Shown piece after piece: positions 1 to 64,000 of a DNA stretch of 64,000 nucleotides. Position 1 is the stretch's first letter. Each line of letters opens with the position of its first letter. Origin of the DNA: a virus; the IMG/VR virus record IMGVR_UViG_3300024509_000014, positions 1 to 64,000 of that record; one strand, written 5' to 3'. The translations under genes were made by a program, and so were the position numbers. Under the pieces are notes generated by a model. That model searched no databases. It saw only the letters and a list, made by a program, of their open reading frames with translations, and had not been told where the DNA came from.

Positions 1-1098
1 GTGTCCAAGAAGTGGCTGGACAAGTGCATCACTTTTGATCAAGGCCTGGAAAGGCTTTACGACGGACGCAGCCAGACGGAAGATTTTGAGGCAACGATCA
101 CCCAGTTCCGTCCCGCTTTGACCGACTCTGGCCGTTTTGTCATCCGCGACCAGGCTTCCGGCAGGGATTTCAAGCCCACCCAACACGCCCTCAACCAGCT
201 TTCCCGCTGGGCAAATGTCGGCAACTTCCTGCCGACGAAGCTGTATGCCAGCACCGACACCCAAGATCACGAGACGCTGGTTCGTGTTTTTGAGAACGGT
301 CTGCGCCATCTTGATAGCGACAAGAACCTGTTCTGGCGTTGCCGTCAGGATGGCACCCTTCGCGCCGTCCTCAGCAACCGGTACATGGAGGTCAACAACG
401 AATGGTTCCTCAAGACCCTCCAGGAAATCATACCTGGCGGCATGTTGTCGCACTGGCGGGGGGATAGCGACACGATTTACGGCAACATCCTGATCCCAGA
501 TTCCATCCGGGAAGAGTCCGACAGCGACTACGGTGGAATGCTGTCTATCGGCAACTCCGAGGTCGGCACCCGTCACCTGTTCTCGTTGCCGTCTGTTTTC
601 CGGGCCATCTGCATGAACGGGTGCATCTGGGATCAGAAGAAGGGCGAATCCCTGAAGATGCGCCACAATGGCGAACCGGACTACGAAGTCCTGTATGTGG
701 CGATTCGACAAAATCTGGAAAACCAGATTCCCCTGTTGCCCCGCGGTATCGGTCAACTGCTAGATACCCGGGCCAAGAAATGGGACAGCGGTTCGATTTA
801 CCCGCTTTTCGCTGCCCTGGCTACCGAGTTCAAGATTGCCCGCGAACCCATCAGCAAGGTTTTGGGCGCCTACCAGGAAGAGTTGCTGGCGGCCGACTCC
901 AGCCGCAACAACCTGTTCGGGGTGATCAACGCCTTCACCCGGGCCGGGCAGGGTTTGTCCAACGAGCAATGGTACAGCTTTGATATCATTGGCGGCAAAC
1001 TGGCTGGTTTGTCCGGCAACGAGTGGGATGGTCTCCGCAACCGGGCTAGGGCTATGAAGACAGAGACCGTGGACAAAGTTCTTGGCCTGGCTTCCTAA
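1..1098 (+). CDS. DUF932-like phage protein (start may lie upstream)
   Basis: A 365-residue protein if the GTG at the very first base is the start. No ribosome binding site can be seen, so the gene may begin before the window. The middle part (motifs LFWRCRQDG, LSNRYMEVNNEWF, FRAICMNGCIW) resembles the DUF932 family of phage and plasmid proteins, whose biochemical function is unknown. It is followed directly by two strong terminator hairpins, so it ends a transcription unit. The family assignment is from pattern recognition only. Confidence 0.6.
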   Translation: MSKKWLDKCITFDQGLERLYDGRSQTEDFEATITQFRPALTDSGRFVIRDQASGRDFKPTQHALNQLSRWANVGNFLPTKLYASTDTQDHETLVRVFENGLRHLDSDKNLFWRCRQDGTLRAVLSNRYMEVNNEWFLKTLQEIIPGGMLSHWRGDSDTIYGNILIPDSIREESDSDYGGMLSIGNSEVGTRHLFSLPSVFRAICMNGCIWDQKKGESLKMRHNGEPDYEVLYVAIRQNLENQIPLLPRGIGQLLDTRAKKWDSGSIYPLFAALATEFKIAREPISKVLGAYQEELLAADSSRNNLFGVINAFTRAGQGLSNEQWYSFDIIGGKLAGLSGNEWDGLRNRARAMKTETVDKVLGLAS

Positions 1099-1121
1099 CT
1101 TAAAAAACAGTCTTAAAGACA

Positions 1122-1155
1122 AGCCCGTCCGGATGATTCCGGGCGGGTTTTTTTG
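1122..1155 (+). terminator. Rho-independent terminator
   Basis: GC-rich stem CCCGTCCGGA / TCCGGGCGGG with a TGAT loop, followed by seven T. It starts about 25 bases after the stop codon of the DUF932-like gene. Confidence 0.9.
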
Positions 1156-1164
1156 TTGGCAAAA

Positions 1165-1204
1165 GAAAAGCCCCCGGGGATCATCACTCCCCGGAGGCCT
1201 TTTG
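1165..1204. terminator. Second, bidirectional terminator hairpin
   Basis: Stem GCCCCCGGGGA / TCCCCGGAGGC with an A-rich 5' flank (AAAAGAAAAG) and a TTTT 3' flank, so it could stop transcription from either side. Together with the previous hairpin it insulates the DUF932-like gene from what follows. Confidence 0.75.
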
Positions 1205-1432
1205 ACTCTGCCAGAGGTTTCTGGCCGGAGAGTCATACCCCTTGCAGGATAGTACTTAAACAATAGTTTTGAGGCTTTTTATCGGCAAGGCGTAAAAAAA
1301 TAATTTTACTTATTGGCCGATTGAACAATAATGGAGTGTCGGCTCACGGGGGAAAGTAGCCGATAGGATGTTCGATTGTGTGTTTAATGTCGTACTTAGG
1401 TTTTGGGGGAACACTATTATTGGGGGGTTGTT
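1205..1432 (+). promoter_or_regulatory. Non-coding region, probable promoter/leader
   Basis: A 228-base gap with no supportable gene, more AT-rich than its surroundings. It holds a small inverted repeat TTATTG / CAATAA (1310-1331) nested inside TATCGGC / GCCGATA (1280-1286 and 1359-1365). A weak promoter-like pair TTGAGG (1269) and TAAAAA follows 18 bases apart. As it lies between terminators and a gene start, it is the natural place for a promoter; the exact site is not certain. Confidence 0.4.
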
Positions 1433-1762
1433 ATGAAGACTAATTATCAGGTTTCACCAGAAGAGTTCATCATGGCTTGGGAGACCAGTGAGTCGGTTCC
1501 AGAAGTGGTTGAAAAATTGCGACGGGTTGCCAAGGCCAAAAACACTCAAAGTATGTCTAAAGATATAGTTTTATCTCGTGCGTCATCTTATCGTTCTCTG
1601 GGTGTGAATCTGAAAAAAATGAAACGGAAGCACGGCAAACCGATTGATGTCAAGGCCTTGAACAATCTGGTCTCCAGGATCAATCAGGGGGGCGGTCTGT
1701 TTGACAAGGATGTTGTGGCTATCGACTTGAGAAAAATGAGCAACGACAAGATCACCGCCTGA
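1433..1762 (+). CDS. Small protein with HTH-like N-terminal region
   Basis: 109 residues. ATG chosen because GGGGGG lies 5 bases upstream. The N-terminal half (FIMAWETSESVPEVVEKL followed by SRASSYRSLGVNLKKMKR) has the spacing of small phage/bacterial helix-turn-helix proteins in which a sensor helix is followed by an RASxLRxxGxxLKK-type recognition helix, here with a short basic insertion. A DNA-binding regulatory role is therefore likely but not shown. First gene after a probable promoter region. Confidence 0.6.
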   Translation: MKTNYQVSPEEFIMAWETSESVPEVVEKLRRVAKAKNTQSMSKDIVLSRASSYRSLGVNLKKMKRKHGKPIDVKALNNLVSRINQGGGLFDKDVVAIDLRKMSNDKITA

Positions 1763-1774
1763 TTTTGTCTGGGG

Positions 1775-1833
1775 GGTCTGGTCTTCTGGGGTGGTGTATT
1801 CAATTACGCTATCCACCCCCAGAGGACTAGACC
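1775..1833 (+). promoter_or_regulatory. Long hairpin ending at the next start codon
   Basis: Arms of about 20 bases (GGTCTGGTCTTCTGGGGTGG against CCACCCCCAGAGGACTAGACC) pair almost fully around an 18-base loop. The only plausible Shine-Dalgarno of the next gene (AGAGG at 1821-1825) lies in the 3' arm and the ATG follows the arm by one base, so the stem could block ribosome loading. No T-tract follows, so it is not a terminator. Confidence 0.6.
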
Positions 1834-1834
1834 C

Positions 1835-2101
1835 ATGCCCAATCTCTATGGCAATCCTGTCGTTTCCGGGCAGATGATTCCGCACGGCAATGAAGCCCTG
1901 ACCCAGACAACCCAGGTCATCACCGATCAATTTTACGCTGAACAAAAGCAGATTCTTAAAAAGAAGGCTTTTGGTGTCGATTACTCCGTCCTGCCGAGCG
2001 GGACGGAAGCAGCCACCGTTTCTCAGGTGAGTGTGCGCCAGACCAACCCGCCAGCTGCATCTTCTCGCGGGTTTTTCTGTGTTGGCAACAGCATCGTCTG
2101 A
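1835..2101 (+). CDS. Hypothetical protein, 88 aa
   Basis: Unrecognised polar protein with no obvious membrane segment; includes TQTTQVITDQFYAEQKQILKKK, which looks helical. Start ATG lies directly at the foot of a long hairpin. Its last codons overlap a terminator-like hairpin (2045-2076). It may belong to the small virion or accessory proteins; nothing decisive is visible. Confidence 0.5.
   Translation: MPNLYGNPVVSGQMIPHGNEALTQTTQVITDQFYAEQKQILKKKAFGVDYSVLPSGTEAATVSQVSVRQTNPPAASSRGFFCVGNSIV
2045..2076 (+). terminator. Terminator-like hairpin inside the 3' end of a gene
   Basis: Stem AACCCGC / GCGGGTT with a 15-base loop, followed by TTTTT, located about 25 bases before the stop codon of the preceding gene. 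Could attenuate transcription into the following operon. Confidence 0.5.
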
Positions 2102-2115
2102 CCCGAGGTAAAACC

Positions 2116-2469
2116 ATGGATTTTTCCATTCTGATCAGCAAGTTGTTTGAAGCTCGTCAAGCAGCCCACAACGCCCATCTTGCCACTCGCTCTTACGCCG
2201 CCCACAAGGCCATGAATGAGTTTTACGATGGTATTCTGGAGATTGCCGACGAGTTGGCTGAGGTCATCCAGGGTGAATTTGGCCTGTTGTCCCTGAATGT
2301 GCAGGCGCCCCCTCCCAATGTTGACTTCGTGGTTTACCTCAAGGAATTGTGCGCCATCCTGAAGGCAGCCAACCAAATGATCCCGGGTGTCCAGAGCTAC
2401 CACCAGAACATCATCGACAATGCGCTGGCCCTGTCCTACAAGACCCTTTACCTGTTGACGCTTTCGTGA
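2116..2469 (+). CDS. DUF5856-like small helical phage protein
   Basis: 117 residues, ATG preceded by CGAGG. Strongly helical, starting with LFEARQAAHNAHLATRSYAAHKA and followed by FYDGILEIADELAEV. This pattern matches DUF5856, a conserved family of small phage proteins of unknown function with a four-helix (ferritin-like) look. The stop codon overlaps the GTG start of the next gene (GTGA), so the two are probably translationally coupled. Confidence 0.6.
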   Translation: MDFSILISKLFEARQAAHNAHLATRSYAAHKAMNEFYDGILEIADELAEVIQGEFGLLSLNVQAPPPNVDFVVYLKELCAILKAANQMIPGVQSYHQNIIDNALALSYKTLYLLTLS

Positions 2470-2669
2470 GCCTGGTCGAGGGGAAGGATTATTATTTGGA
2501 AAACGGAAGTTATGTCCTGACAAGGACTTACCTTCTGAGCCGTGGAAAATGTTGCCACGGCGGGTGCCGCCACTGCCCCTACCCGGTCAATATGGGTAGG
2601 AGGACCCAGGATAATGAGTCAGATTGCGTATTTCGTGAAGGCGGCGAAGCGACCATCGACCCGGTTTGA
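2466..2669 (+). CDS. DUF5522-like cysteine-motif protein
   Basis: 67 residues from a GTG that overlaps the upstream stop (GTGA). The segment EGKDYYLENGSYVLTRTYLL then RGKCCHGGCRHCPY is the diagnostic pattern of DUF5522, a small family defined by the CCxxxCRHCPY cysteine motif, presumably metal- or Fe-S-binding. The tail after CPY overlaps the start of the next gene by 56 bases and is probably not conserved. Three hairpins that can be drawn here lie in this coding sequence. Confidence 0.65.
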   Translation: MSLVEGKDYYLENGSYVLTRTYLLSRGKCCHGGCRHCPYPVNMGRRTQDNESDCVFREGGEATIDPV

Positions 2670-2880
2670 TACGGCTACCGAGAGTTTGGTTTATTCTTTG
2701 ATGCCAGAAGCTCCGGTTTCGTCCAAGCAGATGGCAGATATTGTCCTCTCCTGGGTCAAGGAACATCCCGACGATGGCCCCATCCATGGAGGCGTCCGGG
2801 AGATCAGTCTGGCGATGGAGAATCTGCTCCTTCGGGGGTGGATTCAGACCTCGTTTTTGAAGGCTGCCGTAACCATTTGA
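2614..2880 (+). CDS. Small possible winged-helix protein
   Basis: 88 residues; ATG preceded by AGGAGG at 2598-2603, the best start in this stretch. The centre (PVSSKQMADIVLSWVKEHP, then GGVREISLAMENLLLRGWIQ) has the helix-turn-helix-wing rhythm of a winged-helix domain, but no family was recognised. Part of the Shine-Dalgarno can pair with CCTACCC at 2578-2584. Confidence 0.55.
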   Translation: MSQIAYFVKAAKRPSTRFDTATESLVYSLMPEAPVSSKQMADIVLSWVKEHPDDGPIHGGVREISLAMENLLLRGWIQTSFLKAAVTI

Positions 2881-2934
2881 CGGTGTATTGCTGGGTAGGT
2901 GTTATCCCTATCTGGCATCGCCGGAGGTACGGCC

Positions 2935-3231
2935 ATGGACACACAGACTGCGTTGCAAATCCTGGAAAGATTTGGCCTGCCAATCTTCCTGTTGTGTGTT
3001 TGCGGTTTCGCCTTGTATAAGGCGGCAATCTGGGCAGCCAACCGGATTTTTGTTCCAGTTGCTGAACGCCACATCAAATTCCTGGATGATGTCAGTTGCG
3101 CGGTAGATAAAATCACCGTCAACCAAGAAAATCTCGTCCGGAATATGGCTGATTTGTCGACCCATGTGAAAAATCACAGCCGTCGCATGTCTTCTCTTGA
3201 GAGAGTGACCGAAGAAACAAATGTAAACTGA
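2935..3231 (+). CDS. Small membrane protein with coiled-coil tail
   Basis: 98 residues; ATG preceded by GGAGGT, which sits in the loop of a short GCCG/CGGC hairpin. Residues about 10-32 (LERFGLPIFLLCVCGFALYK) form one membrane segment; the rest is a polar, heptad-like helix. One transmembrane helix plus a coiled coil is common among phage holin-like or lysis-accessory proteins, so a lysis role is possible, but it could equally be a host-membrane or virion protein. Confidence 0.6.
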   Translation: MDTQTALQILERFGLPIFLLCVCGFALYKAAIWAANRIFVPVAERHIKFLDDVSCAVDKITVNQENLVRNMADLSTHVKNHSRRMSSLERVTEETNVN

Positions 3232-3242
3232 GGGGGTGACCC

Positions 3243-3422
3243 ATGTGTGCCAGTTACGAGGTGCATGGGACTCCACCGGAGAAAAAACGATCCGTCCGAC
3301 TAGCTAGCTATCCAGATCATGGTATCAATTGGCAAAAAGCCTGGAAAAAAGCTCAGGAATTTATTGAGGACGGGTATCGCAATGTCCGAGTTGTTGAAGT
3401 TCCAAGCTCAAATAATAATTGA
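3243..3422 (+). CDS. Hypothetical protein, 59 aa
   Basis: Short gene, ATG preceded by GAGGGGGTGA, starting 11 bases after the upstream stop. Contains a helical stretch NWQKAWKKAQEFIEDGYRNV followed by VRVVEVPSS, suggesting a small alpha/beta protein. No family recognised. Followed by a terminator, so it closes this small operon. Confidence 0.55.
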   Translation: MCASYEVHGTPPEKKRSVRLASYPDHGINWQKAWKKAQEFIEDGYRNVRVVEVPSSNNN

Positions 3423-3442
3423 TCGTTTGTAATATCCGACCT

Positions 3443-3489
3443 ATCCTCCTATTGGGTGTTGCAATTGTGCTACCCAATAGGATTTTTTG
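3443..3489 (+). terminator. Rho-independent terminator
   Basis: Stem CCTATTGGGT / ACCCAATAGG (extended by AT pairs) with a 14-base loop, followed by TTTTTT at 3483-3488. Ends the small-gene operon; the next gene starts only a few bases later. Confidence 0.9.
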
Positions 3490-3491
3490 TT

Positions 3492-4208
3492 GTGATTTAC
3501 CCGAAAATCAGTTGCCTGTGCCCCACATACGGCAGGCCCCATGCTCTGGAAGAGGCGATGCACTCTTTCCTGCTCCAGGACTATCCTGGCCCCAAGGAGC
3601 TGGTGATTGTTAATGATTTACCGGAACAGGAACTGCGGTTTGACCATCCCGAGGTCAAGATAGTCAATCTTCCCGAACGGGTCGCCAATCTGGGTGAAAA
3701 ATTTAATCTGACCGCCAGGGAGGCGACTGGCGACATCTTGGCTGTCTGGGACGATGACGACATCTTCTTGCCGCACCGTTTGACTTATTCCTTTGAGGGG
3801 ATGTGGCGGGGGTTGTTCCACACCGGCCTTGGCTTTTACGAAGAAAAACCCCGTCACATTGAATATGCCAGCAACCTGTTCCACTCCTGCCTGATGCTGA
3901 CCAAGAAGGTCTTTTGGGATGTTGGTGGGTACCGGCATGTCGACTGGTGTGGGGCCGATTCCCTGCTGTTCCAGGATCTGATCCGTAGGTATGGCGAATT
4001 CTCAAAGACCATCCCGGACAAGGATCGTTTTTATATTTATCGCTGGTCATCCGTGCAGTCTTACCACGTCAGCGGCTGGTCTTCCGAAAAGGTCTCGTCT
4101 CTGGTGGAAGGCTTCATCAAGGAGCGCATCCTGTCGGGGCAGCTGCCCTCAGGAGTGGTCGATCTGGAGCCGCGCTGGTCCTACGACTACACGGAGTTCC
4201 TCCCTTGA
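3492..4208 (+). CDS. Glycosyltransferase family 2-like protein
   Basis: 238 residues from GTG 3492 (AGGA 10 bases upstream); an earlier GTG would lie inside the terminator. GT-A features: N-terminal ISCLCPTYGRP, the nucleotide-binding VIVNDLPEQEL region, and the DxD-type metal motif VWDDDDIFLPHRL near residue 90. Predicted to transfer a sugar from a nucleotide-sugar donor in the cytoplasm. Overlaps the next glycosyltransferase gene by 4 bases (TTGA). Confidence 0.8.
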   Translation: MIYPKISCLCPTYGRPHALEEAMHSFLLQDYPGPKELVIVNDLPEQELRFDHPEVKIVNLPERVANLGEKFNLTAREATGDILAVWDDDDIFLPHRLTYSFEGMWRGLFHTGLGFYEEKPRHIEYASNLFHSCLMLTKKVFWDVGGYRHVDWCGADSLLFQDLIRRYGEFSKTIPDKDRFYIYRWSSVQSYHVSGWSSEKVSSLVEGFIKERILSGQLPSGVVDLEPRWSYDYTEFLP

Positions 4209-5281
4209 TCAATGTCTGCTCACCGGTCAACGAACTTGGCTATGGCACGGTCGGTCGCAACCTCGTGAAGGCGATGATTGAGATCGGCGTCAAGCCAGCC
4301 CTGTTTCCCATCGGCAATGCCGTGGTCGCCAACAGCGAAATGGCGGCGTTCGCCAAGGCTGTGGAGCGGGCCAAGTTCTACAATCCGCACCACCCGTCCT
4401 TCCGCCTCTGGCACGCCTGGGATTTGTCGCAGCACCCCACTAAGTCCAAGCGTTCCGCGGCGACCTTCTTTGAGCTGGATTCCTTGAAGCACGAGGAAAT
4501 CTACCAACTCAGCCAGATGGATTGCGTGTTTGCGTTCGGAGAGTGGTCCGCTGATGTGATGAGGCGGTCAGGCATGACAGCCAGAATCGAGACCATTCAT
4601 TGCGGCGTGGACCGCAACATCTTCGGCGATAAACCCCTCCCCCAAGAAGGCCCCACCCGCTTCATCAACGCAGGCAAGTGGGAAATCCGCAAGGGTCACG
4701 ACCTATTGCTCCAGGCTTTCCTGAAGGCATTCAGGCCGGATGACGATGTCGAATTGGTCATGTTGTGTGACAACCCGTTCCTGACGCCTGAAGAGACCAA
4801 CGAGTGGGTGGACTACTACAAGAAATCCAAGCTTGGCGACAAGATACGCATCCCCATGCGCTTGGAGACACAGAACGAGGTGGCAGCCCTGTTTGCGTCG
4901 GCGCACTGCGGGGTTTTCCCGAGCCGCGGGGAAGGATGGAACCTGGAAGCCCTCGAGCTGCTTTCGATGGGGCGTCATGTTATCGCCACGGCCTGCACCG
5001 CCCACCTTGATTATTTGACCAAGCAAAACGCCACCCTCATCCCCACAGGTCCCCTTGAACCTGCCTATGACGGGAAGTGGTTCACGGGGCAGGGGAGATG
5101 GTATCAGTTGCGGGAATCCGCAATAGACGAGACCGCAAAAGCCATGAGGGCGATCCACGAGCAGCGTCAACAGGAAAAGCTGACCATAAACGAAGCCGGT
5201 ATTGAGACCGCCAAAAGTCTCTCCTGGGAGAGTGCCGCCAGAAAAATTTGTTCTGTTTTAGGAGTTATCGATGGGGTGTGA
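4205..5281 (+). CDS. GT-B fold glycosyltransferase (GT4-like)
   Basis: 358 residues, TTG start overlapping the upstream stop, with GGAG 8 bases before. Two-domain GT-B layout: N-terminal SPVNELGYGTVGRNL, linker IETIHCGVDRNIFG, then GKWEIRKGHDLLLQAF and the donor-site segment FPSRGEGWNLEALELLSMG with the conserved glutamates of GT4 enzymes. Probably a retaining enzyme acting with the preceding GT2 protein. Acceptor unknown. Confidence 0.85.
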   Translation: MINVCSPVNELGYGTVGRNLVKAMIEIGVKPALFPIGNAVVANSEMAAFAKAVERAKFYNPHHPSFRLWHAWDLSQHPTKSKRSAATFFELDSLKHEEIYQLSQMDCVFAFGEWSADVMRRSGMTARIETIHCGVDRNIFGDKPLPQEGPTRFINAGKWEIRKGHDLLLQAFLKAFRPDDDVELVMLCDNPFLTPEETNEWVDYYKKSKLGDKIRIPMRLETQNEVAALFASAHCGVFPSRGEGWNLEALELLSMGRHVIATACTAHLDYLTKQNATLIPTGPLEPAYDGKWFTGQGRWYQLRESAIDETAKAMRAIHEQRQQEKLTINEAGIETAKSLSWESAARKICSVLGVIDGV

Positions 5282-5675
5282 CCTCCAGGTAGCCGTGGCT
5301 CTGGCCTGTGTTCCGTTCGGGACAAACGGCGAGATCAAGTTTCTGGTGTCCAAAGAACAGCCCTACCGAATGCCAACAACTTCGGCTGTCCCAGGACAAG
5401 AGCCGTTGCAGACCACCTCGGATTTCCTGCGCAGGCTGGTTGGTGTCGGCGCCAGGATCGGGGACAAGGGCTGGGTCGAGATGCGTCTGGGTGCCGTGGT
5501 CACCCTGTCGGTCGAACCATGGTCCATCCTGTTGGTCTATGGCGGTATGGTTCCTGAAGAGTTGGCTGTTCGAGAGGAGGGTTACGAATGGAAAACATGG
5601 ACAAGCCTAGGAAGGCAAGGCGTGGCCGACCCGCTGCACCTAAGCAACATGCTGATGGCGGCACAAAAAATCTGA
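5271..5675 (+). CDS. Hypothetical protein, 134 aa
   Basis: ATG with AGGAG 7 bases upstream, overlapping the glycosyltransferase stop by 11 bases. Beta-strand start (QVAVALACVPFGTNGEIKFL) followed by a helix resembles the opening of a Nudix fold, but the Nudix box (GX5EX7REUXEEXGU) is absent, so hydrolase activity is not supported. The last 88 bases overlap the next gene, which has its own strong Shine-Dalgarno. Confidence 0.5.
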   Translation: MGCDLQVAVALACVPFGTNGEIKFLVSKEQPYRMPTTSAVPGQEPLQTTSDFLRRLVGVGARIGDKGWVEMRLGAVVTLSVEPWSILLVYGGMVPEELAVREEGYEWKTWTSLGRQGVADPLHLSNMLMAAQKI

Positions 5676-6004
5676 ATGATGTCCAGATCAAGGTGCATTT
5701 TATCCTCGACGGTGACGACATTCGATGCACCATGGATGTGCCCCATCCCGAGACAACTTCGGAGGCGGTCGACAACGCCGAAAAGCTTGGCACGCTGCTG
5801 GCTCTGATTCAGACAGGCAAAATCTTGCCGGTCGTGAACTTCGCCATAGCCCGCTGCGGAATCATCAATGACCGCGTGGCCGAGTTTGAGTACGCCATGA
5901 AGGCCATGCATGTGGGTATGTCCTTGGGGTTGCCTGGAGCCGACAACAAGGAAGTGCCCGTAGTCAGTCCAACCGACGCTTTTCTTTTCAGGAAGGAATC
6001 TTGA
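5588..6004 (+). CDS. Hypothetical protein, 138 aa
   Basis: ATG preceded by GAGGAGGG. Basic N-terminal tail (KPRKARRGRPAAPKQ) resembling an AT-hook-like nucleic-acid contact, then an alpha/beta body with a helical SEAVDNAEKLGTLLALIQ. No family recognised. Sits immediately upstream of thyX in the same operon. Confidence 0.55.
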   Translation: MENMDKPRKARRGRPAAPKQHADGGTKNLNDVQIKVHFILDGDDIRCTMDVPHPETTSEAVDNAEKLGTLLALIQTGKILPVVNFAIARCGIINDRVAEFEYAMKAMHVGMSLGLPGADNKEVPVVSPTDAFLFRKES

Positions 6005-6007
6005 CCG

Positions 6008-6802
6008 ATGTCAGCCAGAGTGATCGCCGACTCCATCAATCCGGCTGGCAACCGGATCACCACGCTTGTCGTCCGTTTTCCCAGATTCATCCTAGCGGAA
6101 TGGAATACGCACCGGCTGTTTTCGCGCAACGCTGCCTCCAGCCGGGCGATCCCGACCGCCAAGATCATTGAGCAGGTTGAAAAAGATCCGGCTATGCCTG
6201 TGCATTGGGGAAAAAATCAATCTGGCATGCAGGCTCACGCCGAGCTTTCTCCAGCCGACCAACCGGTTGCCGAGACCATCTGGCTCCAGGCCAGAAACAA
6301 TGCGGTGATCAAGGCGAGGGAAATGCTCTCAATCAATGTCCACAAGCAGATCGTCAATCGGCTGCTGGAACCATGGATGCAGGTCAGCGTGCTGGTGACT
6401 GCCACAGAATGGCAGAATTTCTTCAAGCTGCGCTGCCACCCGGATGCCCAGCCAGAAATACAGAAGGTTGCTTACGAGATAAGGGACGCAATGGAGGCCA
6501 GCGTGCCAGCTTTCCTGAATCCAGGGGAGTGGCACATCCCCTTTGGTGACCGCTGCGAGGGTCTGACCAACGAGGAGCGACTCAAGGTGGCCACCGCCCG
6601 CGCCGCCCGACTCTCCTACGAAACCTTCGATGGCCAAATTGACCCACAGAAGGATTTTGCTCTCCACGACAGCCTGGCAGAGTCGGGACACTGGTCCCCC
6701 TTTGAGCATTCGGCCGTGGCGTTGATGGCCGATATCGGTGTAGGCAATTTCCGGGGCTGGAAACAGTACCGGAAGTTCTTCGCTGGAGAGGACGGCAGAT
6801 GA
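6008..6802 (+). CDS. thyX: FAD-dependent thymidylate synthase
   Basis: 264 residues. Makes dTMP from dUMP using methylene-tetrahydrofolate and reduced flavin. The signature region THRLFSRNAASSRAIP (residues about 37-52) corresponds to the ThyX RHRxxSxNxxSxR motif in the phage-type variant, and the FAD/dUMP-binding helices with HKQIVNRLLEPWMQV and SPFEHSA follow. Overlaps the next gene by 4 bases. With ribonucleotide reductase and dNMP kinase elsewhere in the window it completes a dTTP route. Confidence 0.88.
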   Translation: MSARVIADSINPAGNRITTLVVRFPRFILAEWNTHRLFSRNAASSRAIPTAKIIEQVEKDPAMPVHWGKNQSGMQAHAELSPADQPVAETIWLQARNNAVIKAREMLSINVHKQIVNRLLEPWMQVSVLVTATEWQNFFKLRCHPDAQPEIQKVAYEIRDAMEASVPAFLNPGEWHIPFGDRCEGLTNEERLKVATARAARLSYETFDGQIDPQKDFALHDSLAESGHWSPFEHSAVALMADIGVGNFRGWKQYRKFFAGEDGR

Positions 6803-7422
6803 GAAACAAGATTCAATGGCTTAAGTGGGTCGATCCGCTGCGCTGGCAGGACACCAAAGACCCAGAGCTTTCTGGCGAACAGTCCACCACCGACTCTTTT
6901 TCCGAGGACGACAACGACGGCGACCAGTCCCGTCATGTTCGCATGATCGCTGGTCCCTATGGCCTTGTTCCCGTTGGCGAACACGGGTTGTCGAGCAAGC
7001 TGTACAAACTCTGGGTCGCCCACACCAACTTCGACATCACCGAATCGGTTGTCGAGTCTGTCGAGCAAATTCCTGGCGTTGAGATCCTCAGGGTCTGGAC
7101 GCGGTACAGGATGTGGATTGGCATAGGCAACCTGTTTGACACGACCGAGGTGCAAAAGGCTATCGACTATGCCTTGTGCGGGGAACCGGAGCCTCCCCCG
7201 CCCAAACCAATCAGTAAAAAGCAGGACGCCGCCATCAATATCCTCGTCAAGAGGATGCAAAAGGAACACAAGAATGAAGCTTGGGCTATTTGTCGATTAC
7301 CGGACGGGACTTTGTGGGCTGGTACTGGAGCCGATTCGGAAACTGTTATCCAGACCATTGCCGACCAGGGGCTTGACGGCAGCATCGTCGCCTCCAGCTG
7401 GGAGAAAAGTGGTCGTGCGTGA
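6799..7422 (+). CDS. Hypothetical protein, 207 aa
   Basis: Begins at an ATG overlapping the thyX stop (ATGA). Acidic stretch at residues 25-45, then an alpha/beta region AGPYGLVPVGEHGLSSKLYK and EILRVWTRYRMWIGIGNLFD, and a Pro-rich break (EPPPPKP) before a small C-terminal domain. No family recognised. Co-transcribed between thyX and the sigma-like factor. Confidence 0.55.
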   Translation: MRNKIQWLKWVDPLRWQDTKDPELSGEQSTTDSFSEDDNDGDQSRHVRMIAGPYGLVPVGEHGLSSKLYKLWVAHTNFDITESVVESVEQIPGVEILRVWTRYRMWIGIGNLFDTTEVQKAIDYALCGEPEPPPPKPISKKQDAAINILVKRMQKEHKNEAWAICRLPDGTLWAGTGADSETVIQTIADQGLDGSIVASSWEKSGRA

Positions 7423-7930
7423 GGTAACCAACCAGCAGCTCAAAGACGCCATGGCTGTTGAGGACAACCGCAACATCATGCGGAAGGTCACCTCCAAATA
7501 CGCCGGCCTGATCAACGCAGACGATCTGGACACATGCAGCCTTAATGCCCTGTGGCGCACCCTCCAGTGCCATGACCCGTCTTACAACCAGAAGTTCACG
7601 ACCAGCCTGTTCCGGTTTTGCGAATGGGAATGCCAACGCGAGTTGCGAAAAAAGCGCACCAAGGTTGTGTCCATGACTGTGCCTATTGAGAATGCCTCCC
7701 CCGCTGAAATCGGCGAGGAGACCTTCCCTTCCGTCGACGAGGAATGGGTCAGGGAGGCGATCAGCCAGCTGGATGAGGAAGACCGCAACATTATCCAGTT
7801 TTACTTCATTGAGAACCACAGCCTGCGGGAAGTTTCTGCCAGATTTGGTTTGTCCAAGCAGGCGGCCAGAAAACGCAAGGCTGAGGCGATGCAAAAATTG
7901 AAGGAACGCCTAGAGAGCTGTTCTGGTTAG
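7415..7930 (+). CDS. Sigma-70-like (ECF-type) transcription factor
   Basis: 171 residues; GTG 7415 chosen (GTG 7409 is possible), with GGAG upstream. N-terminal half (IMRKVTSKYAGL...DLDTCSLNALWRTLQ) fits sigma region 2. C-terminal half (VREAISQLDEEDRNIIQFYF...SLREVSARFGLSKQAARKR) is a clear sigma region 4 helix-turn-helix. Likely directs host RNA polymerase to phage promoters. The same 19-base motif is found just at its 3' end and before 17954, a candidate target. Region 2 -10 recognition is weakly conserved. Confidence 0.72.
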   Translation: MREVTNQQLKDAMAVEDNRNIMRKVTSKYAGLINADDLDTCSLNALWRTLQCHDPSYNQKFTTSLFRFCEWECQRELRKKRTKVVSMTVPIENASPAEIGEETFPSVDEEWVREAISQLDEEDRNIIQFYFIENHSLREVSARFGLSKQAARKRKAEAMQKLKERLESCSG

Positions 7931-7939
7931 TATCGGTAG
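7921..7939 (+). promoter_or_regulatory. Copy 1 of shared motif, candidate phage promoter
   Basis: TTCTGGTTAGTATCGGTAG overlaps the end of the sigma-like gene and lies 31 bases upstream of the next ATG. It matches the sequence at 17908-17926 at 18 of 19 positions, and both lie about 30 bases before a start. Promoter function is inferred. Confidence 0.45.
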
Positions 7940-7970
7940 CTCGGCGGAATGTCCTTACCAGGAGAGATAT

Positions 7971-8228
7971 ATGGCTACCAATGTCGACCAAGTCAAGCGT
8001 TATGTTGAAATCGTTGTCAGCGCAGCTGGATGGATTCAGAAGATGATCCCCGGCCAAGCCGACGACAAGGCAATCGAGGCCCTGACCAAGCTGGCCAGCC
8101 AGCCCTGGTTCGCCGAATTCGCCACCTACATTCTGAACCTGTTTGAGGATGGCAAGGAACCTTCCTTGGCCGAACTCAACCTGGCCCTGACCCAATTTGT
8201 TCCCACCAAGATCGGCCCTGTCAACTGA
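7971..8228 (+). CDS. Hypothetical protein, 85 aa
   Basis: ATG preceded by AGGAGA. Entirely helical and soluble (VDQVKRYVEIVVSAAGWIQK, then ALTKLASQPWFAEFATYILN). No family recognised. First gene after the first copy of the candidate promoter motif, leading into the peptidase/virion gene block. Confidence 0.6.
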   Translation: MATNVDQVKRYVEIVVSAAGWIQKMIPGQADDKAIEALTKLASQPWFAEFATYILNLFEDGKEPSLAELNLALTQFVPTKIGPVN

Positions 8229-8236
8229 GGTGACCC

Positions 8237-9055
8237 GTGCGTAAGGCTTTCCTTGCCCTGTCGTTTGTCCTGTCTTTTGCGCTAGGCGCTTTTGCGCAAG
8301 ACAAATACCCCCTGCCTCAGCAGTCGATTGTCGGTGCGGAAAAGCCTGTGCCGCTTGGCGAACTGGTTGATCTTGGCTTGTCACCGATTGAGAATAAGCC
8401 AGCCAATCTTGTCTCATCCAGCGTCGATTGGAAGGTGTTTGAGGGGAACACCCCCAAACGCGTTCGTCCAACCGGCGACGGGATTTTCTTTGGCGCTGGT
8501 GTCACGCCGAAAAAACTACTTGTCATTGCGTCCGTCAGTTACTTATATGTAACTAAGGAGGGCGACAAGATCACAGATGCTCAGACCAGGATCAAAGTCC
8601 TGACCGCTGAGCTACAAATTGGCCAGTCCGAACCGATCCCGGGTCCAACTCCCAACCCCACCCCAGGCCCGGGACCCGCTCCGACCCCCACCCCCACCCC
8701 AACGCTGCCGGACGGGCGGTTCGGGCTGGCCAAAACCACCTACCTGTTAGCCACATCCAAGGTCGCTGCCCCGCGAGACAAGGCCGCATCGGTTTTGTCG
8801 GAAGCCTTTGAGTCCATCGCTTCTTCCGTGGCCGCTGGCGCCTACAAGACCGGCGACGCCATCCTGAAAGCGACCAAGGATGCCAACAACTCGGCTTTGG
8901 CCTCGGCCAACCTGACCCCGGAGCCGTGGGAGGAATTTGGCAACGAACTACAGAAAGTTTTGTACGACATGTACAAGACTAAAAAAATCACCACCGCCGA
9001 AGACTACGCCGATGCTTGGCGGGAGATTGCCACCGGCCTGAAAGCCGTGAAATAA
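8237..9055 (+). CDS. Secreted protein with Pro-Thr linker
   Basis: 272 residues, GTG start with GAGGTGA upstream. Classical signal peptide (MRKAFLALSFVLSFALGAFA, cleavage after AFA). An N-terminal beta domain (about 25-130) is joined by a Pro/Thr/Gly linker (PTPNPTPGPGPAPTPTP) to a C-terminal helical domain. The export signal is unusual for a phage protein and suggests action in the periplasm or outside. Possible lysis or superinfection-related role; no family recognised. Confidence 0.65.
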   Translation: MRKAFLALSFVLSFALGAFAQDKYPLPQQSIVGAEKPVPLGELVDLGLSPIENKPANLVSSSVDWKVFEGNTPKRVRPTGDGIFFGAGVTPKKLLVIASVSYLYVTKEGDKITDAQTRIKVLTAELQIGQSEPIPGPTPNPTPGPGPAPTPTPTPTLPDGRFGLAKTTYLLATSKVAAPRDKAASVLSEAFESIASSVAAGAYKTGDAILKATKDANNSALASANLTPEPWEEFGNELQKVLYDMYKTKKITTAEDYADAWREIATGLKAVK

Positions 9056-9064
9056 CTTGTCGTT

Positions 9065-9110
9065 CTGTCCGGAGCCTACTCCGGACAGATGACCGTTATG
9101 TCCGGACAGA
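9065..9110 (+). repeat. Hairpin plus third copy of TGTCCGGA element
   Basis: CTGTCCGGA / TCCGGACAG forms a 9-base-pair hairpin with a 6-base loop (9065-9088), and TGTCCGGACAGA is repeated at 9099-9110. No T-tract follows. Could be an operator for a dimeric protein or a processing hairpin between genes. Confidence 0.5.
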
Positions 9111-9136
9111 AACATTAAGATTTTGGGTGAGATGAC

Positions 9137-10072
9137 ATGGACAACGAGATTATTGACGCCTACAAGAATGGCAACCAGTCTGGCTGGCCCGGGGCCGAAG
9201 AAGCGGCTATCGGCTACCAGATGGTCAAGGACGATTACAATTTCGTTGACTTCCAGATTGTCGGAGCCATCGGCGCACCCCCGAAGTTTTCAGAAAACTA
9301 CCGGGTTGCCCGCAAAGTCCTGAATCGTGACATTGGCGGCAAGCTGAGCGTCCAGCTGATCGGGGACTGTGTCTCCTGGGGGATGAAGCACGCCGTCGAG
9401 TACCTTGCGTGCTGCGACATCCTCGTGCGCGGCGACGCAGAAGAGTTTCATCCGGTCTTTGCCCCCTACATCTACGGCGTCAGCCGAGTGCAGATCGGTG
9501 GTGGGCGCATCTCTGGGGATGGCTCCATCGGCTCCTGGGCAGCTGCTGGCGTGATGAAGCACGGCACCATTTTTGCCGACAAGGATGGTTGTCCGCCTTA
9601 TGGCAAAGACATAGCCAGGGCCTGGGGCAAAAAGGGGCCAGACAGCAAGTTTCTGGAAGTCGGCAAGAAGTATCTGGTGCGCTCGGCGGCCAAGGTGAAG
9701 ACTTGGGATGACCTGATCGCCGGATTGGCCAACGGTTATTCCTGCACGGTTGCCAGCGACCAGGGTTTTGAGATGACACCTGGGGCAGACGGGTACCACG
9801 ACCCCTCCGGATCTTGGGCGCACCAAATGTGCATCTACGACTACTGCCTGGTTGATCAGGAGCATGTCTACATCGCCAATTCCTGGGGGGATGTCCACGG
9901 CGTGGTCAAGAACCCTGGAACGGGCGAGGAGATGCCACGCGGCACCCTGAAGGTCAAACGCAAGACTATTGAGCGAATGATCGGGCAGGGCGACACTTTC
10001 CTGGTCAGTCAATACGACAACTTCCCCAGCCAGGATATCCACATGGCCCTGTTTGATCTGGTCGGCAAATGA
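9137..10072 (+). CDS. Papain-like (C1A-type) cysteine peptidase
   Basis: 311 residues, ATG with GGTGAGATG upstream. Catalytic elements in the right order: Q and Cys in QLIGDCVSWG (residues about 73-82), His in SWAHQMCIYDY (about 233) and Asn in IANSWGD (about 254), as in papain-fold enzymes. No signal peptide or propeptide is obvious, so it probably acts in the cytoplasm or within the virion. It opens a block of virion-type proteins, so processing of structural proteins or a role on the particle is plausible. Confidence 0.78.
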   Translation: MDNEIIDAYKNGNQSGWPGAEEAAIGYQMVKDDYNFVDFQIVGAIGAPPKFSENYRVARKVLNRDIGGKLSVQLIGDCVSWGMKHAVEYLACCDILVRGDAEEFHPVFAPYIYGVSRVQIGGGRISGDGSIGSWAAAGVMKHGTIFADKDGCPPYGKDIARAWGKKGPDSKFLEVGKKYLVRSAAKVKTWDDLIAGLANGYSCTVASDQGFEMTPGADGYHDPSGSWAHQMCIYDYCLVDQEHVYIANSWGDVHGVVKNPGTGEEMPRGTLKVKRKTIERMIGQGDTFLVSQYDNFPSQDIHMALFDLVGK

Positions 10073-10281
10073 AAAGTGCTTTCCTTGGAACACTCCTGAT
10101 AGGCACTGCGCCGCCCGCTGAAGCGTTCAACCTGATTCCGTCCGCTGACTGGCTGGCTCCCTATGGTGCCGCTCTCGCCCACAATCCAGACAATCTTGAG
10201 CGTTGGTGGTGGGACAGCAAAGTGAAGTGCTGGTGGCGCAGGGGACCAAGGAGGCCTATCGATGACAGATTCGGAAATTAA
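10069..10281 (+). CDS. Small protein, Trp-rich, 70 aa
   Basis: Starts at an ATGA overlap with the peptidase. Hydrophobic N-terminus (MKSAFLGTLLIGTAPPAEA) could be a weak signal or anchor. Trp-rich middle (LERWWWDSKVKCWWRR). No family recognised. Overlaps the next gene by 20 bases. Confidence 0.5.
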   Translation: MKSAFLGTLLIGTAPPAEAFNLIPSADWLAPYGAALAHNPDNLERWWWDSKVKCWWRRGPRRPIDDRFGN

Positions 10282-10591
10282 ACCGGCCAAGAGCGGCGAA
10301 TTCCCGGTACTGCAAGGTTATCTGGAAGAAAAACTGGTCGGTTTCGACCCGTTCACCATCCTGATGATTATCTCCGTCGGCATCCAGGCATTGCGATTGC
10401 TTTGGGAATGCAAGAAGGCGCGTTCTGCCCTTCAGGGGCTGGCTCGAGGTAACGGCCCCATCACCCGGATGTACACCCGCCACAAGGTGTATAAGCAGTT
10501 GATCCGGGCCGGTTTTTCCGACGAACAGGCGCAACAGGCGACCGAGGCCCTTCGACTAGCTTTTGCCGAGGGGCGGTTCGACGATGACTGA
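10262..10591 (+). CDS. Hypothetical protein with hydrophobic segment, 109 aa
   Basis: ATG preceded by AAGGAGG. Residues about 27-48 (FDPFTILMIISVGIQALRLLW) may form a membrane helix; the C-terminal part (AGFSDEQAQQATEALRLAF) resembles a UBA-like three-helix element. Function unknown. Overlaps the start of the next, virion-type gene. Confidence 0.55.
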   Translation: MTDSEIKPAKSGEFPVLQGYLEEKLVGFDPFTILMIISVGIQALRLLWECKKARSALQGLARGNGPITRMYTRHKVYKQLIRAGFSDEQAQQATEALRLAFAEGRFDDD

Positions 10592-11702
10592 TTTCCGGCG
10601 ATTTGGCGGTGCTGCAACGACACTCTTAGAGTCAGTCGATGCGGTTTCCAACCAGATTGTCGTCAATTACTCGCCGGAGTTTCCCCAGAATCCCCCTTTC
10701 GACATCGTCATCGATTCAGAAATCTGTACTGTCCAAGCCTTGTCATCCCGGTTAGCGTTGCCCGTCGGCCTACTTCTTTCCCTCACCCAGCCCTCACCCG
10801 AATTGATCCTGACCGTTCTACGCGCTCAGGAATCCACCCAGGCCGTCAAGCATCTTGTTGGTAGGCCAGTCCAGCCCGTTTTGACCCAAAAAGCCTTCCT
10901 GACCGTTGCCGACGACAAGGGATATGTCTCTGTCCGTCCCGTCCCTGGCATCTCCATCACACTTCAGCCCTTGAGCGGGAACGGTGTTTCGCTGCTCGAC
11001 CCCATGACAAATGGCTGGAGACGCTTTCCGGCGGGGACGGAAACCCTGCTGCCGATTCTGGCTGACGGGGAAGCCGCTGACATTTTTGCCCATTGGAATG
11101 AATCGCTCCAAAAGGTCATGTATTTCATGGCTGTTTGGTCAACATCCAGCTCTCGCCCGACAACGACCCTCAGGGATGGGGTGGCGACTAGAACAGATAG
11201 CTACAGCCTTGTCCCTAGGCGTTATGTCGGGACAATTCAGAAACAAGGTACCTTGTTCACGCCAAATGCGTACCGGGTCACCTTGAGTGCGGCCAATAAT
11301 TTGACCGCCCGCCACGAAGGATTCAAGGTTGTGCGGCTTAATCCGACCGTGAGCGCCGTGGTCTTGCACGGCCTACAGTCAGCGCGAGACGGCAAGATGG
11401 TGATCCTGAGCAATGTGTCATCTTCCCAAGGAGTGTTGCTGAAGCACGCTTCTGCGTCGGCGTTGACCAACGAGAAATTCCTACTGCCCCAAAAAGGCGA
11501 TCTGCCCATCCCGCCAGGCGGGGGCGTGGCCTGCATCTACGATGTGGTCAGCCGAGCCTGGAGATTTGTGGCCAACTGTTTCTTCCGCCCTTCCCGCGAG
11601 ACCGATCCAGACATCGTTCAAGACGCTCTGGAAGACGGAGAGGGCAATCTGCTGGCATACGCCAATGAATCCGGCGACATCATTCTTTACCGAGGGAACT
11701 GA
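10584..11702 (+). CDS. Virion-type protein, paralogue of the large fibre N-terminus
   Basis: 372 residues; ATG 10584 chosen (GAGGGG upstream). N-terminal strand-rich domain (residues 1-100) followed by segments (LQPLSGNGVSLLDP, DGKMVILSNVSS, LLKHASAS, PPGGGVACIYD) that match the first 330 residues of the 1,213-residue protein at 12416. The latter part is typical of phage tail fibre or baseplate adaptor domains. Probably a tail-associated structural protein arising by duplication. Confidence 0.65.
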   Translation: MTDFRRFGGAATTLLESVDAVSNQIVVNYSPEFPQNPPFDIVIDSEICTVQALSSRLALPVGLLLSLTQPSPELILTVLRAQESTQAVKHLVGRPVQPVLTQKAFLTVADDKGYVSVRPVPGISITLQPLSGNGVSLLDPMTNGWRRFPAGTETLLPILADGEAADIFAHWNESLQKVMYFMAVWSTSSSRPTTTLRDGVATRTDSYSLVPRRYVGTIQKQGTLFTPNAYRVTLSAANNLTARHEGFKVVRLNPTVSAVVLHGLQSARDGKMVILSNVSSSQGVLLKHASASALTNEKFLLPQKGDLPIPPGGGVACIYDVVSRAWRFVANCFFRPSRETDPDIVQDALEDGEGNLLAYANESGDIILYRGN

Positions 11703-11704
11703 CA

Positions 11705-12412
11705 ATGGCCGACAATGTGCAAATCACTCCGGGTGCTGGTGTGTCCATCGCCGCCGACGAGGTCAACGATGCCACGCTGGGATCGTGCAAGGTCCAGTAT
11801 GTGAAGCTGATGGACGGCACCCTGAACGGCACCAGCAAGGCCACGGTGGGGGCCAGCGGTTTAGCTGTTCACGCCGCCCAGAATGGCACCTGGAATGTGG
11901 CGGTTTCCGGAATTGCTGCTTCTCAACCTACTTCTGGCGGTATTCTTCCAGGATTTGGCGCCTCCATGTCTAACGGCAATGCTTGGACTCCTTTGAGCAA
12001 TGCGTTTACTGCGGCAAACATAGGGCCAGTGGGTGTCTCAACACTTGCGGTTGCGCCATTTGTTTTCAATGGCACTGCGTATTCTCCCACCCTTATTCCG
12101 GCTGTTTACAAAGACCTCAGCGCCGTTTCCGTCGGTGTTTTGGCAACTGTCTGGACTCCGGCTTCCGGCAAGAAAATCCGGCTGTTGGGCGGTATCCTGT
12201 CGGTCTCCGGCAATGTCTCGCTGCTCTTTGAAGACAACTCATCCGGCAACTTTGTCTTCCGCACCCCCATGATCACGGCAGACACGGCCTTCCGGTTTGA
12301 CCTGCCGGGTGGGCGCCTGTTGTCAGCAGCCAACAATGTCCTCAAACTCACCCAAACCCCCAACTCGCCGTCCGTCACCGTCACCGGCACGCTGTTCGGC
12401 ATCGAGGAATAA
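11705..12412 (+). CDS. Virion structural protein (tail/decoration type)
   Basis: 235 residues. The N-terminus (MADNVQITPGAGVSIAADEV, then VQYVKLMDGTLNGTSKA) is a pattern repeatedly seen in structural proteins of environmental tailed phages. The C-terminal half is a beta-rich domain (KKIRLLGGILSVSGNVSLLF). Starts two bases after the preceding stop. Exact location in the particle is not known. Confidence 0.65.
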   Translation: MADNVQITPGAGVSIAADEVNDATLGSCKVQYVKLMDGTLNGTSKATVGASGLAVHAAQNGTWNVAVSGIAASQPTSGGILPGFGASMSNGNAWTPLSNAFTAANIGPVGVSTLAVAPFVFNGTAYSPTLIPAVYKDLSAVSVGVLATVWTPASGKKIRLLGGILSVSGNVSLLFEDNSSGNFVFRTPMITADTAFRFDLPGGRLLSAANNVLKLTQTPNSPSVTVTGTLFGIEE

Positions 12413-12415
12413 TTC

Positions 12416-15400
12416 ATGGCCGGTCAACTCCACCGTTTTTCCAACCAGGCTGTCACCTACCTCGGTTCAGCGATCAGTTCAACCGACACCGAGATCGTCG
12501 TTGTCAATATCCTGAAGTTCCCCCACCCACCCTTTGAAGTGACCTGCGGTCAAGAGGTGATGCGGGTCACAGCTGTTGATGACCAGACAAACACGCTGAC
12601 AGTTTTGCGAGGAAGGGAAGGTACCACAGCCGTCCTACACGCCGCTGGCGACCCCATCGCCCACACCGTGACGCGGGATGGTCTTCTAGATGTGTTGGAC
12701 AATAACGGTATTGCCAATGCTGCCCTGTCGTTTTCGGCGACGGACACAGAGGCTCCAGGCTCTGGAACTGTCTATTTGGCTCCACTTCAGGGCAACAACA
12801 TTTCCTTGTGGGACACCTTGGAAAGCCGTTGGCGCAAGTTCACGCTGAATATCGCCCCCTATGTGTCGGCCAACGAAGTAGCTGGCAAATGCGTGGATGT
12901 GTTTGCCTACTGGGATAATTCTGCCCAGGCTGTGGCTTTGCAGAAGGTGGTTTGGGACAGAGACACCGGCAGGCCTTCCGGCTATGACCTTGTGCGCGTC
13001 GACGGCGTGATGGTCAGCCAGCACTCAACCGCCTGGAGGCATGTCGGCACTTACCAGATGTTGGCGAACTCGGCGGTCGCCCTCTCAAGCCACACCCCGT
13101 CTCTGTCTGGGGTAAGCACTCTGGAACTGCCTCGCTATGGCAAGAATATCCTGCGTGTTGATCCGCCGATCAATGGTTATGAAATCCATGGCGTAGAGTC
13201 AATCGCAGATGGTGAAACTGTCTATCTGCTGAATATTTCCGAGACTGACACATTCTACCTAAAGCACGCTTCGGTGACAGCACCGTCCGGCTCCAAACTG
13301 CTGGTTCTTGATCTGGATGACTACCCTGTTTTTCCGTTGGGTGGGGTAACGCTGGTTTATGACGCCGCTTCTTTGGGTTATCGCGTCCTGGGAGCCTGTT
13401 GCACCACGACCACAACCACTACAACAACCACGACTTCCACGACAACTTCCACAACGACTACCAGCGGCCCGACCACTACCACAACCAGCACGACCACCAG
13501 CACAACAACCACGACCGCAAGCCCCTACCCGCTGCCAGCAACATGCCTCAAATCCTTAACCTATGTCCGCTCGTCTTCCAACACGAACGGTATCTCCGGC
13601 AATCATTTTGAGTTCAGCGACGACGGCACAAACTGGTATGTGGTCAGCAGCATGATCCCCAAATCAGTCGCCAATTTGACCTACACATTCCGTCTGCAAA
13701 ACACCAGCACTCATCCTTTTCGTTTATTTGACACAGATGGGTTCAACCGACTGGTTCCTTCGGCCACCAATCCTGCGTCTGGCAATGTGGCAGATGGGTT
13801 CTGGGGCGGCGATGTGGTCTTAACGGTAACATTAGAAGAAAAGGCGCCTTTTAGCTACGATTGCTCGTTGCATGGCTACGAAAGTGGTATCGGTGAAGAC
13901 GCCATCATCTATGATCCGGTCTGTACTTATTGCGCACAACCGGACATGTTCATTCGTATCAACATGGACCCGGACACACTTCCCCCACCACCAGCGTGGC
14001 CTTCCAATGTTCCGGAAGTCCAGATGCAATTTACCAACCCTCCTGGTGAGGCAACCGGCGGGGATGTTTACAGGACGAGCCTCCAATTTTCTGGCATGTC
14101 CGGCGTCATAGCTGGTTTGAAAGTAACTCTGCACGATGTGTCATCTTTTTCTTCGGTTGGCACAAGCGTGTTGATGTTGAAAGCACCGTCAGGCAAAGAT
14201 CTCTTGCTGGCTGGCGCCCTGGCAAATAGCGGCAATATCACAGAACAGACTTATGTCTTTACTAACGACAGCGGAGACTCGTTGTTTTCTTTCGGTTCTG
14301 GAGGAAATTTCCGCCCCAATCCCAACGGCAATCAAAATGTCACATATTGGCCGGATTCATCGGCCCCGTTTGGCACAACATTGACTGATCTATTTGGAGA
14401 CAGCCCCAACGGAGAATGGAAGCTCGGCATGATTGCCGATACGGGTTATGGATCAAGAATCTTGCGTGTGCCAAGTTGGTCTGTGGAAGTCTTAACATCA
14501 ACCAATGAAAGCCATACTGTTCGTGCGACCGATCCACAGTCAGGCGGTTACACGCCCGTTAACGCATGGCCCTACGAAGCTGATACTGAACTTCAGGATT
14601 TGGAAGAGCTTGGTGGCGTCAATTACTTCACTTCGACTGTTGACGCTGGCGAAACCCGTTATTATCGATTTAGGTCGAAATATTCTGCCAATTATTATCT
14701 GTGGGCTGGTGGACAGAATTCTGGCGGAATTAAGCTAGAAATATTCCGCAACTGGAATGCTTCTGGGTCACCATCTGTCACTTACACAAACCTGTATGAC
14801 TCTTCGCAAAAGCGATTGGCTTGCGACGCAGGCGAATTCATTGTTTTCAAATTCACGAACACATCAATTGTCTTCAAATATATCACGCTAAAATTGCAGA
14901 CTCCCGGCGTTCATTACGAGATGAGTGCCAACGAGACAGACTGGTATCTTCCGGAAAGATGGAAGTTTGGTGGAGCCAATCCAACCGGGCCAGCCACCTA
15001 CAATCTCAATTTGAAATATTTGAAAAATCCCAAATTCGCCATGAGGATGACGGGTGCTTTCTCGCCTGTTTGGTCTGGTGGCTCTGGAATTGGGACTGTT
15101 TCCAGCAATTCCGTAAATTATTACCACTTTGATTCGACCAAAGCGGCTACCCAGGAATTGTCCTTCACGATGGGTGGAACCTCTCCTTCGATTCGTTACA
15201 TCACCACCATAACTGGCACGCTAGTTATTCAAAATGATGATCTAGACGACAATCGTCAGTCGATTATTTATGGTGCTGGATGTTTTGGAGACGATCCTGT
15301 ACCTGACACGACTTCCCCGCCCACCACTACCCCAGCACCTTGGGTGGCTGGATATTATTGTGTCAATGATTCTTATCAAGGCACTACTGGGTGCAGCTAT

Positions 15401-16057
15401 ATATCAACGCGCCCACCCGCCAATCCTTTGGTGACTTATACCGGGCCTTATGTCTCATCGGGCGCGTGCAATGTGGCTTGTGCTTCGTTGGGAACGACCA
15501 CAACTACGACGGCTGCGCCGACCACCACCACAACAACACCCCCGTTTGTAGCTGGTCGTTATTGTTTTTATTCAAGAGATAAATTTACTGGCGCAATGAT
15601 TTTAGATAGATGTGGATATCTTGATAGCTTAGATAGCCCTCAATATGAACATACTATTGTTGGTGGACCTTATACCAGTAATAATGATTGTATAAACTCG
15701 GGGTGTGGAACTACTACCACCACAACAACCACAACAACCACGACCACTACGACGGCTGCGCCGACCACAACGACTACCACAACTGGTTCGGCTACAACGA
15801 CCACGACAGCTGCTCCGGTTACTACGACCACAACCTCAACAACCACAAGCACCAGCACGACTTCAACAACAGCTGCGCCGTCTTACAGGTACAATTGTGA
15901 GATAGTCGCAACTACCGGGAACAGCTTTATCTATGGCTGTGTTTCCACAGGAAGCTACACGGTTGGAACTTACGCTTCCGAGCAGGATTGCCTCAATGCA
16001 GGATGTGGTGGGGGTGGTGGAGGTGGCGGGGTGACCAGCACATCTCCGCCAGGATAA
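12416..16057 (+). CDS. Large modular tail-fibre-like protein
   Basis: 1,213 residues. 1-330: paralogous to the protein at 10584. 330-367: Thr/Ser linker. About 375-515: cupredoxin-like domain (early HPFRLFDTDG, late YDCSLHGYESG). About 550-695: jelly roll like the P/Homo B domain of proprotein convertases (VLMLKAPSGKDLLL, APFGTTLTDLFG, SPNGEWKLGMIAD). About 705-945: further beta domains. After 975: three small four-Cys modules (each Cys, Cys, a GPY/GTY-type turn, Cys, Cys) joined by Thr/Ala/Pro linkers, ending in poly-Gly. Likely a surface-exposed fibre for host or glycan contact. Domain calls are from pattern only. Confidence 0.7.
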   Translation: MAGQLHRFSNQAVTYLGSAISSTDTEIVVVNILKFPHPPFEVTCGQEVMRVTAVDDQTNTLTVLRGREGTTAVLHAAGDPIAHTVTRDGLLDVLDNNGIANAALSFSATDTEAPGSGTVYLAPLQGNNISLWDTLESRWRKFTLNIAPYVSANEVAGKCVDVFAYWDNSAQAVALQKVVWDRDTGRPSGYDLVRVDGVMVSQHSTAWRHVGTYQMLANSAVALSSHTPSLSGVSTLELPRYGKNILRVDPPINGYEIHGVESIADGETVYLLNISETDTFYLKHASVTAPSGSKLLVLDLDDYPVFPLGGVTLVYDAASLGYRVLGACCTTTTTTTTTTTSTTTSTTTTSGPTTTTTSTTTSTTTTTASPYPLPATCLKSLTYVRSSSNTNGISGNHFEFSDDGTNWYVVSSMIPKSVANLTYTFRLQNTSTHPFRLFDTDGFNRLVPSATNPASGNVADGFWGGDVVLTVTLEEKAPFSYDCSLHGYESGIGEDAIIYDPVCTYCAQPDMFIRINMDPDTLPPPPAWPSNVPEVQMQFTNPPGEATGGDVYRTSLQFSGMSGVIAGLKVTLHDVSSFSSVGTSVLMLKAPSGKDLLLAGALANSGNITEQTYVFTNDSGDSLFSFGSGGNFRPNPNGNQNVTYWPDSSAPFGTTLTDLFGDSPNGEWKLGMIADTGYGSRILRVPSWSVEVLTSTNESHTVRATDPQSGGYTPVNAWPYEADTELQDLEELGGVNYFTSTVDAGETRYYRFRSKYSANYYLWAGGQNSGGIKLEIFRNWNASGSPSVTYTNLYDSSQKRLACDAGEFIVFKFTNTSIVFKYITLKLQTPGVHYEMSANETDWYLPERWKFGGANPTGPATYNLNLKYLKNPKFAMRMTGAFSPVWSGGSGIGTVSSNSVNYYHFDSTKAATQELSFTMGGTSPSIRYITTITGTLVIQNDDLDDNRQSIIYGAGCFGDDPVPDTTSPPTTTPAPWVAGYYCVNDSYQGTTGCSYISTRPPANPLVTYTGPYVSSGACNVACASLGTTTTTTAAPTTTTTTPPFVAGRYCFYSRDKFTGAMILDRCGYLDSLDSPQYEHTIVGGPYTSNNDCINSGCGTTTTTTTTTTTTTTTAAPTTTTTTTGSATTTTTAAPVTTTTTSTTTSTSTTSTTAAPSYRYNCEIVATTGNSFIYGCVSTGSYTVGTYASEQDCLNAGCGGGGGGGGVTSTSPPG
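13403..13516 (+). repeat. Thr-codon (ACN) repeat tract 1
   Basis: About 38 codons, nearly all ACC/ACA/ACG/ACT with a few Ser, encoding the first Thr-rich linker of the large fibre-like protein. A degenerate trinucleotide repeat, prone to length change. Confidence 0.85.
15494..15540 (+). repeat. Thr-codon (ACN) repeat tract 2
   Basis: Short Thr-rich stretch with an embedded Ala-Ala-Pro, between the first and second Cys-rich modules of the fibre-like protein. Confidence 0.8.
15710..15870 (+). repeat. Thr-codon (ACN) repeat tract 3
   Basis: Longest tract, about 54 codons, with runs of 15 and more Thr broken by AAP, GSA and Ser, between the second and third Cys-rich modules. Shares the block ACGGCTGCGCCGACCAC with tract 2, suggesting copying between tracts. 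Confidence 0.85.
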
Positions 16058-16079
16058 TCTTTTCAAAAAACAGTTAGAA

Positions 16080-16106
16080 AATAGGTCGTTTTCGGCCTAT
16101 TCTTTG
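16080..16106 (+). terminator. Probable terminator after the fibre gene
   Basis: Nine-base-pair stem AATAGGTCG / CGGCCTATT (one G-T pair) with a TTTT loop and a short T-rich tail. A second weak hairpin, CCAAGA / TCTTGG, followed by TTTTTT at 16137-16142, lies just downstream. The rest of the 150-base gap shows no gene. Confidence 0.6.
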
Positions 16107-16207
16107 ACAGGTCCCAAGATGGGGTCTTGGTGTACTTTTTTGTTGCCGTTATTTACTAGCGTTTTACTCAGGGCCGGTTCGGCATCGGTTCCTTGGAGGT
16201 TTTTGTC

Positions 16208-17857
16208 ATGTCTGCAAGCGTTTTTCGTAACAAGTTTTCAGAAGATATCTTTAACTATAAGTATAGGCACGAAGGTTGTGAAACCTGGGAAAAATTGGCC
16301 AAAGTGCTGGTCGAAGATGTCTGCCGGGAATGGATGACCGCCGACGAAAAAGCAACCCTGACCCAAGCCATCGCCGAAATGAAATTTCTGCCCGGCGGTC
16401 GCTATATCTATTATGCTGGCAGGCCTATCAAAGCATTTAACAATTGCTATCTTTTGAGAGCAGAAGAGGATACTCGTGAAGACTGGGCCATGTTGTCCTG
16501 GAAGGCAGAGTCGTGCTTGGCAACTGGTGGTGGCATTGGGGTGGACTATTCCATTTACCGCCCCAAAGGCACGCCCCTGAAGCGGACGGGTGGGGAGGCC
16601 TCTGGCCCTGTCTCTAAGATGAGGATGATTAACGAGATCGGTCGCGAGGTCATGCAGGGTGGCTCCCGGCGGTCGGCGATCTACGCCTCGCTGAACTGGC
16701 AGCACCAAGACATTAAAAACTTCTTGTACGCCAAGGATTGGCACTCCATGAAGGTGCCAGGGACCGACAAGACGGTGTGGGACTGCAAGGTCGCCGATTT
16801 CAACTATCCCGCCCCGTTGGACATGACCAATATTTCGGCCAACTACGATGACGCTTGGCTGAACCTGCCCGACCGCCACAAGAACGAAGTCTTTTTGATC
16901 AACTGCCGTCAGGCCATGGAGACCGGGGAGCCTGGATGGTCTTTCAACTTCGGCGACAAGCAGAACGAGACCCTGCGCAATGCCTGCACGGAAGTGACCT
17001 CAGAGGACGACTCTGATGTGTGTAATCTCGGCTCTCTGAACATGTCTCGTATTGAGACTGCCGAAGAGTTCCGTCAGATTGTCGAGTTGGCCACCAAGTT
17101 CTTGATTTGTGGCACCATGGTGGCGCATCTGCCCTACGACAAAGTCTACGCAATTCGTGAGAAGAATCGCCGACTTGGGCTGGGGCTGATGGGTATGCAC
17201 GAGTGGCTGGTGCAGCGGGGCAGTCGCTACGAAGTCACCGATGACCTCCACAAGTGGCTGGCGATCTACCGGGACGAGTCTGATGCCGTTTCCCGTTCGT
17301 TCTCGGCCAAGCTGGGCATCAGCGAACCCGTGGCCAAGCGGGCGATTGCCCCCACCGGCTCCATCGGTATTCTGGCTGGCACGACCACCGGCATCGAACC
17401 GGTCTTTGCCGTGGCTTACAAACGACGCTACCTCAAGAACGGTACCCAGTGGCACTATCAATATGTCGTGGACAGCGCCGCCAAGGACCTGATCGAGCGA
17501 TACGGCGTGGACCCCCACAAGATCGAGTCGGCCATCGACCTAGCCCGGGATTACGAGCGTCGCCTCAAGTTCCAGGCTGACACCCAGGATTATGTTGACC
17601 AGTCCATCTCGTCGACGATCAACATGCCCAGCTGGGGGTCGGAACTGAACAACGAGGACAAGATTGAGGACTTCGCCGCAACCCTGTCCAAGTATGCCCC
17701 TCGCTTGCGTGGCTTCACGGTTTACCCCGATGGTGCCCGCGGTGGCCAGCCCCTAGTCTCCGTGGACTATGACGAGGCCGCCAAGCAACAGGGCGTGGAG
17801 TACCTAGAGCATGATGTCTGTGTAATTGGTGGCAAGGGTGGAACTTGCGGTAGCTAA
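16208..17857 (+). CDS. nrdJ: Class II ribonucleotide reductase (adenosylcobalamin-type)
   Basis: 549 residues; ATG chosen with GGAGG 8 bases upstream. Converts ribonucleotides to deoxyribonucleotides. Seen: first active-site Cys in FNNCYLL, radical/Glu motif NACTEV (NxCxE), SDVCNLGSLNMSRI, the dinucleotide loop PTGSIGILAGTTTGIEP, and a C-terminal Cys pair (CVIGGKGGTC) for re-reduction. The compact length, lack of an ATP cone and absence of any nrdB-type gene nearby favour class II. Sits alone between terminators. Confidence 0.85.
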   Translation: MSASVFRNKFSEDIFNYKYRHEGCETWEKLAKVLVEDVCREWMTADEKATLTQAIAEMKFLPGGRYIYYAGRPIKAFNNCYLLRAEEDTREDWAMLSWKAESCLATGGGIGVDYSIYRPKGTPLKRTGGEASGPVSKMRMINEIGREVMQGGSRRSAIYASLNWQHQDIKNFLYAKDWHSMKVPGTDKTVWDCKVADFNYPAPLDMTNISANYDDAWLNLPDRHKNEVFLINCRQAMETGEPGWSFNFGDKQNETLRNACTEVTSEDDSDVCNLGSLNMSRIETAEEFRQIVELATKFLICGTMVAHLPYDKVYAIREKNRRLGLGLMGMHEWLVQRGSRYEVTDDLHKWLAIYRDESDAVSRSFSAKLGISEPVAKRAIAPTGSIGILAGTTTGIEPVFAVAYKRRYLKNGTQWHYQYVVDSAAKDLIERYGVDPHKIESAIDLARDYERRLKFQADTQDYVDQSISSTINMPSWGSELNNEDKIEDFAATLSKYAPRLRGFTVYPDGARGGQPLVSVDYDEAAKQQGVEYLEHDVCVIGGKGGTCGS

Positions 17858-17880
17858 AACCACCAAAAAACAATTCTTGA

Positions 17881-17907
17881 GGCCCGGTCGAGTCATTCGG
17901 CCGGGCC
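17881..17907 (+). terminator. Strong hairpin after ribonucleotide reductase
   Basis: Eleven-base-pair stem GGCCCGGTCGA / TCGGCCGGGCC with a 5-base loop, 17 bases after the nrdJ stop codon. The T-tract is poor (TTCTGG), so it may be a weak terminator or an mRNA-stabilising hairpin. Confidence 0.6.
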
Positions 17908-17926
17908 TTCTGGTTACTATCGGTAG
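17908..17926 (+). promoter_or_regulatory. Copy 2 of shared motif, candidate phage promoter
   Basis: TTCTGGTTACTATCGGTAG, 27 bases upstream of the next ATG and directly after a terminator-like hairpin. Differs at one position from the copy at 7921-7939. The position after a terminator favours a promoter. Confidence 0.5.
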
Positions 17927-17953
17927 GATCAAACCCACCCCTAAGGGACCGTC

Positions 17954-18472
17954 ATGAGCAAGAATAGCAACACACCCCTCAATATTTTCCTGGAAGAAGT
18001 CGAGGCGATCCTCCAGCAGGCCGGGCTGAATCCTAAGCAAGCTCTTGAGTTTGTCAACGAGAACAAGGTCAATGAGGCCTGCACGATTCTGGCCACCGAA
18101 GTCCTGAATGTGTTGAGCAAGGCCTCGGAGGGATATGACCCCCCTGAGTCGGCCCGCAACAATGCCCGCAAGGTTTTGAAGTGGAAAGAGAAGTATGGCA
18201 AGGAATGCAAGGGAATGACGCCTGTGGGCTGGGCACGCGCCCGCGATCTGGCAAACGGCGCCAAGCTTTCTGCGTCGACGGTGAAAAGGATGGCCTCTTT
18301 CAACCGGCATCGCAGCAATTACGAGAAAGCCCGCAATAAACCCGAGGCGAAGACCAAGCCCTGGACCATACCGGCCATTGTCGCCTGGTTGGGTTGGGGT
18401 GGCACCTCTGGCGTGGAATGGGCCATCCGCACCTCGCAGTCCATTCAGAACAAGGCAAAAAAGAGGAAGTAA
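17954..18472 (+). CDS. Conserved phage domain protein, 172 aa
   Basis: ATG preceded by AAGGGA. The segment ESARNNARKVLKWKEKYG, GMTPVGWARARDLANG, LSASTVKRMASFNRH and PAIVAWLGWGGTSGVEWA is a pattern I recall from many phage genomes, sometimes attached to head-maturation proteases, where it is of unknown function. The highly basic C-terminus (QNKAKKRK) suggests nucleic-acid contact. Confidence 0.6.
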   Translation: MSKNSNTPLNIFLEEVEAILQQAGLNPKQALEFVNENKVNEACTILATEVLNVLSKASEGYDPPESARNNARKVLKWKEKYGKECKGMTPVGWARARDLANGAKLSASTVKRMASFNRHRSNYEKARNKPEAKTKPWTIPAIVAWLGWGGTSGVEWAIRTSQSIQNKAKKRK

Positions 18473-18475
18473 TCC

Positions 18476-19225
18476 ATGCACAAGATCGCCTTCATCGTCC
18501 CCGCCTCCAAGTCTGCCGATGTCAACGGTTTTCTGGATGCGCTCACCAAACAGATCGCCAAAAAGAATCCCGATCTCAACTACGAGGTTGTGGTGGTACG
18601 CCAGGCCGACGAGGGGCCGTTGAACGCTGGTTGGTTGTGCAATGTTGGGGTTCAGGTGACGGACGCCGCTTATTTCGTCTTCCATTCTTCCGAGCCGCTT
18701 ACTGGGTCGGATGCCGACTACCGCCTGGAAGACGCCTTCGTGGAGATGGGCGGCGTGCAGATCATGCCCGTGGAAATCTACAGCGAGGTCAACGGTTACT
18801 CCAACTGCTATCCCGGCACGAATGTCCACACCGCCGACATGTTTGAGCGATGCATCCGCAAGGGCATTTTCATGTCCCGTCGCGAGGCAAACTTCCCACC
18901 ATTGACATTTGATGTCATGGAGCAGTTCAAGGCTGGCAAGCGGGTCGGCACCAACTACGACCGATCCAAGGATGGCATGTCCAGTCTGGTTTACCGGATT
19001 CTCTCGACAGACAGTCTGCCTGGGATCAAGGGCAAGGTTGTCCTGGCAACAGCTGAGCTTGGCTCGACACCAGCCCCAGCCATCCCCACGACTGAAGCTC
19101 CGGCCACCACCCAGGCTCCTCCTGCGGTGGAAGAGCTTGCCAACACAGACGGAACTGATCCGGATGAATTCCACACTTTCTGGCGCACACGAGGGGAAGA
19201 CGATGGCGCGGAGCGAGGGGTTTGA
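18476..19225 (+). CDS. Galactosyltransferase-like GT-A protein (GT7-like)
   Basis: 249 residues. IAFIVPASKSADVNGFLDAL followed by YEVVVVRQADEGPLNAGWL, NVGVQ and a surviving DAD/DVH-like region resembles the beta-1,4-galactosyltransferase (GT7) arrangement of VPxR..., INQ..., FNRxxLLNVG. The canonical DVD metal motif is not clearly kept, so activity is uncertain. The C-terminus is a Pro/Thr/Ala-rich tail (TPAPAIPTTEAPATTQAPP). Overlaps the next gene by 23 bases. Confidence 0.6.
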   Translation: MHKIAFIVPASKSADVNGFLDALTKQIAKKNPDLNYEVVVVRQADEGPLNAGWLCNVGVQVTDAAYFVFHSSEPLTGSDADYRLEDAFVEMGGVQIMPVEIYSEVNGYSNCYPGTNVHTADMFERCIRKGIFMSRREANFPPLTFDVMEQFKAGKRVGTNYDRSKDGMSSLVYRILSTDSLPGIKGKVVLATAELGSTPAPAIPTTEAPATTQAPPAVEELANTDGTDPDEFHTFWRTRGEDDGAERGV

Positions 19226-19442
19226 GGTTGGAGATGTCGTCTGCCTGAACAGCGGTTCGCCGCCGATGACTGTGATATCTTTTGCCAGCGATGACACTCT
19301 GGTCTTGGCGTATGCCGACCTGAATGGCAATCTGTTGCGGGAAAACCTCCCTCGCCAGGCTGTCAATCTGACCGAGTCACGCTGGTGTCTTGATGTCACT
19401 AATGCGGATGTCGACTTCGACGACGAGGAAGAGGACTACTGA
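19203..19442 (+). CDS. YodC-like (DUF2158) small protein
   Basis: 79 residues, ATG with GAGGGGAAG upstream. GFEVGDVVCLNSGSPPMTV matches the opening of YodC/DUF2158 proteins (GDVVxLxSGGPxMTV), small beta-barrel proteins of unknown function. Acidic C-terminus (DFDDEEEDY). Its stop overlaps the next start by one base. Confidence 0.65.
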   Translation: MARSEGFEVGDVVCLNSGSPPMTVISFASDDTLVLAYADLNGNLLRENLPRQAVNLTESRWCLDVTNADVDFDDEEEDY

Positions 19443-19816
19443 TGCCGACCTACGATTACCGCTGCAACAGCTGCGGGCATGAGTTTGAGGTCTACCAGTC
19501 GTTCACCGACAAGGTCAAGCGCACCTGCCCAGACTGCAAGAAGAAAACCCTGGAACGACTGATCGGGTGTGGCATCGCCGCCTTTTGCCAACAAGACCCG
19601 ACCACCATCGGTCAGCTGGGTGAGCGGAATGCCAAATCGGCCGGCAAAACCAAGGTTGACGAGATTGCGGCTGAGACCGAAGCCAGCAACAAGAAGGCCC
19701 AGCAGATGCTTAGCAAGGAGGCTGGGAAAAAGCCCTGGTGGAGGGACAGCGACAAACCGCTTGATCTCAAGAAAATCAAGAATGTCAAAAAATACATCGA
19801 GGAGGGCAAGGGCTAA
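19442..19816 (+). CDS. FmdB-type zinc-ribbon protein
   Basis: 124 residues. N-terminal MPTYDYRCNSCGHEFEVYQ plus CPDCKKK is the FmdB regulatory-protein zinc ribbon (two CxxC knuckles). The C-terminal half is a basic helical tail. FmdB proteins are annotated as putative regulators, but the biochemical role is unknown. Stops and starts overlap on both sides. Confidence 0.78.
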   Translation: MPTYDYRCNSCGHEFEVYQSFTDKVKRTCPDCKKKTLERLIGCGIAAFCQQDPTTIGQLGERNAKSAGKTKVDEIAAETEASNKKAQQMLSKEAGKKPWWRDSDKPLDLKKIKNVKKYIEEGKG

Positions 19817-20028
19817 TGACCACTCCGAACGACCCGACCAATCCGCATGTCGCTGTCATCTATCTTTTTTCAGAGGTTCACGAGAGGCTACCGGACGGAT
19901 CGGCCTCCGGGAATCCCGTCGAGAAGAAGAGGCTCACCCTTCATCTCAAGGGTGTTGACAGATGGACTTGTGAGCGTCGTCTGAACGAGGCAATCGAGGA
20001 GTTGATGAAATGTTGCGCAACATCGTGA
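19816..20028 (+). CDS. Hypothetical protein, 70 aa
   Basis: Starts on the stop of the FmdB-like gene (TAATG). Small alpha/beta protein: strand VAVIYLFSEVH, strand KRLTLHLKG, helix WTCERRLNEAIEELMK. No family recognised. Overlaps the next gene by 19 bases. Confidence 0.5.
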   Translation: MTTPNDPTNPHVAVIYLFSEVHERLPDGSASGNPVEKKRLTLHLKGVDRWTCERRLNEAIEELMKCCATS

Positions 20029-20345
20029 ACACCCAACCACCCACCAAGTTCGGCTTCCAGGATGGCGGGCATGTCATTCTGGAATGTTCAAGTTGCAACA
20101 AGCCTCTGGTGGATGTTTGGGCCGTGCAGCCCGACCAGCCGTTTGAATGGCAGGTCAAGGCCAAATGCTGCTACTGCGGGGACACTTCTTTCCAGAAAGA
20201 GGTGAAGGGTCTCTTTCGTTATTCTGGCGCACAGAAGCCCAGCGAGACCGATGCGGAAGATACTGTTCTCGTCACGCAGGTGACTCATCTGGAAGCTGAC
20301 GGGCAGAATGTGCTGTTCTACACGGCACCCGGAGACAAAGCATGA
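20010..20345 (+). CDS. Zinc-ribbon protein, 111 aa
   Basis: Two Cys knuckles, CSSC (residues about 26-29) and CCYCG (about 53-57), separated by a beta hairpin, form a zinc ribbon. The rest is beta-rich. Of unknown function. ATG preceded by GAGGAGTTGATGA. Overlaps the next start (ATGA). Confidence 0.6.
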   Translation: MLRNIVNTQPPTKFGFQDGGHVILECSSCNKPLVDVWAVQPDQPFEWQVKAKCCYCGDTSFQKEVKGLFRYSGAQKPSETDAEDTVLVTQVTHLEADGQNVLFYTAPGDKA

Positions 20346-20710
20346 CCCGTCGCATCATCGACGAAGCCAAGAAATTCCTGGAGAAGAAAGTCAATCCTGT
20401 TGAGGTGACTTCCTACGACAAGAAAGCCAACCTGATCGATCCTGAAAATCATGGGTGTGTTGCGCGTATTACTGTGCATGAGAAAACCGGCCTTGAGAAA
20501 TGCGAGGTGCGTGTCTGCACCCGCGGAATCGATTCTGGCCTGTTCTACAACCCGCTCAACCATCACCACGATGACCTTGTGCGTTTTGACAGCCACACCG
20601 GAAAAATGCGTTTCTGTTGGCGAGAGGTCAGCAGGACATCGTTCGACCAATATGTCGAGTTTTTGAAAAGCGGAAATCAAGCCATGTTGCGCATGGCTCA
20701 GAGGAGTTGA
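20342..20710 (+). CDS. Hypothetical protein, 122 aa
   Basis: Starts at an ATGA overlap. Begins with a helix (IIDEAKKFLEKKV), continues with beta strands (CVARITVHEKTGLEKCEVRV) and a His-rich NPLNHHHDD. No family recognised; possibly metal-binding. Within the small-protein operon between the YodC-like gene and uvsX. Confidence 0.5.
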   Translation: MTRRIIDEAKKFLEKKVNPVEVTSYDKKANLIDPENHGCVARITVHEKTGLEKCEVRVCTRGIDSGLFYNPLNHHHDDLVRFDSHTGKMRFCWREVSRTSFDQYVEFLKSGNQAMLRMAQRS

Positions 20711-20712
20711 TC

Positions 20713-21018
20713 ATGGCCAAGAAGAAAGTGGAACCAAAGGTTCTAACCAAGGCTGAGCATTACTATCTGGAGTCTCTGGCGGGCCTGAAGAATCTTGCCG
20801 AGATCGCCGAGGATTTGGGTTGCCAGCCTGAACAAATCGCTGACGCCTACAAGAAAGCTAAGGCTAAGTCGCCCGGCAAGTTCGGTCGCCCCTCCCAAGG
20901 CGTGACCGTGATGACGGAGGCGGCTGCCATTGAGGGAGACGACCACGGCAAGGCTGTGCGGGCTGGCAATAAGTTCATGACCCGCTACGCCAAGGATCTC
21001 TACCGGGGCGAAGCCTAG
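20713..21018 (+). CDS. Small HTH-like protein, 101 aa
   Basis: ATG preceded by GAGGAG. EHYYLESLAGLKNLAEIAED followed by LGCQPEQIADAYKKA reads as a helix-turn-helix of the type found in small phage terminase or regulator proteins. Lys-rich at both ends of the motif. Function inferred only. Followed by a GTG start overlapping its stop. Confidence 0.55.
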   Translation: MAKKKVEPKVLTKAEHYYLESLAGLKNLAEIAEDLGCQPEQIADAYKKAKAKSPGKFGRPSQGVTVMTEAAAIEGDDHGKAVRAGNKFMTRYAKDLYRGEA

Positions 21019-21428
21019 TGAGATACGGGACGCTGGCCCAGGCTCTCTCCGATGCCCCCATGGACCGGGCTTTCCTGTTGGTCGAAATGGCCGAGGGGAA
21101 CTTTGCGGTGGTGGACGGGACGAATGAGGACTGGGCTAATCTCGCCAGGTTGCCTGAGAAAATCCGTGCGGTCTGTGTCCGCTTCCGTTCTTCCAGGCTG
21201 GAAGTCAGCCCGAGGGATGCCAAAGGTTATTTCTTTCGACCCGGGGTGGGCGCTTCGCTGTCGGCGCAAATCCAACAGTACAACTTATTCGTGCTTGGGC
21301 ATCTTGAAGAAGATGGGCAAACTGTACAAACCTTTACCGTGGTAGTGCCCGAGCTTTTGGTTGTAAATTCTGATCGTCGAAATCGTCACGATCAAGAAAC
21401 TGTGGGTAAGTCCTTGATAACATCCTAG
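21018..21428 (+). CDS. Hypothetical protein, 136 aa
   Basis: GTG start overlapping the preceding TAG stop (TAGTG). Alpha/beta protein with FLLVEMAEGNFAVVDG at the N-terminus and repeated strands near the C-terminus. No family recognised. Confidence 0.5.
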   Translation: MRYGTLAQALSDAPMDRAFLLVEMAEGNFAVVDGTNEDWANLARLPEKIRAVCVRFRSSRLEVSPRDAKGYFFRPGVGASLSAQIQQYNLFVLGHLEEDGQTVQTFTVVVPELLVVNSDRRNRHDQETVGKSLITS

Positions 21429-21432
21429 TCTC

Positions 21433-21457
21433 ACCCCTATTCTCTCACCTGAGGGGT
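21433..21457 (+). promoter_or_regulatory. Small hairpin covering a ribosome binding site
   Basis: ACCCCT / AGGGGT pair around a 13-base loop. The 3' arm is part of the Shine-Dalgarno region (AGGGGTTAGGG) of the next gene, whose ATG follows 6 bases later. It could dampen translation; six base pairs make this a modest case. Confidence 0.35.
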
Positions 21458-21463
21458 TAGGGA

Positions 21464-21919
21464 ATGGCAAAGAAAGCTACTGAACACAGTCGGTACGAAA
21501 GTCGCTATGGCGGTGGATGGGTTGCTCCGCAACAAATCCTGGCCGAAGTGATGTGCGAACGCCAGGCTGCCAAGGAAAAGACTTCTCTGCCAGCGAAGTT
21601 CTGGGAATTGCCGCGCTGGAAGAAGATTTTTCTTCTTCAGTTGCGATTGGCGCTCAAGCTTTTGGAAAAACACCATCCCTCCGTTATCTCAAGGGCGATC
21701 CGGTCACCCGAGGGAAAAAAGGTTTTTTCGTTTGGGGCACCCTTCTTCAAGGATGTCTTGGCTAGGGAGCAGGAAAAATACGATGCGGAAATAGCCAGTC
21801 TGGCTGCTGCGCCGCCACCGCCCCCGCCCGATCCAATCGTCAACGACCAAACACCTAGGCCGGATTTCATTCCCCGTCGTTCTTTGCGCAGCAAATTGGA
21901 GGATTTTGAGCGTGAGTAA
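21464..21919 (+). CDS. Hypothetical protein, 151 aa
   Basis: Basic, helical N-terminal two thirds (LPRWKKIFLLQLRLALKLLEK), then a Pro run (APPPPPPDP) and a charged tail. No family recognised. Overlaps the start of the recombinase gene by 8 bases, which suggests a link to recombination or replication. Confidence 0.55.
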   Translation: MAKKATEHSRYESRYGGGWVAPQQILAEVMCERQAAKEKTSLPAKFWELPRWKKIFLLQLRLALKLLEKHHPSVISRAIRSPEGKKVFSFGAPFFKDVLAREQEKYDAEIASLAAAPPPPPPDPIVNDQTPRPDFIPRRSLRSKLEDFERE

Positions 21920-24008
21920 GAGCAAGCAGGAAAGTCATGACACACAACTGCAAAAAGAACTGGTCAAGCAGTACGGGGAAGGCGTGGCTGTTTCTGCCAG
22001 AGACATGCTGGAGGAAGAAGGCCACAAGAAGATGGTGGTGCCGGTTGGCCCGGCCCTGAATGTCGGCCTGCACGGAGGCATTCCCGAGGGTTCCTGGATC
22101 ACCTGTTCAGGCCAGCCCAAGACCGGCAAGGAACAGCCAATTTCCGCTACTGTTTACACCCCCAACGGCCCGCGCAAGATCGGCGACTTGGCGGTGGGCG
22201 ATGCCGTTTGCCACCCCGACGGCTCGGTCTGTGCTGTGGTTGGCGTTTTTCCTCAGGGAGTCAAGCCGGTTTACCGCGTCACCTTCGACAACGGGGACAC
22301 GGCTGAATGCGGCATGGATCATCTTTGGGAGGTTTCGGCCAAGGCGCGCAAGTCCCCCGAAGTCGTTGCGTTGAAAGACATCAAGAACGATCTCTACTAC
22401 AAGGAAAAAAATAATCGGTGGGGACAGCGGCCCAAGTGGCATGTTCGACTGACTGCGCCGGTATTTTTCCGTCCCAGGCCGGTTCCTGTCCATCCGTATG
22501 TTGTTGGTCTGATGCTTGGCAACGGCTCCATGACCGAAAAACAGCTGAGTTTTTACGCTGCCGACAAGGAATTGGCTGTTGCTGTCGCCGATCATGGCGA
22601 GTGCGATATCTCGGCCTCCAAGTCAAACAACTACAGTTATTGGCTGACCGGGGCCAAGCAACTGAAGACCGCCCTGAAGCGTCTGGGGTTGATTGGCAGG
22701 AATTCGCACACCAAACATGTTCCTGACTGCTTTTTGTACAACTCGGTCGAGGTTCGCCAGGCTGTCTTGCAGGGGCTGATGGATACCGATGGCACCGTTG
22801 GCAAGGCTGGGAGCGCAGAGTTCACCACCGTGTCACAGCGGCTGGCCGATCAAGTGAAATGGTTGGTGCAGTCTTTGGGCGGTCTCTGTTCTGTCAGGGC
22901 TTGCCGTCGCATCTTCAATGGCAAGCTTTTCCGGTTTTATCGCTGCCACATTCGTATGTCGGACATGTCGTCCATCTTCCGTCTCCCTCGCAAGAAGGCC
23001 CGCTGCCAAAAGCGAGTCAAGACGGTCATGACCCGCAGGATTGTGGCGGTGGATTATGTGCGGGATGAACAGTCTGTCTGCATCAAGGTCTTCCGTGAGG
23101 ACGGCCTGTATTTGACCGACAACTTCATTGTCACCCACAACACTTCCACGGCGTTGTCCTTTGCCGCCCAATGCCAGAAACCAGAATACGGCAATCGGCA
23201 TGTCTACTACCTGAATATTGAGGGGCGCCTCAAGGAGATGAACCTCAAGGGGACGGCGGGACTCAACCTCGACAAATTCACCATCTTCCGGTCAACGCCC
23301 GAGCGGATTCTGACCGCCAAGGATTATTTGACCTTGGCCATGAAGGCGATCAACACCGATCCCGGCTGTCTGGTCATCATCGACTCGGTCTCCGCTTTGT
23401 GCGACGAGAAGGAAATGGACGAGGGGGTCGGCTATGAGAACCGCGGTGCTGGCAACAAGATTTTTGCCGGGTTCTGCCGTCAGGCTTCCAATGTTGTGCC
23501 CGTTCGCAATTGTTTTGTCTGGGCGATCCTTCACCTGACACAGTCCCAGGGGATGTATGGCGGTTTTGTCGAAAAAGGAAGTCGCACCCTGCAATACCAG
23601 GCCGATGTCCAGATGCGGGTCAAGTTTGATCGGGCCTGGAAGGTCGGTTCTGGCGGCAACGAAAAACAGATTGGCCAGCAGGTTCACTGGCTGATTGAGT
23701 CGTGCGCCCTCGGCCCGCCCCAGATGGAAGTGGACAGCTATATCCGCTATGGCATCGGTATCGACCATGTCTATGAGGCGATCAATCTGGGTGCGCAACT
23801 CGGCTTGATCGGCAAAGCCGGGGCGTGGATGAGCCTGGACTACATGGAACGGCACCTCGACCTGATGGGCGTCGACAAGTGGAATGATGATGCCATCAAG
23901 AGGGTCAAGACCCAGGGTGGAGAGAAGCTGTACAAACTGCTTCAGGACAACCCCTCCTGGATTGCGGCGCTTGAGTCCGAAATCAACGCCATGCTCCACC
24001 CGTCATGA
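21912..24008 (+). CDS. uvsX: UvsX/RecA-type recombinase containing an intein
   Basis: 698-residue precursor from GTG 21912 (GGAGG 9 bases upstream). Without the 337-residue intein, the 361-residue extein is of normal UvsX/RecA length. Walker A is split: GQPKTGK before the intein, TSTALSF after it. Walker B-like CLVIIDSVSAL and the RecA core (HVYYLNIEGRL, LQYQADVQMRVKFDR) follow. Polymerises on single-stranded DNA for strand exchange. Activity needs intein removal. Overlaps the next gene by 4 bases. Confidence 0.87.
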   Translation: MSKSKQESHDTQLQKELVKQYGEGVAVSARDMLEEEGHKKMVVPVGPALNVGLHGGIPEGSWITCSGQPKTGKEQPISATVYTPNGPRKIGDLAVGDAVCHPDGSVCAVVGVFPQGVKPVYRVTFDNGDTAECGMDHLWEVSAKARKSPEVVALKDIKNDLYYKEKNNRWGQRPKWHVRLTAPVFFRPRPVPVHPYVVGLMLGNGSMTEKQLSFYAADKELAVAVADHGECDISASKSNNYSYWLTGAKQLKTALKRLGLIGRNSHTKHVPDCFLYNSVEVRQAVLQGLMDTDGTVGKAGSAEFTTVSQRLADQVKWLVQSLGGLCSVRACRRIFNGKLFRFYRCHIRMSDMSSIFRLPRKKARCQKRVKTVMTRRIVAVDYVRDEQSVCIKVFREDGLYLTDNFIVTHNTSTALSFAAQCQKPEYGNRHVYYLNIEGRLKEMNLKGTAGLNLDKFTIFRSTPERILTAKDYLTLAMKAINTDPGCLVIIDSVSALCDEKEMDEGVGYENRGAGNKIFAGFCRQASNVVPVRNCFVWAILHLTQSQGMYGGFVEKGSRTLQYQADVQMRVKFDRAWKVGSGGNEKQIGQQVHWLIESCALGPPQMEVDSYIRYGIGIDHVYEAINLGAQLGLIGKAGAWMSLDYMERHLDLMGVDKWNDDAIKRVKTQGGEKLYKLLQDNPSWIAALESEINAMLHPS
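22131..23141 (+). other. Intein, class 3 type, with LAGLIDADG endonuclease domain
   Basis: 337 residues inserted between GK and T of the recombinase P-loop. It begins with Glu, so it lacks the Cys/Ser/Ala-1 of class 1 and 2 inteins. The class 3 WCT set is visible: Trp in MDHLWEV (block B), Cys in SVCIKV (block F) and Thr in IVTHN (block G), with Thr as +1 residue. Splicing block A-like TVYTPNGPRKIGDLAVGD. Endonuclease motifs YVVGLMLGNGS and VLQGLMDTDGT; the first has Asn where the catalytic Asp is expected. Confidence 0.85.
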
Positions 24009-24409
24009 AAGTCAAGGGCTTAGACGGCAGGACCTACACTTGGTCCTTCACCGGCAGATCTCATTCGGGGGCCGAGCTGGCCCCTCTCCGTTCCGGTTTG
24101 CACGGCCGCGTCCGGACGATCCTGCGCAGGATTTATCCCGTCGACAGGATCATGGAGGAGGTCGGATTGCCGGGGTCGAACGGCTTGCGGGTGGACTTTT
24201 ATCTGCCCCTGCGCAATCTGGTGGTCGAGGCGCACGGGGAGCAGCACTATCGTTTTGTCGCCCATTTTCATGGGACGATCATGGGTTTTCTGGAATCAAA
24301 AGCCAGAGACCAGAAGAAGTTGGACTGGTGCCATCTGAACGGCATCCAGGTGATTGAGTTGCCCTACAACGAGGAGGACGAACAGTGGGAGAAGAGGCTG
24401 AGGCAGTAA
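24005..24409 (+). CDS. Vsr-like PD-(D/E)XK endonuclease-fold protein
   Basis: 134 residues, starting at an ATGA overlap with uvsX. RVDFYLPLRNLVVEAHGEQH, then SKARDQKKLDWCHLNGIQVI gives Asp, Glu, His and Gln positions of small Vsr/very-short-patch-repair-like nucleases common in phages. Likely cuts or processes DNA during recombination, or is a stand-alone homing-type nuclease. Confidence 0.65.
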   Translation: MKVKGLDGRTYTWSFTGRSHSGAELAPLRSGLHGRVRTILRRIYPVDRIMEEVGLPGSNGLRVDFYLPLRNLVVEAHGEQHYRFVAHFHGTIMGFLESKARDQKKLDWCHLNGIQVIELPYNEEDEQWEKRLRQ

Positions 24410-24858
24410 AGTCATCGTCCCAGTCGGTCGATGAAATGCTGGACAGTTACGAGAAGATGATCCTCCCAGCGGAAGACAAGGGCGCAATGCGCTACATCAA
24501 CATGTCGCAGCACGAGCTGAACGCCATGTCCGCAGAGGAGTGCAATGAGGCCGCCGTCATGTTGACGAGTCTGGCTTTCCATGTCGCCAAAGCCTGCAAC
24601 AAGCTGCGGGCGAAAATCCGGTATTGCAACGAGGCGATCCTCAAGTGTATTGCCAGCAAGACCGCAAATTATCGGTACAACTCGCCCGACGAAAGGAGGG
24701 CGTTGGCAATCCAGGAGGATGATTTCGCCAGCAACACGAAAAGGCAGGAGGTTTCCCTCTCCTGTCGTCTGGAGAGGATTGATTACCTTTCCCTGCGTCT
24801 GGAAAAGGTGGCTGATATGTTTGCGTCTTTGGCTGCGACCAAGAGGAGACAACAATGA
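24385..24858 (+). CDS. Helical protein, 157 aa, of unknown function
   Basis: GTG start inside the end of the nuclease gene. Almost wholly helical (LSAEEC-type turns, LRAKIRYCNEAILKCIASK, LERIDYLSLRLEKVADMFAS), suggesting a coiled-coil or helical bundle. Between recombinase, nuclease and helicase genes, so a recombination mediator (UvsY-like role) is conceivable, but nothing diagnostic is present. Confidence 0.5.
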   Translation: MGEEAEAVKSSSQSVDEMLDSYEKMILPAEDKGAMRYINMSQHELNAMSAEECNEAAVMLTSLAFHVAKACNKLRAKIRYCNEAILKCIASKTANYRYNSPDERRALAIQEDDFASNTKRQEVSLSCRLERIDYLSLRLEKVADMFASLAATKRRQQ

Positions 24859-25274
24859 GTGACAAGGATTTGCTGAAAAAGATGGCTCTGGCGATGGCGT
24901 CGGAGGACTGGGCGACTGTTGCCGAGGTGGCCAGCCAGATGGCTGGCAAGGAGACTACCCCTCCCGAGGTCGCTGCAAAACCGAAGAAAGCGCCCAAAAG
25001 CAAAAAGGCACCAGAACCTGCCAAGTCTGTATCGACCAACCAGTTCAAGGATGACCTGTCTCTTGAGAAGGGGCATATTGCCACCGACAAGAAGCTGAAC
25101 CGGAAGATGCGCCCGGCAGCCCGCAGACCTCCTTCGCAAAACCAGAGGATGGTTGATGTGGTCTGTCCAAAGTGCAACAGGACGCATCAGGTGGCAGCCG
25201 TGCAGGCGGCGTTGCGGCGCGAGATCGATTCCGGGGTGGTTTGTCCTGGTTGTCTGAAGAGGGGGAGATCATGA
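24855..25274 (+). CDS. Zinc-ribbon protein with Lys/Ala/Pro linker, 139 aa
   Basis: Starts at an ATGA overlap. Short helix, long basic low-complexity linker (AAKPKKAPKSKKAPEPAK), then a C-terminal CPKC...CPGC zinc ribbon (residues about 109-135). Looks like an accessory DNA-binding protein next to the helicase. No family recognised. Confidence 0.55.
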   Translation: MSDKDLLKKMALAMASEDWATVAEVASQMAGKETTPPEVAAKPKKAPKSKKAPEPAKSVSTNQFKDDLSLEKGHIATDKKLNRKMRPAARRPPSQNQRMVDVVCPKCNRTHQVAAVQAALRREIDSGVVCPGCLKRGRS

Positions 25275-26722
25275 ATCAAGATCCGGCAGCAGAGAGGGCC
25301 GTTTTGGCGGCTCTTCTCAAGGGTGGGCACGAGGCATGGGTGGATGTCTCCGATGTGTTGTCGGCAGACTGTTTCAGCTGTGGCACCAACGCCGTCTATT
25401 ACCGTTGCCTGGAGAAGGTTCTTGCCGAACCGAACTCCAAGGCAGACATCCCCTCCATTGTGTCGGCGGCTGGCACCCTGGGGTTTGCGGACACCTTCAA
25501 GTCCCAGGAAGAGCAGAAATACCTGCGGGCCTTGGCTGTTACTCCGGTTGAACCATCCAATTTGCGCAGGTTGGCTGCGCGTTTGGTGAAACTGCACAAG
25601 GCCAACGAATTCTCGGAAGTGATGAAGGAGTCGGCCCAGAAATTGGCCAGCATTTCCGGGGACGAGACGCTGGGCGAAATCCTGGGGATCGGTGAAGAAG
25701 CGGTTTTCAATTTCGTTGGGAGCCTGGGCAACCAGTCCGAAAGCCTGGCGCATATCTCCAAGGATCTGGACGAATACATCGACTATCTGGCCGCAAACCC
25801 GTCAGATGTCATGGGGATCAGTTCTGGTCTTCCCCAGTACGATGCCGCCATTGGCGGGGGGTTCCAGCGTGGCACAGTCAATGTCATCGGTGCCCGACCC
25901 AAGACAGGCAAAACCCAGCTGGCAGACAATATCGCCCTGCATGTCGCCTCCAAGCTGAATATTCCCGTGCTCAACCTGGACACGGAAATGTCCGCAAAGG
26001 AGCATTGGCACCGCATGTTGGCGAACCTAGCCAATGTGACCGTGGACGATGTCAAGAGTGGCAAGTTTGGCGCCGACGAGGTGAAGTCCAAGGCGGTCTA
26101 TGAGGCCAAGGAGAAGCTGAAGAACATCCCCTACCACTATGCCTCCATCGCCGGCCAGCCGTTTGAGGAGACGGTCGGGTCGATGCGTCGCTGGCTGTAC
26201 CGGCATGTCGGTTTCGACGAGTCTGGACAGACCAAACCGGCTCTCATTGTCTTCGATTACATCAAGCTGATGGACGACCGCAGCATCACCAAGAACATCT
26301 CGGAATTCCAGGCGTTGGGTTTCCTGATGACTAACTTGCACAATTTTGCGGTGCGTTATCAGGTGCCTGTCTTGGCTTTTGTCCAGTTGAACCGGGACGG
26401 CATCAACGCCGAGGACACAAGCACGGCCAGCGGTTCCGATCGCATCATCTGGCTCTGCTCAAATTTCAGCATCTACAAGTGGAAGTCCCAGGAGGAAATG
26501 GCCGAAGAGGGTGTGGGTCCGGACGGGGTCAGGTACAACCTGAAGCTCATTCCGGTGGTGTCTCGGCACGGCAAGGGTCTTGATGGTGGGGATTACATCA
26601 ACATTCAGGGGCAGTACGAATATGGCAGACTCAAGGAAGGACCGACGCGGAACGGACTACTCCGAAGCAAACCCACGCGGTCAGGCTTCGACAATCCCAC
26701 CCAAGAGTCCGCAGAATTTTGA
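25271..26722 (+). CDS. dnaB: DnaB-like replicative DNA helicase
   Basis: 483 residues; ATG overlapping the upstream stop. N-terminal DnaB domain (AERAVLAALLKG), then the RecA-like motor: Walker A GARPKTGKTQ (about residue 215), VLNLDTEMSAKEHW (motif 1a/E), Walker B PALIVFDYIKLM, and LAFVQLNRDG with SDRIIWLCSN. Unwinds the fork 5' to 3' as a hexamer. The last 101 bases overlap the primase gene in another frame. Confidence 0.88.
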   Translation: MNQDPAAERAVLAALLKGGHEAWVDVSDVLSADCFSCGTNAVYYRCLEKVLAEPNSKADIPSIVSAAGTLGFADTFKSQEEQKYLRALAVTPVEPSNLRRLAARLVKLHKANEFSEVMKESAQKLASISGDETLGEILGIGEEAVFNFVGSLGNQSESLAHISKDLDEYIDYLAANPSDVMGISSGLPQYDAAIGGGFQRGTVNVIGARPKTGKTQLADNIALHVASKLNIPVLNLDTEMSAKEHWHRMLANLANVTVDDVKSGKFGADEVKSKAVYEAKEKLKNIPYHYASIAGQPFEETVGSMRRWLYRHVGFDESGQTKPALIVFDYIKLMDDRSITKNISEFQALGFLMTNLHNFAVRYQVPVLAFVQLNRDGINAEDTSTASGSDRIIWLCSNFSIYKWKSQEEMAEEGVGPDGVRYNLKLIPVVSRHGKGLDGGDYINIQGQYEYGRLKEGPTRNGLLRSKPTRSGFDNPTQESAEF

Positions 26723-27743
26723 GCGGCTGCGCAAAATAGCAGCTGCCGCCACCCAAAAGCTGGAGACTGTTCTTGACGCCCTCGGGCTGGAGTACAAGCC
26801 TGCCGAGAATTCCTTCTTTACGGCATGCCCAGTCCATGGTGGCGACAACCCGACCGGCTGTAGGGTTTACTACAACGCCTCAATGGGCTACTGGCAATGC
26901 TTCACTCGTGGTTGCGAGAAAGTCTTCCGGGATGACACTTTCGGGTTTGTGCGGGGAGCATTGTCCCGCCAGCGTTACGGGTGGGTCGCTGAAGGAGACA
27001 AGGTCGCCACGGTCGCAGAAACCGAGAAGTTCCTTTCGGCTCTGTTGGCGATTGCCCCGGGGGCAGACATACCCCAGGTTGACAAGAGTCAGCGGGAATT
27101 CGTCACGGCAACCCGGATCATGCAGGTCGAGAGCGGTCCCGTGGGCAAATGGGGGCGTGATCTTGTCCGATCCCGGATGGAGATACCCAGCAAGTTCTTC
27201 CAGGGGCGCGGATTTGGCCAGGAGGTCTTGAACCATTTCGATGTCGGCGACACGAAGCAGGGGCCTTTTGCTGGCCGCGCTGTTGTCCCCGTTTATGACT
27301 ACACGGGCCGCATGGCCGTTGGTTTTTCTGCCCGGGCCATCGGGGACATGCAGCCAAAGTGGCGTCATTCCGAGGGGTTCTCCCGCTCCCGCGTCCTTTA
27401 CAACCAGTTTGCTGCGTTTCGGGATGCTCGTCGCAACGGAACCATCATCCTGACTGAAGGCCCCTGTGATGTTTGGCGCCTTTGGGAAGCCGGTTATCAC
27501 AATGCGGTGGCACTGTTTGGCGTTGCCTTGAGCGATGCCCAGCAAGTCCTGCTGGAGTCATCTGGAGCAAGCCGTGTGATCGTCTTCCTGGATGACGATG
27601 AGGCTGGCCAGATAGCTTCACAAAAAATCATCGGCCAGCTTTCTCGGTCTTTTCGAGTGCTTTCAGCCCAGGCTGGCAAGGGACGCGATCCTGCCGATTT
27701 GTCTGTCGACGAAATGAAAGAGATTTTAGGGAGACTCAAGTAA
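26622..27743 (+). CDS. DnaG-like DNA primase (zinc finger plus Toprim)
   Basis: 373 residues; ATG 26622 is the only start that keeps the N-terminal zinc domain. CHC2-type zinc finger (CPVHGGDNPTGCRVYY ... WQCFTRGC, residues about 69-100), then a Toprim domain: IILTEGPCDVWRLWEAGY and VIVFLDDDEAGQIAS with the conserved Glu and DxD. Makes RNA primers with the helicase. Overlaps the helicase end by 101 bases. Confidence 0.85.
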   Translation: MADSRKDRRGTDYSEANPRGQASTIPPKSPQNFERLRKIAAAATQKLETVLDALGLEYKPAENSFFTACPVHGGDNPTGCRVYYNASMGYWQCFTRGCEKVFRDDTFGFVRGALSRQRYGWVAEGDKVATVAETEKFLSALLAIAPGADIPQVDKSQREFVTATRIMQVESGPVGKWGRDLVRSRMEIPSKFFQGRGFGQEVLNHFDVGDTKQGPFAGRAVVPVYDYTGRMAVGFSARAIGDMQPKWRHSEGFSRSRVLYNQFAAFRDARRNGTIILTEGPCDVWRLWEAGYHNAVALFGVALSDAQQVLLESSGASRVIVFLDDDEAGQIASQKIIGQLSRSFRVLSAQAGKGRDPADLSVDEMKEILGRLK

Positions 27744-28360
27744 TGCTGATAGGAATCGCTGGACGCAAGGGTGCCGGTAAAGACACTTTGGCCATGGATT
27801 TGGTGAGAAGTTCCTACCGCATCAACAGTTATTTCGGCGGCGGCAAGGTCTTCCATATGGCCGACACACTCAAGGAAGTGTGCATCAAGCTGCTTGGTCT
27901 TCAGGCTGAGTTGGTCTATGGCACCCAGCAGGACAAGGAAAAGCCCACCCATCTGAAATGGGAGGATATGCCCACCTACCCGCTGATGACGAATCCGAAA
28001 CCTTCCGGGGTCATGAGTGTGCGGGAGGTACTGCAATATTTTGGCACCGAAATCTGTCGCAAAATGTACCCGAAAGTTCACATTGACGCAACATTGAACG
28101 CAATTGCGCAATACGAGGAAAAGTCAGACTCCAAAGGGATTTATGTCGTTGCCGACCTGCGTTTTCCCAACGAGTGCCAAGCCATCAAAGAAGATGGTGG
28201 AATCGTCATAGGTTTAACACGAGGTGAAAAAGGTGACAATCATACTAGCGAAAATGCTTTAGACGACTATTCTTTTGATGTGTTGATAGACAATATCGGC
28301 ATGTCTCGCGAAGAACAGCTTGAAGCCGCCATAAAATCCCTGAGAAGGAGCTACCGTTGA
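27743..28360 (+). CDS. Deoxynucleoside monophosphate kinase
   Basis: 205 residues, start overlapping the primase stop (TAATG). P-loop GIAGRKGAGKDTLA at the N-terminus, then VREVLQYFGTEICRK and VADLRFPNEC, as in T4 gene 1-type dNMP kinases. Phosphorylates dNMPs to dNDPs, linking ThyX output to dNTP synthesis. The 3' half is locally more AT-rich than its neighbours. Confidence 0.83.
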   Translation: MLIGIAGRKGAGKDTLAMDLVRSSYRINSYFGGGKVFHMADTLKEVCIKLLGLQAELVYGTQQDKEKPTHLKWEDMPTYPLMTNPKPSGVMSVREVLQYFGTEICRKMYPKVHIDATLNAIAQYEEKSDSKGIYVVADLRFPNECQAIKEDGGIVIGLTRGEKGDNHTSENALDDYSFDVLIDNIGMSREEQLEAAIKSLRRSYR

Positions 28361-29418
28361 TCGTCACTTTTTTGCGATCCAGCTCAGTTGGGTCTTACGG
28401 GTGGTGTCCTCATAAGTTCTTTATCACAAGCAACTTAGGACACAAGGAACCATCCGGCAAAAAAGCAGAATCTGGCAATATTGTTCACAAGGCCCTGGAG
28501 TTGTTGGCCCGCAAAAAATTAGCGCATCAAAATAGAGAGCGAACTTTTTCTGATCCAGAAGTCGAAAAAGAGTTTGATACGGCCACCTTCACCCCGGAAT
28601 TGGCTATAGAAGCTGGTTGGGATCACTACACCAACCCAGAACGGACTATTCATCCCTGGACCAAAGGTGATCGTAAAAAATGTGAACAATGGACTTGGGA
28701 TGTCCTGCTGTTTAACGACGGCATGTTCTCTCCGGTCAATCGCAATGTTGTCATGCCAGAGCAATATTTTGAAATCACTCTGCCGCACGACTGGGCCAAG
28801 TACGAATATTCCCTGCCTGATGGCCGTCGCTACGAAGGCCAATTGATTTTGCGTGGCACGATGGATCTCGTCACCAGGGTGAGGCCTGGACTCATCGAAT
28901 ACATCGATTGGAAAACAGGCAAGCGTCGATGCTGGGTAAAAGACAAGGTAAAAGAATACGAAGATATGTACGAAGATTTTCAGCTTCGTCTATATCATTA
29001 TGCATTGTGCGAGCTTTATCCAGACGATGATATCTTAATGACGATCTTTTTTGTGCAGGATGGTGGTCCTTATTCTCTCTGCCTGCAACGATCCGATCTG
29101 CCCGACACCCTCCAGATGATCCGTCGTGAGTTTGAGAAGATCAAAAGAGACAACGCTCCCAGTCGGATTCTTGACCGCGACCCAAACAATTGGAAATGCA
29201 GTCGCCTCTGTTCTTTTTTTGATGACGAACATCCAGAATCTGGTCTTTCGACCTGCCAACACTACAGGAACGAAATTGTTCAACTTGGCATCGACCGGGT
29301 TGTTGCCAAATACGCTCTGGGCGAACCCTGGGCTGGATATGGGTCTGGTGGCGGTAGAACAGAAAGGGTTGACGAAACCGCCAATCAAACCGTAGTATCT
29401 TCGGGAGTTGTGTCGTGA
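28357..29418 (+). CDS. RecB/Cas4-like PD-(D/E)XK exonuclease, Fe-S type
   Basis: 353 residues, TTG start overlapping the upstream stop, AGGAG upstream. Nuclease motifs: SGNIVHKALELLA (His), GTMDLV (Asp), IEYIDWKTGK (D...K catalytic core), and QLRLYHYAL (QxxxY). One Cys near the N-terminus (WCPHKFF) plus three near the C-terminus (WKCSRLCSF, STCQHY) fit the four-Cys iron-sulfur cluster of Cas4/AddB-like nucleases. Probable end-resection enzyme for phage recombination. Confidence 0.78.
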   Translation: MIVTFLRSSSVGSYGWCPHKFFITSNLGHKEPSGKKAESGNIVHKALELLARKKLAHQNRERTFSDPEVEKEFDTATFTPELAIEAGWDHYTNPERTIHPWTKGDRKKCEQWTWDVLLFNDGMFSPVNRNVVMPEQYFEITLPHDWAKYEYSLPDGRRYEGQLILRGTMDLVTRVRPGLIEYIDWKTGKRRCWVKDKVKEYEDMYEDFQLRLYHYALCELYPDDDILMTIFFVQDGGPYSLCLQRSDLPDTLQMIRREFEKIKRDNAPSRILDRDPNNWKCSRLCSFFDDEHPESGLSTCQHYRNEIVQLGIDRVVAKYALGEPWAGYGSGGGRTERVDETANQTVVSSGVVS

Positions 29419-29915
29419 CTAACTGTCATTTGAAAATCGGGACTAAGATCACATTAAACGAAGCCGAGCAAAGATTGGCTAAGTTCTTGGCAAAGTCCAG
29501 ATATATGCAAAACAGGAAGTCCAACACAAAAGACGGCAAGGTGGGGCCGCAGGACTGCGAGACAACTGATCTGGAAGGAATCGCTGCCGAGATCGCTTTC
29601 TGCAAGATGACCAATGTTTATCCAGATTTGCAACTGGATGAACGCCCCGACTTCGACGCAACTTTGCCCTGTGGCACCACTGTGGATGTCAAGGCCACTC
29701 GCTATAGAAGCGGTCGCCTTTTGGCTGTCCCCGGCAAGGCCAACAAATCAGACGATCTTGATGCGTATTCGCTCATTGTGGGCGAGTTTCCAGGCCCCTA
29801 TGAGTTTAGGGGCTTTATGAGAAGTGATGACCTCTTGCGGCAAGAGAGACTCACCAATTTGGGCCACGGCCCGACCTACGCCGCGGATCAGAAGGAGCTT
29901 GTTGAACAACCATGA
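29415..29915 (+). CDS. Restriction-endonuclease-fold protein, 166 aa
   Basis: GTG start overlapping the preceding TGA. Helix LEGIAAEIAFCKMTNV supplies a Glu, then DERPDFDATL and TTVDVKATRYRSGRL give the D...DxK core of the PD-(D/E)XK superfamily. Substrate unknown. Adjacent to the RecB/Cas4-like nuclease, so perhaps a partner in DNA processing. Confidence 0.6.
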   Translation: MTNCHLKIGTKITLNEAEQRLAKFLAKSRYMQNRKSNTKDGKVGPQDCETTDLEGIAAEIAFCKMTNVYPDLQLDERPDFDATLPCGTTVDVKATRYRSGRLLAVPGKANKSDDLDAYSLIVGEFPGPYEFRGFMRSDDLLRQERLTNLGHGPTYAADQKELVEQP

Positions 29916-30238
29916 GTCTTGCCAATTATCAGGTGGATGCCCGCACGACTGCTATCTACCCGCCCGAAGTGAAGGTGATCTATCCGGCTCTTGGTCTGGC
30001 CGGGGAGGCCGGTGAGGTCTGCAACAAAACCAAGAAGATTTTGCGCGACGACGGTGGAAGGATGACTGAGGAGAAGCGGACTCAGCTGATCGACGAGTTG
30101 GGCGATGTCCTCTGGTATGTCGCCAACCTCGCCACCGATCTGGGAGTGACCCTTGACGAAGTGGCCAGGATCAATCTGGCCAAATTGAACAGTCGCAAAG
30201 AGCGTGGCACCATCACGGGCAGCGGGGACAATCGGTGA
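29912..30238 (+). CDS. mazG: MazG-like nucleotide pyrophosphohydrolase
   Basis: 108 residues. PALGLAGEAGEVCNKTKK and LIDELGDVLWYVANLA give the ExxE and ExxD metal-binding helices of MazG. Cleaves (d)NTPs, or possibly (p)ppGpp as suggested for phage MazG proteins, to monophosphates. Overlaps both neighbours by 4 bases. Confidence 0.85.
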   Translation: MSLANYQVDARTTAIYPPEVKVIYPALGLAGEAGEVCNKTKKILRDDGGRMTEEKRTQLIDELGDVLWYVANLATDLGVTLDEVARINLAKLNSRKERGTITGSGDNR

Positions 30239-30816
30239 CCAAGCTGACCTGCTATTTGGATTTGGACGGGGTCCTGGCGGATTTTACCGCCGGGGCCATC
30301 TCCCTCCACAAGCTCCCGGTCACCCACAAGGATGTGGACTGTTGGGATTTTCACCACAAGCTAGGCTTCCAGGGCGACAACGAGAAGAAGTTTTGGGAGC
30401 CTATGGGCTTCGACTTCTGGGCCAACCTACCCAAGACCAGAGAGCACGATGCCGTACTGTCGATCGTGGAAGAGGTTTTTGGCGACAAAGTAGTAATAGC
30501 TACTTCTCCAGCATCAACGCCAGGGTGTGTTGAGGGCAAGATTGCCTGGATCAACAAACATCTTCCGGCTTATTCGCGTAGGTTTGTTGTGGGCGCCTCC
30601 AAACACCTCATGGCCAGTTACGGCAAAATCCTGATAGACGATTACGAAGTCAACACAAAACGCTTTTTTGAGCACGGTGGAACAGCTATTCTTTTCCCTA
30701 GGTTGTACAACAGTCGTGGCCATCTGACTGTCGACGGTCATTTTGACAAGATGGACACCTTTCATATGTGGCTAAAGGATGCGGTGCGTTACCATAATTT
30801 TTTCGGGGATGCTTAG
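30235..30816 (+). CDS. 5'(3')-deoxyribonucleotidase (HAD family)
   Basis: 193 residues, GTG start (GTGA overlap). HAD motif I YLDLDGVLADF at the N-terminus, motif II region IATSPAS, and motif IV KILIDDYEVNTKRF match the NT5C-type nucleotidases found in phages. Removes phosphate from deoxynucleotides. Works with MazG and dNMP kinase in pool control. Confidence 0.83.
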   Translation: MTKLTCYLDLDGVLADFTAGAISLHKLPVTHKDVDCWDFHHKLGFQGDNEKKFWEPMGFDFWANLPKTREHDAVLSIVEEVFGDKVVIATSPASTPGCVEGKIAWINKHLPAYSRRFVVGASKHLMASYGKILIDDYEVNTKRFFEHGGTAILFPRLYNSRGHLTVDGHFDKMDTFHMWLKDAVRYHNFFGDA

Positions 30817-30858
30817 GGGTAGGGGTTGGTCTTTGTCTTTCAGGGGTGGGGGTTGTCA
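30817..30858 (+). promoter_or_regulatory. G-rich leader before the polymerase gene
   Basis: A 42-base gap with four G-runs (GGGG, GGGG, GGGG, GGGGG) in two copies of an AGGGGTxGGGGTTG-like unit. The second copy serves as a strong Shine-Dalgarno. Could form a G-quadruplex with a long central loop, but this may be only a duplicated ribosome binding site. Confidence 0.35.
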
Positions 30859-32784
30859 ATGAGTTGGGTTCCGCTGCATTGTCACAGCATGTATAGCTTG
30901 CTTGATGGGCTTAGCAAGCCTGATGCTATTGCTAGCAGATGTGAGAAGTTGGGCTACAAGGCTTGTGCGATTACTGATCATGGCACGCTTTCCGGCGTCG
31001 CCGCTTTTTCCAAGGCCCTTCGCAAGAAAAATATCAAGCCGATCCTTGGGTCGGAATTTTATCTTTGTTCTGGACCCGCACACGACAAGCGCCCCGAGAA
31101 TGGATCGCTGTCGCACCTGTGTGTGTTGGCAAAGGGCGAGGAGGGATGGAAGAGACTCGTTCAAGCCTCGAGCGACTCGAACGACCCCAATCATTTTTAC
31201 CGCAAGCCTAGGCTGGACTTGGAGTTGCTGGCAAAACATGCGGACGGCAAGTTCATCGTTTTTTCTGGACATCCTGGTAGCGACCTCTGCAATGCCTTGT
31301 TTGAAAATCCCAAAGCTGCCTATGGCTGCCAGACATACGAGCAGGCCAGGGCAATGGTGCCTTCCGACTGGGAAAAGCGCCTTCTCGCAGTTACAAATCG
31401 ATACAGGAATCTGTTCGGGGACAAAAATTTTTGGATTGAGATCCAAGCTGTCGATCAGGACAACCTTCCGGCCGCTGCCGTGACGGTCAAGGCATTGCGT
31501 CATTTTGCCAAGAAATACAACATTAAAACGCTAGCTACTCCAGACGCCCACTATCCAGCCAGCGAAGATGCTGCGGATCAAAGAGTTCTGCTTTGTTCTG
31601 CTATGCAAACAACTCTTCCTACGATACACTCAGCATTATCCAAGCAAGAAGATGTTTCTCTTGGTGGTTTCTTCAGGTCTAATCGCTATCATATTCCAGA
31701 TTTTGATGAGGTGAAAGGCCTGCACACGCCTCAGGAAATTGATGCGTCTCTGGAGATCAGCGATTTATGCGGGGATTATGACATCCTTTCCAAACCTCAG
31801 CTGCCTGAGTTTGCCTGCCCCAACGGCATGAGTGCCGACGAGTATGTGCGTCAGCTTTGTCGTGAAGGCTGGAAAAAGAAATTGAAGCACGCTGCTCAGG
31901 GCACGCCTGAATTTGTCGCCTACGGCGATCGGGTCAAGAAAGAGCTTGGGGTTATCACCGAGGCTGGGTTGTCTGCCTACTTCCTGATCGTGTCTGAATA
32001 TTGCGATTGGGCGAGGAGCCAGGGGTGGTTGGTTGGCAAAGGACGCGGTTCTGGTGCCGGATGTCTGGTCAGCTACCTGCTCGGCATCACCAATGTTGAC
32101 CCCGTCAAATACAACCTGCTGTTTGAGCGTTTTTACAACGCAGGTCGCAACCAGCCTGGTCGCGTGAGCCTGCCGGATATTGATTGCGACTTCCCCATCT
32201 CGCACCGTGATGAAGTTGTGCAACACATGCGCGACCGCTACGGCGAGGATCGTGTTGCCCAGATGGTCACTTTTTCTAGACTACAGGGGCGTGCTGCCAT
32301 CAAGGATGTTTTAAGGGCGCATGAAAAGGGGACTTTCGATGAAATCAACAAGATTACCGACCATATTCCTGACGAGGCAGCCATCTCTGATGAACTTCAG
32401 GAAATGCGCGAGGAGACAGGCGAAGCATCAATCTTGATGTGGGCCTTGGAGAACAACGCCAAGGAACTAGCTCCCTGGTGTCGCATCGGAGACAGCGGTC
32501 AACTGGAAGGGCCTCTGGCCGTAGAGTTTGCCCAAGCTATCCGTCTTGAAGGAACTAAGCGAAATCAATCAAAACATGCGGCTGGCGTGGTGATTGCGCC
32601 TAGATCGTTGGCCGACTGCTGTCCTATGGTATTTGACAAGTCTACGAACCGTCGCATCTGCGGTGTGGAAATGTCCGACTTGGAAGCCATGGGCTTTGTC
32701 AAGTTTGACATCTTGGGGGTCGCAGCCCTCGACAAGATGCAAGGTGCTATTTCTTTGCTGAAGGGGGGGTCTGTCCGTGTTTGA
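30859..32784 (+). CDS. dnaE: DNA polymerase III alpha, N-terminal part (PHP and palm)
   Basis: 641 residues; ATG chosen because MSWVPLHCHSMYSLLDG aligns with the usual DnaE start. PHP domain with metal ligands HCHS, ITDHG and TPDAHY. Palm: KGRGSGAGCLVSYL, catalytic PDIDCDF (about residue 440) and the third Asp in VKFDILG (about 615). It ends just after this Asp, so all three catalytic aspartates are here but fingers, clamp-binding and OB regions are missing. These are in the gene at 33720. Overlaps the next gene by 8 bases. Confidence 0.88.
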   Translation: MSWVPLHCHSMYSLLDGLSKPDAIASRCEKLGYKACAITDHGTLSGVAAFSKALRKKNIKPILGSEFYLCSGPAHDKRPENGSLSHLCVLAKGEEGWKRLVQASSDSNDPNHFYRKPRLDLELLAKHADGKFIVFSGHPGSDLCNALFENPKAAYGCQTYEQARAMVPSDWEKRLLAVTNRYRNLFGDKNFWIEIQAVDQDNLPAAAVTVKALRHFAKKYNIKTLATPDAHYPASEDAADQRVLLCSAMQTTLPTIHSALSKQEDVSLGGFFRSNRYHIPDFDEVKGLHTPQEIDASLEISDLCGDYDILSKPQLPEFACPNGMSADEYVRQLCREGWKKKLKHAAQGTPEFVAYGDRVKKELGVITEAGLSAYFLIVSEYCDWARSQGWLVGKGRGSGAGCLVSYLLGITNVDPVKYNLLFERFYNAGRNQPGRVSLPDIDCDFPISHRDEVVQHMRDRYGEDRVAQMVTFSRLQGRAAIKDVLRAHEKGTFDEINKITDHIPDEAAISDELQEMREETGEASILMWALENNAKELAPWCRIGDSGQLEGPLAVEFAQAIRLEGTKRNQSKHAAGVVIAPRSLADCCPMVFDKSTNRRICGVEMSDLEAMGFVKFDILGVAALDKMQGAISLLKGGSVRV

Positions 32785-33067
32785 TGAAGAATCTGAAGAA
32801 GTTGGTCTTTCCAAGCGCATGGTGGCACACAATCTGGCTTTGTTGGACGCCCTTGCTGAAGCTTCTGAGGCCAAGAAACGCATGGCCGAGGAGATGGGCA
32901 ATGTCATCAAGGCGATCCTGATCAAATTCGGGGGGGAGATCACGCTGGATGGCACATTCATCGCCGCTGCTGAATCGCCAACCTGCACATTGAATCACGA
33001 GATTCTGTCCAACGGCGAAGTCCTGCGGTTTTGGGTCGAGGAAGTCGAAGAGGGGGACGACGAATGA
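32777..33067 (+). CDS. Small helical protein between polymerase halves, 96 aa
   Basis: GTG start with GGGGGG upstream, overlapping the polymerase stop. Residues 10-50 are helical and charged (LLDALAEASEAKKRMAEEMG), then a beta hairpin and an acidic end (WVEEVEEGDDE). No family recognised; might bridge the split polymerase or exonuclease. The stop overlaps the exonuclease start (ATGA). Confidence 0.5.
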   Translation: MFDEESEEVGLSKRMVAHNLALLDALAEASEAKKRMAEEMGNVIKAILIKFGGEITLDGTFIAAAESPTCTLNHEILSNGEVLRFWVEEVEEGDDE

Positions 33068-33720
33068 CCACCAACATCATCATTTGTTTTGACTTTGAGA
33101 CGGGCGGTTTGGACATCAGAACCACCGAGCCAATCGAAATCGCTGCGGTCGCCATCAACCCCAGGACTCTGTCGGTAGTGCCGGATGGCACATTCTACAG
33201 CCTGTGCAAGCCGACCGATTTCTCCCTCCTGCAAGACCAGGCTCTGGCCGTCAACGGCAAGACGCGTGACCAGCTGAGGGCTGCGCCTGAGCAGGAAGCG
33301 GTCTGGCGTTCTTTCTGTTCTTTCATCAAGCGGTTCAATCCCAAGGGGAACAGCTTCACGACGGCGCCCATTGCCGCCGGGAAAAACATCCGCGCTTTTG
33401 ACCTGCCGATTTTCAATCGTCTTTGCGCCAAGTACGGCTTTGCCGACAAGAACGGGGATCAAAACCTGTTCCATCGCCGGAAGGTCTATGACTTGGAGGA
33501 TCTGCTGGAGTTCTGGTTTCATGACTCCGAAGAGCTTCCCGATCGCAAGATGGACACCTTGCGCGGATATTTTGGGATGAGCCGGGACGGGGCGCATTCG
33601 GCCATGGTGGACACGAAACAGACGGCAGAATTGATCGTCCGCTTTTTGAAAGTGCATCGGTATTATGCCGCCAAAATCCCGTTCCGTGGAGCTTGCGCCA
33701 AGAACCCGGTGATCATCTGA
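33064..33720 (+). CDS. dnaQ: DnaQ-like 3'-5' exonuclease (proofreading)
   Basis: 218 residues. Exo I CFDFETGGLD, Exo II AGKNIRAFDLPIF, Exo III HSAMVDTKQTAELI give the DEDDh set. Expected to proofread for the DnaE-like polymerase. Its gene lies between the two polymerase parts; the stop overlaps the start of the second (TGATG), so the four genes are probably translated as one coupled unit. Confidence 0.83.
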   Translation: MTTNIIICFDFETGGLDIRTTEPIEIAAVAINPRTLSVVPDGTFYSLCKPTDFSLLQDQALAVNGKTRDQLRAAPEQEAVWRSFCSFIKRFNPKGNSFTTAPIAAGKNIRAFDLPIFNRLCAKYGFADKNGDQNLFHRRKVYDLEDLLEFWFHDSEELPDRKMDTLRGYFGMSRDGAHSAMVDTKQTAELIVRFLKVHRYYAAKIPFRGACAKNPVII

Positions 33721-35351
33721 TGGCCGAGTATCACATGTCCTGTGGTTGTTCCTGGCCGATAGTCGGGGATTCGCCACGCCAAGGCGCTCTTCCCCTGCTT
33801 GATGTCGATGTGTCCAAGCTGCCGGATTGTCATCTGGCCTGGGACATCATGTCGATTGGCAATACCAAGGGTGTCTTCCAGCTGGAAAGCCGGCTGGGGG
33901 CAACCTGGGCCAAAAAGCTCAGGCCCAGGAATGACGAGCACCTTTCGGCTTTGGGCGCTTTGTTGCGCCCGGGCTGTTTGGCCGCCAAAGACGAGAACGG
34001 CATCAGCCTGACCGAACACTACTGCCGTCGCGTCAACAAAGAAGAGCCTGCTGACTCGTTCGACCCCGCCCTAGACGAAATACTCGGGCCGACTGAGCAG
34101 ATTTTGGTTTATCAAGAACAAGCCATGCAGATTGGAGCAAAGTTTGCTGGCTTCGATCTTAAAAATGTCGACAGGCTACGCAAGGCCATCGGCAAGAAGG
34201 ATCAGAAGGAAATGGCCGAGGTCAAGCGGCTTTTCCTTGAGGGGGCAGAAAAGGTCAAGGTCGTTTCCATGGATGTGGCCGAGACCGTTTGGGGCTGGAT
34301 CGAGAAGGCTGGACGGTACTCTTTCAACAAGTCCCACAGCATGAGCTACGGGCTGACTGGGTACGACACCGCCTATCTCAAGTCCCACTTCCCGGTGCAG
34401 TTCTATACCTCGTGGCTGGCCTACGCCGAAGACAAGGTTGATCCGGATCAGGAAGTCATGGAGTTGGTCGAGGATGCCCGCAGGGCCGGGATCACCGTGT
34501 TTCCGCCCGATGTCCGCCACAAACAGATGATTTTCTGGACAGATGGCGTCGATATCTTTTTCGGGCTGTCAAACATCAAGGGGTTGGGACAGTCCAATCT
34601 ACACAAGCTGTTTGAGATTATGGAAAAAGCCGAGAAGGATTTGGGCAAGAAATCCACCGAATTCACTTGGGTCGAATGGCTTGTGCATGTTGCCGCAGAA
34701 ACACCTTCGGTGAATCACAAGCTGATCATGGCGGGCGCCCTGGATTGGGCGGGACGCAAGCGGCAACGAATGCTGGCCGAGATCGATGTTGTCGCCTCGC
34801 TCACCAAGAAGGAGCAGGCCTGGATTCTGAAGAACTGCAATGGAGACGAGCCGTTTGTCGATGTGCTTCGACGGTTGGCCAAACCGAAGAAGGAAGGCGG
34901 TGGTGTGGCCAATGTGAAACGCGGGTCTCTGGTGAATGGCCAGGCGACCCTTCTGGAGAATCCACCCACCCCGTTGAGCGACCATCCGGCTTGGATGGCT
35001 TGGGCAGAAGAGCAGGTCTTTGGGTTCGCCCTGACCTGTTCTCGCGTTGACGGTTGCGATCTGGGTGACGCAAACACGACCTGCGGCGAATTCTTGGCTG
35101 GAAAGACTGGATTTCTTCTCCTTGGCGTTGAGGTGAGAGGGGTCAGGTCGTTTAAGACAAAGAAAGGGACCATGATGGCTTTCCTTTCTCTATCGGATTC
35201 GTCCGGGATGCTGGACGATGTGGTGTGTTTCTCTGAGCCTTGGGAGGAGTACAAGCATCTCCTGTCTGAGGGGAACACGGTTTTGGTGCAGGGCGAACGA
35301 GACCCCAAGAAAGGTTCGTTGGTCGTGCGCAAGGTTTTTCAGATGTCATGA
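33720..35351 (+). CDS. dnaE: DNA polymerase III alpha, C-terminal part (fingers, OB)
   Basis: 543 residues from ATG 33720. A short extension with a CGC cysteine pair (MSCGCSWPIVGDSP) precedes DnaE sequence that resumes at GNTKGVFQLES (about residue 50), then fingers (YQEQAMQIGAKFAGF, FNKSHSMSYGLTGYDTAYLK), the helix-hairpin-helix/clamp region and an OB domain (GVRSFKTKKGTMMAFLSL, LVQGERDP). No intein-like sequence at its start. It must pair with the upstream half to make a working polymerase. Confidence 0.87.
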   Translation: MAEYHMSCGCSWPIVGDSPRQGALPLLDVDVSKLPDCHLAWDIMSIGNTKGVFQLESRLGATWAKKLRPRNDEHLSALGALLRPGCLAAKDENGISLTEHYCRRVNKEEPADSFDPALDEILGPTEQILVYQEQAMQIGAKFAGFDLKNVDRLRKAIGKKDQKEMAEVKRLFLEGAEKVKVVSMDVAETVWGWIEKAGRYSFNKSHSMSYGLTGYDTAYLKSHFPVQFYTSWLAYAEDKVDPDQEVMELVEDARRAGITVFPPDVRHKQMIFWTDGVDIFFGLSNIKGLGQSNLHKLFEIMEKAEKDLGKKSTEFTWVEWLVHVAAETPSVNHKLIMAGALDWAGRKRQRMLAEIDVVASLTKKEQAWILKNCNGDEPFVDVLRRLAKPKKEGGGVANVKRGSLVNGQATLLENPPTPLSDHPAWMAWAEEQVFGFALTCSRVDGCDLGDANTTCGEFLAGKTGFLLLGVEVRGVRSFKTKKGTMMAFLSLSDSSGMLDDVVCFSEPWEEYKHLLSEGNTVLVQGERDPKKGSLVVRKVFQMS

Positions 35352-35360
35352 GGTGAATTC

Positions 35361-35783
35361 GTGAACAATTGCATTTTCATTGGGAACTTCGTGCGTGACC
35401 CCGAGCTTCAGAGCGTGGGGGCTGAACACCGCGTGGCAAAATTTGCCATCGCTGTCAACGGTGGCCGCAAGAACCGCAACGGAGAGGAGGAGGTCGCATT
35501 CATTGAGTGCGAAGCCTGGGACAAATCCGCTGACACCATCAGCAAGTACATGAAGAAGGGGTCGAAGATCGCCATCCAGGCGACCGCACGCACCGACACC
35601 TGGACTGACAAGTCGAGTGGCACCAAGCGTTCGACCTTGCGTTTTCGGGTGAACAACTTCACCTTCCTGGGAGCCAAGAACACCGAAGCCAGATCGGATA
35701 AGGCCGTAGCAGCCGGGGTGGGTGCCGAGGACGAGGGTGTCGGTTTTGCCAGTGGTGCTGACGGCGAAGAAATCCCCTTCTGA
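35361..35783 (+). CDS. ssb: Single-stranded DNA-binding protein
   Basis: 140 residues, GTG start. OB-fold SSB pattern (IFIGNFVRDPELQ, VAKFAIAVNGG, FIECEAWDKSADTISKYMKKG), flexible Gly/Ala middle and the acidic tip GEEIPF that recruits partners. Coats single-stranded DNA at the fork. Ends the replication block before the glycosylation island. Confidence 0.9.
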   Translation: MNNCIFIGNFVRDPELQSVGAEHRVAKFAIAVNGGRKNRNGEEEVAFIECEAWDKSADTISKYMKKGSKIAIQATARTDTWTDKSSGTKRSTLRFRVNNFTFLGAKNTEARSDKAVAAGVGAEDEGVGFASGADGEEIPF

Positions 35784-35791
35784 GAAAAACA

Positions 35792-37393
35792 ATGGCACGC
35801 ATCCTTCTGGTTGGTGAGGCGACTTGGTTGCAGACTGGCTATGCCACATACGCAAGCCAGATTGCCCACAAGCTTAAAGCAGCCGGTCATGAGATCGGGG
35901 AGTTGGCTTGTTACGGTGTTCCAAGTGATCCGAGGCGGGCGTCAAGCCCGTGGCCGGCTTTCTTCGTGACCACGAACACGGACAACTATCCGCCTCTGGC
36001 CATCAACCAGTCCAATCCCGCGCTGGGGGCCACGATCTTTGAGGAAACCGTCCTGCGTTTCAAGCCGGATGTTGTTATCTCATTGCGTGACCCCTGGCAG
36101 GATGCGTTCATTGCTTATTCGCCGCTGCGTTCTTACTATCGCTGGGTGTTCATGCACCCCGTCGACGGCGAACCTCAGGATGACGAATGGATTTCGGTAT
36201 TGAATCAGGCCGATGCCGTACTGTGTTATTCGGAATACGGCCTGAATGTCCTGAAGCAGTATCCCGGCCTAAACCTGGCCGGGGTCGCTTCCCCCGGAGC
36301 TGAGCCGGATGTATTCTTCCCGCACTCTCAGCACGAATCCCGCGAGGCTCTGAACATCCCGCAGGATGCCCTGGTCGTGGGCACGGTGATGCGCAACCAG
36401 GGGCGCAAGCTGTACCCCGATCTTTTTGAAAGTTTCAAGAAGTTGCTGGACACGGCACCATCCCACATAGCCGACCGACTTTACCTGTACTGCCACACGG
36501 CTTGGCCCGATGTTGGCTGGGACATGCCCAAGTACCTGCTGCGACACGGTGTTGCCCACAGAACCCTGTTCACATTCGCCTGCAAGAAGTGCGATCGGGC
36601 CTCTGCCCTGCTCTGGCAGATGCCAGCCGGGTACTGTCCGTACTGCGCAAGTGGCGAATTAACCACCCCCGGCGTGGCTTCCGGCCTTCCTAGGTCGTTC
36701 ATGCGGCCGGTGTATTCATCCATGGACGTATTCGTGCAATACTCGGTGTGCGAGGGCTTCGGAATGCCGCAGGTTGAAGCAGCCTGTTGTGGTGTCCCGG
36801 TGGTCTCGGTTGACTTCACCGCCATGTCTTCTGTGGCCTCGGCTATCGGGGCCGAAACCATCCCAGTCCAACGCGCTTTCCCCGAATTGGAAACCGGACG
36901 GATGATGGCTTTGCCGGACAACAATGCCTTGGTGTCCGCCCTGACCAACCTCTTCTCGTCGCCGCCCGCATTGCGTCGAGCGATTGGTCAAAAACATAGA
37001 GATATGGCTAGTGCTACATTCAGCTATGAAAAAGCAGCTAATGTGTGGCTAAATACAATATCAAGCTTGCAAAAACCAACAAAAAGCTATCAAGATAATA
37101 AAAGAATATTGCCTAATTTATCTAAACCAGAAGAATATCTATCAAATAAAGAATGGGTTGACAAGGCTTTTGTTTCAGCCCTGGGAATCTCTTCTGCTCA
37201 GGCCGGATACCTAGCCCAAAGGATGCTGCGGGATCTTTCTCGTGGTTATTGTGATACCACTTTTGTCCCCTCTCAATACACAAGTTTTGGCCCGGGTGGC
37301 AAGCTGGGAGCTTTCAACCGGGAACATGCTTGGGAACAACTGTGTGCCGAACGTCACAGGATTGAGTTTTGGGAGGAAATGCGGGCATCATGA
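35792..37393 (+). CDS. GT-B glycosyltransferase with inserted zinc ribbon
   Basis: 533 residues. GT4-like layout: MARILLVGEATWLQTGYATY, linker ASPGAEPDVFFP, VGTVMRNQGRKLYPDLFESF and the donor motif YSVCEGFGMPQVEAACCG. An extra segment with CKKC...CPYC (residues about 267-287) looks like a zinc ribbon. The DNA of residues about 400-455 (36990-37160) is much more AT-rich than the rest of the gene. Overlaps the next gene by 4 bases. Acceptor unknown. Confidence 0.82.
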   Translation: MARILLVGEATWLQTGYATYASQIAHKLKAAGHEIGELACYGVPSDPRRASSPWPAFFVTTNTDNYPPLAINQSNPALGATIFEETVLRFKPDVVISLRDPWQDAFIAYSPLRSYYRWVFMHPVDGEPQDDEWISVLNQADAVLCYSEYGLNVLKQYPGLNLAGVASPGAEPDVFFPHSQHESREALNIPQDALVVGTVMRNQGRKLYPDLFESFKKLLDTAPSHIADRLYLYCHTAWPDVGWDMPKYLLRHGVAHRTLFTFACKKCDRASALLWQMPAGYCPYCASGELTTPGVASGLPRSFMRPVYSSMDVFVQYSVCEGFGMPQVEAACCGVPVVSVDFTAMSSVASAIGAETIPVQRAFPELETGRMMALPDNNALVSALTNLFSSPPALRRAIGQKHRDMASATFSYEKAANVWLNTISSLQKPTKSYQDNKRILPNLSKPEEYLSNKEWVDKAFVSALGISSAQAGYLAQRMLRDLSRGYCDTTFVPSQYTSFGPGGKLGAFNREHAWEQLCAERHRIEFWEEMRAS

Positions 37394-38520
37394 ACGACAT
37401 CCTCTACATTGGCAATTTTCATGACGGAACGGGTTATGCCAGGGCCTGTTGCGAGACAGCCATTGCGTTAGAGGAGGCTGGAGCCAGAGTTATTTGTCGG
37501 CCAATCACCTTCAACGGTGCCTCCCACCCCTGCCATGAGAAAATCTACGGGCTGGAAGAACGCGCTATGCCCGCCAGGTTTGATGCGGTCATTCAGCACA
37601 CCCTGCCGCCCATCATGAAGTTTGACCGCAGGCTCGGTCTGAATGTGGCCAATTTTTACTACGAGGCTAGCAGGTTCACCAGCGCAGGGTGGGATTTGCA
37701 CCTGAACATGATGGATGTGGTTGTCACGACACCAGGAATCTCAACGAAAGCTTGCTCCAACAGTCGGGTGAACAAGCCGACCATCAGCCTGCCCCTACCC
37801 AGCGATGTCCATCGCTATCTGAAAAAGTATCCGGTTCCGGATTTCATTCGACAGTACGTCAACGAGAAGAAGTTTGTCTTCTACACGATCGGCGAGAATG
37901 TCCGACGCAAAAATTTGGGTGGGTTGATCAAGGCCTATTACAGCGAGTTTCTGCCGACCGAAAATGTCGTGCTCGTCATCAAGACAAACGGCGATCCGCG
38001 CCATGTCCAATCGATGATGCGCGAGATCGGACAGGGCATGAAACTGCCTTATCTTCCAGAAATAGTCGTGATCACGGAACGGTTGACAGAAGATCAGCTG
38101 ATGGGTCTTCATGCTCACGGATCATGTTTTGTCCAGGCCTCTTGTGGTGAAGCCTGGTCTTATCCGGCCTTTGACGCAATGGCGATGGGCAGGACTCCGG
38201 TTGTGCCAGACACCGGAACCTATCGCTCCTATATCTCGGATGAGACCGGCTATCTCGTTCCCGTCTACGACGAGCCATGCTCGGGCGGTCAGGACGAGTC
38301 AGCCGAGCTTTACCGTGGCGACGAACAATGGGAGGTTCCTTTTACCAAGGATCTGTCCCATGCGATGCGAAGGGCTTACAGGGAGGATGACCAGCGTCAA
38401 GCGAAAGCTTCGCTCGGTCTGGAAGTGGCGTACCAATTCATCCCCCTGAAGGTCGGCAAGACCTTCCTGGAGGCTCTTGACCATGCGACGCAAAAACAAG
38501 CTGTGGACCGATTTTCTTGA
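37390..38520 (+). CDS. GT-B glycosyltransferase (GT4-like)
   Basis: 376 residues; ATG 37390 chosen over an in-frame upstream alternative because it overlaps the preceding stop and has GGGAGGAAA upstream. N-terminal YIGNFHDGTGYARACCETA, then FYTIGENVRRKNLGGLIKAY and donor region QASCGEAWSYPAFDAMAMG with conserved Glu. Typical two-Rossmann GT4 protein. Overlaps phoH by 38 bases. Confidence 0.82.
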   Translation: MNDILYIGNFHDGTGYARACCETAIALEEAGARVICRPITFNGASHPCHEKIYGLEERAMPARFDAVIQHTLPPIMKFDRRLGLNVANFYYEASRFTSAGWDLHLNMMDVVVTTPGISTKACSNSRVNKPTISLPLPSDVHRYLKKYPVPDFIRQYVNEKKFVFYTIGENVRRKNLGGLIKAYYSEFLPTENVVLVIKTNGDPRHVQSMMREIGQGMKLPYLPEIVVITERLTEDQLMGLHAHGSCFVQASCGEAWSYPAFDAMAMGRTPVVPDTGTYRSYISDETGYLVPVYDEPCSGGQDESAELYRGDEQWEVPFTKDLSHAMRRAYREDDQRQAKASLGLEVAYQFIPLKVGKTFLEALDHATQKQAVDRFS

Positions 38521-39226
38521 AGATGATAATGACCCAGAACTGATTCCGTGGCAACAAGTTAGGGACGCCGATGTTGAAAAACGGTTTGATGCTAAGAAGC
38601 CTGTTAAGAAGATCAAGGCCAGGACGCCCAACCAACAGAACTACATCAACAATATTGAGGCCTGCACTCTGACTATCTGCACTGGCCCGGCTGGTTGCGG
38701 TAAAACCTACATCCCCTGCGGTCTCGCCGCCAACTGGCTCCACGAGAACAAGATCGAAAAGGTCATTCTGACCCGACCCATCGTTGAGTGCGGTCAAAGG
38801 CTGGGCGCCCTGCCTGGCACTTTGGGTGAAAAGACCGACCCTTTCATGGCCCCCATGTTTGATGCCTTCGGGGATTTTCTCGACCCGGGATTCCTCAAGC
38901 ACTGCCGGAACAAGGAGACCATTGAGGTGGTCCCCCTGGAAACGATGCGCGGTCGAACATTCCACAACTCGGTGATCATTCTGGACGAGGCCCAGAATGT
39001 GACCCGTCGCCAGATGAAAATGTTTCTCACCCGTTTTGGTGAGAATTCCAAGGTCATCGTTTGCGGAGACGTTACCCAGACAGACTTGCCCCACTCTGAA
39101 GGCAATCCGCTCATCTGGGTGTGGGAAAAGTTAGGTCATCCTGACATCGCCAAGGTCACTCTGGGGCCAGAAGATGTTCAGCGCCATGGCTTAATTCGCC
39201 ATATCCTTGAGCGTTTGGGAGACTGA
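38483..39226 (+). CDS. phoH: PhoH-like P-loop ATPase
   Basis: 247 residues; ATG 38483 with GGAGG 9 bases upstream. Walker A CTGPAGCGKTYI, VILTRPIVECGQRLGALPG, Walker B VIILDEAQNVT and sensor GDVTQTDL are the PhoH signature. A common phage ATPase of unclear role (RNA- or phosphate-related). Inserted among glycosyltransferase genes; followed by a structured leader. Confidence 0.88.
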   Translation: MRRKNKLWTDFLEDDNDPELIPWQQVRDADVEKRFDAKKPVKKIKARTPNQQNYINNIEACTLTICTGPAGCGKTYIPCGLAANWLHENKIEKVILTRPIVECGQRLGALPGTLGEKTDPFMAPMFDAFGDFLDPGFLKHCRNKETIEVVPLETMRGRTFHNSVIILDEAQNVTRRQMKMFLTRFGENSKVIVCGDVTQTDLPHSEGNPLIWVWEKLGHPDIAKVTLGPEDVQRHGLIRHILERLGD

Positions 39227-39235
39227 CCCCTGTGC

Positions 39236-39296
39236 GGCATGGGTAAGATCGTTAGCGACGGCCATCCGGGCCGTTTCAACGGGTCTTATCCATGCC
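39236..39296 (+). promoter_or_regulatory. Nested hairpin containing the next start codon
   Basis: Outer 13-base-pair stem GGCATGGGTAAGA / TCTTATCCATGCC (one G-T pair), inner stem ACGGCC / GGCCGT at 39258-39274. Together they fill almost the whole gap between phoH and the next glycosyltransferase. The ATG at 39292 lies inside the outer 3' arm and no good Shine-Dalgarno is present, so initiation should depend on opening the structure. Confidence 0.65.
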
Positions 39297-40314
39297 AGAC
39301 ATTGCCAGCATCCTAAAATCTGCCGTCCGCAAGACTGACAGGATCAATGTCCTCACTTTTGTTACCCACGAGCGGTACCAAAGTGCTTGGGGCGGGGTGG
39401 ACGCCAATTTTTTCCTGTGGAATGATGAAAACGCCAAGCCGTGGATGCGCCAATATGCGCCCATGCCAGCCAACCACATCCTGCTGCCCTTCCATCCGTC
39501 GACGCCAAATGTTCCTGTCGGCATAGACATAGACCTCGTGATCACGCACCATCTCAGCCAGTACGACCGGGCTTTGCAGGCTGCGACGCATTTGGGTGTC
39601 CCGTTGCTGCGCCTGGAACATTGTCTGCCCGACGAGACTTGGTCTCCTGAGCAAGTTCGCTTCGCCAAGGCCAAATCGGGCGATGTGAATGTCTTCATCA
39701 CCCAACACCAGCTGAAAGCCTGGGGTGGGTGCGAGGACGATTTCGTGATCTACAACGCCATCGACACGGATTTGTTCCGGCCGCGGGATGGTGGCAGCCG
39801 AGATCCGGTTTGCCTGAGCGTGGTCAACGACTGGATCAAGCGTGATTATGTCTGCGGCTTCAGTTTCTGGAAACTGGCCACGAAAGACCTTCCCGTCCGT
39901 GTGCTGGGCGACACGCCAGGCCTGTCCAAAGCAGCCGCCAACGTCGAAGAGTTGGCTGATGCCTACCGCAGTTCGTTGTTGTTTCTCTGTACTGCCACCA
40001 ACAGTTCCCTGCCCACGACCGTCCTTGAGGCCATGGCCTCCGGTTGTTGTGTGGTGGCCTACCGTGCGACCGCTATCGAGGAAGCCATTGAGCATGGCGT
40101 GAATGGTTTTCTCGTCGACAGTCCAGAGGAGATGAACGCCACCGTCAAAAGACTGCTGGCGAATCCGTCCTATTGCGAGATGATCGGCGCAGCAGCCAGG
40201 GAAAGGGCTGTTGGCCGTCACAACCTGGATGTTTTTGTGGAGAAGTGGAGCCAGGCCCTGCGTCTGGCCGTAGACGCCCCGTGGTGGAGGAAACAATGGT
40301 CAAGTTGCGCTTGA
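39292..40314 (+). CDS. GT-B glycosyltransferase (GT4-like)
   Basis: 340 residues. Lacks a long N-terminal domain but keeps the linker YNAIDTDLFRP, and the C-terminal Rossmann domain with TNSSLPTTVLEAMASGCCVV and GVNGFLVDSPEEM, typical of GT4. The start codon is inside a hairpin. Overlaps the next gene by 19 bases. Confidence 0.78.
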   Translation: MPDIASILKSAVRKTDRINVLTFVTHERYQSAWGGVDANFFLWNDENAKPWMRQYAPMPANHILLPFHPSTPNVPVGIDIDLVITHHLSQYDRALQAATHLGVPLLRLEHCLPDETWSPEQVRFAKAKSGDVNVFITQHQLKAWGGCEDDFVIYNAIDTDLFRPRDGGSRDPVCLSVVNDWIKRDYVCGFSFWKLATKDLPVRVLGDTPGLSKAAANVEELADAYRSSLLFLCTATNSSLPTTVLEAMASGCCVVAYRATAIEEAIEHGVNGFLVDSPEEMNATVKRLLANPSYCEMIGAAARERAVGRHNLDVFVEKWSQALRLAVDAPWWRKQWSSCA

Positions 40315-40745
40315 GTGTGGGCGACTCAAAGATGAGCCTGCCTGGATTTGTCCATATCGACCCGTTTAGCCAAGAGAATCCAGGCAATCCAGCCGATCTG
40401 TCCAGGCATGCCGAGGAAGGCGAGGCCCTTGAGATCGTCGCCGCTGATGTCTTGGATTTCTATCCCGGTGAATTCCGGCATCGCTTGCTGGGCCATTGGG
40501 TTTCCAGGCTCAGTCGTGGCGGCGTGATCCTTGTCGGCACCCGAGAAATCGTCGAGGTTTGTCGCCATGTCATGTTGGGCGAAACCGACAGCTTCAGCCA
40601 GCTGGTCTTTGGGAGCAGCGGTCAGCGTCGCCAGAGTGCTGGCACACTGCCCGAGTTGAAGTCGATGCTCTCGCTGATGGGCACGACCCTTGTGCGTTCG
40701 TATGTAAAAGACTTCATGAGCTATGTGGAGGCAGTCCGTGATTAG
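40296..40745 (+). CDS. Methyltransferase-like fold protein
   Basis: 149 residues, ATG with GGAGG upstream. LRLSVGDSKMSLPGFVHIDP, AADVLDFYPGEF, LLGHWVSRLSRGGVILVGT follows the order of small type-11 SAM methyltransferases (motif I, FVHID, HxLEH-like, GG). The glycine-rich SAM loop is degenerate (VGDS instead of GxGxG), so it may bind another ligand or be inactive. Overlaps the next gene by 8 bases. Confidence 0.5.
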   Translation: MVKLRLSVGDSKMSLPGFVHIDPFSQENPGNPADLSRHAEEGEALEIVAADVLDFYPGEFRHRLLGHWVSRLSRGGVILVGTREIVEVCRHVMLGETDSFSQLVFGSSGQRRQSAGTLPELKSMLSLMGTTLVRSYVKDFMSYVEAVRD

Positions 40746-41535
40746 TACATCGTGCCATAATTGCCGGTTCGCCATCAAGGATGTGGGTGGCAATCAGACC
40801 GGATGTTGGACCAGCATGCTCAAGCGTTTCCAGGAGCAGGGCAGGGTCGAACTGGAGAATGTTGCTGGCGCCGACTCGTACAGGACGATCGATTGCTTCT
40901 GCCCGATGTTCCGTCCGGCAGACTGGATGAGCGAACTGAATCACGACCAGGCGATCGCCGAAGCCCGCAAGGAGCGAACGCTGGCTGTCGCCGCAATTGT
41001 CTCGTGCGAGAAGGGCGAACTGTCTGATGTCGCCCGAACCGCCGAGATGCTGGAACAGCAGACCCTCAAGCCCACCGAGGCCGTTTTCGTCATCACCCCG
41101 CGCTCCGTTGTCAAACCAAAGAATGTCTTGTCAACCCTGCGCGACCTTGACCTGTCCTACCAGTATTCGTTGCGTTTTGTCATGGACGCCTCGTACACCG
41201 AGACGGACGCCCTACAGGAAGGGGCCGGCAACAACCTGAAGTCCGTGTTCATCCTGTTCGCCGAAGCGGGACAACATCTGGAAAACTGCTACCTAGCCGA
41301 TCTGGATCATCTGATCAACGAACAGAACCAGCGGGTTGTGCTAGTCGATCCTGGCAAGATTCACGGCATGCTCGTCCAGACCATGGCCTTCAACATGGTC
41401 GGAGGCTTCCACGAGGTGGTCTGGGAAGGAACCGAGGAAAAGATCGCCAGCGTTGCCGAGAAGCTCAAGCGCATCGCCAAAAGCCAGAACTCGCAGTATC
41501 TGATCCTTGACGGGGAGGTTCCCCATGTCGCTTGA
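40738..41535 (+). CDS. GT-A-like protein with N-terminal Cys cluster
   Basis: 265 residues from GTG 40738 (TGGAGG upstream). N-terminal CHNCRF...GCW...CFCPMF (five Cys in the first 55 residues) looks metal- or Fe-S-binding. The rest (LAVAAIVSCEKGELSDVART, AVFVITPRS) resembles a GT2-type Rossmann start but lacks a clear DxD. A degenerate glycosyltransferase or partner is the likeliest reading. Confidence 0.5.
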   Translation: MISTSCHNCRFAIKDVGGNQTGCWTSMLKRFQEQGRVELENVAGADSYRTIDCFCPMFRPADWMSELNHDQAIAEARKERTLAVAAIVSCEKGELSDVARTAEMLEQQTLKPTEAVFVITPRSVVKPKNVLSTLRDLDLSYQYSLRFVMDASYTETDALQEGAGNNLKSVFILFAEAGQHLENCYLADLDHLINEQNQRVVLVDPGKIHGMLVQTMAFNMVGGFHEVVWEGTEEKIASVAEKLKRIAKSQNSQYLILDGEVPHVA

Positions 41536-42274
41536 CCGGGTGTCGGTTGTCATCGCCAACCACAACTACGGTCATTTTTTGGCAGAAGCACTTGACTCTG
41601 CCGCTTCCGAGAAGCCTGGCCGCATCATCGTTGTCGACGACGGGTCAACCGATGACTCCGTGAGCGTTGTCTTTCGCAAATTGTCCGATGCGACCGAGCA
41701 GGATCATGCTGGGGTGCCATCTCTGGTCGGCCATATTGATGGCGTGCAGGTTCGTTTGTTCTCGGCCCACGAATCCCGCGGCCCTGCCGCAGCCCGCAAC
41801 TGGGCCATGCGCGTAGCCTGGGATCAGACGGACTACTTTGCCGTCCTAGACGCCGACGACAGATTCCTGAGCGGAAGACTCGGTGCCTGCGTGCAACTAC
41901 TGGAAAAATACGGAGAATCAGCCGGTGCGATTTATACGGACTATTACCATGTGCGCAATGGTGTTCATTTTCGTCACTGCAAAAAATCTTTCGTAAAACG
42001 CGAACTGGCTTTTGACAACATGGTGCATTCAGCCTGCGTGATAAGGAAGTCTGCTTTGAACGAAACCGGACTGTATGACGAATCGATGCCTCCAGCGGAA
42101 GATTATGAATTGTGGATGAGGATAGCAAGGAACCGAGTCATCCTTCATTTGCCGGAGGCGATGATGGATGTGAACGAGGGCGATTACCAGCTTTCGCGCC
42201 GAACCAAGCCTGACTTCTACGCCCAACAACTCCGAACCATCAGGGAGCGACATTGTCAGAGCTTGTTGTCGTAA
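41525..42274 (+). CDS. Glycosyltransferase family 2
   Basis: 249 residues; ATG with GGGGAGG upstream. Textbook GT2 motifs: VSVVIANHNYGHFLAEAL, IIVVDDGSTDDSV, RGPAAARNWAMR, the DxD motif VLDADDRFL and ED in PAEDYELWMRIA. Likely an inverting transferase active in the cytoplasm. Overlaps the next gene by 22 bases. Confidence 0.88.
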   Translation: MSLDRVSVVIANHNYGHFLAEALDSAASEKPGRIIVVDDGSTDDSVSVVFRKLSDATEQDHAGVPSLVGHIDGVQVRLFSAHESRGPAAARNWAMRVAWDQTDYFAVLDADDRFLSGRLGACVQLLEKYGESAGAIYTDYYHVRNGVHFRHCKKSFVKRELAFDNMVHSACVIRKSALNETGLYDESMPPAEDYELWMRIARNRVILHLPEAMMDVNEGDYQLSRRTKPDFYAQQLRTIRERHCQSLLS

Positions 42275-42957
42275 TATCGGCCGCTGGAGCCGGTCGTCGC
42301 ATGAAAGCCAGGGGGCCTAAGGCTCTCATCGATATTGGCGGTGGCGAGACCGTTCTCAGCAGACAGCTTGCGCTGGCGAGAAGAGCCATGCCGAATGCCG
42401 AATTGATCGTGGTGGTCGGCTACCAAAAGGAAAGGGTGATCAAGACCCTGCCCAAAGATGTTCGCTGGGTAGAAAATGCGGATCACGAGCAGACCAATGT
42501 AGCCCGCTCATTGTTGATGGGAATTGCTGAGTGTCCGACGCGCAGAGCCGTGCTCATGTGCGGCGACCTCGTTTTTGGCCCTGAGTTTTTATCCAGCGTA
42601 CCCAACGAGGGTTCTGTCGCCGTCATCGACGAAAACCACAATCACCGTTCCTCCGAAGTCGGCTGCAATATCGACCAGGGACGAATCTGTCATTTTAGTT
42701 ACGGCGTCTGGCCCAAGTGGGGCCAGGCTGTGGCGCTTGGGGACAAAGAACTTGATCTTTACCGCAGGATAGCGTCGAGGGATCAATGCGCACGATGGTT
42801 TGCTTACGAAGTGTTGAACGGCGTCATCGACGCTGGTGGCGTGATTTCGCCAGCCTATCCCAAAAAATCCTATCTCGTTGAGATCGACAGCACCCAGGAC
42901 ATCGACAGGGCCAAAAGTATGGTCAGCAAACTGCGTCGGAAAGGAGTGGTCGCATGA
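42253..42957 (+). CDS. Sugar-phosphate nucleotidyltransferase (MobA-like fold)
   Basis: 234 residues, TTG start with AGGGAG upstream. VVISAAGAGRRMKARGPKALIDI is the nucleotidyltransferase signature (GxGxRM...PK), followed by LIVVVGYQKE, RAVLMCGDLVF and a C-terminal VEIDSTQDIDRA. Predicted to activate a sugar-1-phosphate as an NDP-sugar, supplying donors to the island's glycosyltransferases. Pairs logically with the GHMP-type kinase at 45231. Confidence 0.78.
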   Translation: MSELVVVISAAGAGRRMKARGPKALIDIGGGETVLSRQLALARRAMPNAELIVVVGYQKERVIKTLPKDVRWVENADHEQTNVARSLLMGIAECPTRRAVLMCGDLVFGPEFLSSVPNEGSVAVIDENHNHRSSEVGCNIDQGRICHFSYGVWPKWGQAVALGDKELDLYRRIASRDQCARWFAYEVLNGVIDAGGVISPAYPKKSYLVEIDSTQDIDRAKSMVSKLRRKGVVA

Positions 42958-43748
42958 ATGTCTTGATAGTCAACGACGACAACGGTGTTGGCAGCGGTGC
43001 TTTGGCCCACGGTTTTGCCATGCTGAAACATGATGTGGCGATGTGGTCTCCGGAAAAGATGCCAGCCTATCAGGCGTTCGGAAGACAAAAGCCAGACTTG
43101 TTCATCGGCCCGACATCCTCTTACACACCAGCTGTTCAGCGTTCAGCAGGCAATGCACAAATGGCCCTGTGGCAGGATGACACCACTTTTTTCGACAAGG
43201 TTCCGCCGAATGTCTTTCTGTTCGCCGCCGACGAGGGGAAGGGCGACCTGCCCCACATCCCCTGGCCGTATCTGCCACTCGCCGAAACTCCTTACCGGGA
43301 TGAGATGGCGACCGACATTCTGTTCCTGGACGAGTACAGGCCCGGGTTCGACGCTTTCTTCATGCCGCTTTTTGAAAAACAGGGTGTCGTTGCCAGAATC
43401 CACAGCGACAAACCCTGGCCGGTGCCCTATTACGCTGGCAGCCTCAACCAGCAGGAGAGGATTGCCGCCATCGCATCGACCGTGATTTGTCCGATGTATG
43501 CCGACGAGGCGGCCGACATCCGCAAGATGTACGAGATCGTGCGGGCCGGGGCGGTGCCGATGGTTGTCGGGGACGAGAAGCTATTGCCCTACGGCGGTAA
43601 GCCGGACGGCTACATCGAGCTAATGCTTGAGATCATCCACGAAAGTGGCTCCAAGGAGAGAATCAACGGCTATCTTGCCGATCTGTTCTCGGCCAACAAT
43701 CCAGTTGATGCAGCGCAAACCCTCCTGAGGACCATGATCACATGCTGA
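42954..43748 (+). CDS. Glycosyltransferase-like protein, 264 aa
   Basis: Starts at an ATGA overlap. MNVLIVNDDNGVGSGALAHG resembles the opening of a GT-B enzyme, and CPMYADEAADIRKMYEIVRAGAVPMVVG resembles the C-terminal donor region of CgeB/GT-B-type proteins. The middle is short. Assignment rests on pattern and neighbourhood. Confidence 0.5.
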   Translation: MNVLIVNDDNGVGSGALAHGFAMLKHDVAMWSPEKMPAYQAFGRQKPDLFIGPTSSYTPAVQRSAGNAQMALWQDDTTFFDKVPPNVFLFAADEGKGDLPHIPWPYLPLAETPYRDEMATDILFLDEYRPGFDAFFMPLFEKQGVVARIHSDKPWPVPYYAGSLNQQERIAAIASTVICPMYADEAADIRKMYEIVRAGAVPMVVGDEKLLPYGGKPDGYIELMLEIIHESGSKERINGYLADLFSANNPVDAAQTLLRTMITC

Positions 43749-44368
43749 GTCTCATCCTTGACAAGCCACACAATCTGGATGTGTTGTGCCGATGCCTGTC
43801 CATGGTTGCGGCCTATCGACCCTCGCCTGACACGGAAGTCATCGTGCCGTGGGACGGCAAACCCAGAGAGGTGCTGCCAATACTCAAGGCGTTCAGCTCG
43901 CGTTTCTTCTGGAAAATCGGATTGTGTCCGGAAGGGACAGCCGGCTATTTGGCCGTTGCCCACCTCGCCAAGTCCGAACATCCTGTCTTCATGAGTCATC
44001 GCCTGCTGATGACCGGCGAGGCTTTTTCAGCCCTTGAGTCGGCCACATCCGGCAGGGCGTGCGTCTACAAGACAGATGGCATGCTGCTGGAATATGACCC
44101 GTACAGCTACTGGTTCCCGGAAGGTTACCGCCAAAACTGCCTGAAGATGCCGCATCAGATCCAGGAGGTTCAGGTTGACCAGCTTCCTTACTGCGTGGTC
44201 GGTAAGGCAGAATCGCTGGGTGGCGTGGCTGACCTTCCTTTTGTCGACGCTCAGGTTTTTCTGATGGACGGACCACCTGTGTCGCTTGGCCAGGCTCTTC
44301 CTGAAGACATCCCCATCCTGTCCAGCACCGACACCCCTTGTTTTCCTCCCGATGAAGATCGAGTTTGA
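43742..44368 (+). CDS. Possible GT-A-like protein, 208 aa
   Basis: Starts 7 bases before the preceding stop. MLSLILDKPHNLDVLCRCLS, EVIVPWDGKP and HPVFMSHRLLMTGEAFSAL follow the rhythm of a divergent GT-A domain, but no DxD is evident. No firm family. Located within the glycosylation island. Confidence 0.4.
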   Translation: MLSLILDKPHNLDVLCRCLSMVAAYRPSPDTEVIVPWDGKPREVLPILKAFSSRFFWKIGLCPEGTAGYLAVAHLAKSEHPVFMSHRLLMTGEAFSALESATSGRACVYKTDGMLLEYDPYSYWFPEGYRQNCLKMPHQIQEVQVDQLPYCVVGKAESLGGVADLPFVDAQVFLMDGPPVSLGQALPEDIPILSSTDTPCFPPDEDRV

Positions 44369-45041
44369 CCATGTCGAGGGCTGGGGCAAGATCACCCAGC
44401 ACGATCTCATTCACGCCCCCTGCTGGGTTGTCCGGGAGTGGGAATCTCACGACCAGATGCTGGAGGCGGGATTCCTGCCGTGGGCTGGCAAGTGGTTCCC
44501 GGCCCGCTCCGTCCGTTACGATCTGGAGCGCATGACCTTCGGGCGCACGGTCGAGAAAAGCTTTCGCAAGGCCATCAAGACCGTCAGCTGGCACGAGGAA
44601 AAGCCCAACGAGGATGACTACGGGCGTATCGTGTCTGGCTATCTGGCCCACCACCAGTTTGACAGCGGGCATGTGTTCGCCGAATTGGCAGAAAACCGGG
44701 AGTTTTCCTGGCTGACTTACAAGGCAGACGGCAGGGCGGTCGCCTTCCTGGCCTATCTGAGTTATCCCCGCTCCTTTGTCGGTCTCCAGTTCGCCTGGGA
44801 CTACGCCGACCCCAAGCTCTCCCTTGGCTCGGTTAGTACATATGTCGAAGCCACGCTTGCCCGGTCAAACGGCTGCCGCTGGTATTACGTCATGGGAGGT
44901 TACGAGAATGCCAGTCTCTACAAGTCAAACCACGAAGGCTTTCAGTTTTGGACCGGCAAAGAATGGTCGGAAGACAAAGAACTCTATATCCAACTCTGTC
45001 AGCGAGACTCGAGGATCACATACGAAAATGTTTATTCTTGA
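44352..45041 (+). CDS. GNAT-like acyl/aminoacyl-transferase
   Basis: 229 residues; ATG overlapping the upstream gene by 17 bases. The second half (FSWLTYKADGRAVAFLAYLS, FAWDYADPKLSLGS, YYVMGGYENASLYKSNHEGF) resembles the GNAT fold as used in arginyl-tRNA-protein transferases (ATE) and FemX-like enzymes. Could acylate a sugar or protein in the pathway. Substrate unknown. Confidence 0.55.
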   Translation: MKIEFDHVEGWGKITQHDLIHAPCWVVREWESHDQMLEAGFLPWAGKWFPARSVRYDLERMTFGRTVEKSFRKAIKTVSWHEEKPNEDDYGRIVSGYLAHHQFDSGHVFAELAENREFSWLTYKADGRAVAFLAYLSYPRSFVGLQFAWDYADPKLSLGSVSTYVEATLARSNGCRWYYVMGGYENASLYKSNHEGFQFWTGKEWSEDKELYIQLCQRDSRITYENVYS

Positions 45042-45234
45042 GCCAAAACAGTCTCTGGAAGTGGAAACCCCAAAGGGTAAAGGGCGCGTCTGGCTTGTCA
45101 CAGACTACGGGCCGGAGACAGAAAAGTTGTTTGCGGTCATCCTTTACGAGTCCGGAGAAATCTGGGAATTCACCAACAAGGATGTGAAGGCCACAAAAAA
45201 CCTAACCATGGGGCGCGGGAGCTGGTCAAAATGA
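45028..45234 (+). CDS. Small beta-barrel-like protein, 68 aa
   Basis: ATG with GAGGA upstream, overlapping the upstream gene by 14 bases. Beta-rich: KQSLEVETPKGKGRVWLVTD, LFAVILYESGEIWEFTNKDV, reminiscent of small SH3-like barrels. No family recognised. Overlaps the next start by 4 bases. Confidence 0.5.
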   Translation: MFILEPKQSLEVETPKGKGRVWLVTDYGPETEKLFAVILYESGEIWEFTNKDVKATKNLTMGRGSWSK

Positions 45235-45965
45235 GAATCGCATTTTCGCCCTATGTGTTGACCTTGGTGGGCACCGATCAATGCGGTGTCGTCAACGGTG
45301 AGATTCACACCATCAAGGTGGCTCTCCGATCCGGCGTCTGGGCGGTTCGACACAAGGAACGGGTTCAATGTTTCCAGGACTTCCCGGACGCGCATCTCAG
45401 CCAGGATTTGTCCTGCAACCTCTCGACAAAAATCTTGCAGGATGACGGGTGGTATCCCGGCAAGGTGGACATATCCGAAAGCATCGATGAAATCTGTGCG
45501 CGGGCTGGCGGGTTGGTTTCTCTGGCCAAGGACAGCATCGGTGTGAACGGCCCGTTTGTCTTGCCCTTTGGCGAAGGGCTGGAGAAAAACGGCATTCTGC
45601 TGCGCGTGGACGGCAACGCAAACGAGTGGCAAAGACCATATGATCCCAGACACGCCACCAGCCTGACGATCATGGCAGGCATGCTGGTCAAGAACATGGC
45701 TGCGGGCGACTGGGAAAAGGCCGGGGATGTGCTGGAGCAATCCTGGAAACTCATCCGCGAGGAGGCTCCGGCAGAGATCATCCGCGCTTACGCCGACGCC
45801 AGAATGCATGGTGCCTGGGGTTGCGTCTGGTGTGGCGACAATACGCTGTTTTGTCTTGCCTCCCCAGAATGGCACGCGTCGATTTCAAGCATGGTCGGCG
45901 TGGAGAAGCTGCCTTTCCAGATCAGCTATCAAGGGGCAGGCCTGAGGGCTGCGCTGAAGCCATGA
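45231..45965 (+). CDS. GHMP-type sugar kinase-like protein
   Basis: 244 residues. MRIAFSPYVLTLVGTDQCG matches the N-terminus of HddA-like GHMP kinases (SPxRLxxxGxGTD), and GDVLEQSWKLIREEAP and GAWGCVWCGDNTLFCLAS match their C-terminal signatures. The ATP-binding GLGSS loop is not obvious and the protein is shorter than usual, so it may be divergent or inactive. With the nucleotidyltransferase it would form an NDP-sugar supply line. Confidence 0.58.
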   Translation: MRIAFSPYVLTLVGTDQCGVVNGEIHTIKVALRSGVWAVRHKERVQCFQDFPDAHLSQDLSCNLSTKILQDDGWYPGKVDISESIDEICARAGGLVSLAKDSIGVNGPFVLPFGEGLEKNGILLRVDGNANEWQRPYDPRHATSLTIMAGMLVKNMAAGDWEKAGDVLEQSWKLIREEAPAEIIRAYADARMHGAWGCVWCGDNTLFCLASPEWHASISSMVGVEKLPFQISYQGAGLRAALKP

Positions 45966-46414
45966 AAGTCCAATTCCTTGTCCCGACATTGGCTTCGTCC
46001 CACCAAGCCCTGGCTCTCGTCCATTGTGGCAACGAACTCGTGCGCAAGGGCCATGAAGTCCATGTCTTTGTGGAAGACAAGGGGTCGCCGCCTTCCAGAC
46101 CCCATTTTCCAGTCTTTGACGCCGCCTACGCCTACACACAACCGGGACCACTCATTGTCACGACACTTTCAAGCTTGGCTTTGGCCGTGAGTTCGCCAAT
46201 CAAGCGGGAACTCTGGTTTTATGCCTGGGACATGGAATGGCTCAATGGCGAGTCGTTTGCCTGGCGAGACTTGCATCCCATGTACACAGCAACCCCCCTA
46301 GTCGCAAGATCAAGCCACCACAGGCGCATTCTTGAAAACACCTGGGGAAAAACCGTGAACCATATCGTCGAAGATTTCAGCGCAGATCAGATTGAGAGGC
46401 TGCTATGTCCATGA
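45962..46414 (+). CDS. N-terminal half of a GT-B glycosyltransferase, possibly truncated
   Basis: 150 residues, ATGA overlap. VQFLVPTLASSHQALALVHCG, GNELVRKGHEVHVFVEDKGS is a typical first Rossmann domain of GT4. It ends at NHIVEDFSADQIERLL, where the linker to the donor-binding domain is expected, and no second half is found nearby. The following gene is a homing-type endonuclease that overlaps its end by 10 bases, suggesting the gene was cut by that insertion. Confidence 0.5.
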   Translation: MKVQFLVPTLASSHQALALVHCGNELVRKGHEVHVFVEDKGSPPSRPHFPVFDAAYAYTQPGPLIVTTLSSLALAVSSPIKRELWFYAWDMEWLNGESFAWRDLHPMYTATPLVARSSHHRRILENTWGKTVNHIVEDFSADQIERLLCP

Positions 46415-47187
46415 CCTACGAGTATCTCGTGGAAGAATACGTCAACAAGCAACGGTCAACCCACGAGATTGCCGAGGAGCTTGGGACTTACCCCAACCGG
46501 GTTCGTCGGGCACTGAACAAGTTCGGCATCCCCGTCCGCAGCCGCTCGGAAGCCCAGTTGGTCGCCCTGGAGCAGGGTCGCCAGGAACACCCGACCAAGG
46601 GCAAGAAACTGTCTCCTGAGCGCAAGGCCCAGATTGGCGAGAGGATGGCCGAGCAGTGGGGGTCGATGTCGGAGGAGGAACGGAAGCGCCGCTCGGAAAT
46701 CTCCAAAAAGCAATGGGAGACCATGGACGAAGGGCGTCGGGAATCCTTGCAGAAAAAAGCCCTGGACGCTGTGCGTGTCGCCGCTGACACCGGTAGCCGT
46801 TTGGAAAAGTACCTGATCCGCGGTCTGACCCAGGCCAGGTATCCGGTGGATTTTCATGTCCAGCTGGATCGCCAGCATATCGACATGGTTGTTAGCCGTA
46901 AAGTGGGTTCCTTCAAGGGGATAGCGATCGAAGTCAACGGTCCTTCCCACTACAAACCGATCTGGGGGGATGATTATTATGAAAAAAGAGCAGCCTCTGA
47001 TGCGAAGAAGGTAGGGATGCTCGTCGGAAGTAATTTCCTAGTGATCATTATCAAAGACACTAAGGGAAGTCCTTCTGAAATTCGTATGAAGCACACTTTA
47101 CAAAAGTTGTTGAGCATCATAGAATTGGCGAAGACCGACCCCGGGGTGGGGTCATATCATGAGATTGAGGTGGCGGTCGATGGCTAA
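46405..47187 (+). CDS. Free-standing homing-type endonuclease (HTH, NUMOD-like, PD-(D/E)XK)
   Basis: 260 residues. N-terminal helix-turn-helix (STHEIAEELGTYPNRVRRAL), then NUMOD3-like repeats (KGKKLSPERKAQIGERMAEQ, EERKRRSEISKKQWETM), then a nuclease core LEKYLIRGL, HIDMVV, GIAIEVNGPSHY, RAASDAKK. The E, D, ExNGxxH, D order resembles EDxHD/Vsr-type homing enzymes. The 3' third is more AT-rich than the neighbours. Probably a mobile gene. Confidence 0.7.
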   Translation: MSMTYEYLVEEYVNKQRSTHEIAEELGTYPNRVRRALNKFGIPVRSRSEAQLVALEQGRQEHPTKGKKLSPERKAQIGERMAEQWGSMSEEERKRRSEISKKQWETMDEGRRESLQKKALDAVRVAADTGSRLEKYLIRGLTQARYPVDFHVQLDRQHIDMVVSRKVGSFKGIAIEVNGPSHYKPIWGDDYYEKRAASDAKKVGMLVGSNFLVIIIKDTKGSPSEIRMKHTLQKLLSIIELAKTDPGVGSYHEIEVAVDG

Positions 47188-48031
47188 GAAGAAACCCGTT
47201 TCCGTTGCGGATTTGGACGGCGAAAGCGTTCTGGACACGGTCTCTCTGGACACCCCTGTGGTGGTCGAGGACGGCATCCAGTTCAACAGCGATGTTCTGG
47301 TAACCCAGGTTGGCCAGGAAGTGGTGGACAAGCCCAACTTCGATGCTGATCTGTACAAGGAACACTGTCCGACCGACCCGGACTGGACCGAGTATGTGTT
47401 GTCCAAACTGTCCCCAGACGAACTGTCCCCTGAAGGCCGTCCGACCTGCGATGGCCTGCGCCGGGTAGCAGAGTTGGTTTTGGGGCCGACCCTGAAATCG
47501 ACTGTGCGGATCGTCCAGTCCCCCGCTCCCGACAACGGCATGACGGCTGTGGCTGAATTCAGCTACACCTACCATTCCATCCACACCGACCGGGAGGTGA
47601 CTTTCACCGCTGCGGCCGATGTCAACTCGGGCAACACCGACGGGATGTTCTCCAAGTTCGCCACGGCGATGGCTGAAACACGCGCCGAGGGGCGGGCCTT
47701 GCGCAAGGCTTTGCGTCTGCGTCGGGTGCTGACCGCCGAGGAGCCTTCGGCCCTGTTCCACGATGTGGATTTGAGCAACGGCGGCAAGTCCACCGAGATG
47801 CAGCATTCCTTCATCAAGACCCTGTGTGAACGCAACGATATCAACATCGACGCCTACCTGGGATCATCCAAATCATTCAAGTGGAACGGCAAGCTGGAGG
47901 ATATCCCCCACAAGTCTGCCGTACTCATCATTGCGCATCTGAACGAGCTTCAGAGGGACAGAGCTAAAATCGACCCCAAATTCAAGGGGTACGATGCTAG
48001 CTGGAAAAACAGCAACAAGACCACGGAGTAA
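47180..48031 (+). CDS. Conserved phage protein, possible recombination mediator
   Basis: 283 residues; ATG 47180 chosen, with GAGGTGG upstream. Core DGLRRVAELVLGPTL, TAVAEFSYTYHS, TAAADVNSGNT and AMAETRAEGRALRKALRL resembles a phage family in which TRAEGRALRKAL recalls Rad52/annealing-type proteins. C-terminal MQHSFIKTLCERNDINID fits a small helical accessory domain. Function is inferred and uncertain. Confidence 0.5.
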   Translation: MAKKKPVSVADLDGESVLDTVSLDTPVVVEDGIQFNSDVLVTQVGQEVVDKPNFDADLYKEHCPTDPDWTEYVLSKLSPDELSPEGRPTCDGLRRVAELVLGPTLKSTVRIVQSPAPDNGMTAVAEFSYTYHSIHTDREVTFTAAADVNSGNTDGMFSKFATAMAETRAEGRALRKALRLRRVLTAEEPSALFHDVDLSNGGKSTEMQHSFIKTLCERNDINIDAYLGSSKSFKWNGKLEDIPHKSAVLIIAHLNELQRDRAKIDPKFKGYDASWKNSNKTTE

Positions 48032-48033
48032 CC

Positions 48034-48399
48034 ATGAAAGCCCACATCCCGACAGCGCACGGCACGATTGAAATTGATGCCACCGATGTCAAAGAACTGT
48101 TCCGTCAAATTGCCGCCACCCACGAGGTTTTCGGGGATCATCGTTGCGGTGCCTGCGGTGAGGATCGCATCGCCCCCCGTGTTCGCCGGGTGACCAAGGG
48201 CAAGGTTGAGTACGAGTATTTTGAAATCTGCTGCAACAATCCGAAATGCCGGGCGAAGCTGGCTTTCGGGCAATACCAGGATGGTAGCGGCCTGTTCCCG
48301 GTGCGGAAGCTGGACAAAGACGGCCAGCCAGACCGGGAAAACGGCACCTACGGCCCACACAACGGGTGGAGTAGGTACCGAGGCGAACAGAAGGACTAG
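48034..48399 (+). CDS. Zinc-binding protein, 121 aa
   Basis: Two bases after the preceding stop. HRCGACGEDRIAPRV ... FEICCNNPKCRAKL is a zinc ribbon with an unusual CC pair; the C-terminal half (LPVRKLDKDGQ-like charged stretch, NGWSRYRG) is polar. Conserved-looking phage protein, function unknown. Followed by a strong terminator. Confidence 0.6.
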   Translation: MKAHIPTAHGTIEIDATDVKELFRQIAATHEVFGDHRCGACGEDRIAPRVRRVTKGKVEYEYFEICCNNPKCRAKLAFGQYQDGSGLFPVRKLDKDGQPDRENGTYGPHNGWSRYRGEQKD

Positions 48400-48428
48400 G
48401 GAACCTTGGCGGGATTCCCTTGAAGGGG

Positions 48429-48460
48429 GCGGGGGGTGTGTTGCCCCCCGCTCTTTTTTT
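48429..48460 (+). terminator. Strong rho-independent terminator at the strand switch
   Basis: Stem GCGGGGGG / CCCCCCGC with a TGTGTTG loop and TTTTTTT directly after. It ends the plus-strand block just where the minus-strand genes also end. A smaller GGGAA / TTCCC stem lies at 48402-48420. Confidence 0.92.
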
Positions 48461-48644
48461 ATTCTGCCGCTGGCGGGCTAGGAAGCTCGGTCTCGACCAC
48501 CACCAAATCGATGGGGTGGGCGACGACCTGGAACGGCAAAAAGACTCGCGGGTCGATCAACACGCTCTGGTCTGTCGTGGCCGTAAACTCCGGGGTCGGA
48601 GATTCGAGGGCCGGAGTAATATCGATTTCTTCTGGACCTGTCAT
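48459..48644 (-). CDS. Small hypothetical protein, 61 aa
   Basis: Starts with MTGPEEIDITPALESP; acidic, Pro-rich, with a short beta segment VFLPFQVVAHPIDLVVVET. Shine-Dalgarno GAGGA upstream on the minus strand. Overlaps the upstream gene by 4 bases. No family recognised. Last gene of the minus-strand block. Confidence 0.5.
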   Translation of the reverse strand: MTGPEEIDITPALESPTPEFTATTDQSVLIDPRVFLPFQVVAHPIDLVVVETELPSPPAAE

Positions 48645-48877
48645 GGTTGAATCCTCGTTCGTTCATCAGTCACTTCACCTTTGATCGGCCCACCGGCTAG
48701 GGCGCCACGCAAGTTACGCATCAGGCCAGCAACCAGAGGGCCAATCTCGGGTTGATATCCGCCCCACTCACAGAAGGGCAGTCTTTCTTCGAGCGTCGAC
48801 AGGAAAGCGTCAGCAGCCGCCCATCCCGCCATTTCCACGGCGTCTCGAATGTCCTTGGGGAAGTCTTCCAGTCGCAT
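48641..48877 (-). CDS. Small hypothetical protein, 78 aa
   Basis: Start ATG at 48877 (GAGGAAG upstream) overlaps the last base of the glycosyltransferase stop. Helical: LEDFPKDIRDAVEMAGWAAA, GPLVAGLMRNLRGALAG. No family recognised. Confidence 0.5.
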   Translation of the reverse strand: MRLEDFPKDIRDAVEMAGWAAADAFLSTLEERLPFCEWGGYQPEIGPLVAGLMRNLRGALAGGPIKGEVTDERTRIQP

Positions 48878-49914
48878 CAGACTTCCTCGTAGTCGTTGCA
48901 GTTTTGACAGCAGCGAATCCCATCGCCGTAGTCCCTGAACGGTCGGCATTTCTCGTGAAGTTCGCACTTGTACACAAACTTGAGCGGGCAGTTGCAGTCC
49001 CCGGTGTCGATCGGAGTGGTGCTCCGATGGAAACAGGGGAGGGTCCGCCGAACTGTTTTGATGGTGCGAAAGCGTTCAGGAAAAACACCTTGGTTTGGGT
49101 CAAGAGCTTCGGCTTCCGCAAGCACATTGTTGAAGTTGGCCTCGGGCACTTTGGGACGAAAATGTTCAACCACATCCTCGTAGGGCAGGCCGAGTTCACG
49201 GCGACCAACGACATAGTTGAAGATTCTGTCTTCCAAAAACAGGCGATAGGGAACACCCTTGGGTCGGCCGAACCGGTGCAGCCAAGTCATCCAGGGGACA
49301 CACATCGCCTCGCCGCCGAACTTGCGGACCTTGGCATGTATATACCCCTCCTCACCCCCGAAGCCTCTGAATAGGGTGGAGAAGCCTGGCCACTCTTCCT
49401 TGCACATCATGAACTGGCCGAGGCCCTGCATGGGGATCGGGAACGGCTCACCGAGCTTCACTCTTTCGTCGGTCGCCCAAGTGCCATACATGGAGTCGCG
49501 CCAGACTGGGTCGAAGTGCGTGGCCATGTTGATGTGGTCGTCGTACAACAACGGGCCTTGATAGAGGTTCTTCCTCCCGGCCTTGCCTGAACGGATGAAC
49601 TCCTTGACCTTGGACACAACCCCTTGCGTGAGCAAGACATGGCTATCCACACACATCACCCACTCGCCCTGTGCCTCTTCAAAGACCAGTTGGCGCGGCA
49701 GGGAGGTGCCAGTAGCGTGGCCCCTGTGCAGGTAGCGGGCCTTGGCCCATTCGGCGGCACTCTTGGTGTGGGGACAGCCATTGGGCAGATTGTCCACCAC
49801 CAGCAACTCGACATCGTTCAGATCGTGATAGGCCCGCAACGCTTGCAGGGTGAAGTACACCCCATCGTAGTCGTCGTAGGTCGCCATGCCGATAGTCAGA
49901 AGTGGTTCCGCCAT
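48877..49914 (-). CDS. Glycosyltransferase family 2 with Cys-rich tail
   Basis: 345 residues, GAGGAGG upstream. GT2 layout: LLTIGMATYDDYDGVYFTLQ, VELLVVDNLPNG, and WVMCVDSHVLL with a DxH in place of DxD; FRGFGGEEGYIHAKVRKFGG follows the acceptor region. The last 60 residues hold eight Cys (CFH, CNC, YKC, KC, CCQNC), a probable metal-binding appendage. It lies apart from the plus-strand glycosylation island, just downstream of a terminator. Confidence 0.8.
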   Translation of the reverse strand: MAEPLLTIGMATYDDYDGVYFTLQALRAYHDLNDVELLVVDNLPNGCPHTKSAAEWAKARYLHRGHATGTSLPRQLVFEEAQGEWVMCVDSHVLLTQGVVSKVKEFIRSGKAGRKNLYQGPLLYDDHINMATHFDPVWRDSMYGTWATDERVKLGEPFPIPMQGLGQFMMCKEEWPGFSTLFRGFGGEEGYIHAKVRKFGGEAMCVPWMTWLHRFGRPKGVPYRLFLEDRIFNYVVGRRELGLPYEDVVEHFRPKVPEANFNNVLAEAEALDPNQGVFPERFRTIKTVRRTLPCFHRSTTPIDTGDCNCPLKFVYKCELHEKCRPFRDYGDGIRCCQNCNDYEEV

Positions 49915-49967
49915 ACATCCTCCTCGTCATATGGTTGTATGCACGCCAAGGAGGGTTTGGTTAAACG

Positions 49968-49997
49968 AAAAGACCCGCCGTTTTGGGCGGGTCTTCT
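49968..49997. terminator. Terminator between the tail block and the glycosyltransferase
   Basis: Stem AAGACCCGCC / GGCGGGTCTT with a GTTTTG loop. Read on the minus strand it is followed by TTTTCG, so it probably ends the tail operon. The next gene must rely on read-through or a promoter in the 49915-49968 gap. Confidence 0.82.
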
Positions 49998-50019
49998 CGC
50001 TGCGGTAGGAGGGGATCGA

Positions 50020-50691
50020 TCAGAGGTATTCCAGTTGGACCCAGAGTCCGAACTGTTTGCTTCCGATCCCGTCCGGTGATGCCGACAACGCCAGATACCA
50101 GTCGTGACGCACATCTGTCGTGTTTGCACCCGACGGACGCAGTCCCGAGGTTCCTGGCGAAGCGGTCAATGTAACTGGCTCACGCTGCGCCGGATTGGCC
50201 TGGTTGGCGGTCGTGAAGACCTCCCAGGCTGTCGAACCCGAACCCGTTGGATTTCCTGAATCCTGCACGGTCACGGGATGAATAATTTCGGCTAGATAAG
50301 TGGTTACACCGGAAGCGGGGTTGGTTGGCAAAACTCTGTCGTAAATGTAGGCCTTGACATTCTGCGTCTTGACCGCCGAGTCAGCGGTAAAACGCACATT
50401 CAGGCTGCTTTGCCAGTTGGGTATAGCTCGGAGGGGAATGGCAGAAGTGCCTCGTCCCACCAAGCCACTTCCTGCGTTGGCGTATTTGACATTCCAAGCT
50501 TCGGGGCCTTGGCTGGTGCCCGTCGAGTTGGTGATGAAGGTTTTGTCCTGCGCTTCGCCGACCGGTACGGACATACCGAACCCGCCGCCATAGAAACCAA
50601 GACCTGAGCCAGCCAGACTGGCTATTTGGAACGTTGAGAACGTGCCGCCGTCCTCAAACTGTCCTGCATAAAACGAAAGCGACGCTGGCAT
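50020..50691 (-). CDS. Virion structural protein, 223 aa
   Basis: GAAGGAGG upstream. Gly/Ser/Thr-rich beta protein (SFYAGQFEDGGTFSTFQ, GSGLGFYGGGFGMSV), no membrane segment. The position at the end of the tail gene cluster and the composition suggest a baseplate or tail-fibre component. No precise family recognised. Confidence 0.55.
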   Translation of the reverse strand: MPASLSFYAGQFEDGGTFSTFQIASLAGSGLGFYGGGFGMSVPVGEAQDKTFITNSTGTSQGPEAWNVKYANAGSGLVGRGTSAIPLRAIPNWQSSLNVRFTADSAVKTQNVKAYIYDRVLPTNPASGVTTYLAEIIHPVTVQDSGNPTGSGSTAWEVFTTANQANPAQREPVTLTASPGTSGLRPSGANTTDVRHDWYLALSASPDGIGSKQFGLWVQLEYL

Positions 50692-50721
50692 GGTCTAGTA
50701 CCTCCTTCAGAAATTACACCG

Positions 50722-51111
50722 TCACCACTTGCCGTCCGGACACTTCTGCTCATCCCAGGACGCCTTCAGGTTCATATAGCACCCACAGCCTGAACAGCGG
50801 TTATCGGGCCGGAGTTTGGGGCAGGTTTTGCAGATTGCCATCCTCTTTTGATATGTCTCGCTATCAGCTGATTGCAAACCTCCGGCGACATGTTGAGCGA
50901 GGGCCGCAACGAAATTGACCCCCTGCTGGAGCAGGCTGGGCAGTTTGTTCTCCTTGTCCCACATCAGTTTGCCGGTACACAAATCCTTGATGAAAGCGAT
51001 GCGTTCTTCTGGGGTGACGCCCTCCCCGTTGCAAACGCGGTATTCTGCCTCGGAGAGGACATAACCTTTTCCTTGGCTGCACGGCACATTGGGTTGGCAG
51101 GGGCAATTCAT
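50722..51111 (-). CDS. Cys-rich phage protein, 129 aa
   Basis: N-terminal CPCQPNVPC and C-terminal AICKTCPKLRPDNRC, CGCYM and KCP: at least nine Cys, probably zinc or Fe-S binding. The C-terminal arrangement (CxxCPxLxxxxxCxxCGC) is widespread in tailed phages with unknown function. Overlaps the preceding tail gene's end by 4 bases. Confidence 0.6.
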   Translation of the reverse strand: MNCPCQPNVPCSQGKGYVLSEAEYRVCNGEGVTPEERIAFIKDLCTGKLMWDKENKLPSLLQQGVNFVAALAQHVAGGLQSADSETYQKRMAICKTCPKLRPDNRCSGCGCYMNLKASWDEQKCPDGKW

Positions 51112-51617
51112 GAGTAGTCCGGCATCTCAAAGGTGAAACTGAAACTCGCTCCGCTACCGCCAGAATAGACTGTGTTCAAAAAACGGCGACACATGACCCA
51201 TTTTTGCTGTTCTTCGTCAAAGTAAACTCCAGCCACGACCACATTGCCGAAGTTGCCGTTGTTGTTGTTCTGGATGTTTTGCATCACCAACGTGTTGGTC
51301 CTGCCTTCCAGTAGATCGCCAGGATTGAGGGTCACTCTGGTCATACCTTTGGGTGTGCCGTTCTCGGCATCGTTGCCACAGCAGGAAATACCTGGCTCCA
51401 GCAGGTCGATGGTCGGCTCGATGGTGGGGTTGGTGCGGAAAAACTTGCCTATGCAGTTGTTGGAATTGAGGATGATGTCACCCATGTTCTTGCCATTGAG
51501 GATCAAACGGTAGTTGTCGTCGGTGGCTGCATTGCTGTTGCAGACATAGATGATGTAGTCGGTTTCGCGATCACAGCCCAGACAGCAGGGGGCGCAATCG
51601 ATGTACTCAATCTCCAT
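51108..51617 (-). CDS. Tail-cluster protein with N-terminal Cys cluster, 169 aa
   Basis: Start at 51617 with GGAGG upstream. N-terminal IDCAPCCLGC cluster, then a beta-rich body with an Asn-rich stretch (QNIQNNNNGNFGN). Likely structural, between the large baseplate protein and the Cys-rich gene. No family recognised. Confidence 0.5.
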   Translation of the reverse strand: MEIEYIDCAPCCLGCDRETDYIIYVCNSNAATDDNYRLILNGKNMGDIILNSNNCIGKFFRTNPTIEPTIDLLEPGISCCGNDAENGTPKGMTRVTLNPGDLLEGRTNTLVMQNIQNNNNGNFGNVVVAGVYFDEEQQKWVMCRRFLNTVYSGGSGASFSFTFEMPDYS

Positions 51618-54600
51618 CAGACGACCTCCACGGCACCCAGGAAGTCGTAGGTCTTCTTGGTGACCTGGAGCAAGCCACTCTGGCAAACGAGATTGGTGAC
51701 AACCGTGATGCGCTTGTAGTCGCTGGCGTCAAAGCTGTTGCCACCGCCGCCGCTGTACCATTTGCCCTCATTGGGCACAAAATGGGCCAGCGCAAAGCCA
51801 GCCTTGATCTGGCCGGAGCCGACCGGGTAAACCGGGATCGCCTTATTGACCAGAGAGTTGCCGACATAGGGATAGCCAGAAGCTGGTGTTCCGGAAGCTG
51901 CGGCTGCGTAGACGTAAACCCGGGTAACTCCCACCCCAGACCAGACCTTGCGGATATCGTCCCACAACAGGTCGGTCGGTCCTGCTTTGTGCTGGTCAGA
52001 TCGATAGGCGAGATCGACATTGGCCGGGGCGATCTGGCCCGGATTATAGATATCCTGACCGTAGCCGACCACCATCAGGGGGCCGCGCAGCCCCATGCTG
52101 CGCCCTTCAAAAGCGCCGTTGCCAGCACCGGAATTCCAGTTGTTGATCTCGCACGGCAATCCGTTCGCCTGCTGATAGGTGACAATGGAGATGTCTGTCT
52201 GTCCAGGGTAGGCGGTCGGAGTCAGGCTGGTTGCTGTTGTCGTGCTGGAGATGTTGACAGGAAGCTCGACCTTCGGCAACAGGGAAGTGCTGGGCAGGGA
52301 TTTGTACGACAAGCCATACTGGTTCACCGTGACACCGCCGTTGACTGTCGGCGTTCGATACGGCCTGAAGAGGGCGTCCTGGCTGGTGATCGCCCTGTTG
52401 GCGTAGACATCCGGGCTGTCTGCGTCCGTGTTCGACATCAATTCATGCAAGGGGGCCGATTTCACATCCAGTCGCACGGCACTGCCGTTGGCGCTGGCAA
52501 ATCCAGCCATGCATTCGTGCGGCGTTTGCACGCGATGGAACTTGTCAAAGGCCCCGGCGGTCATAGACAAAGAGAACGCCCCGGCACTGGCTCTGGTCGC
52601 CCCCTGACGAACCTTGTTCTGGTCGATGGCCAGCTTGTAGAGATTTCTGCGCAGTTGAAGACCGAGTTGGCCGGTCTTGCGCATTCGATCAATAGTTTGC
52701 CTAGGAATAACGCCGAAACGCGGGCTGTAATTCTGGAAAGCGTAGGTTGACGTGACGCCACCCGTGCCGATGGAAATCTCAATTGAGGTCACGGCTGGAC
52801 CGCTGGCCTGAAGAGCCTGACCCAGAGAAACTTTTGGGTAGTCCACCTGGGTGACTCTCCCGTGTTCCGTCAAAGCCATGCGACTTGATCCGTCAAAAAG
52901 TCTGGCCATGGCCACCCGGTTCATCACATATATTGAACCGAAGTTGCTCGGCACCAACTCGTTGTCCACCTCCACCTTTACCCGACCAGGCACACCCGAA
53001 TAAACCCAGTAAGGGCCGTAGGTGATGCGATTGCTTTTGAGTGGAACCACAAAAAAAGACGGATAAACTGGGGGTGGATGGATGCGTGTTTTTGACGATT
53101 CAGCATTAGTTTGGTAGAGGTTTGCTGGCGTTCCCAGAAGCCTGCTGATAATGCTGTGGTCACCGGATGGATCTAGAGTCTTTGAAAAAATAGGTGTTTG
53201 AACGGTCACCCTGACCAATGGGCCACCCAGATAAATCATGCCAGCACCAGCAAGGACATAGCCGATATACTGGCTGGTTCTGTATGGTGTTGTGACTGAG
53301 GGATAATACATTTCCTCAATCTTCTCGCCCAGCGACGCCTTGACATAGGCGCCCAGCGAATCCATGACCACATCCTGCGGATTGTCGATGGAAGCTCTTG
53401 TTTGAATCAGTCGAGCATAGTTGTAGACGACGAAAGGCTCAAAACGACTCTGGTCATCAGAAAAATAGGTGCAGGAAAGTGGGCTTAAACCAAAGGGGGC
53501 GCCTTCAGCCTCCATGAAGGCGCTTCTGGCGATATCGAACTCGTAACGGATATTGGGGCGCAGGTCGGCTTTGAACGGCACATTGGCGTCGAGCGTCGAC
53601 GCAGAAATGCCAAGGCTGACGATGAACTCCTTGCCAAGATGCTGGTTGGCCACCCCAGACAACCAACTGAAGAATCTCCGACGCGCCTCTGATCTGTCGT
53701 AAGTGGCCTCTAGAGCGCGGGCCAAGATGGCTTGTGGGTTGGTTTGCACCAGACTGCCAGTATTGACGCCGCTCAAGAGGACCTGATTCCCGCGGGTGCT
53801 TTCAAAGCCGGTCATGGCGAAGAAGACATCTGGGCGGTATTTCTCGATGTATTCCATCCAGCTATCGATGCCAGCCATGGCGAACTGAAGCTCAAGCGTC
53901 GAGCAGAAATAATATGATGACCCGATGACATCCTCGACACCCTGAGCGTAGAGATTCATCATCTCGCAAGGGTAGGAGATGGCTGGTTCGCCTGGCAACT
54001 TAGGAGCGAGGATGACGAAGCCGGGATGCCCAAGGATTGGATTCTTATTTTGGTCGTATCCCCAGAAAGAGCAATAGTTTGCTTTTCCGTACATACCCTC
54101 ATACGGACCACCGATCAGCATCGCCGCCGTCTGGTGACCCTGCGCCATTTCAATGCCGTGCTCGATGGCTGTAGCATTGGAGCCTGGCTGATTGACGATA
54201 GCTCCGATAGTCCCTAGGCTGGGCGCAAACCTTCGATCGATGACACGAATCTTGATCGTGTAGCCGACTAATTCAACGACAAAATCAAACCCGGCATCTT
54301 GACAGACCTTGTTGATGACATCATACAGGCTGACTACCGAGTTGCCTTCGATGCGATAATAGGGGTCGGGTATGGGAAGTTCGCTCAGATCAAGCGAATA
54401 ATAAACGCCATCAGGGAATTCGCGTGTCGGCAGACCCCACCGCATCGGCCCACCGAACGGTGTTGTCAGAGGCTGGTTGCAGATTGACAGCACAGCCCTG
54501 AAGAAAGTGATCCACGGCATGCCGATTTCATCGGAGCCTGAAAAACCAAAACCGACATTCTCCCAAAAACCATAGGCGTTGATGACATTGGTGACGCCTA

Positions 54601-54970
54601 CCGGAATCGCCCCGACATATTGACCAATGATTACTTGTGTGGCTTGCAAGATTTCTCGGGGGTCCACCACGACGATATCGTAGCCAAGACCCGAAACCTG
54701 TTTTTTCTGTGTGACCTTGGACAGGATGCCGCCGAAAAAATAACCGCCCAAGCGAAAACGCAAGGGATGGCCAACCTGGCAGGGGAAGTCATTGTAAGAA
54801 TAATTAAAATCAGAATTTTCTTTAACAAGAGATATATTTAGAGAACTTCCGTTATCTCCCCAAGAGACGCTGCTGCTAGCTTGTTGAACATAAAATCCCA
54901 ACAAGGTCCGGTTATTGGAACCGTGTGTGATTTGCGGAACAAGGTATTGGAAGTCACTTTCCGTAGGCAT
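51617..54970 (-). CDS. Large baseplate/tail structural protein, 1,117 aa
   Basis: Start ATG 54970, inside the end of the preceding gene by 17 bases. The N-terminal 100 residues (GHPLRFRLGGYFFGGILSK, YDIVVVDPREIL) resemble a baseplate hub/gpD-like domain. Long beta-rich central and C-terminal regions follow. Position after the tape measure and two tail proteins fits a hub or tip protein. No enzymatic motif seen. Confidence 0.6.
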   Translation of the reverse strand: MPTESDFQYLVPQITHGSNNRTLLGFYVQQASSSVSWGDNGSSLNISLVKENSDFNYSYNDFPCQVGHPLRFRLGGYFFGGILSKVTQKKQVSGLGYDIVVVDPREILQATQVIIGQYVGAIPVGVTNVINAYGFWENVGFGFSGSDEIGMPWITFFRAVLSICNQPLTTPFGGPMRWGLPTREFPDGVYYSLDLSELPIPDPYYRIEGNSVVSLYDVINKVCQDAGFDFVVELVGYTIKIRVIDRRFAPSLGTIGAIVNQPGSNATAIEHGIEMAQGHQTAAMLIGGPYEGMYGKANYCSFWGYDQNKNPILGHPGFVILAPKLPGEPAISYPCEMMNLYAQGVEDVIGSSYYFCSTLELQFAMAGIDSWMEYIEKYRPDVFFAMTGFESTRGNQVLLSGVNTGSLVQTNPQAILARALEATYDRSEARRRFFSWLSGVANQHLGKEFIVSLGISASTLDANVPFKADLRPNIRYEFDIARSAFMEAEGAPFGLSPLSCTYFSDDQSRFEPFVVYNYARLIQTRASIDNPQDVVMDSLGAYVKASLGEKIEEMYYPSVTTPYRTSQYIGYVLAGAGMIYLGGPLVRVTVQTPIFSKTLDPSGDHSIISRLLGTPANLYQTNAESSKTRIHPPPVYPSFFVVPLKSNRITYGPYWVYSGVPGRVKVEVDNELVPSNFGSIYVMNRVAMARLFDGSSRMALTEHGRVTQVDYPKVSLGQALQASGPAVTSIEISIGTGGVTSTYAFQNYSPRFGVIPRQTIDRMRKTGQLGLQLRRNLYKLAIDQNKVRQGATRASAGAFSLSMTAGAFDKFHRVQTPHECMAGFASANGSAVRLDVKSAPLHELMSNTDADSPDVYANRAITSQDALFRPYRTPTVNGGVTVNQYGLSYKSLPSTSLLPKVELPVNISSTTTATSLTPTAYPGQTDISIVTYQQANGLPCEINNWNSGAGNGAFEGRSMGLRGPLMVVGYGQDIYNPGQIAPANVDLAYRSDQHKAGPTDLLWDDIRKVWSGVGVTRVYVYAAAASGTPASGYPYVGNSLVNKAIPVYPVGSGQIKAGFALAHFVPNEGKWYSGGGGNSFDASDYKRITVVTNLVCQSGLLQVTKKTYDFLGAVEVV

Positions 54971-56597
54971 AGGTCACACTGAAGTTGTAGCGGCCAGTCG
55001 TGTAGTTGAATCCATCGGTTATCTTTTCGATGAATAACTTTGGGTAAATGGCTGTGTTGGGGATGATGTTCAGTTGAGCAAGCGCCAAGAAAGCGTCTTC
55101 CCTGCTCGGCTTCAACGGGCGCCCGTCCAACTGATTGATCGTGCCCACCACCACTTCCATGTTGATGTCGCGGGTCGTCTTGGTGATATTCATCAAGTTC
55201 TGATAAATAGGCCCCTTGCCGAGGGGGTTAGCTCCATCGACTCGACCCAAGACATCGATTGCGGCAAAAAGCGGCCCGCCACCATTGTCTGTGAAGCTGA
55301 CCTCAAAGAACTTGGCGTCAACAAACACAGGTGGGCGGTACTTGTTGTTGAACTCGACATTGTAGGTGATCGTGCCAGCCACCTTGTTGTGGCCGATGGT
55401 TACTTGGGCTGGCTTGTTTGAAAGGTACTCGGAACCCAAAACCGCCACTACTCGATCACGAACTAGCTTGTAGTTGTTGGCGGCTAGCAAATCCCATTTG
55501 CTTTTGGCGTGAACATATTTGGTTTCTGGCTGTTCAAACGCCCCTGTCCTGCTGGTCCGCAAAGCAGTAATCGTGCCGTCGATTGAGATCGTTTTCAGCG
55601 TGGATTCCGCAGAATCCTTAATGCTGATATTGAACTCTTCCAAAGCTGGAATGTAATTGCTGCCAGACAAGGCTCCAAATAGATCGGCGTTCGCCTTGGC
55701 CAAATCAACGATGGTCCACGACTCGCTGACGCTGAATTTGCCGCCCGCCTCGTCAACAGTAATGGTGCGGATAGCATCGTAGGCCCTGACGGTATCTTGG
55801 CCCGAGGATGGCTGTTCGCTGAAGGCGTTGGCTAACGACCCGCCGAGACCAAAGTAGCTGAGTCCAGCTGGTTGATCATTCAGCTTGAGTCTGCTGGAAG
55901 GTGGGGATGATAAAGCGGCATTGTCGGAAAGATCAAGATCCGACGCCAGCTTCTTCAGGACAGCAGCCCGGGCAATCTCAAACCCGCGGACATTCCGGTT
56001 GGTCGTGCCCCCCACCCAGCGCGTTGTCGCCTGTGCGCTGACCTGATGCGTCAGCTTGTATTTGCGTAAACTGTCATCCGGCTCCATCGACCAGGATTCT
56101 TCCACTCCCACATCGTCCTCAGCATCCATGCCGATGGTGTTGGTACCAATCCTGAGATAGTCGGCTTCCAGGTTGATCGTGTATTCAAAGTAATCGGTAA
56201 ATGGCCCTTCAGGTATTTCGATTGATTTGACACGCGGATAGCAAAGAATGGTGGAGTTTGCGCCAGAGGCATCCCAGGGGGTGATCTGAAGGCTCACTCG
56301 TTCAGTAGGATTGAGCGGGGATTTGGGTCGGAACAATTCATTAAGTTGACCGATTTTTTGTTGAATTTTTGCTTGGCGACTATTTGGTGGTACAACTTCC
56401 AAAGCGCCTTGAAGCGGATCAGTCGTGTTGTTAAGAACGCCACCCTTGTAGGCCAACATCCGGCCCTTCAATGTGATGTTGAACAAATACTTTTTGACAC
56501 GACCGTCTTCAAATCTGTCAATCTGAGTGGAGATAGACACAAACGGGGCGGGAGTCAGGAGTTTTTCTTGTCCCTGTGGTCCGTAAAGAACAGGCAT
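54954..56597 (-). CDS. Tail/baseplate structural protein, 547 aa
   Basis: Start ATG 56597 overlaps the upstream stop by one base. Early beta domain (VKKYLFNITLKGRMLAYKGG), a region of strands and helices, then ALAQLNIIPNTAIYPKLFIE near the C-terminus. Between the tape-measure-adjacent gene and the large baseplate protein, so probably a distal-tail or baseplate protein. Family not identified. Confidence 0.55.
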   Translation of the reverse strand: MPVLYGPQGQEKLLTPAPFVSISTQIDRFEDGRVKKYLFNITLKGRMLAYKGGVLNNTTDPLQGALEVVPPNSRQAKIQQKIGQLNELFRPKSPLNPTERVSLQITPWDASGANSTILCYPRVKSIEIPEGPFTDYFEYTINLEADYLRIGTNTIGMDAEDDVGVEESWSMEPDDSLRKYKLTHQVSAQATTRWVGGTTNRNVRGFEIARAAVLKKLASDLDLSDNAALSSPPSSRLKLNDQPAGLSYFGLGGSLANAFSEQPSSGQDTVRAYDAIRTITVDEAGGKFSVSESWTIVDLAKANADLFGALSGSNYIPALEEFNISIKDSAESTLKTISIDGTITALRTSRTGAFEQPETKYVHAKSKWDLLAANNYKLVRDRVVAVLGSEYLSNKPAQVTIGHNKVAGTITYNVEFNNKYRPPVFVDAKFFEVSFTDNGGGPLFAAIDVLGRVDGANPLGKGPIYQNLMNITKTTRDINMEVVVGTINQLDGRPLKPSREDAFLALAQLNIIPNTAIYPKLFIEKITDGFNYTTGRYNFSVTYAYGK

Positions 56598-57208
56598 TAG
56601 ATGTCCCCTATGTAACCATGCGTGATCAAATCAACAGAATTGGTATCCACGCCTGTGCCTGCCGTGATCATGTCCAGCGACCCTGTCGATCCCACGGGAC
56701 CAACCAAATACAATACGCAGCCAGCACTGGCCTCCTGGGCATATCCGGTGATAGTGAGCGGCAACGTGGAAAAGGTTTCGGGCGTGCGCCAAACCACGAG
56801 ATTCAGCCCGGTTCCGAAGACCGGAGCTTCCAGAATCAGCGGCAATGCGTTCTCCACCAACTCGGTGGCGCTGTTGACTGTCAGCAAAGGCAACGAACTG
56901 GAAAGGTTTTTGTTCGCCCCCTCTACAAACAGGTTCATGTTCTGTTGGATATCAGATTTATTACACAATATATATAAATTTAGCCCTTTGCCATAAGTTT
57001 TACCACTGATAATCAGGGGTAAGGTGTTGGCAACGCCAGAAAACACGCCGAGGGTGTGGAGGGGAAGAGAATCCCCACCCGAAGGTATTTCGGCAACCTT
57101 GAGGAACAGGTTGAGCGGTTCCCAGGAGAGAGACTCGCCCCCGAACCCGAGGACTAATCCCCCGGGTGTGGCCAGTATGTCCCCCAGCCTGCCCGTGAAG
57201 ACACTCAT
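56597..57208 (-). CDS. Repeat-containing tail protein, 203 aa
   Basis: Start at 57208, one base overlap with the tape-measure stop. Repeated units of the LPLxIxG / LNLxL type (GVANTLPLIISGK, GLNLYILC, SLPLLTVNS, GLNLVVWR, STLPLTITG) suggest a beta-repeat or beta-solenoid fold. Placed directly after the tape measure. A small tail-tip or connector protein is likely. Confidence 0.55.
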   Translation of the reverse strand: MSVFTGRLGDILATPGGLVLGFGGESLSWEPLNLFLKVAEIPSGGDSLPLHTLGVFSGVANTLPLIISGKTYGKGLNLYILCNKSDIQQNMNLFVEGANKNLSSSLPLLTVNSATELVENALPLILEAPVFGTGLNLVVWRTPETFSTLPLTITGYAQEASAGCVLYLVGPVGSTGSLDMITAGTGVDTNSVDLITHGYIGDI

Positions 57209-60200
57209 TACTGCGCCCTCTGCTCAACCGGCTGGCTATCCCGGATTGCCTGGGCGATCATCGGCCCGATAGCCTCGGTGACCGCCTTGACGATGGAATC
57301 CTGACCCATCAGGTTGACCGAGATGTCGTTCGCCCCGGACAGTTCGATCTGGCCTGGAATCTTGCCAACCGCCTCGTCGAACTTGTCCACAAAGGTGCCG
57401 AAATTAGCCACGGCCCCGTTAAAGGTACTAACCGAGGTGGAGAAGCCGGACAACCCCTGGCTGATCTGGGTGGCGGCTTGGTTGAAGCGGGCGGCGACGT
57501 CCAGAAGGTCAGGTCCGCCCTGTGCCATTCCTCCGTTGGCGAACCCTTGAATGCCGCCCACTACGCCACCGTTAGCAAACTTCTGGACCTGCCTTTTGGG
57601 GACAACCAGTTCGCCAGGTTCCAGCATGGCTGGCACAATATCTCCGGAACCGACGCCGGGAACAATGCCGCCGGAGGCGCGCTTGATTGCAACCCCAAGG
57701 TCCTCTCCTCGTATTTTCCTGCGCAGTTCGTCAGCAGCCACGTCATTGGAGGCCAGTTTTGCCTCGAACGCCTGCCTGCTCTTGGCTTTTTCCTCATAGA
57801 AAGCCCGCATCTTCTGTTCTTGGGCTTCCTGCTCCTTCCTCTCCCGCTCGGCCTTGCGCTTGACGCCGCCTGGATCGCGAATGTCCTCGATACCCTCTTG
57901 CACATGCCATTGGGCAATCTTGTTGTTCTCTGCGTCCTTCTTTTGTTGGGCGCGGTATTCGTCCATGACTCGTTGAGCTTCGGCTTGTTCCTGGGCTTTG
58001 ACTTGTCCTGGGTTCTTTAGTTTGTTGATTTCTTCGAGGAAACGCGGATCTCCGGTCTTCAGGTAGTTCTCCTGGGCGGTGTCCAGCATCTTCTTGAGAT
58101 GGTCGGCCCTGGCAGCTTCCGGATTGGGGGCGGGACGATCCTGTTCCCTAGCCTTGACCCTGGCGTTATGAGCAGCAACCGCTTCGGGTCCGCTCAGCTG
58201 CTTGCCGCGACGAATCTCCACGCCGATATTGTGTTGCTCAACAGCTTCTGGGCCGTTTTTGGGAATTTTTCCGGTGGCGCGCATCCGTTCGTTGTGAGCC
58301 GCGACATCGGCGCGTTTCTTTTCCCACTCTTTTGCGATCAGGTCATTGTTGGCTGGTCCCTTCGGCTGATTGTTTCCGGCCATTGCCGCCCGCAGAGCCT
58401 GTGGAGGTATCATTCTGGCCGCAAAAGAATACTCTTCGTATTTTTCTTTGGCTGCTAGGCGCTCCTTGTAGGACTTCTTCTTGTCTGACATTTCGGCGCG
58501 GAAGCTGTTGACCAGGGCGAAGAATTCCTTGGGGGAATTCTGGAAAAGTGCGAGAGCCTCCTCGGCGCTGCTTCTGCGTTTTTCAGCATCCATCTGGGCA
58601 ATCACCGGATTGCTCAGTTGGGCGTAGAGTTCGCGTAGTCTGGCGACATTTTCCTTGGTCCTGGCGCGTGGGTTGCGCATCTGGTTGCGAAGCTGATAGA
58701 ACTCCGCTTTCGCGCCCAGGATATCAAGGTCCTTATTGGCGGCCATCAGGTTGCCCGCCATGATTTGCTCAAGCTCGGCGGCAGCGTTGCCTTCATTCTG
58801 ACCAGGCATCTTGACGGCGCCTGCATTGCCGTTGGCCCCCTGACCCATGGCCATGCCCATCAGCGGGTTGTTGATCGGCATACCAACCTGGGCGGGCGGC
58901 ATTTGGACGTTGACGCCTGGCATCATGCCGGGCATCATGTTTTGCGCGGCACCCCAACGCGCCCCACCGGCTTGCACCAGACGGAATGTGCCGTCCCCGT
59001 TGGGGATCATCTGCCAGTTGGGATCGTTGAATGCTGGAGGCTTTGGAACCCCGAAGCCATTGGCCGCAGCTGCCCGCGCATTAGCGTCTGCTTTGACGCC
59101 ACCTGGCGTGCCCCTTTCAAAGCCTGGCAATTTGCCGTTCTTGTTGATGTAATCGAGATTGCCAACGCCTATCTTGGAAGCTTCTTCCGGAGTGTAGATG
59201 TGTTCGCCGGGCATGACCATGGCCGGGACCACGCCACCCTTGGCCAGGTGTGGCAACGAGGCCAGGGTGTTCGCGCCCAGACTTTGCACCGAGGACTTCC
59301 GGATGACATAACTGCCGACCGGGAGATTAGTGCGAACGGAGTCGGTGTTGCCGACGCCCGGGACCAGACCGCCCGTGGCAAATTTCATCCCGCCCGCTTC
59401 TTCCATGCCGAATTCGGCCGGGGCAACCGGCGCTTGTTCCGCGCCCACCTTGGCGCCCGGAGTGATCGGTCTGTCCTTGAACACCTTGGCCACGCTGGGG
59501 AAGGTGGTCGGTTTGCCAAGTAGACCCAGGATCATGCTGAGCAAGGCCGCTTCTTCAGCGTATGTTTTAGCTCCTTTTTCTTCCGCGTCGGACATACGGG
59601 CCTGGATCAGCGCCGGATTGGCAATCAGGAAGCGGCCAAACCTGTCGAGCTTGATGCGCTCCTCTTTGTCTTGAATCCTTTCTAGGGCATAAGATTGAGC
59701 GATCCTCTCTTGGTTCATCAGATAGAGAGTTTTTTCACCTTCGTTAAAAGTGTTTGGGTCCCTTTTTAGGAGATCGGCCTTAAAGCTTGCTTCTCTCATT
59801 AGGTGACGCAAGTAGGCACGTTGAATCACCGGCATGTTCGGTTCTTGTTCGCGGTATTTCTCTAGCTCTTCAGCTGAAATATTGGACGTGTCTGTTAGGT
59901 CCAGACCCATGCTTTTAATCAAATCCAGCTCACCGGGCTTGTATTTGCCGGTTTCAATCCGACTCATAGCGTCGTTAAGTATTTTGGTCTGCAACGCCGG
60001 ATTGACTTTGTTGAAGAGTTCTGCTTCTTTGGCCAGTCCCTGCTGTTTCACCAGACCAACCATGGTCTTCGCGTCTATTGCTTCCGGTTTGACGCTCGAC
60101 ACCATTTCCGCCAGACGCTTTTCCGGCGTGACAAAAGCATTTCGGCGATTGTCCGCAGATACCTTTGCTGTACCAAAATTGGCCATCAGCCCAGGGAATT

Positions 60201-63200
60201 GTTTGTTGTCCTCCTTCAGTTTGGCGATCGTCTGGTCGATGGCCTCCAGGATGGCCTGGTCGAAATCGGGAGCTTTGATCTCATCGAACTTGCGTCGGCT
60301 TCTGAGGACCGACTCGACATTCTTGCGCAGATCCTCGGCGGACCTGATCTTGGCCGACACCTCACCAACCATCAACGCGTAGATTTCCTTGGTGTACTCC
60401 TCAGGCCCCTGGGGATAATTCTGTTCGGACAGTTCCTGGTTGGCCTTTTCGCGCAGCGCATTCTTGCCTGTGTACAGTCCTTCGATGACAGAGATCGGAT
60501 GGTTTTTCCGGATCATCCGCAGCGACTTGTCTTTTTCCATTTGTTTGTCGGTATAATTCCACTCTCCCAGTGTTTCAAGACCGCGGAAAGCCGGGGACGA
60601 CAAGGCCTGGCGGTACATGAAGTCGTTGATCAGATTCTTGAACTCAATGAGCCGGGGTTCGTTGTTGATCAGATCTTCAATGCTCTCGCCGGCCGAGGCG
60701 GAAAACGCCTTGCTCACATCCTTCGCGGCGGTCCTTTGCGCTTCTTCCTGGGCAGCCAGGCTGTCGACCGTGTCCTTGATGCCGGAGATGATGCTTTCAA
60801 CCTGGAACGGCGGACTGCCAAAGGCCTTGCTGACGGAGGCCTGTCGCAGGGACAGGTGGTACCCGTCCAGTTTTGGCAGAAGATCCGGGAAAACAGGGGC
60901 GTTCTTCTGGTCTTCCTGGGCCTTGATGGCGTCGTCGTAAACCTTTTTCTTTTCCTGGCGAATCTTGATGACCTGCATCAGAGCGTCGAACACCCCGGCC
61001 TGCTGATCGTTCTTGGGCAGCTCCTTGCCGATCATGCCGATCTGCTTGTCGAGGAAAGCTGTCCGCTTCTCCTTGTCCATGCTCTTGATCTGGGACAGGA
61101 ACAGCAGGGTGGCGTTCTTCCGGATCAGCTCTTTGGACTTCTCAAGGTCATCCTTGCTCATGGTCGAATTGGCAAGATTGGAGTCGAATTTGACGCCCTT
61201 GCCAAGATCACCGATGCGGCCAAAGGCCTCGTTTGCCTCGCCTCCCTCGGCAAAGGCCGGCATGCCGGAATTGATCCGCTCCAGGAGGGCCTTGTTCTTT
61301 TGGGCGGCGACGGAAGAAACCACAAACTCGTTCGGTGCGATGCGGGCGTTGACCGTGTCGGAGGAGTGGGGCGTGCTACTGCCCTCCGAACCCCACCCAC
61401 CCTTGTTGAAGAATCTGATCGGACCACCGCCAGCCCGTCGGACAGGAGCCACATCCCCTATGGCCTTGTTCAGGCTGTCCAGCTTGTCTTTGGCTTCCTT
61501 CAGCAACTCGCCCATCTTGGTGAAGCCGACATTCATGCCGTTGACGATGCCGACCGACCTCTCCAGCGATGACAGCGTGACGGTGTCGAAGTCCCTCTGG
61601 GCACCCTGGGCAAGATTCTTGATGATCGAATCGGGCAGGGAGGTGCTGTTGCGCAGGCCCGTTTCAGCCCTGGAGAAATCGTCCCGGGCGGACTTGGTGC
61701 GCTCCCCGATCACGGACGCCGACGCAGCAATCAGGGCCTTCTTCACATCCTCTTCGGCGTTGACGAAGTTCTTGTTGATGCCGCGATCGCGGAAATACTG
61801 ATCCATCTTGACGAGGATGTTGCTGCGGTCCTTCTCGTCGGTGAAGCCGATTTCCTCAAGCTGGGTCTTGATGGCCCCAGCCGCCGTGCCGACGGTCTCC
61901 CGGACACTCATCTCCCCGACCGAACCCGCAAGCTTGCCGGCGAAATTGTCGGCCCCGCCGCGGGCGCGTTCCATCAGCTTGTCGCCGCCCATGATCCTGT
62001 TGCCAGCTTCGAGCATGGCGCCGACATTTGGATTCCTGATGGCTCCGGCGAACATCTTGAACTCGTCGTCGGTCTTGACGCCAAGCTTGCCAAGGATGGA
62101 AGTGTCCCCGACATTCTTCTCCAGGTCCTTGACGCGGGTGATCGCCATCGACCGCTGCGTTTCCAGACCCTGTTTGGCGACGTCTGCCATCGCCTTGGCC
62201 ATATTTTCAAGGAAAGCCTGCTGGTTGCTTTGCAGCTTTGTGAAGAAGTCCCCGAGCAATTGCTCCTGGGTGTCGACTTGAAGTTGCGCTGCCCTGGAGG
62301 CAATATCAAAATTTTGCTGAACAAAGCTGTCGAGCGCCTTTTCCATGGCGGCGGACTGCGGGTCCAGATCGAACGCTCCCCCAAAGGTGCTGTTGAGAAG
62401 CTGGGTGGTCAATTCCTTGACCGAAATACCGCCGAGACCTTGCAGGCGCATCTGCGGCGACAGCGAAGAGAGGGTGCTGAAGATCTGATTCTGGTCGCGC
62501 ACAGAGAACGGCGCGGCGCTGCCCATCTGTGCTGCCTGACTGATCAACGAGAAGGACTTGGCGATTTCCGAGCGACCTTCCAGATTGGAAGTGGCGTAGC
62601 GAAGGCCGAGGCTCTGCCGTCCCTCGCGGTCTGCCTGGATCTTATTCAGTCTATCTTGGGCAACAGCGTTCCTCTCGGTAGTGTCGGTAAGGTTCTTGAG
62701 GGCTTGTCCAAGGTCGGCGGCACGCACCTTCAGTTTGGACATCTCGTTCTGGGCGTCAAACTGCGCTTTGTTGTTGCCGTCCCTGTTGGCGGCGTTGATT
62801 TTCTTCTCTACAGCGGCTATCTGGGCGACGGTCGCACGCAGGGCTTCGTTGATTTTCTCGGGATTCTGGGCGTTGGCGATGTCCTGAGGTTTCCTGAATA
62901 CCGCGTTGCCGCCGAAACCGGTCAGCCTGGCCTGTCGCAAATCCTGCTGGCGCAACGCTAGATCGAACAGGGCTTCTTCGCCGGAGTCGTCGCGGATAGC
63001 GCCTCGGCGCAGCATTGTCTGCACGCGATTCCGTTCGGCGTTGATCTGGGCGCTGTTGGCGCGGTCCATCAGCTCCCCGACAGCGCGGACCCTGGAACCG
63101 AGTTCGCTCAGGTCGTTGGCGAAAATCTTGGCTTTTTCGGCCAGGTTCTGCCCCATGCTGCCGAGGTTTTTTCTCAGGGGTTCGGCGATCGGGGCCAGGA

Positions 63201-64000
63201 GGTCGTTGACGACCGCCCCCATGTCCTCGCCGGTCTTGCGCAGCAGTTTGGTGAAATCCTCCTCGCCAAGCTGCGACTGGATCAGGTTGGTGACGGACGA
63301 GATGGCATTGGCGTCGAGACCCTGGTCCTGGAGTCTCTGTCGCAGCATATCAGCGATCTGTACGGAGAAGTTCTGGCCGACTGCCAGTTCACGCGAAGGT
63401 TGCGACCTGATGGCACTGATGATGCTCGGCAGAATCCTGCCGGTGACGGACACGACCTCGGCTGACTTCTCGACGTCGCCGCCAGCGGCACCGGCCATCG
63501 ATGTGATCGACCTGACAGCCGACATGAACTCGCTGGTGTCGCCCGAGAAGGGGCGCTGCAACGAGTCGGCCAGGCTGGTTCCAGCCGAAACCGACACGGA
63601 ACCGTCCATGATGTCGGTCAGGCTCTTCGTGGCCGAAGCCATCGATGTCAGCCTCTGGGTGGCAAAACTCAGAACCGAACTGAAGTTGTTGAACATGGCG
63701 GCGGCGTTGTTGACGCTGCTTTCCACCGTTTCCTGCTTTTTGCGGGACACCTCGTTCTCTTGGATGCGCTTGAAGGAGTCGAAAAGCTTCTTTTCGAGGG
63801 ACTCGAAGCTCTGGTTGGTGCCGGATGCCACCCGACCCAGCAACGATCCGCCCAGCCCCTGCCTGGACCGGTAGATGGCTTCCTCGAACAACTGACGCCG
63901 GGTGCGCTCATTGTTGATGGCATTGTCGTTGGCGTTGTTTTTGGCCTGCTCCTCGATGATCTTGGTGAGGGCGTCCATCTGGGCCGGGACCTGAGCCGAT
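57208..64000 (-). CDS. Tail tape measure protein (5' end beyond window)
   Basis: At least 2,256 residues from the ATG at 63978, and the frame stays open to the window edge, so the true start probably lies beyond. Long helical and coiled-coil stretches (EKKINAANRDGNNKAQFDAQ) alternate with Gly-rich hinges RAGGGPIRFFNKGG, FATGGLVPGVGNTD, RASGGIVPGVGSGD and KFANGGVVGGI, typical of tape measures. It sets tail length and is ejected with the DNA. No lysozyme or peptidase motif was recognised. Confidence 0.85.
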   Translation of the reverse strand, partial: SAQVPAQMDALTKIIEEQAKNNANDNAINNERTRRQLFEEAIYRSRQGLGGSLLGRVASGTNQSFESLEKKLFDSFKRIQENEVSRKKQETVESSVNNAAAMFNNFSSVLSFATQRLTSMASATKSLTDIMDGSVSVSAGTSLADSLQRPFSGDTSEFMSAVRSITSMAGAAGGDVEKSAEVVSVTGRILPSIISAIRSQPSRELAVGQNFSVQIADMLRQRLQDQGLDANAISSVTNLIQSQLGEEDFTKLLRKTGEDMGAVVNDLLAPIAEPLRKNLGSMGQNLAEKAKIFANDLSELGSRVRAVGELMDRANSAQINAERNRVQTMLRRGAIRDDSGEEALFDLALRQQDLRQARLTGFGGNAVFRKPQDIANAQNPEKINEALRATVAQIAAVEKKINAANRDGNNKAQFDAQNEMSKLKVRAADLGQALKNLTDTTERNAVAQDRLNKIQADREGRQSLGLRYATSNLEGRSEIAKSFSLISQAAQMGSAAPFSVRDQNQIFSTLSSLSPQMRLQGLGGISVKELTTQLLNSTFGGAFDLDPQSAAMEKALDSFVQQNFDIASRAAQLQVDTQEQLLGDFFTKLQSNQQAFLENMAKAMADVAKQGLETQRSMAITRVKDLEKNVGDTSILGKLGVKTDDEFKMFAGAIRNPNVGAMLEAGNRIMGGDKLMERARGGADNFAGKLAGSVGEMSVRETVGTAAGAIKTQLEEIGFTDEKDRSNILVKMDQYFRDRGINKNFVNAEEDVKKALIAASASVIGERTKSARDDFSRAETGLRNSTSLPDSIIKNLAQGAQRDFDTVTLSSLERSVGIVNGMNVGFTKMGELLKEAKDKLDSLNKAIGDVAPVRRAGGGPIRFFNKGGWGSEGSSTPHSSDTVNARIAPNEFVVSSVAAQKNKALLERINSGMPAFAEGGEANEAFGRIGDLGKGVKFDSNLANSTMSKDDLEKSKELIRKNATLLFLSQIKSMDKEKRTAFLDKQIGMIGKELPKNDQQAGVFDALMQVIKIRQEKKKVYDDAIKAQEDQKNAPVFPDLLPKLDGYHLSLRQASVSKAFGSPPFQVESIISGIKDTVDSLAAQEEAQRTAAKDVSKAFSASAGESIEDLINNEPRLIEFKNLINDFMYRQALSSPAFRGLETLGEWNYTDKQMEKDKSLRMIRKNHPISVIEGLYTGKNALREKANQELSEQNYPQGPEEYTKEIYALMVGEVSAKIRSAEDLRKNVESVLRSRRKFDEIKAPDFDQAILEAIDQTIAKLKEDNKQFPGLMANFGTAKVSADNRRNAFVTPEKRLAEMVSSVKPEAIDAKTMVGLVKQQGLAKEAELFNKVNPALQTKILNDAMSRIETGKYKPGELDLIKSMGLDLTDTSNISAEELEKYREQEPNMPVIQRAYLRHLMREASFKADLLKRDPNTFNEGEKTLYLMNQERIAQSYALERIQDKEERIKLDRFGRFLIANPALIQARMSDAEEKGAKTYAEEAALLSMILGLLGKPTTFPSVAKVFKDRPITPGAKVGAEQAPVAPAEFGMEEAGGMKFATGGLVPGVGNTDSVRTNLPVGSYVIRKSSVQSLGANTLASLPHLAKGGVVPAMVMPGEHIYTPEEASKIGVGNLDYINKNGKLPGFERGTPGGVKADANARAAAANGFGVPKPPAFNDPNWQMIPNGDGTFRLVQAGGARWGAAQNMMPGMMPGVNVQMPPAQVGMPINNPLMGMAMGQGANGNAGAVKMPGQNEGNAAAELEQIMAGNLMAANKDLDILGAKAEFYQLRNQMRNPRARTKENVARLRELYAQLSNPVIAQMDAEKRRSSAEEALALFQNSPKEFFALVNSFRAEMSDKKKSYKERLAAKEKYEEYSFAARMIPPQALRAAMAGNNQPKGPANNDLIAKEWEKKRADVAAHNERMRATGKIPKNGPEAVEQHNIGVEIRRGKQLSGPEAVAAHNARVKAREQDRPAPNPEAARADHLKKMLDTAQENYLKTGDPRFLEEINKLKNPGQVKAQEQAEAQRVMDEYRAQQKKDAENNKIAQWHVQEGIEDIRDPGGVKRKAERERKEQEAQEQKMRAFYEEKAKSRQAFEAKLASNDVAADELRRKIRGEDLGVAIKRASGGIVPGVGSGDIVPAMLEPGELVVPKRQVQKFANGGVVGGIQGFANGGMAQGGPDLLDVAARFNQAATQISQGLSGFSTSVSTFNGAVANFGTFVDKFDEAVGKIPGQIELSGANDISVNLMGQDSIVKAVTEAIGPMIAQAIRDSQPVEQRAQ

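What the first reader, a model, noticed from the sequence alone, without database searches (positions are those of the whole stretch)
30859..35351. DNA polymerase III alpha split into two genes with the proofreading exonuclease between them
The N-terminal gene holds PHP plus palm with all three catalytic Asp (PDIDCDF, KFDILG); the C-terminal gene resumes at GVFQLES with fingers and OB domain. Between them sit a 96-residue unknown protein and a DnaQ-type exonuclease, all with overlapping stops and starts. No intein sequence flanks the break, so this is not the cyanobacterial trans-splicing DnaE; two chains presumably assemble directly. The 96-residue protein is a candidate bridging subunit.
Basis: partly seen in the sequence, partly recalled or inferred. 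Interest (0 to 1): 0.78.

Follow-up and report, generated by a model that had tools for sequence, protein, structure and literature searches.

The report
Two-chain phage DNA polymerase III
This virus, like every relative sampled here, makes its main DNA-copying enzyme as two separate proteins that must come together to form one active site, with a gene for a probable error-correcting nuclease always between the two halves; this two-chain design is old and stable in a large group of uncultured viruses, though split versions of the same enzyme are known elsewhere.

Summary
A DnaE-type polymerase III alpha is encoded by two genes, cut at the palm/fingers boundary with no conserved residue lost. 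Between them lie a 96-residue protein and an intact DEDDh exonuclease, all overlapping by 1-8 nt. It is not a sequencing error. In 186 distinct viral loci the order N-half, exonuclease, C-half is universal: none is fused and none lacks the exonuclease. In 23 of 110 loci measured, further genes lie between the parts, up to several kb. A tree makes the split clade one origin (SH-aLRT 100). No intein, intron or recoding signal lies at the break. All catalytic Asp (N-half) and fingers motifs (C-half) are conserved, and no other replicative polymerase is seen in 12 records of 72-230 kb. The best reading is a two-chain replicase assembled non-covalently, probably proofread by the exonuclease and perhaps also by an intact PHP site. 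The 96-residue protein as a general bridge is not supported: the slot holds one of three unrelated, lineage-specific families, or none. Direct assembly is inferred, not shown. Prior art: split minimal Pol III alpha in jumbo phages, and an independent same-site split in Rossellomorea phage phiT1. New variant of a known kind.

The parts
30859..32784 (+). dnaE-N: PHP domain plus complete palm, 641 aa, three catalytic Asp D440, D442, D617; PHP metal motif HHDHEH[C/H]DH complete with H at the C/H position
32763..32769 (+). run of seven G just before the end of dnaE-N, 7 nt upstream of the U96 start; best read as its ribosome-binding site
   Evidence: sequence read directly; inference
32777..33067 (+). 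U96: 96-aa small protein, one long helix plus a beta hairpin, lineage-specific; not an essential part of the family
33064..33720 (+). EXO: DEDDh 3'-5' exonuclease, 218 aa, D10 E12 D113 H178 D183; lies between the halves in every locus of the clade
33720..35351 (+). dnaE-C: fingers, helix-hairpin-helix and OB domains, 543 aa
33741..33830 (+). N-terminal cap of dnaE-C: Cys8-Gly9-Cys10 and Cys37, co-occurring in the clade; candidate metal site or docking element at the new terminus
35361..35783 (+). SSB gene directly downstream, part of the same replication module

Best explanation
The virus makes its own C-family replicase as two chains. The N chain brings the PHP domain and the palm with all three catalytic Asp. 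The C chain brings the fingers, which hold the incoming nucleotide, plus the helix-hairpin-helix and OB parts. Neither chain can copy DNA alone, so they must fold together without a covalent link, along the large palm/fingers interface that is internal in ordinary DnaE. Overlapping genes make the chains and the exonuclease next to each other from one message. The DEDDh exonuclease is most likely the proofreading subunit, working beside a PHP site that also looks intact. Shown here: the split, its single origin and stability, intact active sites, purifying selection, no rejoining element, no other polymerase seen. Inferred: physical assembly, replicase role, proofreading role.
For: All of 186 distinct viral loci holding both halves are split with the exonuclease between them; none in the clade is fused. 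In 23 of 110 loci measured individually, extra genes lie between the parts, up to several kb, so readthrough, hopping or frameshift cannot join the chains. The split clade is one side of one branch, SH-aLRT 100. Palm Asp triad is DDD in 105/105, and fingers motifs FQLE, RK and FNKSH are nearly invariant in 103. dN/dS of N, EXO and C is 0.03-0.04 against L003. N and C align end to end on solved alpha structures. DEDDh residues are intact in all 106 complete exonucleases; the PHP motif is complete in 89/105, matching the published active motif (PMC12926913). No PolA or PolB is detected in 12 records, each with a DnaE palm. No Rfam RNA is found in the region.
Against: No complex could be predicted and nothing is measured. 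Residue covariation gave no enrichment of N-C pairs over other pairs. Exonuclease, N and C distances correlate about equally (0.93-0.94), which shared ancestry alone would give. The clamp-binding-like motif QATLL in the window is not conserved in the clade, and no beta clamp was found, so processivity is unexplained. Records may be fragments, so a second polymerase could lie outside them.
Confidence: 0.8

Rival explanations
1. The two halves are rejoined into one chain by protein trans-splicing, an intron, or translational bypass.
For: Cyanobacterial DnaE is joined this way, and relatives L044/L045 carry a split intein, L009/L030 a mini-intein, inside dnaE-C.
Against: No room or sequence for intein ends: N stops 24 residues after the third Asp (15-27 in most loci) and C starts with a conserved non-intein cap. 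Genes overlap, so no intron boundaries fit; no Rfam match. Inteins in the clade sit at another site (FNK/SHS). Intervening genes differ and can span kilobases.
Confidence: 0.03
2. The exonuclease is not the proofreader but an independent single-strand or RNA exonuclease (RNase T or ExoI-like) that merely shares the operon; proofreading is done by the PHP domain.
For: Best sequence and fold matches are RNase T and ExoI; no curated DnaQ/epsilon cut-off is met; the PHP motif is complete in 89/105.
Against: It lies between the two polymerase genes in 186/186 loci, even where other genes come and go. PolC-type exonuclease is among the top profile hits. Several subclades have lost PHP residues but keep the exonuclease.
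Confidence: 0.22
3. U96 (or the small protein in its slot) is the bridge that holds the two halves together.
For: A small gene of one of three families follows dnaE-N in 100/110 loci; U96 is under purifying selection against L003 (dN/dS 0.02).
Against: The three families show no detectable sequence similarity and are mutually exclusive, and 10 loci have none. The U96 model matches no known fold.
Confidence: 0.1
4. The halves no longer form a polymerase; they are remnants or have taken separate roles.
For: PHP is degenerate or shortened in some members such as L034, L036, L038.
Against: Catalytic residues invariant in both halves, strong purifying selection, and no other polymerase detected in 12 records.
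Confidence: 0.03

Closest known systems
Bacterial DnaE, polymerase III alpha (E. coli, Taq, M. tuberculosis DnaE1)
   Same: Domain order PHP, palm, fingers, HhH, OB; catalytic and fingers motifs; alignable end to end
   Different: Two chains instead of one; extra CGC cap on the C chain; H at the seventh PHP metal position in 99/105
Split minimal Pol III alpha of group 2.2 jumbo phages (Iyer et al. 2021, PMC7824862)
   Same: A phage C-family polymerase in two proteins thought to reconstitute one enzyme
   Different: Theirs lacks the other Pol III domains, has distantly located genes and accompanies a family B polymerase; here PHP, fingers, HhH and OB are present, genes overlap or abut in most loci, and no PolB was found
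Rossellomorea phage phiT1 gp20/gp19/gp18 (PV767480)
   Same: DnaE cut at the same palm/fingers linker, with a 49-aa ORF between
   Different: Outside the split clade in the tree, so an independent split; no exonuclease between the halves
Cyanobacterial split-intein DnaE
   Same: dnaE in two genes
   Different: No intein here; the cut is at the palm/fingers junction instead of within the fingers at AEY/CFNKSHS (cyanobacterial site from general knowledge)
Mycobacterial DnaE1 with noncanonical DnaQ
   Same: Intact PHP proofreader together with a DEDDh exonuclease (described in PMC12926913)
   Different: Single-chain polymerase; exonuclease gene not interposed
Split phage polymerases of other families (MEP401 PolA, PMC10580990; MIJ3 PolB with split intein, PMC6892783)
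   Same: Phage replicase genes cut in two with a small ORF or endonuclease between
   Different: Different polymerase families; MIJ3 relies on an intein

Membership tests
C-family DNA polymerase (DnaE) | Palm with three catalytic Asp | tested here: met
   DDD in 105/105; PF07733 E=2e-71
C-family DNA polymerase (DnaE) | Fingers domain with conserved motifs | tested here: met
   PF17657 E=6e-33; motifs nearly invariant in 103
C-family DNA polymerase (DnaE) | PHP domain with active metal motif HHDHEH[C/H]DH | tested here: met
   HHDHEHHDH in window and in 89/105
C-family DNA polymerase (DnaE) | Single polypeptide | tested here: not met
   Two ORFs in all 186 distinct loci
Split-intein DnaE (cyanobacterial type) | Split intein at the break | tested here: not met
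   Alignments of both ends show no intein
Group 2.2 jumbo-phage split Pol III alpha | Minimal enzyme lacking PHP and other domains | tested here: not met
   PHP, HhH and OB present
Group 2.2 jumbo-phage split Pol III alpha | Co-occurs with a family B polymerase | tested here: not met
   0 of 12 records; records may be incomplete
DEDDh exonuclease superfamily | D, E, D, H, D active-site residues | tested here: met
   106 of 106 complete sequences
DnaQ/epsilon proofreading subunit | Curated family score | tested here: not met
   No NCBIfam cut-off reached
DnaQ/epsilon proofreading subunit | Binds alpha | not testable with these tools
   No complex prediction available

The most novel reading that the evidence does not exclude
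An obligate multi-chain C-family replicase in which the palm/fingers joint is a true subunit interface, stabilised by new elements: a metal-binding CGC...C cap on the fingers chain and the exonuclease acting as a structural clamp between the halves. In L044/L045 the fingers chain would itself be trans-spliced, giving a polymerase made from three genes.
Probability: 0.15. Interest if true: 0.78.

Novelty: new variant of a known kind. Interest (0 to 1): 0.62.

Why it matters
A replicative polymerase is normally one chain whose palm and fingers move against each other at every step. A large, old group of viruses keeps these two parts as separate chains without rejoining them, so the palm/fingers interface must be strong enough by itself. 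That makes assembly, fidelity and domain movement of family C polymerases testable by mixing parts. The combination of an intact PHP site with a separate DEDDh nuclease also gives a natural system for the open question of how two proofreaders share one polymerase. Automated annotation would list the halves as truncated or duplicate genes.

Tried and rejected
Sequencing error: rejected, 186 distinct loci. Intein or intron at the break: rejected. Recoding at the G7 run: rejected, it fits a ribosome-binding site for U96 and later genes still separate the halves. U96 as general bridge: not supported. Inter-chain zinc site with cysteines of the N half: Cys37 of C tracks the CGC motif (74/74) but no N-half cysteine does, so no support for a shared site. 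Covariation between halves: uninformative, dominated by ancestry. Clamp-binding motif as a family trait: rejected, conserved only near the window. Isolated phage of this clade in INPHARED: none found, best N-half hits 34% identical. First calls with wrong frames failed. Two older papers likely to bear on this (Kazlauskas and Venclovas 2011; Dassa 2009) are not held, so an earlier mention of such a split cannot be excluded.

Full report
THE OBSERVATION. Pfam gives PHP and DNA_pol3_alpha in N, RNase_T in EXO, DNA_pol3_finger and HHH_6 in C, and nothing for U96. PHROG 405, one DnaE family, is matched by N over profile positions 42-615 and by C over 634-1074, so the halves tile one protein. Against solved structures N covers Taq alpha 6-637 and C covers Taq 637-1110, E. 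coli 575-1055. The cut is therefore at the palm/fingers domain boundary, just after the third catalytic Asp and its helix. C begins with about 22 residues that ordinary DnaE does not have.

HOW WIDE. Single-sequence scans of viral contigs found the arrangement at once. Profile scans with N, C, divergent N and EXO extended it. After removing duplicates, 186 viral loci contain both halves; all are split, all have the exonuclease in between, and none is fused. The one fused viral locus, L039, lies outside the clade. All 73 bacterial chromosomal DnaE with both parts that came back from the genome scan are fused, with no EXO-family gene detected there. In 110 loci measured individually the gap from N to EXO has a median of 216 nt and EXO abuts or overlaps C; 23 loci carry additional genes, in L025, L129, L135 and L160 several kilobases. 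Such inserts include an HNH endonuclease, a uracil-DNA glycosylase-like protein, methyltransferases and, in L129/L135, an aldehyde dehydrogenase (names from sequence). A caveat: each scan keeps only the best 80 of several hundred candidates, so more distant members were not seen.

ONE ORIGIN. A tree of palm plus fingers with 36 split representatives, 14 bacterial DnaE and 17 other phage DnaE puts all split loci on one side of one branch with SH-aLRT 100 and a long stem (quick method, no bootstrap). Rossellomorea phage phiT1, whose DnaE is cut at the same linker (gp20, a 49-aa ORF, gp18), is not within it. Other isolates are cut elsewhere, mostly between PHP and palm: Microbacterium phage Cybele, Mycobacterium phage Send513, Bacillus phages Jayan and vB_BpsS-140, Cellulophaga phage phi13:1. 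Splitting of DnaE thus recurs in phages; what is special here is the age and size of the clade and the constant exonuclease.

FUNCTION OF THE PARTS. The Asp triad is DDD in all 105 N sequences; fingers motifs FQLE, RPG, YQEQ, RKxxGKK and FNKSH are nearly invariant in 103 C sequences. By the known alpha structures the metal site is in the palm and nucleotide-binding basic residues are in the fingers (general knowledge), so neither chain alone can polymerise. dN/dS against L003 is 0.031 (N), 0.026 (EXO), 0.038 (C), 0.022 (U96). No family A or B polymerase was found in 12 records of 72-230 kb, and each has a DnaE palm, so this is probably the replicase. No beta clamp domain was found; the host clamp may be used, or none.

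PROOFREADING. The PHP metal motif HHDHEH[C/H]DH, used in PMC12926913 to call PHP active, is complete in 89/105, with His in place of the usual Cys in 99/105. The exonuclease has D, E, D, H, D in every complete sequence. Both are complete in 84/105. The EXO model is confident (pLDDT 91); its nearest solved folds are RNase T and ExoI, with DnaQ and PolC exonuclease lower in the list, and no curated DnaQ family is reached. Proofreading is the likeliest job because of the constant position, but is not proven.

THE SMALL GENE. After dnaE-N comes one of three mutually exclusive families unlike each other in sequence: about 60 aa with a conserved SCC (47 loci), about 75 aa (30 loci), or the U96 family (23 loci); 10 of 110 have none of these. 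U96 is predicted as a long helix and a beta hairpin, with no fold match. A general bridging role is therefore not supported.

THE NEW TERMINUS. In 80 of 103 C sequences the added N-terminal segment carries Cys-Gly-Cys. In the 97 loci compared, Cys37 is present in all 74 that have CGC and in only 4 of 23 that lack it. No such CxC is found upstream of the motif in 52 fused DnaE. This may be a small metal-binding cap that arose with the split; whether it touches the N chain is unknown.

NOT REJOINED. No intein sequence can fit at the break, no RNA family matches, and the intervening genes vary. A useful contrast lies inside the clade: L009/L030 carry a mini-intein within dnaE-C at FNK/SHS, and L044/L045 carry a split intein there, with a free-standing endonuclease ORF between its halves. 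Where these viruses break the chain inside the fingers an intein is present; at the palm/fingers joint none is.

WHAT IS KNOWN. Iyer et al. 2021 described a minimal Pol III alpha in jumbo phages split into two distant genes beside a family B polymerase (PMC7824862). It shares the idea but not the domains, gene order or setting. Searches of the held library found no description of the present arrangement, but two older key papers are not held.

VERDICT. A real, widespread and stable two-chain variant of the C-family replicase with an interposed exonuclease. Assembly and roles are inferred. New variant of a known kind.

Noticed in passing
L044 10786-13781 (also L045): dnaE-C is broken by a split intein: N-intein after FNK (from 11443), a free-standing endonuclease ORF at 11761-12690, then a C-intein and the rest of the protein from 12654.
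   Followed up: partly
L009 8001-10118 (same contig as L030): In-frame mini-intein of about 155-160 aa in dnaE-C at FNK/SHS, 3 residues from the cyanobacterial DnaE split-intein site.
   Followed up: partly
L026 5295-7235: The PD-(D/E)XK nuclease gene just upstream of dnaE-N appears to carry an intein (IIDWK...HN/TG).
   Followed up: no
window 21906-24008: 700-aa RecA-like protein with a LAGLIDADG stretch at 272-353, probably an intein in the recombinase gene.
   Followed up: no
L268, L270, L267, L269, L275: Named phages with DnaE split at other places, mostly between PHP and palm; in Send513 the gene annotated as sliding clamp (gp72) lies under the match to the PHP part and may be misannotated.
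   Followed up: partly
L129 and L135, between dnaE-N and EXO: About 6 kb of genes, including a glyoxalase-like protein and an aldehyde dehydrogenase, inserted between the polymerase halves.
   Followed up: no
contig IMGVR_UViG_3300024358_000009 (L045, L116): One 206-kb record holds two copies of the polymerase palm gene; either two replicases or a chimeric assembly.
   Followed up: no
L185: A contig binned as a Lokiarchaeota genome carries the split polymerase with exonuclease; probably a virus contig in the bin.
   Followed up: no
dnaE-N of the clade, window residue H138: The seventh PHP metal ligand is His instead of the usual Cys in 99 of 105 members, a clade signature.
   Followed up: yes
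window 27743-30816: Upstream of the polymerase lie a kinase-like gene, a PD-(D/E)XK nuclease, a MazG-like protein and a phosphatase-like gene, so the split polymerase sits in a replication and nucleotide module after DnaB and primase (25172-27743); the kinase, MazG and phosphatase names are by eye.
   Followed up: partly
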